Shown piece after piece: positions 1 to 37,185 of a stretch of 37,185 nt of DNA (its first letter is position 1; each line of letters opens with the position of its first letter). Position numbers and translations under genes: made by a program. The DNA comes from a virus. The notes beneath the pieces are model-generated. The model ran no database searches and was not told where the DNA came from. It saw only the letters and a list, made by a program, of their open reading frames with translations. The stretch lies in IMG/VR virus record IMGVR_UViG_3300010211_000052, positions 1 to 37,185 of that record; one strand, given 5' to 3'.

Positions 1-600
1 ACCGGCGCCGTTGCCGAACTAATCACGCATGATCCGGCCGGGCGCTATCACCCGTCTCTGATCTGGGTTCCGGTCCCCAAGACCCTGACCGACTGGGTCG
101 ATCATACCTGGACCTATGACGCCGAGGCCGAGGCCCTGGCGCCCGCCAGCCTGGACGACTTGGTGTCGGAGGCCGCCGCGCGCTTGGCTGCGATCCGCTA
201 CGGCCACCAGACCACGGGTGCGGTCTACGATGGCCACGCCTACCACACGGACACCGAGGGCCGGCAAGCCATCACCGGCGCCGTGGTCGGCGCCCAGGCG
301 TATGAGGCCGTCCACGGCGAAGGCTCGTTCTCGACCGTCTGGAAGGCCCGGGACGGCTTCGTGACTCTCGACCGCCCGGGGCTGATCGCCGCCGGGCAAG
401 CGGTGTTGGATCACGTCCAGGCCTGCTTCGCCCGCGAGGCGGAGATCCTCGCCGCCCTGCAGACCGCCGCTTCGGCCCCCGGCGCCTCGGCCGAGACCGT
501 TATCGCCGTCTACACCACCGAGATCGACCCGGGCTGGCCAACCACCAACACCCCCAACGACACCCCCAACGACACCCCCAACGACACCGAGGAAGCCTAA
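1..600 (+). CDS. DUF4376-type phage tail-fibre-region protein (5' partial)
   Basis: The frame is open from base 1 with no stop, so the gene begins upstream of the window; 199 codons are visible. The centre ([25 protein letters not shown], then a [11 protein letters not shown] block and [16 protein letters not shown]) matches the DUF4376 family, which is common next to tail-fibre genes of Mu- and P2-like phages. The family's molecular role is not settled; fibre assembly or a fibre-tip accessory is the usual guess. The C-terminus ends in three NDTP units encoded by a 12-bp tandem repeat (553-588). The stop is 2 bp before the sheath gene, so it is probably cotranscribed with the tail operon. Family assignment is good; function is inferred from position. 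Confidence 0.75.
553..588 (+). repeat. 12-bp tandem repeat, three copies, coding
   Basis: Three perfect copies of CCCAACGACACC encode an Asn-Asp-Thr-Pro repeat at the C-terminus of the DUF4376 protein. Copy number of such a repeat could change by slippage without breaking the frame. Confidence 0.85.
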
Positions 601-602
601 CC

Positions 603-1775
603 ATGCCCACGGAGTTTCACCACGGCGTCCGGGTCGTTGAACTCGACGATCTGGTTCGTCCCATCCGCACCGTCGAGACGGCGATCATTGGCTTGGTGGC
701 CACCGCCGCCGACGCCGACGCCACCATCTTCCCCGAGAACCGTCCCGCCCTGGTCACCGATCTGCGCTCCGCCGCCGCCTCGGCCGGCACCACCGGCACC
801 CTGGCCAAGGTGTTGGACGCCATCGCCGACCAGGCCAATGCCGTCACCGTGGTTGTCCGCGTTCCCGAGGGCGCCGACGACGCGGAGACCACGTCCAATG
901 TCATCGGCGGCAGCGGTGCCGACGGCCGCAAGACCGGCCTGCAGGCCCTGACCGCTTCCCAAGCCGAGCTTGGCGTTACCCCGCGCATCCTCGGCGCCCC
1001 GGGCCTGGACACCCTGGACGTCGCCGTGGAACTGGCCGGCCTCTGCCAGTCCATGCGCGCCTTCGGCTACATCGCCGCCCACGACTGCACCACGATCTCC
1101 GAGGCCGTGCTGTACCGCGAGAACTTCTCGCAGCGGGAACTGATGCTGATCTGGCCGGACTTCACCGCCTGGAACACAGTCACCTCGGCCACCGACACCG
1201 CCTGGGCCACGGCCCGCGCCCTGGGCCTGCGCGCCAAGATCGACGAGGACACCGGCTGGCACAAAACCTTGTCCAACGTGGGAGTCAACGGCGTCTCCGG
1301 CCTCAGTCGCGATGTGTTCTGGGACCTGCAAAACCCGGCCAGCGACGCCGGCGTGCTGAACGCCGCCGACGTCACCACCCTGATCAACTACCAGGGCTAT
1401 CGCTTCTGGGGATCGCGCACTTGCTCGGCGGACCCCGCCTTCGCCTTCGAATCCTACACCCGCACCGCCCAGGTGCTGGCCGACACCATGGCCCGCGCGC
1501 ACTTCTGGACCACCGACAAGCCGCTGTCGCCCACCCTGGCCCGGGACATCGTCGACGGCATCGATGCCAAGATGCGCGAGCTGACCACCGCCGGCTACCT
1601 GATCGGCGGGCGCGCCTGGCTGGACCCGAAGAAGAACACCAAGGAGGGGCTGTTCGACGGCAAGCTGACCGTCTCCTACGACTACACCCCGGTGCCGCCG
1701 CTGGAGAACCTGACGCTCGAGCAGAAGATCACCAGCGACTACCTGATCGACTTCGCCGCCCGGATGGCGGCCTAA
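603..1775 (+). CDS. FI: Contractile tail sheath protein (P2 FI-like)
   Basis: 390 aa, close to the length of P2 gpFI. It forms the contractile sheath around the tail tube of a myovirus-type tail. Signature blocks of the P2 family are all present: [11 protein letters not shown] near the start, [37 protein letters not shown], a [15 protein letters not shown] block, [16 protein letters not shown] and [16 protein letters not shown] near the end. The ATG is 2 bp after the preceding stop. The tube gene follows 13 bp downstream, the same FI-FII order as in P2. Identification rests on recognising many conserved blocks in order and is very secure. Confidence 0.97.
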
Positions 1776-1788
1776 CGGAGGGCCGGCC

Positions 1789-2304
1789 ATGCTGCCCAGC
1801 CTCATCAAGAACTGGAACGTCATCATCGACGGGCGCGGTTACGCCGGCCTCGCCGAGGACGTCACCTTGCCGCCCCTGGAACGGGCCATGGTCGAGTATC
1901 GCGGCGGCGGCATGCTCGGCCCCGTCAAGCTCGACCTGGGCCTCAACGCCCTGTCCATGTCCTTCACCCTGGCCGAGTTCAACGCCGACATCCTGCGCCA
2001 GTGGGGCCTGTCGGGGGCCTCGGCCGTGCCCACCCGCTTCCTGGCCGCCGCTCTGCGCGACACCGACGAGGCGCCCCTGGACGCGATCGAGATCGCCGTA
2101 CGCGGCCGCTGGGAGAAGCTCGACCTAGGCACCGTCAAGGGCGGCGAGCACGCCAAGATGAAGACCGACCTGCCCCTGTCCTGGCTGCGCTACAGCGTCA
2201 ACGGCACCACCCTGATCGAGGTCGACCTGATCGCCGGCACCGAGGTCGTCGACGGCGTCGACCGCCAGGCCGCCGTGCGCGAGGCCATCGGCCTCGTGAG
2301 CTGA
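1789..2304 (+). CDS. FII: Major tail tube protein (P2 FII-like)
   Basis: 171 aa, matching the P2 tail tube protein (about 172 aa). It polymerises into the inner tube inside the contractile sheath. Conserved features are LIKNWNVIIDGRGYAGLAED at the N-terminus, the YRGGGMLGPVKLDLGL block, VRGRWEKLDLGTVKGGEH in the middle and a C-terminal VDGVDRQAAVREAIGL resembling the P2 ending VNGVDRLEQHRRNIGL. A GGAGGG ribosome-binding site lies about 7 bases before the ATG. It is followed by an unusual 238-bp gap full of hairpins before gene E, where P2 has a short junction. Confidence 0.96.
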   Translation: MLPSLIKNWNVIIDGRGYAGLAEDVTLPPLERAMVEYRGGGMLGPVKLDLGLNALSMSFTLAEFNADILRQWGLSGASAVPTRFLAAALRDTDEAPLDAIEIAVRGRWEKLDLGTVKGGEHAKMKTDLPLSWLRYSVNGTTLIEVDLIAGTEVVDGVDRQAAVREAIGLVS

Positions 2305-2328
2305 GTCTTTGTTTTATCGCCGCAGCGC

Positions 2329-2515
2329 CGTCCTCCGGACGTCGCGCGGCTCCGGGCCCCCGGCGCCGAATGGCGCCGAGACTATGACAAAGGCGTCGCG
2401 GAGCGACGCCGGCGCTCCGCCCGGGCGGTCGCCCGGGTTTGGTGTACCCAACCGGTGCGACCGCACCGGCGCCGCGAGGCGGCGGAGCCCCGTGAGGCCG
2501 AAGGCCGAACCGGGG
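2329..2515. repeat. Array of perfect short-loop hairpins between FII and E
   Basis: This gap carries a nearly continuous series of inverted repeats. Stems: 2329-2333/2337-2341 (5 bp); 2361-2367/2372-2378 (7 bp, loop GAAT); 2392-2399/2403-2410 (GGCGTCGC, 8 bp, loop GGA); 2420-2427/2430-2437 (CCCGGGCG, 8 bp); 2439-2442/2448-2451 (4 bp); 2452-2459/2462-2469 (CCGGTGCG, 8 bp); 2470-2475/2479-2484 (CGCCGC, 6 bp, loop GAG); 2488-2492/2511-2515 (CCCCG) with an inner GGCC stem. An outer CTTTGT (2307-2312) / ACAAAG (2387-2392) pairing is also possible. The frame of gene E happens to be open through the array from 2309, but the peptide it would encode resembles no known protein. It may be a mobile palindromic element or a structured mRNA region. 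Confidence 0.8.
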
Positions 2516-2542
2516 CGATTAAAATTAAGGAAAACTTCCCCC

Positions 2543-2854
2543 ATGAGCGATATCAAGACCGTGACCTTGGCCCGCCCCATCCCCTACGGCGACGGCAAGA
2601 CCCTGGACCGGCTGCAGTTCCGCCGCCCCAAGGCCGGCGACCTGCGCGGCATCCGCCTGGCGCGCATCGACGACGCCGACGTGAACACCATCCTCACCCT
2701 GGCGCCGCGTCTGTCCATGACCCCGGTCAGCGAGGGCCAGCTCGCCGAACTCGACCCGCCCGACTTCGTGGAGGTGGCCGGGACCATCACGGATTTTTTC
2801 AGGCCCTTGAGTACCCCCTCCCGGACGACGCAAGAACCGCCTGGGGACTGCTGA
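2543..2854 (+). CDS. E: Tail assembly chaperone, short form (P2 E-like)
   Basis: 103 aa. In P2-like phages gpE and its frameshifted extension E+E' are tail assembly chaperones that bind the tape measure; they are not part of the finished tail. The N-terminal half (IKTVTLARPIPYGDGKTLDR, then RRPKAGDLRGIRLA and APRLSMTPVSEGQLAELDPP) matches the phage tail assembly protein family around P2 gpE. The ATG at 2543 follows an AAGGAAAA ribosome-binding site. After the slippery TTTTTTC the zero frame runs only 18 further codons to the stop at 2852-2854, giving a short unrelated tail. Position between FII and T is diagnostic. Confidence 0.9.
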   Translation: MSDIKTVTLARPIPYGDGKTLDRLQFRRPKAGDLRGIRLARIDDADVNTILTLAPRLSMTPVSEGQLAELDPPDFVEVAGTITDFFRPLSTPSRTTQEPPGDC

Positions 2855-2988
2855 TGCAGGCCTTCCCGGGGTCCTTCGGCCCCGACGTGTTCGACGCTCT
2901 CGACCTGGACCGCTATGGCGAGGCCTACGACCTGGCCGTGGAGGTCCTCACCGCCCAGGCCGACGCCCTGCGCGCCGACACTCGATAG
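2543..2988 (+). CDS. E+E': Tail assembly chaperone, frameshifted long form (P2 E+E'-like)
   Basis: Predicted -1 frameshift product. Translation starts at 2543, reads the zero frame through TTC (2798-2800), slips back one base and continues from 2800 in the -1 frame to the TAG at 2986-2988. That gives 86 + 62 = 148 aa. The -1 frame has no convincing start of its own and encodes a plausible acidic helical segment (MQAFPGSFGPDVFDALDLD, then YGEAYDLAVEVLTAQADAL). It ends 9 bp before the tape measure start. This arrangement, E then E' overlapping in -1 immediately upstream of T, is the well-known layout in P2 and many tailed phages. The E' segment itself is divergent. Confidence 0.88.
2794..2800 (+). 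promoter_or_regulatory. Slippery heptamer T TTT TTC for -1 frameshifting in E/E'
   Basis: Zero-frame codons are GAT TTT TTC, so the heptamer fits the X XXY YYZ rule exactly. Slippage joins E to the -1 frame that runs to 2988. P2 uses a run of T at the equivalent place (established for P2). Confidence 0.9.
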
Positions 2989-2997
2989 GACCATGCC

Positions 2998-5472
2998 ATG
3001 GCGGATCTGTCCCTGCGCATCGGTATCGAGGCCCTGGACCGCGCCACCGCGCCCCTGCGGCGCATCCGCGAGAGCACCGGCCAGTTGGGCACGCGCGCGC
3101 GAGAAGCCTCCGAGCGCGTCCGGGGCCTGGAGACCACCAGCCGGGAGTTGGCCACCTTCCGGCGCTTGAAGGAGGAGGCCAGGGCCAACGGCCAGGCCCT
3201 GGGCCGCCTGGACGATGAACTCGCCGAGGCGCGCCGCAAACTGACCGAGGTCGGCCGCGCCACTGGCGGCAGCGGCCGCGCCTTCCAGCGCGCTCGCCAG
3301 CACGTGGCCCACCTGGAACGCCAGCACGAGCGCTTGCGCGCGCAAATGGACAGCAACCGCGCCGCCCAGGACGGCTTGCGCGAGAGCCTGCGCGGCGCCG
3401 GCGTCGACACCGCCCGCATGGCCGCCGAACAACGGCGCCTGCAGGCGGAACTGGAGCAGGCCAACCGCGCCGCCGCCGACCAGGCCGAGCGGCTGGAGCG
3501 TCTGCGCCGGCGGTCGGAGGGTCTGCGCCGCCTGCGCGCCGGGATCTCCGGCCTGGGCCGGGATGCCCGCGCCGTGGTGCCCGCCCTGTCCGCCGTTTCC
3601 GGCCGCCTGTCCGCCCTGGCCGGCATGACCGGCCTCGGCGGCTTGATCAGCGGCGGCATGCTGAGCGCCGGCCTGGGTTCCATGATGACGGACTTCGCCG
3701 ACTCCGGCCGGGAAATCGATCTCTGGGCGGGACGGCTGGGCATGGGCCGCGCCGCCCTGCAAGGGCTGATCGCCGTGGGCGGACGCTTCGGTGTCGAACA
3801 GGACGCCATGATCGACGGCCTCAAGGAACTGTCGCTGCGGGCCGACGAGTTCGCCGAGACCGGAGCCGGCGGCGGCGGCGACGCCTTCCAGCGTCTGGGA
3901 TTATCCCAGGATGATCTGGCCGCCGTGAAAGGCGATACCGCCGCCTTGTTCGAGCTGATCCGATCCAAAATGGAAGGCATCCAGGACGTGGCCGCCCGCC
4001 AACGGCTGGCCGACGAGTTGTTCGGCGGCCAGGGCGGCGAACAGATGACCGAGATGCTTTCCGCCGGCACCGCAGACCTCCAGCGCATGCGCGACGAGGC
4101 CGACCGCATGGGCGCCATCCTGTCCGATGAAGACATCGCCGGCGCTCGCGACCTGAGCGACGGATTGCGCCGCCTGACCGGCATCCTGGGCGGGCTGTCC
4201 AAGACCATCTCCGCCCGGCTGGCGCCGGTGATCACGCCGCTGCTGACCCAGTTCGGCGACTGGATCATCGCCAACCGGGACCTGATCGCCAGCCGGATCG
4301 GCGGAATGGTCGAACATCTGTCCTCGGCCCTGCAGTCCATCGACTGGGGCGCCATCACCGCCGGCTTGACCCGCTTCCGCGACCTGGTGACCGGCGCCGT
4401 GGATCGCATCGGCGGCTGGGACAACGCCTTGATCGCCGTCGGCGCAACCCTGAACGCCGGGCTGATCGGCTCGGTCGCCTCCCTGGGCCTGTCGATCGGC
4501 CGCCTGGGGATCCGTGCCGCCAGCGGCGCCGCGCCCGCCCTGCTGGGGCTCGCCCGCCTGGCCCTGCCGGCCGTGGTCACCGGCCTGGGCCTGCTCAGGA
4601 CCGCCTTGTTGACCAACCCGATCACGGCCATCGTCGGCGGCATTGCCCTGGCCGCCGGCCTGATCATCGTCTACTGGAAGCCCATCGCCGGCTGGTTCCA
4701 GGGGATATGGAGCCGTATCACCGACGCCGCCAGCGCCGCCTGGGGCTGGCTGAAGGACACCCTGGGCTGGGACCCGCTGGCGGACATCACCGGCCTGTGG
4801 TCGCCGATCCGCGAGACCATCGGCGACGTACTGGACGCCTTGCCGGGGATCGCCTCCGCCGCCTGGGACGCTGTCAAAACGGCCCTGTCCTGGTCGCCCC
4901 TGGGAGTGATCGTCACCCACTGGGACCCTATCACCGATTGGTTCGGCTCCATGTGGAACCGCATCACCGGGGTGTTCCAAAAGGCCGTGGACTGGATCAT
5001 GGACAAGATCCAGCCGGCCATGGACGCGGTGACCTGGGTCGGACGCAAGGTCGGCGGACTGTTCGGCGACGACGACGACCCCGCCGGCAACGATACCGAC
5101 GACGACGCTGTTCCCCGCGACGCGCGCGGCCGGCCGATCCGGCGGCGGGGCTTGACGCGCCCGGTGTTCACCGATGGCACCGGCACGCCCCACATCGCCA
5201 ACGACGACGCCGACGACCCTTCGACCGACAAGGCCGCGCCGCTGCGCGTGATCGATACCGCCCCGGCCGTCCAGACCGCCCAGACGGTGGCCGCCGCCCA
5301 GACCACCACCATTCACCAGAGCCGCGACTACACCATCCACGTCAACGGCGTCGGCCTGAACGAGGAGCAGGTGGCCGACCTGATCCGCCGCCAGATCCAG
5401 GACCTGGAACAGCGTCAGGAAACAGCCATGGCCACCGGCGCCGGTGGCGCCCTGTACGACGGAGTGCGGTGA
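2998..5472 (+). CDS. T: Tail tape measure protein (P2 T-like)
   Basis: 824 aa, similar in size to P2 gpT. It sets tail length and is probably released with the DNA. The start MADLSLRIGIEALDRATAPL is the family signature. Residues about 20-185 are charged, heptad-like coiled coil (RLDDELAEARRKLTEV, HLERQHERLRAQMD, RRLQAELEQA). A Gly/Ala-rich stretch follows, with hydrophobic helices around residues 490-560 (LALPAVVTGLGLL, ITAIVGGIALAAGLIIVYW) consistent with membrane-active segments. Two related Trp-rich blocks follow (WKPIAGWFQGIWSRITDA and WDPITDWFGSMWNRITGV). An acidic DDDDPAGNDTDDD patch lies near residue 695. It sits directly after E/E'. Confidence 0.95.
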   Translation: MADLSLRIGIEALDRATAPLRRIRESTGQLGTRAREASERVRGLETTSRELATFRRLKEEARANGQALGRLDDELAEARRKLTEVGRATGGSGRAFQRARQHVAHLERQHERLRAQMDSNRAAQDGLRESLRGAGVDTARMAAEQRRLQAELEQANRAAADQAERLERLRRRSEGLRRLRAGISGLGRDARAVVPALSAVSGRLSALAGMTGLGGLISGGMLSAGLGSMMTDFADSGREIDLWAGRLGMGRAALQGLIAVGGRFGVEQDAMIDGLKELSLRADEFAETGAGGGGDAFQRLGLSQDDLAAVKGDTAALFELIRSKMEGIQDVAARQRLADELFGGQGGEQMTEMLSAGTADLQRMRDEADRMGAILSDEDIAGARDLSDGLRRLTGILGGLSKTISARLAPVITPLLTQFGDWIIANRDLIASRIGGMVEHLSSALQSIDWGAITAGLTRFRDLVTGAVDRIGGWDNALIAVGATLNAGLIGSVASLGLSIGRLGIRAASGAAPALLGLARLALPAVVTGLGLLRTALLTNPITAIVGGIALAAGLIIVYWKPIAGWFQGIWSRITDAASAAWGWLKDTLGWDPLADITGLWSPIRETIGDVLDALPGIASAAWDAVKTALSWSPLGVIVTHWDPITDWFGSMWNRITGVFQKAVDWIMDKIQPAMDAVTWVGRKVGGLFGDDDDPAGNDTDDDAVPRDARGRPIRRRGLTRPVFTDGTGTPHIANDDADDPSTDKAAPLRVIDTAPAVQTAQTVAAAQTTTIHQSRDYTIHVNGVGLNEEQVADLIRRQIQDLEQRQETAMATGAGGALYDGVR

Positions 5473-5474
5473 TT

Positions 5475-5996
5475 ATGCCGTTGATGACCCTGGGCCTGTT
5501 CACCTTCCAACTGTCCACGGTGCCGTTCGAAAAAACCAGCCGCGCCACGGCTTGGCGCTGGCCGTCCCAGGATCGCGCCGGCGCCGCGCCCGCCTATCAG
5601 TTCACCGGCCCCGGCGCCGACACCCTGACCCTCGACGGCGCCCTGATGCCCGAACTGACCGGCGGGCCGGTGCAACTCGACACGCTGCGCAAGATGGCCA
5701 ACGAGGGCAAGGCGTGGATGCTGCTGGACGGACGCGGCCGCAACCGCGGCACCTGGATCGTCACCGACCTGCGCGAGACCCGCACCCACCTGTTGGCCGA
5801 CGGTACCCCGCGCCGGATCGAGTTCACCCTGTCGCTCACCCGATACCCGGACGGCGACATCGATGGGCGCGGGGATCTGGCCGACAGCTTGCCGGGCACA
5901 TTCGGCACCGCCGCCGATCCCGCCGTGGTCCCCCAGGGCGCCCGCTTGGCCGGGGACCTGGCCGGGGCTGCCTCCGACCTGTGGAGCCTGTTGTGA
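5475..5996 (+). CDS. U: Tail completion protein (P2 U-like)
   Basis: 173 aa. P2 gpU acts late in tail assembly at the head-proximal end of the tail. Matching blocks are LGLFTFQLSTVPFEK, WRWPSQDRAGAAPAYQF, ALMPELTGGPVQLDTLRKMA, EGKAWMLLDGRG and the highly conserved ADGTPRRIEFTLSLTRY. ATG 5475 is preferred because a GGAG motif at 5461-5464 is suitably spaced; ATG 5484 is the alternative. It starts 2 bp after the tape measure stop and overlaps gene D by 4 bp. The C-terminal 35 residues are Gly/Ala-rich and variable in the family. Confidence 0.93.
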   Translation: MPLMTLGLFTFQLSTVPFEKTSRATAWRWPSQDRAGAAPAYQFTGPGADTLTLDGALMPELTGGPVQLDTLRKMANEGKAWMLLDGRGRNRGTWIVTDLRETRTHLLADGTPRRIEFTLSLTRYPDGDIDGRGDLADSLPGTFGTAADPAVVPQGARLAGDLAGAASDLWSLL

Positions 5997-6991
5997 GGTC
6001 CGCCTATCGCGTCACCGCCGACGATGTGGACGTGACCGAGGCCCTACGCCGCGACCTCATCGACCTCAAGGTCACCGACAAGCCGGGCCTGGACTCCGAC
6101 GCGGTGACCCTCACCTTGGCCGACACCACCCAACGTCTGGCGCTCCCCCGGCGGGGCGTGCGCTTGCGCGTGGCCATCGGCTGGGACGGGCAGCGGCTGA
6201 TCGATCGCGGCGCCTATCTGGTGGACGAGGTGCGCCACAAGGGCCCGCCCGACACCATCGCCATCACCGCCCGCGCCGCCGACCTGACCGGAGGCCTGCG
6301 GGAGCAGCGCGAGGCCAGCTACCACGCCACCACCCTCGGCGACATCCTGGCCGTCGTCGCCGGGCGCCAGGGCCTCGCCGCCGCCATCGCCCCGGCCCTG
6401 GCCGGGCGCATCATCGGCCATCTGGACCAAACCAACGAGTCCGACGCCCATCTTGTGACTCGCTTGGCCGAGCAATACGACGCCATCGGATCGATCAAGG
6501 ACGGGCATCTGTTGTTCGTGCCGCGCGGCTCCGGCATCACCGCAAACGGCGCCCTGTTGCCGCCGGTCACCGTCGCCCGCACGGCCAGTGTTGATCATGA
6601 GTTTGGGATCAAGGACCGCGAGGGCAAGACCACGGGCGTCAAGGCGCAATGGCGCGACTACGACGGCGCGGAAACCGCCCACGAAATGGCGGGGACGGAG
6701 GGCAGCGTGACCACCCTGAAGCGCGTCTATCCGACGCAAACCGAGGCCGCCGACGCCGCCCAGGCCGCCTTGCGTGCCTTGTCGCGCGGGCAACGCAGCC
6801 TGCGCTTGCGCCTCGCCGTCGGCCGCCCGGAGATCATCGCGGGCCAACCGCTGCGCGTCTCCGGCTTCCGCGCCGAGATCGACGCCGTGGATTGGTCCGT
6901 CGCCACCGTGGAGCACACCGTCACCGCCTCCGGCGGCCTGCTCACCCGCATCGACGCCGAGGAACGCTTGCCTCCGGAAGCGGTGAGTTGA
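5993..6991 (+). CDS. D: Tail/baseplate protein of the P2 D family (late control protein D)
   Basis: 332 aa. P2 gpD belongs to the baseplate-hub family related to T4 gp27 and Mu gp44. Family features are DDVDVTEALRRDLIDLKVTD near the start, GVRLRVAIGWDGQRLIDRG, DTIAITARAADLTGGLREQR, YHATTLGDILAVVAGRQGL, the DAHLVTRLAEQYDA block and the C-terminal VATVEHTVTASGGLLTRIDA. The start is GTG 5993, overlapping the U stop (GTGA), which implies translational coupling. It is the last gene of the tail operon. In P2 the activator ogr follows D; here the next gene runs on the opposite strand and the Ogr-like gene lies in the early operon. Confidence 0.93.
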   Translation: MRSAYRVTADDVDVTEALRRDLIDLKVTDKPGLDSDAVTLTLADTTQRLALPRRGVRLRVAIGWDGQRLIDRGAYLVDEVRHKGPPDTIAITARAADLTGGLREQREASYHATTLGDILAVVAGRQGLAAAIAPALAGRIIGHLDQTNESDAHLVTRLAEQYDAIGSIKDGHLLFVPRGSGITANGALLPPVTVARTASVDHEFGIKDREGKTTGVKAQWRDYDGAETAHEMAGTEGSVTTLKRVYPTQTEAADAAQAALRALSRGQRSLRLRLAVGRPEIIAGQPLRVSGFRAEIDAVDWSVATVEHTVTASGGLLTRIDAEERLPPEAVS

Positions 6992-7016
6992 AGGCGGGGC
7001 GTCGGGGAGGACGTTC

Positions 7017-7921
7017 TCACTCCTGCGCGGCAGCGAGGTTCTTCCGAGCCATACCAAGATACGGGACATCCATGGGCAAAAGGATCCCGGCCGCCTGCAT
7101 CCGCTCCATGCGGGATACGACCTCGGTCCAAAGGGGCACGGGGTTCTCTTTGTCCAATCGTGCCAATCTCCAGAGCGAAACCCACACATCCCGCGCCCAG
7201 CCAGCGTTGCCCGGGTCCCGCGCCGCCAGATCACGAGCAATCTCCAATCCGTCCTCATAGGCCGTTAGCGCTGCCGCCAGATCGCCCTGCGCCACACGCA
7301 CATCGCCGATATCCGTCAGAACGGCCGCACGATCGCGATCATCCGGACCGGTCAGGGCCTGCGCAGCTTCGAAGGCCATCAAGGCGCGTGCCGTGTCTCC
7401 AATGGCCATGCGCGCGCGTCCGCAGTCGATCCAGTACCAGACGTTGGTTTGGGCCAACTCCGCCGCTTCGGAGAGGAGTGGTTCGGATTTGCTGTATTCA
7501 AACGGATAGAACAGAGTGGCTTGAACGTATTTCAGGCGCGCTTCCTCTAATCGCAGCGCATCGCCGTCGCGGTAAGCTTTCGCCGTCTGGGCCGAAATCT
7601 GCTCTGCCATGGCCGTGAAGGCAGCCTCGGCATCGCCGACGTTCCCGGCATTGAAGGCCTTGACGGCGGTGTCGATCCTGCCAGCCCATTCCGGCTCGGC
7701 CTTGCGGACTTTGTTGAGTTCGGCCTCCGCACGTTCCAGGCGGTCACGGAGACGAGCAGATTCTTCCGGCGAGTCGTAGCCGTTGGCTTCCGCCCACTCC
7801 TGGAAAAAAGCGCGGTCAATGACGACCCGGGATTGAGCTGTAATAATGGTGTCGCGCCCGGAGGAAACGCTCCCGACAGATAGCGACGCGAACCCGGCTG
7901 TGTCCTCCGCGCCGCCTACCG
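7017..7921 (-). CDS. TPR-repeat segment of an accessory protein, reached by a -1 frameshift
   Basis: On the minus strand this frame has protein-like codon use from about 7921 to the stop at 7017, but the first ATG/GTG/TTG is only at 7610. The part upstream of that Met reads sensibly (GRDTIITAQSRVVIDRAFF, ANGYDSPEESARL, RDRLERAEAELNKVRKAEPE, AVKAFNAGNVGDAEAAF), so it is probably translated by frameshifting from the upstream frame. The remainder is a TPR solenoid (ALMAFEAAQALTG, LTDIGDVRVAQGDLAAALTA, GLEIARDLAARDPGNAGW), a repeat style common in Rhodospirillaceae. The conservative call is a 197-aa protein from 7610. Lying between tail and repressor genes on the repressor strand, it is a probable lysogenic-conversion or defence gene (inference). 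Confidence 0.75.
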
Positions 7922-8356
7922 TTTTCCCGGCGGGGCCGTCACGTTGCGAAGCGTTGCGTCCTGGCCCGCGTCGATCGTGTCCGCCCGGACCCCTTCCGCG
8001 TTTTCGATCAGCACGTCCCGACCGGCACGGATGGTCTCCACATCAATGGCATAGCGGGCCTGGGTCTCGGCGGGCAGGTTTTCAATGGCCTGTCGCAGGG
8101 TTTCGACCAGGGCTTTAAGGTCCCCATCCTGCGCGATTTCAGGCTTGGACAGGTCCTTCTTGATCGCGGCCGCATGGGTTGGCTCGGTCTGCGCATCATC
8201 CAACAGGACCAACGATTTCACGCCGTGTGTGCCCACTAGGCGCGCTTTGATGGCCTCAAATGCGGATCGTCCGGCCCCCTTGGCGAATTCCCCTGCGGCC
8301 CCTTCCGTGCTGACCTGTGCCGCCGCCGTCAGCAGGCTGTACAAAAGATCGATCAT
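7916..8356 (-). CDS. N-terminal segment of the accessory TPR protein
   Basis: 146 aa in its own frame, ATG at 8356, TAG at 7918-7916. The N-terminus is hydrophobic and helical (MIDLLYSLLTAAAQVS), followed by an Ala/Glu-rich helical domain and a C-terminal stretch of short beta-like repeats (IDVETIRAGRDVLIENAEGV, RADTIDAGQDATLRNVTAP). I recognise this architecture as the N-terminal region of large bacterial multi-domain proteins with downstream TPR or NTPase modules, but cannot name a family with certainty. The beta-like repeat style continues past the stop in the -1 frame (GRDTIITAQSRVVIDRAFF), so this is best read as the first half of a 446-aa protein joined at 7922-7928. It is probably expressed from the prophage in the lysogen. 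Confidence 0.75.
   Translation of the reverse strand: MIDLLYSLLTAAAQVSTEGAAGEFAKGAGRSAFEAIKARLVGTHGVKSLVLLDDAQTEPTHAAAIKKDLSKPEIAQDGDLKALVETLRQAIENLPAETQARYAIDVETIRAGRDVLIENAEGVRADTIDAGQDATLRNVTAPPGKR
7922..7928 (-). promoter_or_regulatory. Candidate slippery heptamer G GGA AAA joining the two frames
   Basis: Read on the minus strand, the zero frame is CCG GGA AAA CGG TAG. The heptamer G GGA AAA fits X XXY YYZ, and a -1 slip gives the next codon ACG at 7922-7920, entering the TPR frame two codons before the zero-frame stop. An authentic indel in the A run would look similar. Confidence 0.55.
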
Positions 8357-8557
8357 CGTGCGCCATCCCGCCGTGATTTCACCGGTTGAATGGTGCCACT
8401 GACCTCAGGTGAAAACAATCAATTGTGGGGATCGTGCGCCCGGATACGTTTTGATGCGCCTAGCCATTTTGTGGGGGCAATCATTGGCATCGATCAACGC
8501 TTGCGCGCGTACGCCGACCCCATTACACCCCGGCATTTTTTGGCGTTTGAACCACCC
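8357..8557. other. 201-bp gap between repressor and accessory gene
   Basis: There is no convincing ORF here. Both flanking genes run on the minus strand, so this is the leader of the accessory gene. It is less GC-rich than the flanks. I see no clear promoter and no terminator, so cotranscription with the repressor gene is possible. Confidence 0.5.
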
Positions 8558-9073
8558 TCAAGCCGGGCGTTTATCAGCCGTTGGGTTGGCGGAGGCGGCT
8601 CTTAATCGCCGTCGCAGGGCAATCTGGCGTTCGGCCAGGGCGTCCAGGCGATCGCCGGGATCCGGCGTTTCGTTGGTGATGGCGCTGTACCACTCGGCCG
8701 CCATCTCCCCCAGCGACCGATCGGGAATGGCTTGGCCCTGCGTTCTGTAGACAGCGCGAATGGTGTCCACGATTCGCCCCATGAGATCGCCGTCAAGGCT
8801 ACATGCCTGGACACCGTTCACCACACATTCTGCGCTGCCCGGAATTTGGTGCGACTGTTCCATAAGCATGCTGCCCTCTCCAGTGAGCAGCCAGTGGATA
8901 TTGACACCTCTTTTTGCAATCAGAACAAGAGCTGTGTCTTTTGGAAGGCGTCCAGAAAGTTCACATTTCTGCAGCGTGCTTTCACTCATGCCGATGGCAC
9001 GCGCCATACTTTTTTGCGTCTCTCCTAGGTGGTCACGTATTTTTTGGAGTCTCTCGCCGACATCACTCCCCAT
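8558..9073 (-). CDS. Phage repressor, HTH family (C/CI-type)
   Basis: 171 aa from the ATG at 9073, which has a purine-rich GGCGGAGG ribosome-binding site; longer starts up to 9136 lack one. The N-terminal helix-turn-helix (VGERLQKIRDHLGETQKSMA, then AIGMSESTLQKCELSGRLP) ends in the NIHWLLTGEG motif typical of Bac_phage_CI_repr-type regulators. No S24 peptidase-like catalytic Ser/Lys domain is apparent in the remaining 100 residues, so SOS autocleavage is not supported. It is transcribed divergently from the early operon, as expected for the lysogeny repressor. The C-terminal region (ALAERQIALRRRLRAA) is helical and could mediate dimerisation. Confidence 0.88.
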   Translation of the reverse strand: MGSDVGERLQKIRDHLGETQKSMARAIGMSESTLQKCELSGRLPKDTALVLIAKRGVNIHWLLTGEGSMLMEQSHQIPGSAECVVNGVQACSLDGDLMGRIVDTIRAVYRTQGQAIPDRSLGEMAAEWYSAITNETPDPGDRLDALAERQIALRRRLRAASANPTADKRPA

Positions 9074-9255
9074 ATCAGGCTGCCTCCGCCTCATTGAGCC
9101 GAAGCCGATAAATAATCTGACCGTTAAGGCCCCCAATATTTTTCCGCAAATTCAAACACCTAGAGTCGGAGACATCCTCAGGCGAAACATCAGTCGCGAT
9201 GACACGTAAAAAATGGCGTTGCGTATCACGCCATTTTCGGCGTATCGATTGAGCC
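9074..9255. promoter_or_regulatory. Divergent control region (genetic switch) between repressor and early operon
   Basis: This 182-bp AT-richer spacer separates the minus-strand repressor from the plus-strand Ner-like gene. It should hold the promoters for both and the operators of both regulators. Promoter hexamers cannot be assigned confidently. It contains the inverted repeat described at 9210-9237. Confidence 0.7.
9210..9237. promoter_or_regulatory. Inverted repeat, candidate operator
   Basis: Perfect 10-bp arms AAAATGGCGT (9210-9219) and ACGCCATTTT (9228-9237) flank an 8-base spacer, centred 32 bp before the Ner-like ATG. The symmetric, AT-flanked form suits a dimeric HTH regulator. It lacks the T-tract of a plus-strand terminator. 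GCGTATC also recurs directly at 9221-9227 and 9241-9247. Confidence 0.6.
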
Positions 9256-9681
9256 ATGGAACGTGCACCTGCAACCCAAGACATGCCGACCAACCCCGTC
9301 CATCGGCGGGATTGGATCAGCTACCAACTGCGGCTCCGGGGCCTGAGCTTCCGGGCCGTTGCCCGGCGCGAGGGCGTCTCGCACCAAGCGGTGTGCGCGG
9401 CCGCCCGGGGCAGCAGCAGCCGCCCCTTGCAAGAGGCCCTGGCCGCCGCCCTCGACCTGACGCCCCAGGGGCTGTTCCCCGAACTCTACGACGGGGACGG
9501 CAACCGCCTGGGCCGCACGCGCGCCCCTCAACGTAGCACGCCGCCGCCCGACGCAACACGGTCCCGTCCCGCCTTGCGCCTTCTCAGCCCCGTCGCTCCC
9601 CCGCATACGGTGACAAACCTTGCGAGCGACGGCACCCGGAATGACCCCGAGAGCATCCGCCATGCCACGCCAGCACGATGA
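9256..9681 (+). CDS. Ner/Nlp-like DNA-binding regulator
   Basis: 141 aa. Residues about 17-77 (HRRDWISYQLRLRGLSFRAV, then AVCAAARGSSS and LAAALDLTPQGLFPELY) match the Ner/Nlp winged-HTH family, in which an Asp-Trp start and a LGL-x-P-x-x-L-W-P type ending flank the HTH. In Mu, Ner represses early and repressor promoters, so a Cro-like role as first gene of the early operon is likely. The C-terminal half is Pro/Arg/Ser-rich and probably disordered. ATG 9256 has a weak ribosome-binding site; ATG 9283 is possible. The 3' end overlaps the next gene by 20 bp. Confidence 0.75.
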   Translation: MERAPATQDMPTNPVHRRDWISYQLRLRGLSFRAVARREGVSHQAVCAAARGSSSRPLQEALAAALDLTPQGLFPELYDGDGNRLGRTRAPQRSTPPPDATRSRPALRLLSPVAPPHTVTNLASDGTRNDPESIRHATPAR

Positions 9682-10183
9682 CATCACCTACAAGGCCATG
9701 AAGGCCGCCTTCCGCCGGTTGATCGCTCAAAACGGCGGATACTGCGCCGCCGCCGCCATCACTCGGGTCGGCAAAAGCCAGCTTCAGGAATACGCCAGCG
9801 TTCACCACATGGGCGTTTTCGCGCCCATCGACGTGGTGATCGACCTGGAGCGCGCCGCCGGAGATCCCACGGTCTCCCGGCAAATGATTCGCCTGTTGGC
9901 CGATGCCGACACCCCGGAACCGGACCACGAAGACGACGACCCGGACGACCTCGGGGCCGTGTTGTGGATGACCACACGCGGTCAGGTGACCTTGGGCGAC
10001 CTGGCCCACTGCGCCATGCAGGCCGCCGCCGACGGCGAACTCGACGATCGGGAACTCGACGACCTGATCCACAAGGCCGCCGCTCGCATGGACCTGGCCG
10101 CCTCCGACCACGACAGTCTTCTCCGCCTGCGCGACCGCCGCCAAGCCCGCCCACGCTCCCAGCCCCGGAGGGCGCGCGGATGA
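9662..10183 (+). CDS. CII/CP76-like phage regulatory protein
   Basis: 173 aa from ATG 9662; upstream ATGs at 9620 and 9641 are in frame but the conserved part begins at DDITYKAMKAAFRRLIAQNG. The segment AAAAITRVGKSQLQEYAS followed by FAPIDVVIDLERAAGDP resembles the phage CII/CP76 regulator family, which has an HTH with a Glu-Arg-Ala-x-Gly-Asp-Pro motif. An acidic linker (PEPDHEDDDPDDLG) leads to a helical C-terminal segment (AAADGELDDRELDDLIHKAA). In P2-like phages of proteobacteria this family follows the repressor or Cro genes and controls the lysis/lysogeny choice or early transcription. It overlaps the next gene by ATGA. Confidence 0.7.
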   Translation: MPRQHDDITYKAMKAAFRRLIAQNGGYCAAAAITRVGKSQLQEYASVHHMGVFAPIDVVIDLERAAGDPTVSRQMIRLLADADTPEPDHEDDDPDDLGAVLWMTTRGQVTLGDLAHCAMQAAADGELDDRELDDLIHKAAARMDLAASDHDSLLRLRDRRQARPRSQPRRARG

Positions 10184-10452
10184 CCCAGCCAAGGAACAGG
10201 GCCCCGAAGGGCAACGGCACCAAATGCCCGCACTGCGGCGCGCGGTGTTTCACCCTAAAAACCGACCAACTCTCCGTGTCCGTGCGCGAAATCACCTACT
10301 TGTGCACCAATGAGGCCTGCGGCCATCAGTTCGTGGCTCACCTCGCGGCGGTGCGCACCATCACCCCGTCGCGTCTTTCGGCGCCCGCCGCCCCCACCCA
10401 TCGCACCACCCCTCTCCCGCCGCCGGCCCCCGCCGACGCCGGCAGATCCTAG
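10180..10452 (+). CDS. ogr: Ogr/Delta-like zinc-finger transcription activator
   Basis: 90 aa. The core CPHCGARCFTLKTDQ, then EITYLCTNEACGHQFVAHLA, is the Ogr/Delta zinc-ribbon: CxxC near residue 17 and a second Cys pair C-x4-CGHQF. P2 Ogr binds upstream of late promoters and contacts RNA polymerase alpha to switch on the tail and capsid operons. The motif AAVRTITPS matches the Ogr segment after the finger. The C-terminal 30 residues are Pro/Thr-rich. ATG 10180 overlaps the previous stop and has a GGAGGG ribosome-binding site. In P2, ogr lies after gene D; here it is embedded in the early operon. Confidence 0.87.
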   Translation: MTQPRNRAPKGNGTKCPHCGARCFTLKTDQLSVSVREITYLCTNEACGHQFVAHLAAVRTITPSRLSAPAAPTHRTTPLPPPAPADAGRS

Positions 10453-10473
10453 GCGCCGGGAGGGGGGACCATC

Positions 10474-13104
10474 ATGCGCGACGACGTCGCCACCACCATC
10501 CGCGACCGCTTGATCCGCGACTACGGCATGAAGGCCCGCGGATCCTGGTTGCAGCGGGGCAAGTGCCCGCAGTGCGGCCAGCGGGAACTATACGCCAACG
10601 CCGCGGCCCCTTGGGCGGTGCGGTGCGGCCGCCTGAACAAATGCGGCTACGAGGACAGCACCCGGGACCTCTATCCCGACGCCTTCGAGAACCTGAACGA
10701 ACGCTATCCCGCCTCCAGCGAGAAACCCAACGAGACCGCCCACGCCTACATGGGCTTCGTCCGGGGCCTGCCCGACACCTGCAAGGGCTGGTACCGCCAG
10801 GGCCGCTTCTGGCACAAGGCCGGCGATCGGGCCACGGCCACCGTGTTGTTCGACCTGGCCCCCGACGTCTGGATGGAACGCCTCGTGGAACCGGTCCAGG
10901 TCCGCGAGGACGACGGCACCGTGACCGTCCGCAAGCAGCATTTCCACGGCACCCATAAGGGGCTTGCCTGGGCACCCCCTGGCGAGACCATGGGGGACGA
11001 GTTGTGGCTGGTCGAGGGCTGCATCGATGCCGCCTCCTTGGCCTGCGCCGGGCGCGCCGCCGCCGCCACCTTGTCGGCGGGCAACTATCCCGCAACCTTC
11101 CTGAAGCGGTTGACGGACGCGGGTCGCCGCCCGGTGCTGGTCTGGGCCTTGGACAACGACGCCGCCGGCAAGGGCTTCATGCGCCGCCATATCGCCCGTG
11201 CCCAAAAGGACGGCTGGGTGTGCCGCGCCGCCCTGGTCCCCCAGAGGGGGCGCAAAAAGCGCGACTGGAACGACCTCTGGCGATCCGGCGACCTGGGCGA
11301 GGATCACCGCGACGACGCCCTGGACCGTTGCCGCTACCACGGCGACCTGTTCCTGGCCCCCACGGCCAAGGACAAGGGCCTCCTGATCTGGAAGCGCAAG
11401 GGCTCCACCGCCTTCGGCCTGGATCACGACGGCCGCACCTGGTGGTGGGCCATCGACCCCGCCGCCTATGCCAAGGCCACCGCCCAGTTGCCGGCCGACG
11501 AAGCCGCCGAGGGCTGCGCCAAGGTCCAGGAAATCGCCAACTGCACCGTCTCCTTTCTGTACTTCCAGCAATCCAAGTTGACCGACGAAAGCTGGTACTA
11601 CACCCGCGTCGATCTGCCCGACGGCAAGCAGTTGAAGAACACCTTCCGGGGCAGCGACATCGCCTCGGCCAGCGAGTTCAAGAAGCGGCTGCTGTCCATC
11701 GCCCCGGGCGCCCTCTATTCGGGGGACAGCGCCCAACTGAACTGGATCGTCGGCCGCTACCTCAGCCGCATCCGCGTGGTGGAGACCGTCGAGTTCATCG
11801 GCTATTCCCGCGACCACGAAGCCTACATCTTCCCCGAGTTCGCGGTTCACAAGGGCAAGGTCTATGAGCTGAACGACGAGGATTTTTTCGAGATCGGCAA
11901 GCGGTCGGTCAAATCCCTGAACGCTTCCCTACCGATCCACCTGGGCAAGGCCACCGACTACCGGAAGGACTGGGTCGACCTGGTGTACCGGTCTTTCGGC
12001 CCCAAGGGGCTGATCGCCGCGTCGTTCTTCCTGGGGTCCCTGTTCGCCGAACAGATCCGCGCCCTGCACAAATCCTATCCGTTCCTGGAAATCGTCGGCG
12101 AGGCCGGCGCCGGCAAGTCCACCCTGATCGAGGCCCTGTGGAAGCTGCTCGGCCGCGCCGATTACGAGGGCTTCGACCCCAACAAGTCCACCCAGGCCGC
12201 GCGGTCGCGCATCTTCACCCAGGTGTCGAACCTGCCCGTCTCGCTGATCGAAAGCGACCGCGAGGACAGCGCCAAGCAGAAACAGTTCGATTGGGACGAA
12301 CTGAAGACCGCCTACAACGGCCGCGCCAGCCGCGCCCGGGGCGTCAAAAACAGCGGCAACGAGACCTACGAGCCGCCGTTCCGGGGCGCGGTGCTGATCT
12401 CCCAGAACGCGCCGGTCAACGCCTCCGACGCCATCATGCAGCGCATCGTTCATCTGATGTTCGATTGCTCCGGCCACACCGCCGACAGCAAGGCTGCCGC
12501 CGACGAACTGGCCGGCCTGCCCGTGGAAACCCTGTCGCATTGGCTGGTCATCGCCTGCCGGGCCGAGGCTCAGGTCATGGACACCTTGCGAACCCGGGCG
12601 CCCCTGCACGAGGCCGCCCTGTTGACGGATCCCGCGATCCGCTCCCACCGCATCGCCAAGAACCACGGCCAGATCATGGCCCTGGCCGAAGCCCTCGCGG
12701 CCCTAACCGAGATGCCGGGGACCTGGCTGCGGGACGTCCTCGACACCTTGCGCACCGGTGCCGCCCACCGTCAGGACGCTATCGCCAGCGACCATCCGGT
12801 GGTCGAGGAGTTCTGGGACCTGATCGACTACCTGGGCCTCGACCTGGTCAACCACGCCCGCGACGCCTCCCGGATGATCGCGGTCAACCTGAACCAGGTG
12901 ACCAAGATGGCCGGGCAGAACAGCCAGCCCCTGCCGCCCTCCGCCGATCTGAAACGCCACCTGAAGACCAGCCGCACCCGCAAGTTCCTGGGCATCAAGA
13001 CCGTGAACTCCGGTCTCCAGGGATGGGAGGGCCGCTCGGTCAAGTGCTGGTGCTTCGAGCCGCCACCCCAGCCGAAAGCCGCCCATGGGCAGGCCGACGA
13101 CTGA
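10474..13104 (+). CDS. Phage primase-helicase (zinc ribbon, TOPRIM, P-loop ATPase)
   Basis: 876 aa. The N-terminus carries a zinc ribbon (C31, C34, C51, C57). A TOPRIM-type primase domain follows, with LWLVEGCIDAASLA near residues 177-190 and VLVWALDNDAAGKG near 223-236, giving the Glu and the DxD pair expected to bind metal. The C-terminal half is an ATPase with Walker A GEAGAGKST at 542-550, an ESDRED segment downstream and an Arg-rich region (NGRASRARGVKN) that could supply the arginine finger. It probably initiates phage DNA replication, in place of a P2 gpA nickase, of which I see none. The ATG follows GGGAGGGGGG. It is the largest gene of the prophage visible. Confidence 0.85.
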   Translation: MRDDVATTIRDRLIRDYGMKARGSWLQRGKCPQCGQRELYANAAAPWAVRCGRLNKCGYEDSTRDLYPDAFENLNERYPASSEKPNETAHAYMGFVRGLPDTCKGWYRQGRFWHKAGDRATATVLFDLAPDVWMERLVEPVQVREDDGTVTVRKQHFHGTHKGLAWAPPGETMGDELWLVEGCIDAASLACAGRAAAATLSAGNYPATFLKRLTDAGRRPVLVWALDNDAAGKGFMRRHIARAQKDGWVCRAALVPQRGRKKRDWNDLWRSGDLGEDHRDDALDRCRYHGDLFLAPTAKDKGLLIWKRKGSTAFGLDHDGRTWWWAIDPAAYAKATAQLPADEAAEGCAKVQEIANCTVSFLYFQQSKLTDESWYYTRVDLPDGKQLKNTFRGSDIASASEFKKRLLSIAPGALYSGDSAQLNWIVGRYLSRIRVVETVEFIGYSRDHEAYIFPEFAVHKGKVYELNDEDFFEIGKRSVKSLNASLPIHLGKATDYRKDWVDLVYRSFGPKGLIAASFFLGSLFAEQIRALHKSYPFLEIVGEAGAGKSTLIEALWKLLGRADYEGFDPNKSTQAARSRIFTQVSNLPVSLIESDREDSAKQKQFDWDELKTAYNGRASRARGVKNSGNETYEPPFRGAVLISQNAPVNASDAIMQRIVHLMFDCSGHTADSKAAADELAGLPVETLSHWLVIACRAEAQVMDTLRTRAPLHEAALLTDPAIRSHRIAKNHGQIMALAEALAALTEMPGTWLRDVLDTLRTGAAHRQDAIASDHPVVEEFWDLIDYLGLDLVNHARDASRMIAVNLNQVTKMAGQNSQPLPPSADLKRHLKTSRTRKFLGIKTVNSGLQGWEGRSVKCWCFEPPPQPKAAHGQADD

Positions 13105-13121
13105 CAGAGGAGACCCGTCCC

Positions 13122-13553
13122 ATGCCGACACAGGATCCGACTGGGTTACGACCGCCCCGCGCCCTGGGGGCCCTGGGGGACGTCCGTTGTGACGACGTCG
13201 TGACCATCCATCGCATCGCCCGACAGGCCCGCGAAAAAGCCCGGCCGGAGATAGTCAAGGGCACCCTGGCCTGTTGGTGGGGCGTCTCGCCCACCCGGCA
13301 ACACTGGCTGGTCCGCGTGCCCGGCGCCGACGGCCATGTGGAGATGGCCTCCATCCTGGTCGAGGAAGACGACACCGGCCGCGTGGTCCTGGTCGGCGGG
13401 GATCGCTTGGGCCAGGGCATCGCCGCCGCCGAACGCATCGCCGCCGGCAAGGAGAGCCGCCGCCCGGTCGGCGAGGACCTGCTGTTGCTGGCCACCTGCG
13501 TCCTGGCCTTCGCCGGCAGCTTTCACGCCGACGCCCAGGCCGTCCCCGAATGA
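13122..13553 (+). CDS. Early phage protein of unknown function
   Basis: 143 aa. ATG 13122 follows an AGAGGAGA ribosome-binding site, 17 bp after the primase stop. The middle reads like a small beta-rich domain (LACWWGVSPTRQHWLVRVPG, EMASILVEEDDTGRVVLVGG). The C-terminus is an Ala/Leu-rich helix (EDLLLLATCVLAFAGSFHAD) that may be membrane-associated or buried. I do not recognise the family. It overlaps the next tiny gene by ATGA, and codon use matches its neighbours, so it is very likely a real member of the early operon. Confidence 0.7.
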   Translation: MPTQDPTGLRPPRALGALGDVRCDDVVTIHRIARQAREKARPEIVKGTLACWWGVSPTRQHWLVRVPGADGHVEMASILVEEDDTGRVVLVGGDRLGQGIAAAERIAAGKESRRPVGEDLLLLATCVLAFAGSFHADAQAVPE

Positions 13554-13645
13554 CGGTCCCCGACCGCTTCGCCGAGGCAGTCATCGCCCTGGCCGTGTTG
13601 GCCTGGCCCCTGACCGCCGCCCCCATCCTGGCCGCCATCTTCTGA
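13550..13645 (+). CDS. Small hydrophobic peptide (single membrane helix)
   Basis: 31 aa. The ATG at 13550 overlaps the preceding stop (ATGA) and the TGA ends 10 bp before the GapR-like gene. After a short MTVPDRFAEA head the sequence is hydrophobic (VIALAVLAWPLTAAPILAA), a single predicted membrane segment. Tight packing supports a real translated micro-gene. Function is unknown. Confidence 0.5.
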   Translation: MTVPDRFAEAVIALAVLAWPLTAAPILAAIF

Positions 13646-13655
13646 GGAAAGACGC

Positions 13656-13940
13656 ATGTCCGAGATCATTCCATCCGACACCAACGCCGCCCCCACCAAT
13701 ACCGACGTGGGCGGGATCGCCGCCGATCACCTGCGCTCCTTCATCGAACGCATCGAACGCCTGGAAGAGGAAAAATCCAACATCGCCGGCGATATTTCCG
13801 ACGTCTACGCCGAGGCCAAATCCACCGGCTTCGACGTCAAGGTGATGCGCCAGCTTGTCCGGATGCGCCGCATGGATCGCGACGACCTGGCCGAACAGGA
13901 CGAACTGCTCGACCTCTACCGCCGTGCGGTGAACGTCTGA
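13656..13940 (+). CDS. GapR-like (DUF2312) nucleoid-associated protein
   Basis: 94 aa. Residues 18-94 (VGGIAADHLRSFIERIERLE, AGDISDVYAEAKSTGFDV, KVMRQLVRMRRMD, ending LLDLYRRAV) are a clear DUF2312/GapR match. In Caulobacter GapR is a clamp-like DNA-binding protein favouring AT-rich, overtwisted DNA during replication and transcription. The chromosomal alphaproteobacterial gene is widespread, and phage copies also exist. The DVYAEAK and GFD-x-K signature residues are intact. Here it sits between replication and regulatory genes, so it may assist phage replication or alter host nucleoid structure (inference). An AGGAAAG ribosome-binding site precedes the ATG. Confidence 0.93.
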   Translation: MSEIIPSDTNAAPTNTDVGGIAADHLRSFIERIERLEEEKSNIAGDISDVYAEAKSTGFDVKVMRQLVRMRRMDRDDLAEQDELLDLYRRAVNV

Positions 13941-13954
13941 CGGAGGGGCGGGCC

Positions 13955-14272
13955 ATGAGTCACCAGGGCACCCACGCCGCCACCGTGGCCCGCACCCTGG
14001 CACAGCACCGGGCCGGGCACGTCTTCACCGCGCGCCTCGGGGCCTACATCGCTGGTGCCGACGCGGCCGAGGCCGGAATCGAGGTCTGCCCGTTCGACAC
14101 CGACACCTTGCCCGACTTGGCGCAGCAATGGGTCCGAGGCCGGGCGCACACCACCACCTTCCGCGCCGGACGCCAAAGACCGGCCGGACACATCGACCGC
14201 TTGTCGGCCCGGGCCAGACGCCCCGTCACCACCCACGCCTCCGCCACGCATCCGAAAGACGACACCCCATGA
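13955..14272 (+). CDS. Small protein, possibly Rmf/CrpP-like
   Basis: 105 aa. The segment LGAYIAGADAAEAGIEVCPF followed by LAQQWVRGRAH follows the pattern of ribosome modulation factor-like proteins: a G-x-x-AG repeat, CP+, then a W-x-x-G block. The match is short and no other evidence supports it. The C-terminal 40 residues are Arg/Thr-rich and probably disordered. The start ATG 13955 follows GGAGGGGCGGG. It overlaps the next gene by 4 bp (ATGA). If Rmf-like it could bind ribosomes or act as a small regulator; otherwise it is unknown. Confidence 0.55.
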   Translation: MSHQGTHAATVARTLAQHRAGHVFTARLGAYIAGADAAEAGIEVCPFDTDTLPDLAQQWVRGRAHTTTFRAGRQRPAGHIDRLSARARRPVTTHASATHPKDDTP

Positions 14273-15042
14273 CCGATTTCATGACCGATCCCGAACCGAC
14301 GCCCCCCAAACCGGCAGCCCCCGTCGCAATCGACCATCTTCACCCCGTCGCCTATCGGGGCGTACCCGTCCTGACCACCGAGGGTCTGGCCACCGCCTAT
14401 GGGACGGCGCCGGAAAACATCTGGCGAAACCACGCGTCCAACGCGGATCGCTTCGTCGAAGGCAAACACCTGTTCAAGGTCACCGGCTCGGACCTCGCGG
14501 ATTTGCGCCTGAGCCAAACTCAGGCACAAATTTCCGCGAAGACCCGCGCCCTCGTCCTGTGGACCGAACGCGGCGCCGCCCGCCACGCCAAGATGTTGCA
14601 GACCGACACCGCCTGGGACGTGTTCGAGGCCCTGGAAGACGCCTACTTCCGGCGCCGGCCGGACGACACGCCGGCATCCCCGGCCACACACCGGTTCATC
14701 GCCAGCGGCGACATGGCCCATCCGATCAAGGACCCGCCCAGCGTTCGCTTTCGCGAGGAGGTCGCGCGCCTCGGCTACGACGGCCCCAAGGCGTTCGCGA
14801 AACAGGTCGGATGGAGCGGATCGAAGCTCCACCACTTCGAACACCTCAACATGGTGCCGAAAAAGGTCCCTGACATGCACCTGCTAATCGGTCTGGGCTT
14901 CGACCTCCGCTACCTGATCTACGGCGAGCGCACCGTGTCCCGCGCCGAACTCGACCTCATCGCCGCCTACCGGGCCGGCGACACCACCGGCATCCACAGC
15001 CTTGTTGCCGCCCGCCCGCCCAGACTCACCGACGAGACCTGA
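14269..15042 (+). CDS. ORF6N-domain phage regulator
   Basis: 257 aa. Residues about 24-128 are a clear ORF6N domain: YRGVPVLTTEGLATAYGT, NIWRNHASNADRFVEGKHLF and VLWTERGAARHAKMLQTDTA, ending in FEALEDAYFRR. This DNA-binding module is typical of phage antirepressor-like proteins. The second part (VRFREEVARLGYDGPKAFAK, then MHLLIGLGFDLRYLIYGERT) looks like a degenerate repressor-type HTH with the usual YLLTGER-like ending. So this may combine an antirepressor and an HTH module. The start overlaps the preceding stop (ATGA). A role in controlling late or lysogenic functions is inferred from the family. Confidence 0.82.
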   Translation: MTDFMTDPEPTPPKPAAPVAIDHLHPVAYRGVPVLTTEGLATAYGTAPENIWRNHASNADRFVEGKHLFKVTGSDLADLRLSQTQAQISAKTRALVLWTERGAARHAKMLQTDTAWDVFEALEDAYFRRRPDDTPASPATHRFIASGDMAHPIKDPPSVRFREEVARLGYDGPKAFAKQVGWSGSKLHHFEHLNMVPKKVPDMHLLIGLGFDLRYLIYGERTVSRAELDLIAAYRAGDTTGIHSLVAARPPRLTDET

Positions 15043-15087
15043 TCATGCTCCGGGCGATGACAGGACCGGGGGCGGGGGAGGGCGGTC

Positions 15088-15360
15088 ATGCGGGATGACA
15101 GCCACCTTCCGGGCTGGCCGAGGGCCTTGCGCCTGGAACTGGCGGCTGCCTACGTGAGCCTGTCGCCGGCGTCGTTCCTGGCGGCCGTCAAAAGAAAGGA
15201 TGTGCCGCAACCCATCGCCTTGAGCGCCGGCCGCAAGGCATGGCTGATTGAAGACCTGGATGCATGGCTTGACGCGAAAGCCGGGCGGGCGCGCAATGAT
15301 GGGTCGCCACAGGCCTGGATGGACGCGATCAATGGCACAGGTGGACCTTCCGTACCTTGA
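15088..15360 (+). CDS. xis: Excisionase / AlpA-like HTH protein
   Basis: 90 aa. The core LPGWPRALRLELAAAYVSLS, then WLIEDLDAWLDAKAG, matches small MerR/AlpA-type excisionases that lie immediately upstream of integrases in alphaproteobacterial prophages. They bend DNA at attachment sites to steer the integrase toward excision. The ATG follows GGGGGAGGG. It overlaps the integrase start by 29 bp in another frame, so the two are probably translationally coupled. Identification depends on the domain pattern plus position. Confidence 0.8.
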   Translation: MRDDSHLPGWPRALRLELAAAYVSLSPASFLAAVKRKDVPQPIALSAGRKAWLIEDLDAWLDAKAGRARNDGSPQAWMDAINGTGGPSVP

Positions 15361-16399
15361 CACCTACCGCTCGCGCGGTCGGCTCTACGCCTACTATCGG
15401 AGGGGAAAACGGCGGGTCCGAATCACCGATGACGCCGGTCAGGCCCTGACCCCGGGGGAACCCGGGTTCCTGGCCGCCTACCAGCGCATTCACGTGGGGT
15501 TCGAGGCGGCGCCGGCGCCCCGGGCGGCGGCGGGCACCCTGGCCCATCTGATCGAGCACTACCGCGCCAGCCCGGACTTCTCCGCCAAGGCGGAGAAGAC
15601 CCGGCGCGATTACACCCGGTATCTGGACGCGCTGAAGCGGGATTACGGCCACCTGCCGATTCGCACCATGCCCCGTGATTTCGTCTTCGCCTTGCGCGAT
15701 AAGCACGCGGCCACCCCCCGCAAGGCCAACTATCTTCTCCAGATCCTGCGCCTGCTGTTCGCCTACGCCCTGGATCGTCCGGCCACCTTCGGGGTGACGG
15801 TCAACCCGGCCGCGCGGCCGAAGTCGCTCAAGGGCGGCGGCGGGCACCGGCCGTGGGAGGAACGGGAGATCGCGGCGTTCCGCGCCCGCTGGCCCGTTGG
15901 TACGTGGGAGCGAACGGCGTTCGAACTGATGCTGAACACCGGGCAGCGGGGCGGGGACGTGGTGAAGATGACGCGCAGCCACCTGGCCGGCGGCTCTGTG
16001 CGGGTGCTCCAGTCGAAGACCGGGGCGCGGGTGGAGATCCGGATCAGCCGGGACTTGGCCGAAGCCCTGACGCCCTGGCTAGCCGGGCATCCGCATCTGG
16101 CGGTACTGGGAAAGGTGGGCGTGGATCGCTTCCGCCACCGCATGGCCGAGGCATTCAAGGCGGTCGGCCTGCCGGACGTCACCACGCACGGGCTGCGCTA
16201 CACGGCCGCCACGCGCCTGCGGGAACTGGGGTTGGACTGGGAGGAGATCGGCGCCATCACCGGCCACCAGACGGCGGAGATGGCCCGGAAGTACACCCGC
16301 CAGCGCCGTACCGCCTCTGTCGCCATCGGCCTCCTGGACCGGGCAACCGGGAACGGATCAGGCACACAAGTGCCTAGCGCCCCTGACGAGAGTGCCTAG
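15332..16399 (+). CDS. int: Tyrosine-family site-specific integrase
   Basis: 355 aa from ATG 15332 (MAQVDLPYLDTYRSRGRLYA). The N-terminal arm-binding/SAM-like part (AHLIEHYRASPDFSAKAEKT) precedes the catalytic domain. Active-site residues are visible: R206 (NTGQRGGDVVKM), H286 and R289 (THGLRYTAATRL), H312 (TGHQTAEMARKYT) and nucleophile Y321. All are in the standard order and spacing, so the enzyme looks intact. The 3' end lies 57 bp from the CCA end of tRNA-Lys(CUU), a classic integrase-adjacent attachment site. A longer start at 15248 would overlap the excisionase gene further and is less likely. Confidence 0.95.
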   Translation: MAQVDLPYLDTYRSRGRLYAYYRRGKRRVRITDDAGQALTPGEPGFLAAYQRIHVGFEAAPAPRAAAGTLAHLIEHYRASPDFSAKAEKTRRDYTRYLDALKRDYGHLPIRTMPRDFVFALRDKHAATPRKANYLLQILRLLFAYALDRPATFGVTVNPAARPKSLKGGGGHRPWEEREIAAFRARWPVGTWERTAFELMLNTGQRGGDVVKMTRSHLAGGSVRVLQSKTGARVEIRISRDLAEALTPWLAGHPHLAVLGKVGVDRFRHRMAEAFKAVGLPDVTTHGLRYTAATRLRELGLDWEEIGAITGHQTAEMARKYTRQRRTASVAIGLLDRATGNGSGTQVPSAPDESA

Positions 16400-16411
16400 C
16401 ACCATCCTCCA

Positions 16412-16450
16412 GAAAACCAAAAGCCCCGGAAACGTGAGCGTTTCCGGGGC
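16412..16450 (-). terminator. Rho-independent terminator after tRNA-Lys
   Basis: A perfect 12-bp stem (16423-16434 with 16439-16450; arms GCCCCGGAAACG/CGTTTCCGGGGC) has a 4-base loop and, on the minus strand, is followed by TTTTGGTTTTC. It lies 6 bp beyond the CCA end of the tRNA, so it terminates the tRNA transcript and may also block read-through from the host side into int. Confidence 0.85.
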
Positions 16451-16456
16451 CTTGAT

Positions 16457-16532
<76 letters not shown>

Positions 16533-16967
16533 GCCGTTCCCGATCGTCTGTCGGGAGATGAGGGACAACGGTCCGTCCCTCAGCGAAGGGAGGGTTAGGT
16601 ACCAGCTGGGATCGGGGAATGCAAGCGTGGAATCGTGCGTCCAGGGTAATCTTTTGAACAGAGGCGGAGAGGGACTTCCCTTGAGGGGGGCTGCCCGTGC
16701 CGGTGACCATCAGCTTGGGGTCTGTTGCCGTCGTCACGGTGGTGGAGACTACGTGCGGCGCCGATATCCGCAAGGTGGACGACGCGCTGTAGTTCGTGAA
16801 ACGCGACGTGGTTCGTGAAACGCGACGGTCGTGGTGGCATCATGGGGCGGGTCGACCGAATCCGGTGGTTGCGCGATCAACCCTGTCTTGTGGGATTACT
16901 GGGGGCGGTCGTGGGACGCGCGGGGCCGAACCCGCGAGCCGGTAGACAGCAGACGGCGGTACGGAGA
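16533..16967. other. Gap between tRNA-Lys and the DUF2478 gene
   Basis: 435 bp without a convincing gene. It must contain the tRNA promoter on the minus strand, though no clear -35/-10 pair stands out. A 17-bp direct repeat lies at 16792-16827. The frame of the downstream gene is open from 16815, so a longer N-terminus is possible, but that part (rich in Arg, Gly and Val) does not look conserved. Confidence 0.5.
16792..16827. repeat. Direct repeat, two copies of 17 bp
   Basis: GTTCGTGAAACGCGACG occurs at 16792-16808 and 16811-16827, 19 bp apart start to start. This could be a pair of regulator sites or a small duplication. Its position about 140-175 bp before the DUF2478 start would suit an upstream regulatory site. 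Confidence 0.7.
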
Positions 16968-18299
16968 ATGGCGGTACGACAAGCGGCTGCGCCGGGTTTG
17001 ACGGCGGTGGGGAACATAGCGGCAGACGGCGCGAGGGCGCGGCCATGGCCGATCGGGCCATCGGGGCCGGCGGCGCTGGTCTACAGGGCCGGGGCCGGGT
17101 CGCCTTCCGGTGACGTGGAGGGCCTGCTGATCGCTTTCGCCCAGGCCGTGGCGGCGCGGGGTCTGCGCGTGGGTGGACTGGCGCAGCGCACCACTCGGGA
17201 CGAACACGGCCGCAAGGTCGGCATGGATCTGGTGGACCTGGGTGGTGGGCCGACCCGCGACATCCTGCAGAAGCTGGGCCGGGAATCGCGTGCCTGCTCC
17301 TTGGATTCCCAGGGGCTGACCGAAGCCACGGCGGTTTTGCGCGCGGCGCTGGCGGTCGGCGTGGATCTGCTGGTGGTCTCCAAGTTCTCCCATCTGGAAG
17401 CCCAGGGCCGGGGCCTGGCCCAGGAGATGCTGGCGGCCATGGCGGCCGATATTCCCGTGTTGACGCTGGTTCCGGAAAGCCATGCCCTCGACTGGCTGAC
17501 GGTCACCGGGGGGCGGGGCCAGCTTCTGGAGCCCACCCTGGAGGCCTGTTGGCGCTGGTGGGGTCCCGAGGGTGTGGCCGAGGCCCTGGTGGCCGGCGTT
17601 CCGGCCGAGGCCGCGGCCCGGCGGGTCGTGATCGGCTTCAACTGGACCCTGGTGGAGGGGCCGGACGGCGTGGGGCTGGCACAGACGCCGCGCCGTGAGG
17701 CTCTCGGCTGCCAACCCGGGGCAAATCCGGGGGATCTGATCGGGCGTCCTCTGCGGGATTTGGCGGCGGGTCTGTGCGGGCTCGATCCGCTGGCGCGGGC
17801 GGTGGGGGCGGCGGCCGTCAACGCCGCCTGGAACCGGTTCGACCTCAACGGTGAGGCGGTCAATGGCCTGGATCTGTTCATCGCCGCCGCGGCGCAGGCC
17901 GAACGGCCCGTCAGCGTCGGCGGGTTCCCTGGCGTCGCCGAGAAGGTGCCGGGGCTGCACCTGATCGAGCGTGCGCCGGGCCCGGGGCGTCTTCCCGAGC
18001 ATGCCGCCGCCGGACTGCTGCCCCACGCCGACGTGGTGCTGCTGACCGCCTCGGCCCTGGCCAACGGGACCTTGCCCGGACTGTTGGCGCGGCTGCGCCC
18101 CGGCGCCGAGGTGATCCTGGTGGGACCGGGAACGCCGCTGGCGCCGCTGCTGGCCGATCACGGCGTTACGGTTCTGGCCGGCCTGGTGGTGGAGGATGTC
18201 GAGGGCCTGATCCGCACCGTGCAGGAGGGCGGGGGCGCCCGTCACCTGAAGCGCCACGGGCGATCCGTGGTGCTGCGCGCGCCGGGGGTGTGTTCGTGA
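16968..18299 (+). CDS. DUF2478 + DUF4213/DUF364-like protein, probably molybdenum- or metal-related
   Basis: 443 aa from ATG 16968; the start is uncertain, since GGAG sits very close to it and the frame is open to 16815. Residues about 30-190 look like DUF2478 (ALVYRAGAGSPSGDVEGLLI, LRVGGLAQRTTRDEHGRKVG, LLVVSKFSHLEAQGRGLAQE). That family often lies near molybdate transport or molybdopterin genes. The second part resembles DUF4213 (IGFNWTLVEGPDGVGLAQTP) followed by DUF364, a putative heavy-metal chelation fold (VGGFPGVAEKVPGLHLIERA, ADVVLLTASALANGTLPGLL, AEVILVGPGTPLAPLLADHG). moaA lies 123 bp downstream on the same strand. A role in molybdenum/molybdopterin handling is inferred. It is host, not phage. 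Confidence 0.75.
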   Translation: MAVRQAAAPGLTAVGNIAADGARARPWPIGPSGPAALVYRAGAGSPSGDVEGLLIAFAQAVAARGLRVGGLAQRTTRDEHGRKVGMDLVDLGGGPTRDILQKLGRESRACSLDSQGLTEATAVLRAALAVGVDLLVVSKFSHLEAQGRGLAQEMLAAMAADIPVLTLVPESHALDWLTVTGGRGQLLEPTLEACWRWWGPEGVAEALVAGVPAEAAARRVVIGFNWTLVEGPDGVGLAQTPRREALGCQPGANPGDLIGRPLRDLAAGLCGLDPLARAVGAAAVNAAWNRFDLNGEAVNGLDLFIAAAAQAERPVSVGGFPGVAEKVPGLHLIERAPGPGRLPEHAAAGLLPHADVVLLTASALANGTLPGLLARLRPGAEVILVGPGTPLAPLLADHGVTVLAGLVVEDVEGLIRTVQEGGGARHLKRHGRSVVLRAPGVCS

Positions 18300-18422
18300 C
18301 AGTGTCACGTTTCCGTTATTCGATCTTTGTATTTCCGGCGCCGGGTGCATATGGTTTTTTGATAACAATGGTCCAATATTATGAATGACACGTGACCACA
18401 GTGGGATAGGGACACGTTCAGG
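18300..18422. promoter_or_regulatory. AT-richer leader upstream of moaA
   Basis: This 123-bp spacer is markedly AT-rich compared with its surroundings, consistent with a promoter for moaA. An imperfectly placed GTCACGT (18304-18310) / ACGTGAC (18390-18396) inverted pair is present. I find no convincing ModE, FNR or Moco-riboswitch signature. Confidence 0.4.
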
Positions 18423-19433
18423 ATGATTGACCCTTTTGGCCGGTGCGTGACCTATTTGCGCGTTTCGGTGACGGATCGGTGTGACCTCCGCTGCCAGTAC
18501 TGTATGGCGGAGTCCATGACGTTTCTGCCCAAGCGTGATCTGTTGACCCTGGAGGAGATGGAGCGGCTGTGCCGCGCCTTCGTCTTCCGTGGGGTGCGCA
18601 AGATCCGTGTCACAGGTGGCGAGCCGCTGGTGCGCAAGAACGTCATGCATCTGTTCCGTGGCCTGGGGCGGTTGCTGGAAGGCAACGGACCGGACGGCGG
18701 CAGCCTGGACGAGCTTACCCTGACCACCAATGGAACGCAGTTGGCGAAGCACGCGGACGCGCTGGCCGCCTGCGGGGTGCGGCGCGTCAACGTGTCCCTG
18801 GACAGCCTCGATCCCGACCGGTTCCAGCGTATTACCCGGCGTGGCTCTCTGGACGCGGTGATCGAGGGGATCGCCGCCGCTTGCGCCGCTGGGCTGCGGG
18901 TGAAGATCAACGCCGTGGCCATGCGTGGCCTCAACGAGGATGAGTTGGACCGCCTGGTGGGGTGGTGCGGCGAGCGGGGCCTGGACCTGTGCTTTATCGA
19001 GACCATGCCAATGGGCGACATCGAGCCCGAGCGCATCAACCAGTACCTGCCGTTGTCGGCGGTGCGCGAGCGCCTGGAGCGGACATGGACCCTGCGCGAT
19101 ACCGATTTCCGAACCGGCGGTCCGGCCCGCTATGTGGACGTGGCGGAAACCGGGCAGCGGCTGGGGTTCATCACCCCCATGACCCACAACTTTTGTGAAA
19201 GCTGTAACCGTGTGCGTGTGACCTGCACCGGGACGCTGTTCATGTGCCTGGGCCAGGAGGACGCCGTAGACCTGCGCGCGCCGCTGCGCGCCTTCCCCGA
19301 CGACGACGGACCACTGCTGGAGGCGATCGACGCCGCCATCGCCCGCAAGCCGCAGGGCCACGATTTCGTCATCGACCGCGAGCGCGGCGCCCGTCCCGCC
19401 GTCGGCCGGCATATGAGTGTCACGGGGGGGTAA
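18423..19433 (+). CDS. moaA: GTP 3',8-cyclase MoaA
   Basis: 336 aa, the usual length. With SAM and two 4Fe-4S clusters it converts GTP to 3',8-cyclo-GTP, the first step of molybdenum cofactor synthesis. The radical-SAM motif is C20-x3-C24-x2-C27 ([15 protein letters not shown]). GE motif [19 protein letters not shown] and [13 protein letters not shown] follow. The C-terminal cluster ligands are C258, C261 and C275 ([15 protein letters not shown], then FMC). The protein ends in the essential Gly-Gly. All catalytic features are intact. It is followed by a phage-like cluster rather than other moa genes, and only the DUF2478 protein is a plausible functional neighbour. Confidence 0.98.
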
Positions 19434-19538
19434 TTCGGCGTCGCGGAAGACGGGAGGAACGGTTGGGTCCGTAAGCGGGTGGTGTGCTGCGGTATCTCGT
19501 ATACGTTCGCCGCCGGACTCTCCGATGCTCATCCTGGG

Positions 19539-19565
19539 TGGTCTCTTCCCTCCTTGAGGAGACCA
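19539..19565 (+). promoter_or_regulatory. Hairpin overlapping the ribosome-binding site of the 19570 gene
   Basis: TGGTCTC (19539-19545) pairs with GAGACCA (19559-19565), and an inner CTCC/GGAG pairing is possible. The GAGGAG ribosome-binding site of the next gene lies in the 3' side of the stem, so folding would hide it. This suggests, but does not prove, translational control. Confidence 0.45.
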
Positions 19566-19569
19566 TTTC

Positions 19570-19968
19570 ATGTCGCGTTCGTTCAGCCGCGAAGCCCGTG
19601 TCCGCCATACCCCCCGCCCTCTGTCCGAGCGTCCCACGGCGCCGTTCGAGTCCGCCGAGGAAGCCTGGTTCTGGTACCAGCGCGCTCGTTTGAACCGGGC
19701 CGAGGGCGCTCGTCTGGCCGCCGACCCCCTGGCCGTCGCCCGGCCTTGTGATCCCGACGACATCATTCGCGCCGTGACCCGGCTGGCGCGGGACAACGCC
19801 CTTCGGCCGCTTCATCTGCGGGTTCTCGACCGCCATGGTCGCCGCCTGATCCCGCCTGATGCTCGTCTGCCCGAGGAGGCCGGCGACGCCGCACTGTGGC
19901 GGGAGGCGCTGAACCGTCTCGCTGACCCGCTGCGCCGCAAGGGTATCATCGCGGAGCGCGGGGCATGA
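19570..19968 (+). CDS. Conserved small protein of unknown function (AWFWYQ family)
   Basis: 132 aa. The core FESAEEAWFWYQRARLNRAE, then PRPCDPDDIIRAVTRLARD, HLRVLDRHGRRLIPPDARLP and LWREALNRLADPLRRKGII, looks like a protein I have seen conserved in alphaproteobacteria, but I know no function for it. Helical, basic, with no membrane segment. It overlaps the next gene by ATGA, and the two form a pair. It starts 136 bp after moaA and on the same strand as the virion genes, so it is either the first gene of that cluster or a host gene beside it. A regulatory role is possible, without direct evidence. Confidence 0.7.
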   Translation: MSRSFSREARVRHTPRPLSERPTAPFESAEEAWFWYQRARLNRAEGARLAADPLAVARPCDPDDIIRAVTRLARDNALRPLHLRVLDRHGRRLIPPDARLPEEAGDAALWREALNRLADPLRRKGIIAERGA

Positions 19969-20375
19969 TTCTGAACGACGCACCCGAGGTGTCGCCAGCC
20001 CGGGCCCTGGTGGTGTTCACCGATGGACGGGAGATCTGGTGGCTGCGAGTCCTCAAGCCCGGGTTTCGTCACGTGCTGGTGGCCGTGCATCGGCCCGGGC
20101 GCGGATCTGGCGGCCATTGGGTGCTGGTCAATCCCCTGGCTCATCGCACCCAGCTTGACGTGCTGGCGGACCGGCCGGCGGCGGCCCTGGCCGCCTGGCT
20201 TCGCGCTCAGGGGCATACGGTGGTGGAGACCGTCACCCGGGTTCCACCGCGCCGCGAGGCTCCCTGGGCGCCCCTGACCTGTGTCGAGGTGGTCAAACGG
20301 GTGCTGGGTCTGCAGGCGCGCTGGGTTCTCACGCCCTGGGCCCTGTATCGGCACTTGACCGGGACGGGGTCTTGA
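19965..20375 (+). CDS. Conserved small protein of unknown function, paired with the 19570 gene
   Basis: 136 aa. Landmarks are ALVVFTDGREIWWLRVLKPG, FRHVLVAVHRPG, HWVLVNPLAHRTQLDVLA and the C-terminal APLTCVEVVKRVLGLQARWV followed by LTPWALYRHL. The FRH...HWVLVNPL and TCVEVVK pattern (His and Cys in a small alpha/beta fold) is reminiscent of NlpC/P60- or papain-like folds, but the active site is not certain. ATG overlaps the preceding stop. Pairing with the 19570 gene suggests a joint function. It is followed by a 248-bp gap rich in short direct repeats (GATCCGCAAGG twice; CCGTCGCCCCGC twice). Confidence 0.65.
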   Translation: MILNDAPEVSPARALVVFTDGREIWWLRVLKPGFRHVLVAVHRPGRGSGGHWVLVNPLAHRTQLDVLADRPAAALAAWLRAQGHTVVETVTRVPPRREAPWAPLTCVEVVKRVLGLQARWVLTPWALYRHLTGTGS

Positions 20376-20623
20376 TCGGTTCAGGGCGAGGGAACCGGAC
20401 GGCGGCTCTTTGATCCGCAAGGTGATCCGCAAGGGTCGAGTTGGGAGCGCCGCGTGCCTGCCCGGCGGCGGGACGTTCTGTTCGGGGCAATGTCCCGCGC
20501 CGTCGCCCCGCACCGTCGCCCCGCGGCGAACCCGTCGCGGTCGAAAATGGACTCCCACAATTCTTGACGGCCATCAAGTTTTCAGCATACTTTTAGTTGA
20601 GATGCGAGCAAGGGGTATTCTTG

Positions 20624-21409
20624 ATGGCTCCAAAAATAAAAAATCCAATAAAAAAATTTTATTGGGATATATACAAATATTTTTACAATAGACCACAGAT
20701 TTCTCGGCATGTTTTTCGGCCTATTCACAGGCTTAATGAGATACGTTTATTGCGTAGGATTTTTAATGAATATAGGATAGATTGTGTTTTCGACGTTGGT
20801 GCAAATATTGGCCAATATGCAACCATGATCCGGAAAGATGTGGGCTTCAAAGGCATTATTATTTCGTTCGAACCCAACCCTGATGCCTGCACGGCTTTAA
20901 GCCGCAAGGCGGACCGCGATTCTCGATGGTTTGTCGAAAACGTGGCCTTGTCCGATACGGTTGGCGATGTGGCGTTCAATGTCATGCATGCCTCTCAGTT
21001 CAGTTCCTTGCAATCGCCTCTTCTGACCGAGACGGACCGATTTGCGGCCCCGAACACGGTTGAGCGGACCATTCAGGTCAAGAGCGACACGCTCGCCGCT
21101 GTCCTGCCAGGTCTTCAGGGCACGATCGGATTTGCACGGCCATTCTTGAAAATGGATACCCAGGGACATGATGCGGCGGTCATCCGTGGCGCGGGCGCCT
21201 GCTGTGGGACATTTCTTGGTCTTCAAAGCGAACTTTCCGTGATGCGGATTTATGAAAATTCGCTTGATTATCGGGAGAGCATCGCCCTGTACGAATCGCT
21301 CGGCTTTCGGTTGTGTGCGTTGCTGGCCAATAACCGGGGCCATTTTCCGATGTTGATCGAAATGGACTGCATCATGTTGCGGGCGGACCTGATGAAACAC
21401 GGGGCCTGA
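20624..21409 (+). CDS. FkbM-family methyltransferase
   Basis: 261 aa from ATG 20624, preceded by AAGGGG at good spacing. SAM-binding motif I is FDVGANIGQY (56-65), followed by IIISFEPNPDACTALS, the FLKMDTQGHDAAVI motif and LQSELSVMRIYE, all typical of FkbM methyltransferases that O-methylate sugars or natural products. The first about 70 codons and the leader (20571-20800) are AT-rich with A/T-ending codons, unlike everything nearby, whereas the rest is nearer the local average. This points to horizontal acquisition. It sits inside the virion cluster as an accessory gene; methylating a surface polysaccharide to alter phage or host recognition is one plausible role. Confidence 0.88.
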   Translation: MAPKIKNPIKKFYWDIYKYFYNRPQISRHVFRPIHRLNEIRLLRRIFNEYRIDCVFDVGANIGQYATMIRKDVGFKGIIISFEPNPDACTALSRKADRDSRWFVENVALSDTVGDVAFNVMHASQFSSLQSPLLTETDRFAAPNTVERTIQVKSDTLAAVLPGLQGTIGFARPFLKMDTQGHDAAVIRGAGACCGTFLGLQSELSVMRIYENSLDYRESIALYESLGFRLCALLANNRGHFPMLIEMDCIMLRADLMKHGA

Positions 21410-21636
21410 GCCCCGCCGTCGGGCTGCGGCGCGCGGCGCTGTCCTGACGGTCCAGGATTGGGACAAGAAAGTCCTTGATGGTGCACGCGCTGTCGGGCAC
21501 TAGAACAAACATCGAACGGGGATAGGTGCGTCCGCTCCGCGAAACGCCCGCCAGGGGAGCCCCGGCGGGCGTTTTTCGTGGAGGGTCGTTTCCGTTTCCG
21601 TCGGTTCGTTTCCAGTCCCGCCCAGGGAGGCGCCGC

Positions 21637-21957
21637 ATGGGCTCGTTGTTCGACTTCCCCGATGTTCCCGATACGCCCGACCCGCTGCCGGATCTGCCCG
21701 AGCCGGAACCGGCGCCCGCGCCCGATCCGGTGCCCGATATCGAACCGGAGCCCGAACCGGAGCCGGAACCGGAACCGGATCCCCTGCCGGAGGATGACGG
21801 CGATACCGGCGCCGACGAGGCGGAGGAGCAGGAAAAGGAGGCTCGGGAGCGCTCGGCGCGCGGTTGGCGCTCTACGGTGAATACGTCGTTCCGGGGCATC
21901 CTGGATCCGCTGCCGGCCTACGGTTCCTACGGCGGCAAGACCCTGCTGGGGGACTGA
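21637..21957 (+). CDS. Small acidic Pro/Glu-rich protein preceding the portal
   Basis: 106 aa. ATG 21637 has an AGGGAGG ribosome-binding site; the frame is open from 21526, but that upstream part is GC-rich noise. The centre is a Pro-Asp/Glu low-complexity tract (PEPEPEPEPEP type) followed by an acidic helix (DTGADEAEEQEKEARERSA). The conserved-looking end is RGWRSTVNTSFRGILDPLPA, then KTLLGD. A small gene ending in KTLLG just before the portal is a recurrent arrangement in podovirus-like clusters. Its exact role is unknown. It is spaced 4 bp from the portal gene. Confidence 0.65.
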   Translation: MGSLFDFPDVPDTPDPLPDLPEPEPAPAPDPVPDIEPEPEPEPEPEPDPLPEDDGDTGADEAEEQEKEARERSARGWRSTVNTSFRGILDPLPAYGSYGGKTLLGD

Positions 21958-21961
21958 CCGC

Positions 21962-23671
21962 ATGGCTCATCCATCGCTTTCCAGCCTGACCGCTGCTCCC
22001 GGTGACGACGCGGTCGTGGATGGTCTGATGCGACGCTGTCGGCGGGCCTGGTCACGACGCGCGCGCTGGGGCGGGCTGTGGCGGGACTGCCTCGCCTACA
22101 CCTTGCCGCATCGGGAGTCGGGGATTCAGCCCGCCGCGCCCGGAGGCCGCCGAGGCGAGGCTCTGTTCGACGGTACCGCGCCGGACGCGGTTGACCAACT
22201 CGCCGCCAGCCTGCTTGCGCAACTCACCCCGCCGTGGTCGCGCTGGTTCCATCTGGCCGCCGGGCCCGACCTGTCGCCGCCCGATCAGGCACGCCTGGGG
22301 GCGGTGCTGGCGCGCGCGGAGGAGACGGTGCACGGCCATTTCGAGGCTGCCAACTTCGCCGTCGAAATTCACCAGGCATTCCTCGACCTGGTTACCCTGG
22401 GCACGGCCTGCCTGCTGTTCGAGGCGGCGCCCCCCGGCGAGCCCTCGGCCTTCCGCTTTACGGCGGTGCCGTTGGCCGACGTGGCCTTGGACGAAGGGCC
22501 GTCGGGTCACCTGGACACGGTGTTCCGGCGGGTGCGGTTGTCCTGGCCGGGCTTCCAGGCGCGCTTCCCGGGTGTCGCGCTGCCGCCGGATCTGGCCGAG
22601 CGTGCCGTCCGCGAGACGGATCTGGAGGTGTCGGTGTTGGAGTGCGTGGTTCCCGATGGGCGCGGCTACGCCTACACGGCGCTGTTGCTGGGCGTCGGGG
22701 AGGGCGATGGCGTGGCCCTGGAGGCGGGGGCGCCGCCAATGGGAACGCCGACCCTGCTCGCCCAGGGCCGGTTCGACGTCTCGCCCTTCATCTGCTTTCG
22801 CTGGGTCAAGGCTCCGGGCGAGGTCTACGGCCGCAGTCCGGTGATGAAGGCTTTGCCGGACATCAAGACCGCCAACAAGGTTGTGGAACTGGTGCTGAAG
22901 AACGCTTCCATCGCCGTCACCGGCATCTGGCAGGCCGACGACGACGGGGTGTTGAATCCGGCCACGGTAAGGTTGGTGCCCGGGGCCATCATCCCCAAGG
23001 CGGTGGGGTCGTCCGGCCTGACGCCGCTGCGGGCGGCCGGGGATTTCGACGTGTCGCAACTTGTCTTGGACGGTCTGCGCCAACGTATCCGTCAGGCACT
23101 GTTGGCCGACAAGCTGGGCCAACCCGACAGCCCGACCATGACGGCGACCGAGGTTGTGCACCGCGCCGCCGAGATGGCCCGGGTGTTGGGGGCCTCTTAC
23201 GGTCGTTTGCAGTCGGAACTGCTGGCGCCCCTGGTGCGGCGTGGGCTGGCCATCCTGCAGCGGCGGGGCGAGGTGCCGCCTATCCGAGTCGACGGCCGCC
23301 TCGTCGATCTGCGCCACGCCTCGCCCCTGGCCCAGCAGCAGCGCATGAGCGACGCCCATGCCACCCTGACCTGGATCAATGCCATCCGGGGGCTGGGATC
23401 GGCCGGGGCGGCGGTGCTGGACGCGGAGGGGGCGGCGCGGTGGCTGGCGCGCACCCTGGGCGTGCCCGATGAGGCGATCCGCCGACCGGGCGCGCCGATC
23501 CCGCCCGCGCCTGTGTCGCCGCCCGCACGGGGCCGCGCGCCGCCGCCCGTTGGGCGCCCCGGGTCTGTTCCGGGGTCTGTTCCGGGGTCTGTTCCAGGGG
23601 CCGCTCCTGGGGCCGTGCCTGGGGCCGTCGCCCCGGGGGTCGGGGTGGGGGCGCGCCATGGGACTCTGTGA
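21962..23671 (+). CDS. Portal / head-to-tail connector protein (T7 gp8-like)
   Basis: 569 aa. The family is the podovirus head-to-tail connecting protein. Landmarks are WRDCLAYTLPHRESG, LFDGTAPDAVDQLAASLLAQ, LTPPWSRWFHLAAG, the FRWVKAPGEVYGRSPVMKAL block, PDIKTANKVVELVLKNASIA and DSPTMTATEVVHRAAEMAR. It forms the dodecameric ring through which DNA enters and leaves the capsid. The C-terminus ends in six four-residue units (PGSV x3, PGAA, PGAV x2) encoded by a 12-bp repeat, a collagen-like tail absent from typical portals. The 3' end overlaps the next gene by 14 bp. Confidence 0.93.
   Translation: MAHPSLSSLTAAPGDDAVVDGLMRRCRRAWSRRARWGGLWRDCLAYTLPHRESGIQPAAPGGRRGEALFDGTAPDAVDQLAASLLAQLTPPWSRWFHLAAGPDLSPPDQARLGAVLARAEETVHGHFEAANFAVEIHQAFLDLVTLGTACLLFEAAPPGEPSAFRFTAVPLADVALDEGPSGHLDTVFRRVRLSWPGFQARFPGVALPPDLAERAVRETDLEVSVLECVVPDGRGYAYTALLLGVGEGDGVALEAGAPPMGTPTLLAQGRFDVSPFICFRWVKAPGEVYGRSPVMKALPDIKTANKVVELVLKNASIAVTGIWQADDDGVLNPATVRLVPGAIIPKAVGSSGLTPLRAAGDFDVSQLVLDGLRQRIRQALLADKLGQPDSPTMTATEVVHRAAEMARVLGASYGRLQSELLAPLVRRGLAILQRRGEVPPIRVDGRLVDLRHASPLAQQQRMSDAHATLTWINAIRGLGSAGAAVLDAEGAARWLARTLGVPDEAIRRPGAPIPPAPVSPPARGRAPPPVGRPGSVPGSVPGSVPGAAPGAVPGAVAPGVGVGARHGTL
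23561..23632 (+). repeat. 12-bp tandem repeat, six units, in the portal C-terminus
   Basis: Three units of GGGTCTGTTCCG (the third ends in A) are followed by three diverged GGGGCC-type units. They keep the frame and encode a Pro-Gly-x-x repeat. This is consistent with slippage expansion at a tolerant, probably surface-exposed terminus. Confidence 0.8.
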
Positions 23672-23945
23672 CGCCGAGGATACCGCTTGGCCGTGGGATG
23701 GCGGTGGAGCCCCACCTTCGTCCGCGTCGTTTGATCGGGACGCCCGCGACCGTCTGGCGCGGGCCTGTGCCCGGGTCTTCCGGGATCAGGATGGCGCCGT
23801 TGTCCTGGAGCACCTGCGCGGCCTGACCACCGATCGGGTGCTTGGGCCGGAGGCCAGCGACGCCGCGTTGCGGACCCTGGAAGGCCAGCGTGCCCTGATC
23901 GCTCACCTGACCCGCCTGATCGCCGAGGGGCGGGGCGGGAGATGA
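23658..23945 (+). CDS. Bbp19-like phage protein
   Basis: 95 aa. The core RDRLARACARVFRDQDGAVV, then EHLRGLTTDRVLGPEA and LRTLEGQRALIAHLTRLIAE, matches the Bbp19 family named after Bordetella phage BPP-1. These small proteins lie between portal and scaffold or capsid genes in podovirus clusters; the role is not established. ATG 23658 overlaps the portal end in another frame. A large repeat-filled gap follows. Confidence 0.78.
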   Translation: MGLCDAEDTAWPWDGGGAPPSSASFDRDARDRLARACARVFRDQDGAVVLEHLRGLTTDRVLGPEASDAALRTLEGQRALIAHLTRLIAEGRGGR

Positions 23946-24438
23946 CCGGACCGCCCGGGCCATCCCAGGGGGGCGGTGATGTTTTGGGGGGCAACCGCCC
24001 TGACGAGCGGTTGGGTTCCGGCCCAAACCCGCTTGGCAGGAGACCTCCCAAACCCTTCCTGTTTCTCTAGAAAGAAAAACTGGGGGTCTGGGGGCTGTGC
24101 CCCCAGGTAAAAACCCGGCTTAGCCGGGTTCTACTTTAGAAGACCCAATCCAGATTTAGACAAAAAAGTGTGAATCAGATAGCCGGGACGGGGAGGGCCG
24201 GGGAGGGGCAAAGGCGTAATGGAGCAATGCCTTCGTTCGCCGCATTTGCCCCCTCCTGACCTCTCCCTTGCCAGGGGGAGGACTGCACACCGATCCGGCA
24301 CCTTTATCCGACCGCCAATGGGGCTATGCCCCCAGGTCAAAAACCCGGCGCAAGTCGGGTCCATGCCTCCCCGCGCTGGGCTTCGATCCGATGTCCGCCC
24401 GGTTCGTTATGACGTCCTCACACCAGGAGTGACCCACG
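23946..24438. repeat. Repeat-filled intergenic gap 1 (Bbp19-like to scaffold)
   Basis: 493 bp with no gene. Perfect hairpins: 24088-24095/24099-24106 (CTGGGGGC, loop TGT) and 24112-24119/24123-24130 (AACCCGGC, loop TTA). A diverged second copy of this pair lies at about 24320-24360. The 23 bp at 24162-24184 are an exact inverted copy of 31341-31363, and about 24025-24105 is an inverted diverged copy of about 31716-31800. About 24182-24286 is a diverged copy of the CCGGGACGGGGAGGG...CCCCCTCC module found in the other gaps. Confidence 0.8.
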
Positions 24439-25257
24439 ATGGTCCAACCCTCTCCGACCGGCGGTGCCGGGGCGGTTCGCGCACCCATGCCCGCGTCCCG
24501 TTCTGCGTCCCGTCTCGCGCCCCGTTCGGTGTCCCCGTCCGCGTCCGCCGAGGCCGGACGGCCCCGCCTGCGCGAGGCCCTGCTGGTCCGTTTCCGCGAT
24601 CCGGCGACCGGCCGTCTCAATGTTGAGGCGTTGCTGGCCGCCTTCGAGGACCTGGCGCGACAGGCCCAGGCCATGGTGGCGGTGCCCGGCCCGGACGCGG
24701 ACGAGCCGACCCGCGCCCGTTTCCGTCGTGCCCTGGGGGTGCCCGACGACCCCAAGGCCTATCGGGTGACCATCCGCCACCCGCGTCTGGCGGTGGATGC
24801 CAAGGTGAACCAGCGCCTGCATGCGGCCGGTTTCACGCCCGAGCAGGTCCAGGTGGTCTACGACTTGGCCGCCGAGAAGGTCATGCCGCTGATCGAGGCC
24901 ATCGGCGCCGGTCACCGGGCCGAGGCGGATCTTGCCGATCTGGTGCGGCACTTCGGCGGCGAGGATCGCTGGGGCCGGGTGAGCCGCCAGCTTTCCGCCT
25001 GGGGCAAGGCGCATTTGCCGCGGGATGCCTATCGGGCGCTGGCCTCCACCCGCGAGGGCGTGCTGGCCCTGCACCGCATGATGGCCGAGGGCGAACCCGG
25101 CCTGGTGTCCGGCGACGCCGGCCCGGGCACGGGCGGCGGGGGCGATGAGACCGACCTGAAGGCCCTGATGCGCGACCCCCGATATTGGAAGCAGCGTGAC
25201 CCGGCGGTGTTGCGCCGTGTCGCCGAGGGCTTTCGCCGCCTCTATCCGGAGCGCTGA
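24439..25257 (+). CDS. Capsid scaffolding / assembly protein (T7 gp9-like position)
   Basis: 272 aa. A disordered, Ser/Arg-rich N-terminus of 45 residues precedes a helical, charged middle (GFTPEQVQVVYDLAAEKVMP). The C-terminus is ETDLKALMRDPRYWKQRDPA followed by VLRRVAEGFRRLYP, a hallmark ending of phage scaffolding proteins in this cluster type. It should guide procapsid assembly and leave before maturation. It lies directly before the capsid gene, as gene 9 lies before gene 10 in T7. ATG has a GGAG ribosome-binding site 10 bases upstream. Confidence 0.82.
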   Translation: MVQPSPTGGAGAVRAPMPASRSASRLAPRSVSPSASAEAGRPRLREALLVRFRDPATGRLNVEALLAAFEDLARQAQAMVAVPGPDADEPTRARFRRALGVPDDPKAYRVTIRHPRLAVDAKVNQRLHAAGFTPEQVQVVYDLAAEKVMPLIEAIGAGHRAEADLADLVRHFGGEDRWGRVSRQLSAWGKAHLPRDAYRALASTREGVLALHRMMAEGEPGLVSGDAGPGTGGGGDETDLKALMRDPRYWKQRDPAVLRRVAEGFRRLYPER

Positions 25258-25310
25258 TCCGCGCCGCCGACCCGCTCTTTTCCGTTCCCGCCAGATGAGG
25301 ACCACAGCCG

Positions 25311-26129
25311 ATGTCGATTTCCATCGACCAGTCGTTCATCAAGCATTTCCAAGCCGACGTGCATCTCGCCTTTCAGCAGATGGGCTCCAAGTTGCGTAAT
25401 ACGGTGCGCGTGAAGGACAACGTCCAGGGCGCCAGCACCGTCTTTCAGAAGGTCGGCAAGGGCACGGCGTCGACCAAGGCGCGCCACGGCATGGTGCCGG
25501 TCATGAACCTGGATCACACGCCGGTCGAATGCGAACTGCAGGATTTCTACGCCGGCGACTGGGTGGATCGCCTGGATGAGTTGAAGACCAACATCGACGA
25601 GCGTCAGGTTCTGGTGAACGCCGGGGCCTACGCCCTGGGGCGCAAGGCCGACGATCTCATCATCGCCCAGCTCGACAGTTCCACCAACCATGCCCTGGAC
25701 GGCACCACCGGCCTGACCCTGGAAAAGGTCATGACCGCTTTCGAACGGCTGGGCGGCGCCGATGTGCCGGACGACGGCGAGCGCTATGCCATCGTCGGCT
25801 GGAAGCAGTGGTCCGAACTGATGCAGATCGATGAATTCTCCAATGCCGACTATGTGGGCGCCGAGGACCTGCCCTGGCGCGGCACCCAAGCCAAGCAGTG
25901 GCTAGGCAGCCTGTGGATGCCGCATTCGGGCCTGTCCGAAAGCGACGGCGTGCGCCGCTGCTACTGGTACCACAAGACCGCCGTCGGCCACGCCATCGGC
26001 GCCGAGGTGGAAAGCGACATCACCTGGCACGGCGACCGGGCCAGTCATTTCGTCAACAATATGATGAGCCAGGGCGCGGTGCTGATCGACGGCGCCGGGG
26101 TGGTGTCGCTGCGCTGCCTGGAACACTGA
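25311..26129 (+). CDS. Major capsid protein (podovirus-type, HK97-like fold expected)
   Basis: 272 aa, shorter than T7 gp10. Recognisable blocks are SIDQSFIKHFQADVHLAFQQ, GSKLRNTVRVKDNVQGASTV, HTPVECELQDFYAGDWVDRL, DELKTNIDERQVLVNAGAYA, LGRKADDLIIAQLD and WHGDRASHFVNNMMSQGAVL. These match a family annotated as phage capsid protein in podovirus-like clusters. Reading is clean, with strong coding bias. The gene lies 53 bp after the scaffold. Assignment is by family recognition plus its position between scaffold and tail tubular genes. Confidence 0.88.
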   Translation: MSISIDQSFIKHFQADVHLAFQQMGSKLRNTVRVKDNVQGASTVFQKVGKGTASTKARHGMVPVMNLDHTPVECELQDFYAGDWVDRLDELKTNIDERQVLVNAGAYALGRKADDLIIAQLDSSTNHALDGTTGLTLEKVMTAFERLGGADVPDDGERYAIVGWKQWSELMQIDEFSNADYVGAEDLPWRGTQAKQWLGSLWMPHSGLSESDGVRRCYWYHKTAVGHAIGAEVESDITWHGDRASHFVNNMMSQGAVLIDGAGVVSLRCLEH

Positions 26130-26199
26130 CCCGGGTTGGGTCAGGGGCCGCGGCCCCGAACTCCCCAGTGTTTTTCAGACGATTTTGGAGGTCTGCGTC

Positions 26200-26436
26200 A
26201 TGGCGTTCGCGCCCCAGGACTTTTCCGTTCTTTGCTACAGCAACGGCTTCACCCTCTGGCACTACGCCACCGCCGATGACGCGGTGAGTGGCGCCGGCTA
26301 CTTCAACGGCGCGTCGCCCTATGTGCGCGTGGGCGACGTCATGATCTGCAACGTCGAGACCGAGGGGATCCCCTCGGCGGTCCTGTACCGGGTGTCCGCC
26401 AACACCGACGGCGCGGTCACGGTGGCGGCGCTGTAG
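26200..26436 (+). CDS. Small capsid-adjacent protein, possibly decoration or structural
   Basis: 78 aa from ATG 26200 with a GGAGG ribosome-binding site. It is beta-rich with many aromatic residues (FSVLCYSNGFTLWHYATADD, AGYFNGASPYVRVGDVMIC, AVLYRVSANTDGAVTVAAL). Small proteins of this kind often follow the capsid gene in podovirus-like clusters and may be head-decoration or minor virion proteins, but I know no established function. It is 70 bp after the capsid stop and is followed by a repeat-filled gap. Confidence 0.68.
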   Translation: MAFAPQDFSVLCYSNGFTLWHYATADDAVSGAGYFNGASPYVRVGDVMICNVETEGIPSAVLYRVSANTDGAVTVAAL

Positions 26437-26934
26437 CCGGCGCGTCCGGCCCCCTCCCATCCTCCCCCAGAACTGGGGGAGGAGCCGCGATGGCCCCAGT
26501 CGCCGACCGTGCTCCCTCCCCGGGACGGGGAGGGGTGGGGTGGGGCGGACCAAAGCCCCGGGGGCGTCTGTCGTCCGGGCGCCTTCCCGATTTTCCTGAA
26601 GCTGTCGGGGCGGATACCACGCCGTATCGGTGCCCCCTCTCTTTTGGTTCATCACGGAATTCCGGGACCATTGAGGGGGGGGGCCGGCGGTTTCACACCG
26701 ACACCAACCGGACTCCCTCCCCAGGATGGGGAGGGGCGGGGTGGGGCAAAGCCTGGAAGACGGCCATTCGGGACGGGGCCGTTCGCGAGGATCGGTCTGC
26801 CCCCTCCCGACCTCCCCCAAAAATGGGGGAGGAGATTTGGTCGCTTTTGCTGCCGAGCCCCCGCTGTCCCGTGATGACCCCCTCTTTTCCATGATGACCC
26901 TTTTTGGAGGGTCTGACCGTCGGGATATTCGCCC
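26437..26934. repeat. Repeat-filled intergenic gap 2 (capsid-adjacent gene to tail tubular A)
   Basis: 498 bp with no gene. It contains hairpin CCTCCCCCA/TGGGGGAGG twice (26462-26470/26475-26483 and 26811-26819/26824-26832). A module starting TTCATCACGGAATTCCGGGA at 26648 runs through ACACCAACCGGACTCCCTCC to the second hairpin and is shared with 31860-31957. A CTCCCTCCCCGGGACGGGGA-type block lies at about 26510-26550 and a CCAGGATGGGG variant at about 26712. The last about 45 bp before 26935 hold GGAGGGTCTGAC, near the expected ribosome-binding site. Confidence 0.8.
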
Positions 26935-27504
26935 ATGCCGCTGTCCGCCATCGCCTTTTGCTCGCGCGCGCTCATCAAGCTGGGCGCTGGGCCGATCGCC
27001 AGCCTCGACGAGGGCACGGCCGAGGCCCGCGTGGCCGCCGCCCTCTATGGCCCCACCCGCGATGCCCTGCTGACCGCCCACCCCTGGAGCTTCGCCACCG
27101 CGCAAACGTCCCTGGCCCGGCTGGCGGCGGTGCCCGTGGCCGATTTCGCCCATGCCTATCGGCTTCCGGCCGGGCACCTGCGCACCCTGTCGGCTGGCGG
27201 GGCGGGGCGGGGCGCGGGGTTGGTCTATCGCCTGGCCGAGGACCGCCTATGGACCAACGCCGAGACGGTGTCATTGACCTACATCTTCCGGCCCGACGAA
27301 AGCGCCTTTCCGCCCCATTTCGTGGAGGCCCTGTCGGCGCGGCTGGCGGCCGAGTTCTGTCTGCCGCTGACCGAAAGCACCAGCCGGGGGGAGTTGATGG
27401 CCCGGCTGGCGGAGGAGGCCTTCCGCGCCGCCCGGCGCATCGACAGCCAGCAGGACACGCCGCCGGCATTGACTCACTTTCCCTTGGTGGAGGTGCGCGG
27501 ATGA
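26935..27504 (+). CDS. Tail tubular protein A (T7 gp11-like)
   Basis: 189 aa, the usual size of T7 gp11 (about 196 aa). It forms the adaptor ring between portal and tail nozzle. Landmarks are AIAFCSRALIKLGAGPIASL at the start, LYGPTRDALLTAHPWSFATA, FAHAYRLPAGHLRTL, LTYIFRPDESAFPPHFVEAL and LAAEFCLPLTES. The arrangement with tail tubular B directly following (ATGA overlap at 27501) matches T7 genes 11-12. Confidence 0.93.
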   Translation: MPLSAIAFCSRALIKLGAGPIASLDEGTAEARVAAALYGPTRDALLTAHPWSFATAQTSLARLAAVPVADFAHAYRLPAGHLRTLSAGGAGRGAGLVYRLAEDRLWTNAETVSLTYIFRPDESAFPPHFVEALSARLAAEFCLPLTESTSRGELMARLAEEAFRAARRIDSQQDTPPALTHFPLVEVRG

Positions 27505-29408
27505 CGCGCGTCAACGTCACGCATACCAACTTCACGGCCGGGGAACTGGCGCCCGACTTGTACGGTCGCGCCGACCTGCGCGCCTACGCCAACGGCGCGG
27601 CGCGGCTGCGCAATGTGGTCCTGAACCCGACCGGCGGCGTCACCCGGCGGCCCGGGTTGCGTCATGTGGACGGTCTGCCGGGCATGGCGCGGTTGATCCC
27701 TTTCGAGTTCAACACCGAGCAGACCTACCTGCTGGCCCTGGGCGACCGCCGCATGGACGTCTATCTGGACGACGCGAAGGTGTTCAGCACCACTACGCCC
27801 TGGGGGGCTTGGCAGTTGCCGCATCTGGCCTGGACGCAGATGGCGGATACGCTTTTGGTTGTGCATCCGGACACCGCGCCCCGGCGCATCACCCGGGCCT
27901 CGCACACCAGTTGGACCATCAACCCCTGGTCCTATCCCAACGAGGGCCAGCGCTACTACGAGCCTTATCTGCGCTTCGCCCATCCCTTGATCAGCTTGAC
28001 CGCCTCGGACGTGGAGGGGACCGTCACGCTGACGACGTCCTCGGACGTGTTCACTTCGGCGCACGCGGGCACGCGGCTGCTGCTGCGCGGCAAGCCCGTG
28101 TCGATCACGGCCTATCAGTCGCCGACCCGGGTGTCGGCCACCATCCACGAGGCGGTGGAGACCGCCGCCGCCACCCGCGACTGGCAGGAACAGGCATTTT
28201 CCCCGGCGCATGGCTACCCGCGCACGGTGACCTTCCACCAGAACCGGCTGGTGGTGGGGGGATCCCGCGACGTACCGCATCAAATCTGGATGTCGAAGAT
28301 TGGGGATTTCTTCAACTTCGATACCGGCGAGGGCCTGGACGACGAGGCCCTGTCCTTTGCCCTGCTGTCCGACCAGCTCAATGCCATCCGGGCCCTGTTC
28401 TCGGCGCGTGACCTGCAGGTGTTCACCTCGGGCGCCGAGTGGATCATCAGCGGGTCCCCCATCACGCCGGCCAATGTCCTCACCCGCCGGGAAACCCGGA
28501 TCGGTACCTTGGGCCCCGACGTGGTGCGACCGCTGACCGTGGACGGCGCCACCCTGTTCGTGGGGCCCAGCGGCCAGGACCTGCGCGAGTACCTGTTCTC
28601 CGACGCGGTGGAATCTTACGTGGCCGCCGACCTGTCCATCCTGGCGCGGCACCTCGTGCGCGATCCGGTCGACATGGCCTACGATCCGCTGCGGCGACTG
28701 GTGCATCTGGTGCTGGCCGATGGGTCGCTGGCGACCATGACCAACTATCGGGCGGAGCGGGTCACCGCCTGGGCCCTGCAGACGACCGACGGTATCGTTC
28801 GGGCCATCGCCGAGACCGGCGGGGTGGTCTATGCGGTGGTGGAGCGGGCGGGCACGTTCGCCCTGGAGCGGTTCGACTCTACCCTGACCCTGGACGCCGC
28901 GTTGGCGGGCACCGCCGATGCACCCAAGACCACTTGGAGTGGATTGGCGCATCTGGAAGGCCGTCTGGTCCGTGTCCTGGCCGATGGCGCCGATGCAGGC
29001 ACGGCTCGCGTTTCGGCCGGCGCAATCACCCTGGAGGCGCCGGCCACCACCGTGGTGGTGGGGCTGCCCTATACCCATGAAATCGCCCCCCTGCCGCCAG
29101 TCGTCTCGGGTGGGCGGGGCGGTGGTCCGGGTACATTGATCCGGCTGATCCGCGCCACCTTTCGCCTGCACCAGGCCGCCGCCCTGTGGGTGGATACGGG
29201 CGACGGCGTCGCCCGGCCGCAACCGTTCCGCCGCCTGGGCACCGCGCCGACGCTGGACCAGCCGCCGACACGTCTGTCGGGGGACCTGTCGGTTCGCGCC
29301 CTGGGCTGGCAACGCGATCCTCTGGTGTCGCTGTGGCGTGTCGAACAGGACGCGCCGCTGCCCTGCACCGTCCTGAGTGTCACCACGGAAGTGAAGGTCA
29401 CAGACTGA
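27501..29408 (+). CDS. Tail tubular protein B / tail nozzle (T7 gp12-like)
   Basis: 635 aa. It builds the tail nozzle below the adaptor ring. The N-terminal NVTHTNFTAGELAPDLYGRA and LRNVVLNPTGGVTRRPGLRH are characteristic of phage nozzle/stabilisation proteins. Further blocks are FEFNTEQTYLLALGDRRMDV, YPRTVTFHQNRLVVGGS, IWMSKIGDFFNFDTGEG, DLQVFTSGAEWIISG and LTRRETRIGTLGPDVVRPLT. Beta-rich throughout, as expected. The ATG overlaps the tail tubular A stop and the end overlaps the next start (TGATG). Confidence 0.92.
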   Translation: MTRVNVTHTNFTAGELAPDLYGRADLRAYANGAARLRNVVLNPTGGVTRRPGLRHVDGLPGMARLIPFEFNTEQTYLLALGDRRMDVYLDDAKVFSTTTPWGAWQLPHLAWTQMADTLLVVHPDTAPRRITRASHTSWTINPWSYPNEGQRYYEPYLRFAHPLISLTASDVEGTVTLTTSSDVFTSAHAGTRLLLRGKPVSITAYQSPTRVSATIHEAVETAAATRDWQEQAFSPAHGYPRTVTFHQNRLVVGGSRDVPHQIWMSKIGDFFNFDTGEGLDDEALSFALLSDQLNAIRALFSARDLQVFTSGAEWIISGSPITPANVLTRRETRIGTLGPDVVRPLTVDGATLFVGPSGQDLREYLFSDAVESYVAADLSILARHLVRDPVDMAYDPLRRLVHLVLADGSLATMTNYRAERVTAWALQTTDGIVRAIAETGGVVYAVVERAGTFALERFDSTLTLDAALAGTADAPKTTWSGLAHLEGRLVRVLADGADAGTARVSAGAITLEAPATTVVVGLPYTHEIAPLPPVVSGGRGGGPGTLIRLIRATFRLHQAAALWVDTGDGVARPQPFRRLGTAPTLDQPPTRLSGDLSVRALGWQRDPLVSLWRVEQDAPLPCTVLSVTTEVKVTD

Positions 29409-30127
29409 TGGGTCAATTCGCTACGATTGCCGTCCCCGTCGCCCTGCAGGCCGCGACCACCGCCTGGGGCCAGTATCAGCACTACGCCGTCACGGAGCAG
29501 CGGCGCAGGGAACAGGCGCTCGCCGACCAGGTGGCGGCCGACACCGCCAGCCGTCAGGCCGAAATCGACGCGCGGGAAACCTTTGAGTCCGCCTCCCTGA
29601 CCAACGAGGCCGCCTGGGATGCCCACGATCTGTATGCTGAGGACGCACGCCGTCAGGCCGGGACCGAGATCGCCGACCTGCAACGCGCCTATGCCCTGGA
29701 TCAGCAGGATCAGGCGGAGGCCCTGCGACAGAATGCGGCCAGCCGGCGCGCTCATTTCGCGGCGATGGGGCTGGATGCGGCCTCCGGGTCGGCGCAGGCC
29801 GTGCTGGAGGGACTGGGGGCGGAGGCGGCCGATGCCACCCGGCGGGCGCGGGACGACCTGCGCTACCGGAGCACCCAGGTCACCGAGGCCACCGACGCCA
29901 CCGTCGGTCGCGACTGGCAGTCCACGGCGGACGCCGTGCAGGCGCGGGCCGATCAAGCCAACCTGGACGTCTGGGCGCGCCAGAACGATCTGGACCTGTA
30001 CCTCTACAATCTCGGGGTTCGCTCGGCCGCCAACCAGCGCCAGGACTTGCTCGACCTGACGGTGAGCAATCAGCGCGCCCTGCTGGGGCTGGGCAACCGC
30101 GCGGCCGGTTCGTCCCTGTACGGCTGA
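29408..30127 (+). CDS. Internal virion protein-like coiled-coil protein (T7 gp14-like position)
   Basis: 239 aa. The N-terminus is hydrophobic/helical (MGQFATIAVPVALQAATTAW), then a long Gln/Ala/Glu/Arg-rich helix (TEQRRREQALADQVAAD, LQRAYALDQQDQAEALR). The centre contains HFAAMGLDAASGSAQAVLEG, a motif seen in T7 gp14-type internal core proteins that form the ejection channel. The start overlaps the nozzle gene stop. It should be ejected with the DNA if the analogy holds. No separate gp15/gp16-size proteins follow in the usual place, so the ejection apparatus may be reduced. Confidence 0.72.
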   Translation: MGQFATIAVPVALQAATTAWGQYQHYAVTEQRRREQALADQVAADTASRQAEIDARETFESASLTNEAAWDAHDLYAEDARRQAGTEIADLQRAYALDQQDQAEALRQNAASRRAHFAAMGLDAASGSAQAVLEGLGAEAADATRRARDDLRYRSTQVTEATDATVGRDWQSTADAVQARADQANLDVWARQNDLDLYLYNLGVRSAANQRQDLLDLTVSNQRALLGLGNRAAGSSLYG

Positions 30128-30149
30128 GGCAGGGAGGGAGGATCGGGCC

Positions 30150-31313
30150 ATGAGCACCCATGTTCAAATCGGCGATATCCGTCCCCGCGTGCAGTATGTC
30201 GGGGACGGCGCGCAGACGGCGTTTCCCTATCCCTTCGCCGTGGTCGCGGCGGACGATCTGGTTGTCTTCCTGGACGATGCGGAAGCGACCGAAGGTTATA
30301 CGGTCGACGGCGTCGGCGAGAGCGACGGCGGCACGGTTACTTTCATCCGCGCGCCGGTGAACGGCCAGCGGGTGACCCTGTTGCGATGTTTGACCATCGC
30401 CCGGGTTAGCGATTTCCAGGACGGCGGGGCGCTGCGCGCGGCGGCCCTGAACGATGAACTGGACCACCTGACGGCGGTTGATCAGCAGTTGGACGAACGG
30501 CTGTCCCGGGCGCTGATGGTGCCGCCGACCGTGGCCGAGGGGGTAACGGGAACTCTGCCGCCACCCCGGGCCGGGGCACTGATCGGCTGGAACACCGAGG
30601 CCACGGCGCTTGTCAACGACCCGCTGGATTACGCCGAACTGGCCGCCGATCTGGCGCGCCTGCGTGATGGCGTGCCCCAGGCCGTGGCCGCTTGCGCGCG
30701 GGCTGAGACCTGGGCGCGGGACGCCTCCCTGTCGGCCTGGATGGTGGGCCTGAAGCAGGACGTCACCGAGGGCGCGTTGACCACGGCGGCGGAGGCCATC
30801 GCCCAGGCCAACGCGGCCGTGGGCCGGGCCGAGGCCTGGGCCGAGGCGGCGGCCCTGTCGGCGTGGCGGGCGGCGCTGTGGGGCCAGCAGGGCCCCGCTT
30901 CGGCTACACCGGGCGTGACCCTGGCCGCCATGACGGGGGAGGGCGCCGTGTCGTCCCTCTCGGCGGTGGGGGCTTCCGTTCCGGCGGGGTTTCCGGTGGC
31001 CGTCCGCGCCGGCGGGGCGACCCTGACCCTGGACCCGTCGGACGGCTCCCTTCAGGTGGTGTCCCTGACCGACGATACCGTCGTGACCTTGCCGGATCCG
31101 TCGGCCGGCCGGGGCTATGCCCTGACGCTGAAGCTGTGTCAGGACGCCAGCGGTGGACGTCGGCCCACGATCCAAAAGGCCGATGCCACGCCCGTCCTTT
31201 GGCTGGGCGATGCGGCGCCGGCCTGGCGGACGGCGCCCGGGGCCGTTGATCTGGTGGTGGTGACGCACGACGGCGGCGCCCTGATCGCCTGGCACGCCGG
31301 CGGTGTCGGTTGA
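30150..31313 (+). CDS. Tail fibre protein with T7-type N-terminal domain
   Basis: 387 aa. Residues 8-150 (IGDIRPRVQYVGDGAQTAFP, YPFAVVAADDLVVFLDD, GGTVTFIRAPVNGQRVTLLR, LNDELDHLTAVDQQLDERL) are the T7 gp17-type N-terminal domain that docks the fibre on the tail. An Ala-rich helical shaft (AAEAIAQANAAVGRAEAWAE) and a C-terminal beta domain (GGATLTLDPSDGSLQVVSLT, LVVVTHDGGALIAWHAGG) follow. The C-terminal part resembles a small phage fibre head and probably binds the host receptor. Shorter than T7 gp17 (553 aa). A long repeat gap follows. Confidence 0.88.
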   Translation: MSTHVQIGDIRPRVQYVGDGAQTAFPYPFAVVAADDLVVFLDDAEATEGYTVDGVGESDGGTVTFIRAPVNGQRVTLLRCLTIARVSDFQDGGALRAAALNDELDHLTAVDQQLDERLSRALMVPPTVAEGVTGTLPPPRAGALIGWNTEATALVNDPLDYAELAADLARLRDGVPQAVAACARAETWARDASLSAWMVGLKQDVTEGALTTAAEAIAQANAAVGRAEAWAEAAALSAWRAALWGQQGPASATPGVTLAAMTGEGAVSSLSAVGASVPAGFPVAVRAGGATLTLDPSDGSLQVVSLTDDTVVTLPDPSAGRGYALTLKLCQDASGGRRPTIQKADATPVLWLGDAAPAWRTAPGAVDLVVVTHDGGALIAWHAGGVG

Positions 31314-32091
31314 GGCCGCCCGGACTCCCTCCCCGGGACGGGCTATCTGATTCACACTTTTTTCTGAATGCTGATTGGGTTTCTCGGTCTCCTCGGGGCA
31401 CCGTGGACCCGGAGCAGATACGGACACCGGATCTCCCTCCCCGGGACGGGCTATCTGATTCACACTTTCTTCTGAATGCTGATTGGGTTTCTCGGTCTCC
31501 TCGGGGCATCGCGGACCCGGAGCAGATACGGATACCGGATCTCCCTCCCCGGGACGGGGAGGGCCGGGGTGGGGCGAAGCCTGGATACGCGCTGTTCGCG
31601 AGGACCGCTCGTGCCCCCTCCCGACCTCCCCCATAAACGGGGGAGGAGATCAGGTCCAAAACGTTACCCATGTTTCCGGTTGCTCAGGCCACCGATCCGG
31701 CCCCCCATTCGAACACCTATGGGGCACAGCTCCCAAAAGCCCCTGGTCCTTTTTTAGAAACAGGGAGGGTTTGGGAGGTCTCTTCCCAAGCGGGGGCCAG
31801 CCGGAGTCAAGAGGGGGCGGTAGCCTTCCCTGCTCCGTGATGAGGTCCTGTTTTTTCGATTCATCACGGAATTCCGGGAACTTTGAGGAGGTGTCCCGGC
31901 GGTTCCACACCGGCACCAACCGGACTCCCTCCCAACCTCCCCCAAAAATGGGGGAGGAGAGTCGGTCGCTTGTGCTGCCGAGCCCCCGCTGTTCCGTGAT
32001 GCCCTCTGTTTTTTCACATCGCCACAGGTCTTGCGTCGGCGTCCCCTTGCCGGGGACCCGGCGGCGGCCGTGGTGTGCCGGAGAGTCCACG
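31314..32091. repeat. Repeat-filled intergenic gap 3 (tail fibre to adhesin)
   Basis: 778 bp with no convincing gene. It starts with a 108-bp tandem duplication (31325-31540). About 31541-31650 is the CTCCCTCCCCGGGACGGGGA module ending in a CCTCCCC/GGGGAGG hairpin. About 31716-31800 is an inverted copy of part of gap 1. From 31860 TTCATCACGGAATTCCGGGA starts a module ending in hairpin 31936-31944/31949-31957, a shorter version of the one in gap 2 that lacks about 90 bp of its middle. Confidence 0.8.
31325..31540. repeat. 108-bp tandem repeat, two full copies plus start of a third
   Basis: CTCCCTCCCCGGGACGGG begins at 31325, 31433 and 31541, exactly 108 bp apart. The first two units are nearly identical, differing at a few positions. 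Each includes GGCTATCTGATTCACAC, the inverse of a segment in gap 1. Confidence 0.9.
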
Positions 32092-33300
32092 ATGACCCTG
32101 ATCTCCCCGACTGTTCACCTGCTGGCCCGGCCGACGGTCGTGCCCTCCGCCCTGTCGGTCACCCGGGCCACGCCGGCCACCCGGATCACCCCCTTGGGGC
32201 GGGTGGAAACCGTGGCGGCCGATGTGCCGCGCCAGGACTACCATCCCGATACCGGGGCTTTCCGCGGGTGGCTGGTGGAGGAGGCCCGCACCAACCGGAT
32301 CCTCTATTCCCAGGCGTTCGGTCAGGCCGTCTGGCTGACCGGCGCGACCAGCGTCGCCGCTGAGGCGGTTACCGCCCCGGACGGACTCGGGCTGGCCGAT
32401 ACCGTGGTGGAGAGCGCCACCACCGCCCTGCATACCCTGTCCCAGGACGGCCTGTCCTTCACCGCCGGGCAGACCTATGCCTTGTCGGTCTTCGCCCGCG
32501 CCAACGGTCGCGAGCGCCTGCAACTGGTGCTGCCCTCCACGGCCTTCGGGTCGGTGCAATCGGCGCTGTTCGATCTGATCGGCGGCAGCATCGGCACCAT
32601 CGAGGGCGCGGTCTCGGCCAGTCTGGAGGTCCTGGCCGACGGCTGGGTGCGTTGTTCCCTGGTCGCCACGGCCACCACCACGACCGAGACCGCCGTGTAC
32701 GTCCGGCTCCGTAACACCACTGGCGTCTCCACCTACGCCGGCGATGGCACGAGCGGCGTGGACTTGTGGGGCATGCAGCTTGAGGCCGGGGGCTGTCCGA
32801 CCAGCTATATCGCGACGGAGGAGGCGGCGGTTCCGCGCGCGGCGGATAGCCTGCGGCTGACTCTGCCGGCCGGGACGATCAATCCCTTTGAGGGGACCAT
32901 TCTGGCACGCGGCACCGTGGCGCCGGGGGCGATCGCGACCCTGGTGGATGTCAGCGACGGTACCGCCGACGCGCGGTTGACCCTGGGCCTGGACGCGGCG
33001 GCGGGCACGGCCGGGTTCACCGTCGTGGAGGGCGGAACCAGCCGGGTCTCGCTGAGCCGGGGCGGTGTGACCGGCGGCACGGAGGTCCGCGTGGCCGCCG
33101 CCTATGCGGCCGGCGATGCCGCACTGGTCCTGGAGGCTGGCACCGCGATCACCGGTGCGCCGGTGTCTGTGCCTTCCGTCACCACCCTGACCCTGGGGGG
33201 TACGGCGACCGGCACGGTCGGTCCGCGCTGCTGGATCCATCAGGTGGGAGTGTTTCCGCGCCGCCTGGACGAGGCGGACCTTTTGACCCTGACGGCCTGA
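32092..33300 (+). CDS. Second phage adhesin, head-spike/tail-fibre type with carbohydrate-binding-like domain
   Basis: 402 aa from ATG 32092 with GGAG at good spacing. The segment GWLVEEARTNRILYSQAFGQ, then VWLTGATSVAAEAVTAPDGL and GLSFTAGQTYALSVFARANG, is a signature of phage spike/fibre proteins with a jelly-roll, carbohydrate-binding-like module. It ends before DLWGMQLEAGGCPTSYIAT. The C-terminal 140 residues (NPFEGTILARGTVAPGAIAT, ending VGVFPRRLDEADLLTLTA) look like a concanavalin/LamG-type sandwich. It probably recognises a cell-surface sugar. Separation from the first fibre by a repeat-rich gap suggests adhesin gain or exchange. Confidence 0.8.
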   Translation: MTLISPTVHLLARPTVVPSALSVTRATPATRITPLGRVETVAADVPRQDYHPDTGAFRGWLVEEARTNRILYSQAFGQAVWLTGATSVAAEAVTAPDGLGLADTVVESATTALHTLSQDGLSFTAGQTYALSVFARANGRERLQLVLPSTAFGSVQSALFDLIGGSIGTIEGAVSASLEVLADGWVRCSLVATATTTTETAVYVRLRNTTGVSTYAGDGTSGVDLWGMQLEAGGCPTSYIATEEAAVPRAADSLRLTLPAGTINPFEGTILARGTVAPGAIATLVDVSDGTADARLTLGLDAAAGTAGFTVVEGGTSRVSLSRGGVTGGTEVRVAAAYAAGDAALVLEAGTAITGAPVSVPSVTTLTLGGTATGTVGPRCWIHQVGVFPRRLDEADLLTLTA

Positions 33301-33336
33301 GACCGATGGCGGCCTTGTTTCCGGAGACCCGAGCCC

Positions 33337-33675
33337 ATGACCGTTCTGGATCTATCCTCTACTCGTGATCGTCTGCGTCGATCCCTGCCCGAGACCCTGG
33401 CGGCGGTGCTGGATGCTTATGATGCCTTCGCGGCGCGGCCCATCCCCGAGGATGCCAAGGAGTTCGGCGCCTGGCAGGGGGGCTGCAAGGCGGCGCTGGC
33501 CCATGTGGAGTTGGTGTTGAAACTGGCGGCGCGGGTGGGCCTGGACCTGTCACCGACGCCGACGACGGAGCAGGACACGCTGGCGGACCTGCTGGCACGG
33601 GCCCGGGCGGCCCTGGCCGAGGAGGACGCCGAGGAGGAGGATGGGGCCGATCCGGAGGCGCCGGATGACGCCTGA
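33337..33675 (+). CDS. Putative small terminase subunit / DNA packaging protein (T7 gp18-like position)
   Basis: 112 aa. Helical: SLPETLAAVLDAYDAFAARP, FGAWQGGCKAALAHVELVLK, TLADLLARARAALAEEDAEE. The C-terminus is strongly acidic. It lies immediately before and overlaps (11 bp) the large terminase, as gene 18 does in T7. The size fits a small terminase; no sequence motif proves DNA binding. If so, it selects phage DNA and delivers it to the packaging motor. Confidence 0.6.
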   Translation: MTVLDLSSTRDRLRRSLPETLAAVLDAYDAFAARPIPEDAKEFGAWQGGCKAALAHVELVLKLAARVGLDLSPTPTTEQDTLADLLARARAALAEEDAEEEDGADPEAPDDA

Positions 33676-35158
33676 GCCGTCGGTGTCGTTCCCCGAGTTC
33701 CTGTGGCTGTGGAACCATAAACAGGGCCGGGACACCCCAGCCCATCATCGTCGCATGGCTCGCTGGCTGGAGGCGCGGCGCCGCGACGGCGGGCGCGGCT
33801 GCCTGCTGATGGCCTTCCGGGGATCGGGTAAGTCCACCGTGGTTGGGGTGTTCTGCGCCTGGCTACTGGCGTGCGATCCCGACACCCGCGTGCTGGTGCT
33901 GGCCGCCGAGCATGCGCTCGCCACGCGCATGACCCGCGCGGTCAAGCGGGGGATCGAGCGCCATCCCCTGACCCGGGGCCTGAAGCCGCGCCGCCCGGAG
34001 CAGTGGGCCGCCGACCAGATCACGGTGGCGCGCCGCCTGGACTCCCGCGATCCCTCCCTGGTGGCCCGGGGCATCACCGGTAACATCACCGGCAGCCGCG
34101 CCGACGTCATCATCTGTGACGACGTGGAGGTTCCCAACACCTGCGACACGGCGCTGAAGCGGGATCGTCTGCGCGCCCGGCTGGGGGATCTGGACTACAT
34201 CCTGACCCCCGGCGGGCTGATGGTCTACGTGGGCACGCCGCATGCCTACGAGTCCATCTACGCCGCCGAGGCCCGCCCCGAGGCCGGCGAGACCCGGCCG
34301 TTCCTGGACGGCTTCGCGCGGCTGGAGATCCCCTTGCTGGACGTCCGGGGCCGCAGCGCCTGGCCCCAGCGGTTCACGCCCGCCGTCATCGAGCAGGTGC
34401 GCCGCCGTCAGGGCCCCAATGCCTTCGCCAGCCAGATGCAGTTGCGGCCGGTCAATCTGGCCGACAGCCGCCTCGATCCCGATCGCCTGCGGCGCTACGA
34501 CGACGACCTGGTGTTTTCCGAGGCCGCCGGCCGTCCGGTGTTGCGTCTGGCGGGGCGGCGGTTGGTCTCGGCCTCCTGCTGGTGGGACCCGGCCTTGGGC
34601 GATCCCGCGCGCGGCGGCGATTCCAGCGTCATCGCCGCCCTGTTCACCGCCGAGGACGGCAGCTACTGGCTGCATCGCATCGCCTACCTGACCAGCGCCG
34701 AGGGGGCCGAGGACGCGGCCACGGATCTCTGCGGTCAGGTGGCGGGCTTTGTGCGCGACCTGGATGTGCCGGCCGTCACCGTGGAGACCAACGGCCTGGG
34801 TCGCTTCCTCCCCGGGCTGTTGCGCAAGGCCCTGCGCGAGGCCGCCGTGGGGGCTGCCGTGATCGAGCACGCCAGCTACCGGCCCAAGGCGCTGCGCATC
34901 GTCGCCGCCTTCGATCCGGTGCTGGCCGCTGGGGCGCTGTGGGCGCATCGCTCGGTCTGGGACACGCCCTTCATCGCCGAGATGCGGGCCTGGACGCCTC
35001 TGGGGGGCGGCCATGACGACGGCCTGGACGCGGTGGCCGGCTGTCTGGCGGCGGAGCCGGTGCGCCTGGGCCAGGGGGCCGTCGCCCGATTGTCGCGGGC
35101 CGGGGATTGGCGTCCGGGAGCCGGGTCCTTCCAAGCCGCCGACGACTGGACCCCGTGA
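33665..35158 (+). CDS. Terminase large subunit (DNA packaging ATPase-nuclease, T7 gp19-like)
   Basis: 497 aa from ATG 33665 with a GGAGG site. N-terminal ATPase: Walker A FRGSGKST (51-58) and Walker B ADVIICDDVE (146-155). The C-terminal RNase H-like nuclease has WWDPALGDPARGGDSSVIAA (first Asp group), VTVETNGLGRFLPGLL (Glu) and HDDGLDAVAGC (last acidic pair). All motor and nuclease motifs appear intact. The start at 33641 is less likely. In T7 the terminase also lies near the end of the virion genes. Confidence 0.95.
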   Translation: MTPEPSVSFPEFLWLWNHKQGRDTPAHHRRMARWLEARRRDGGRGCLLMAFRGSGKSTVVGVFCAWLLACDPDTRVLVLAAEHALATRMTRAVKRGIERHPLTRGLKPRRPEQWAADQITVARRLDSRDPSLVARGITGNITGSRADVIICDDVEVPNTCDTALKRDRLRARLGDLDYILTPGGLMVYVGTPHAYESIYAAEARPEAGETRPFLDGFARLEIPLLDVRGRSAWPQRFTPAVIEQVRRRQGPNAFASQMQLRPVNLADSRLDPDRLRRYDDDLVFSEAAGRPVLRLAGRRLVSASCWWDPALGDPARGGDSSVIAALFTAEDGSYWLHRIAYLTSAEGAEDAATDLCGQVAGFVRDLDVPAVTVETNGLGRFLPGLLRKALREAAVGAAVIEHASYRPKALRIVAAFDPVLAAGALWAHRSVWDTPFIAEMRAWTPLGGGHDDGLDAVAGCLAAEPVRLGQGAVARLSRAGDWRPGAGSFQAADDWTP

Positions 35159-35215
35159 GGGTGAGGGGTCGGCCCGGTCCTCTGACATCTTTTTTGACAT
35201 CAAGGAGACGGATAC

Positions 35216-36715
35216 ATGGGTGGGTTCGAAAGCAGCGCGCCGGTTGGACCGGCGCGGTCCAGCGGGACCGCGTCCTCAGGGGCGTCGTCCGGCTGGCAGG
35301 ATATGGTCGATCTGCTCGATTCCCTCGATCCGGTCTCTCAACGGACCGCCGTGACCATAGGGGCAGACAATCCGGCCGATAATCCGGCCGATATTGGGGC
35401 GGACTGGTCGGCCTTCGACCCGGAGACGATCGACTCCCTGCTCCGGTACGAGCCACCGCCCACCCCCGACGAGCGCAGGATGACGCACACGCGGAGCACC
35501 ATGGAGATCGGCACTTCGCCCGAGACCATGCGGGTCCGGCCGCGCCCGCGCCCGGGGTCGGTGAGCGAGGCGGCCGAGGGCTTGCTTGGGATCGATCCGT
35601 CCTACAGCGCGCGCGGCACGCTGTTGCCCGTCGCCCGGGACACGGATGGTCGTGTCGTCCCCGCCTGGCCCGAGGCCGCGATCGGTGCGGTTGAAGGTCT
35701 TCTGATGCCGGGCCACCTCGCGCAGGGCGGCAGCGCCACGCTGGAAGAAATGCAGCGTTCGGCGTTTGAAGCCGCGGCGACTATTGGTGGGCCGGCGACG
35801 GCGTTCGGTCGGTCTGCTGTGGGGCGGGGAGTAGCGACGGCTGGGGAGACGTTCGCCTCAAGGAATGCTCCGACCCTGTTGGACTCTCGTTTCGCTGGTG
35901 GTAGAATAAAGATCGTTCCAGAACGCCCGATCGAGGCGGACTATCCTCACGGAGTGCCCGTGGATGACACAGGACGACTTACGCACGACATCGACGGACG
36001 CCCCTTATCGGCACCGTATGTCGCCGGAAGAACTGGCACAACCGGAATGGATGCAGCGCTGCAACCCGAAGACGTGGTCGCAGTCGGAACGAGACTCACA
36101 GGCCAAAGCCCTCAGGTTGTTCCGCGCTCTGGACCGTTCCTCAAGGGTGACCTCGGACGGTACCGTAGCGAGGTAAACGCTGACGGTGAGCGGGTGCGAC
36201 GTATCTTTTACGACCAGTCGCTTCGGGGCGAGGCGGCCGAAAACGTGATCGCCCATGAGCTTGGTCATGCGATTGACGAATTGGCCGGGGGCCGCGGGGG
36301 CATCCCCTTAAGCGGCCCGGTCGATGACTACGGCGTGATGTACCACATGCTGAACGATCCGACCTGGCGACGGACCAATCCGAAGACACGTCCCGGTTTG
36401 CGGACGACGCCTGAAACCTCCGGGTACCGTCGGCCCGAAGTTCGTGCCGAGCAAATGGCCGAAGGCATCCGATTGTACATGCAGAATCCTGCGTACATGA
36501 AGGAACACTTCCCTAACGCCGCGCGGCGTATCCGGGAGTACGTCAACGGGGATCCGAACCTGAACCGCACAATTCAGTTCAACGAGGCCGGCGCGCCCCT
36601 TGGTGTGGACGGCCTTGGGGTGTCCGGCCGTCCTCCGTCTGGGCTTGCTCTCAAGGCAGATGACCAGGAGGATGACTTTGACGAAGACGAGCGGCTGACC
36701 TGGGGCTGGTGGTAG
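35216..36715 (+). CDS. Large protein with HELGH metallopeptidase-like domain
   Basis: 499 aa. The N-terminal third is low-complexity Ser/Gly/Pro-rich and acidic. Residues about 340-440 carry VIAHELGHAIDELAGG with the zinc-binding H347-E348-x2-H351, followed about 60 residues on by PEVRAEQMAEGIRLYMQNPA, in which E412 or E416 could be the third ligand. This order (HExxH, then an E-x3-E helix and a Y-x-x-NP block) resembles ATLF-like and related phage-encoded metallopeptidase domains. Codon use from about 35,750 is less GC-biased than in the virion genes, so it may be a later addition. Position after the terminase suggests an accessory or ejected protein; function is inferred. Confidence 0.72.
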   Translation: MGGFESSAPVGPARSSGTASSGASSGWQDMVDLLDSLDPVSQRTAVTIGADNPADNPADIGADWSAFDPETIDSLLRYEPPPTPDERRMTHTRSTMEIGTSPETMRVRPRPRPGSVSEAAEGLLGIDPSYSARGTLLPVARDTDGRVVPAWPEAAIGAVEGLLMPGHLAQGGSATLEEMQRSAFEAAATIGGPATAFGRSAVGRGVATAGETFASRNAPTLLDSRFAGGRIKIVPERPIEADYPHGVPVDDTGRLTHDIDGRPLSAPYVAGRTGTTGMDAALQPEDVVAVGTRLTGQSPQVVPRSGPFLKGDLGRYRSEVNADGERVRRIFYDQSLRGEAAENVIAHELGHAIDELAGGRGGIPLSGPVDDYGVMYHMLNDPTWRRTNPKTRPGLRTTPETSGYRRPEVRAEQMAEGIRLYMQNPAYMKEHFPNAARRIREYVNGDPNLNRTIQFNEAGAPLGVDGLGVSGRPPSGLALKADDQEDDFDEDERLTWGWW

Positions 36716-36749
36716 GGCCTGAGGCAAGACGAGGCGGTCGGGTGGTGCC

Positions 36750-36956
36750 ATGGCCCTGCTGGAGGACGGCACCGGAGACGGGTGGGCGCAGCGCCGCAAG
36801 AACGCGCCGCCTCACCTGATCATGTCCCACGATCTGGAGAAGACCTCCGGCGCCGTGTTCCCAAAGGGGCAGCGCCTCAACCGTCACGTGGCCGGCAGCA
36901 TTGATGAGGCGATGCGGATCATGCGGGAACGCGGGGTTTATAAGCCACGCCGCTAG
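36750..36956 (+). CDS. Small basic protein of unknown function
   Basis: 68 aa. Sequence landmarks are GWAQRRKNAPPHLIMSHDLE, then GQRLNRHVAGSIDEAMRIMR and the end ERGVYKPRR. Soluble, Arg/Lys-rich; no family recognised. There is no strong ribosome-binding site (GGTGGT near the ATG). Its 3' end overlaps by 38 bp, tail to tail, an ORF on the opposite strand, so one of the two could be spurious. Confidence 0.45.
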   Translation: MALLEDGTGDGWAQRRKNAPPHLIMSHDLEKTSGAVFPKGQRLNRHVAGSIDEAMRIMRERGVYKPRR

Positions 36957-37185
36957 CCAGACAGACACCGCCGCGTCTGTTTCGGAAGACGATCAACGCG
37001 GCGTCACTGCCCGGTGCCCCCATGAACGAGATGAGGATGTAGGCGGGGCCCGGCGGCTCCGCCGTACCATGTGCCCATGCCTGCACGTCCTCTTCAGGCG
37101 CGCGAACGAGTCTGGCCAGTTCCTCCACGGAAACGTCAAGTTCGTGGATCTTGTGTGCCACGAAGGGTGCGTCATCGGGTAACAT
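36919..37185 (-). CDS. Small HTH-like protein at the window edge
   Basis: 88 aa with ATG exactly at the window end, so the real start may lie outside. The segment HELDVSVEELARLVRAPEED followed by VQAWAHGTAEPPGPAYILIS looks like a short XRE-type helix-turn-helix (helix, turn, QxW-x-x-G, PxPxxA pattern). The C-terminus is less convincing and overlaps the plus-strand small gene. If real, it is a small DNA-binding regulator transcribed opposite to the virion genes. Confidence 0.5.
   Translation of the reverse strand: MLPDDAPFVAHKIHELDVSVEELARLVRAPEEDVQAWAHGTAEPPGPAYILISFMGAPGSDAALIVFRNRRGGVCLASGVAYKPRVPA

Follow-up and report, generated by a model that had tools for sequence, protein, structure and literature searches.

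A gene for a tetratricopeptide repeat (TPR) protein, carried by a phage and split between two reading frames, is very probably decoded by programmed −1 ribosomal frameshifting. The sequences themselves show a split frame that is conserved in four copies, a slippery heptamer, the position of the stop and the covariation of a downstream hairpin; slippage itself, its efficiency and the function of both products are inferred from them. The gene lies on the minus strand of a 37,185-nucleotide stretch of DNA, referred to below as the window.

The two frames of the gene are both coding

The 0-frame ORF (8356-7916, minus strand) encodes a helical N-domain of 146 amino acids that ends in ...RNVTAPPGKR*, and is supported by an ORF check and by homologues of the N-part at loci L093, L136 and L140. 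The −1 frame (7922-7017, minus strand) comprises 301 codons that specify a linker, a coiled coil, TPR repeats and a conserved C-terminal cap. An earlier note, made from this sequence alone, had given the lengths and coordinates of the two frames, and we found them correct when we rechecked them. We also verified its statement that the −1 frame, after an upstream stop at 8045-8043, has no ATG, GTG or TTG until 7610; in the phage copy, this leaves the first 104 codons after the slip site without any of the three. Joined, the frames are predicted to give a fusion of 446 amino acids (145 + 301), and the long product would contain the junction-spanning peptide ...NVTAPPGKTVGG....

Codon-usage log-odds favored frame 0 upstream and frame −1 downstream, with a switch within 7963-7916 that brackets the heptamer. 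The earlier claim of a strong GC bias at third positions was mistaken: GC3 is 0.75 and 0.70 in the two parts, near the GC1 values of 0.70 and 0.68, and several structural genes of the phage reach 0.91-0.96. The TPR gene looks foreign, not strongly GC3-biased. We judge the −1 frame to be coding because of its TPR homology (PF13424, E 6.5e-8, 33.1 bits, which meets the Pfam gathering cut-off of 30.1) and its dN/dS of about 0.15 against the copy at L002 (97 codons compared), and not because of GC3. Similarly, pN was lower than pS in both parts of the gene in every pairwise comparison among the phage, G967 and G973 copies.

The split is conserved in bacterial homologues

Six-frame searches within the genera of genomes having close TPR relatives yielded three junction-covering copies, all full-length, all in alphaproteobacterial genomes and 40-50% identical to the phage protein where measured. 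In G967 (L093), the 0 frame ends in ...ENVKAPPGKR*, G GGA AAA lies at C16:28119-28125 and the −1 frame runs for 632 codons. In G973 (L136), the 0 frame ends in ...KGNTAPGKP*, G GGA AAA lies at C187:32540-32546 and the −1 frame has 585 codons. The G979 copy (L140) has a 0 frame ending in ...RNVTAPPGNA*, G GGA AAC at C257:11074-11080 and a −1 frame that is open to the contig end. All four known full-length copies, one phage and three bacterial, are split at the same residue, in phase and in the −1 direction, and six-frame searches able to show an unbroken full-length copy found none. Alignment of homologues had been proposed beforehand as the decisive check; with the split at the same residue and heptamer in all three independent homologues, its outcome supports frameshifting, subject to the caveat that only four copies are known.

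Most members of the alphaproteobacterial family defined by the C-terminal cap have TIR-like or membrane N-termini, are encoded without a break and do not reach across the junction. Four alphaproteobacterial TPR proteins (L018, L019, L072 and L076) have TIR-like or membrane N-termini and a related coiled-coil/TPR part or C-terminal cap; unlike the split gene, they are single unbroken frames with other N-termini, and none has the N-domain or the heptamer. L018 and L019 carry TIR-like stretches such as KVFFSYAQKDSPRLERLF and KLFISYSRNDDDRIGQLY and long TPR arrays, with repeats common to the phage cargo. The protein at L071 has the middle and TPR part in common, and its N-terminus could be matched to neither frame. 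L124 (G633), whose upstream part is unrelated, and the chance matches L005 and L006 were rejected.

Among viral contigs, the junction has no close DNA relative. Viral scans with queries P0001 and P0002, the middle part and alignments A3 and A5 returned no relative, the sole match to alignment A1 was a broken TPR remnant (L085), and tblastn of phages and plasmids found no full-length relative. On its viral contig, L085 (1925-3745) consists of a TIR/OmpA-like gene followed by TPR repeats over two frames, and is apparently a disrupted relative of this TPR family.

A slippery heptamer and an adjacent stop mark the junction

The earlier note had reported a G GGA AAA heptamer at 7928-7922 (minus strand); it is in phase with the 0 frame, and the ORF ends at a TAG (7918-7916), one sense codon past the AAA codon. 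The genes of the window contain 9 in-phase slippery heptamers in 8006 codons (about 0.0011 per codon), so that about 0.05 would be expected in the 41-codon overlap of the two frames; this rarity alone is suggestive, not decisive. The homologues add to it: an X_XXY_YYZ heptamer is in phase with the 0 frame in each of the four copies, and a stop follows one codon later in all of them (TAG in the phage; TGA, TAG and TAG in the homologues). In G979 the last base of the heptamer is changed from A to C, and the slippery pattern is still kept. The phage, G967 and G973 all encode Gly-Lys by GGA AAA, although GGA is a rare codon (34 of the 530 Gly codons of the phage genes, and 1 of 67 in the G973 gene). 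Among the copies, identical residues have identical codons in about half of the cases or fewer, and nucleotide identity is highest at the heptamer and its immediate surroundings. A conserved Shine-Dalgarno-like stimulator, which is an optional criterion, was absent from the aligned 30 nt upstream of the heptamer.

Heptamers of the form V_VV.A_AA.R are among the shift-prone motifs in E. coli, where earlier tests rated G_GG.A_AA.A inefficient (PMC4066793). G_GGA_AAG, one base off the heptamer of the TPR gene, is highly shift-prone in E. coli, and G_GGA_AAC is the g-t frameshift site of the haloarchaeal virus HCTV-1 (PMC5009743). A tRNA-Lys with anticodon CTT is encoded in the window; we speculate that, if the host reads AAG with this tRNA, slippage would be favored more by AAA or AAC.

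A conserved stem-loop follows the heptamer

A bulged stem-loop of 13 bp, with a 6-nt loop and a 3-nt bulge, starts 5 nt after the heptamer (7916-7882, minus strand) and is a probable frameshift stimulator. Structures beginning 5-8 nt downstream are typical of effective stimulators in E. coli (PMC4066793). The phage, G967 and G979 copies align without gaps downstream of the heptamer and have in common a 13-bp hairpin 5 nt past it. For these three, RNAalifold gave a z of −5.1, a value matched by 2 of 2000 column shuffles; inclusion of G973 gave −4.9 without gaps and −6.0 once a single codon gap was placed. When pairs were counted over the four copies, 90.4% were paired, with double changes at 3 pairs, compared with 29-54% when the partner was slid. 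The phage hairpin on its own, by contrast, was not exceptionally stable given its composition (z about −0.3 at most lengths), and the G973 hairpin folds less stably than synonymous resampling predicts. Single-sequence z-scores would thus argue against a stimulator, and only comparison across copies reveals the hairpin. These statistics carry the caveats that column shuffles do not preserve dinucleotides and that four sequences are few. An Rfam search gave no match.

The criterion of a stimulatory structure about 5-8 nt downstream is therefore met, clearly in three copies and more weakly in G973. Together, the heptamer, 5-nt spacer, predicted stem-loop and adjacent stop form what is, on paper, a textbook bacterial −1 signal. 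Programmed frameshifting, the main reading of the earlier note, is thus supported by the split homologues and by a stem-loop that is clear in three of the four copies.

Alternative explanations of the split

Before homologues were known, the default reading was that a one-base indel or an assembly error had broken an ordinary gene in the phage contig. Indels are common in G/A homopolymer stretches and the break falls within one, and L085 is an instance of related TPR cargo broken on a viral contig. Three independent genomes, however, have the same split residue, slippery heptamer, adjacent stop and hairpin; because these features are conserved in homologues, sequencing error and recent mutation are excluded, and we give this explanation virtually no chance. 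RNA polymerase, by adding or dropping a base in the G/A run, would likewise join both frames and give the long product, and transcriptional realignment is suspected at poly-A sites of some transposase families (PMC3711429). Here the run is only 4 A, or 3 A in G979, and a hairpin 5 nt downstream better fits slippage by the ribosome, so that transcriptional slippage is very unlikely. The tracts at which transcripts usually slip are far longer than 3-4 A.

It is also conceivable that no fusion is made and that the C-part is a separate protein, translated from an internal start or by ribosomes that reinitiate past the 0-frame stop. Such modules commonly occur both fused and separate, and a GTG lies 27-31 codons into the −1 frame in the three bacterial copies. 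The phage, however, offers no ATG, GTG or TTG for 104 codons, past the conserved coiled-coil part, so reinitiation there would lose all of these codons; no suitable ribosome-binding site was seen ahead of the ATG at 7610, and the conserved in-phase heptamer and hairpin would be left unexplained. We accord separate synthesis only a slight chance. Most ribosomes would terminate at the TAG, and TPRs are far fewer in the phage than in G967 and G973, as might be expected if only the short N-domain were functional and the −1 part were a relic; this is highly improbable given the purifying selection on the C-part and the open −1 frame kept in all four copies.

Predicted products and possible function

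If the gene is decoded by programmed −1 frameshifting, ribosomes starting at 8356 would translate the N-domain of about 145 amino acids. With the bulged hairpin 5 nt ahead, a fraction would slip back one base at G GGA AAA (7928-7922) and add 301 further codons, and the remaining ribosomes would terminate at the TAG one codon later. By analogy with phage G/GT, we predict that the short N-domain protein is abundant, that the long protein is rarer and that the signal sets the proportion between them. The recoding most likely serves an assembly built from two products at a fixed ratio. More speculatively, the N-domain may assemble and the TPR arm may recruit or sense a partner, with the phage copy serving as cargo expressed in lysogeny.

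The short form, a helical N-domain of about 130-145 amino acids, gave a single-sequence AlphaFold model with pLDDT 75 and pTM 0.63. It has no match in Pfam, PHROG or PADLOC, and a fold search of the PDB returned nothing significant. The long form consists, by sequence, of the N-domain, linker, coiled coil and TPR array; the structure model of the TPR part is poor (pLDDT 55). A hydrophobic, possibly transmembrane segment directly follows the junction in the G979 copy.

The gene had also been proposed to act in lysogenic conversion or defence; its position makes this plausible, and the role itself has not been shown. PADLOC defence profiles gave only weak TPR-level matches, so the criterion of a match to a known anti-phage system was not met. 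We offer as a tentative possibility, doubtful at present, that these proteins are an uncharacterised alphaproteobacterial and phage family of TPR sensors or scaffolds, in which frameshifting would set the ratio of self-assembling N-domain to TPR-armed protein, and that the phage uses its copy for lysogenic conversion or defence. If so, a bacterial immune or regulatory assembly would be subject to programmed recoding.

Relation to known frameshift systems

Among bacterial genes with good evidence of frameshifting, transposases, tail chaperones, dnaX and prfB predominate. In lambda G/GT and P2 E/E', as predicted here, a −1 shift close to the end of a short ORF yields much of a short protein and little of an extended one. 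Unlike those genes, the TPR gene has no chaperone sequence similarity, lies on the opposite strand between hub and repressor, has homologues at chromosomal loci and encodes a TPR protein. It fails the test for a tail chaperone, with no significant PHROG match and a location other than between tube and tape-measure genes. The phage has its own E/E' pair (2543-2988, plus strand), located before the tape measure at 2998 and away from the TPR gene; its in-phase T TTT TTC −1 site (2794-2800) is a built-in control.

Transposase cassettes of the IS3/IS1 type have the same X_XXY_YYZ heptamer and downstream stem-loop, and both G_GGA_AAA and G_GGA_AAC are present among IS elements (PMC4066793); in contrast, no transposase domain was found in the TPR gene and its product is unrelated. 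The evidence is of the same kind as that for −1 candidates in Enterobacteriaceae (69 clusters, PMC4066793) and for GeneTack clusters (PMC3711429), namely a conserved heptamer, frame direction and a predicted hairpin in non-mobile genes. Neither 'TPR' nor 'tetratricopeptide' occurs in the main text of the GeneTack paper (PMC3711429), which does not cover its supplementary lists.

This kind of mechanism is already known; the gene family that uses it appears undescribed in the literature searched. A conserved cassette in an accessory TPR family, common to a phage and to chromosomes, would be an additional non-structural case of frameshifting, and the four copies are a ready comparative set for asking why double products in a fixed ratio are useful. 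They also serve as a warning, as such genes resemble pseudogenes in annotation and are probably discarded.

Genomic setting

A P2-like phage, with sheath, tube, tape measure, gpD hub, CI-like repressor, CII-like gene and primase, occupies the left part of the window. The next gene upstream of the TPR gene, on the same strand, encodes the CI-like repressor (8558-9136, minus strand; PF07022, E 1.1e-5), and the convergent neighbor encodes the gpD-like tail hub (5444-6991, plus strand; PF05954, phrog_52). In the hub ORF, about 180 residues without a Pfam or PHROG match precede the gpD-like match, possibly through a fusion or an overlong start. Because the related phage contig L020 has other accessory genes in the hub-repressor interval, we infer that this interval is a variable cargo site. 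Accessory-gene hotspots that include anti-phage systems are reported for E. coli P2-like phages (PMC9122126).

The earlier description of the gene as prophage cargo needs qualification, as two of the three homologous loci adjoin ordinary genes of the chromosome. The G967 copy is flanked by aminotransferase/dehydrogenase genes on one side and ilvD on the other, a truncated copy at L002 has the same ilvD neighbor, and the G973 copy lies among housekeeping genes. Since these copies adjoin chromosomal genes, we infer that the phage gene is one version of a gene that chromosomes have as well. Downstream of the TPR gene, L002 (697-900) and L093 (about 8300-8500) have a similar stretch, translated as ...PPTARL.RRAQIVSKPITVFFV.NQASGAD..., which is perhaps an intergenic repeat.

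The window is probably a bacterial fragment with two neighboring prophages. Its remainder (16457-37185) contains the tRNA-Lys gene, then host-like genes (a DUF2478/DUF364 protein and moaA) and, from 21962, a T7-like podovirus module with connector, tail fibre and terminase. The nearest relative of the DUF2478 protein, 47% identical, is in G052.
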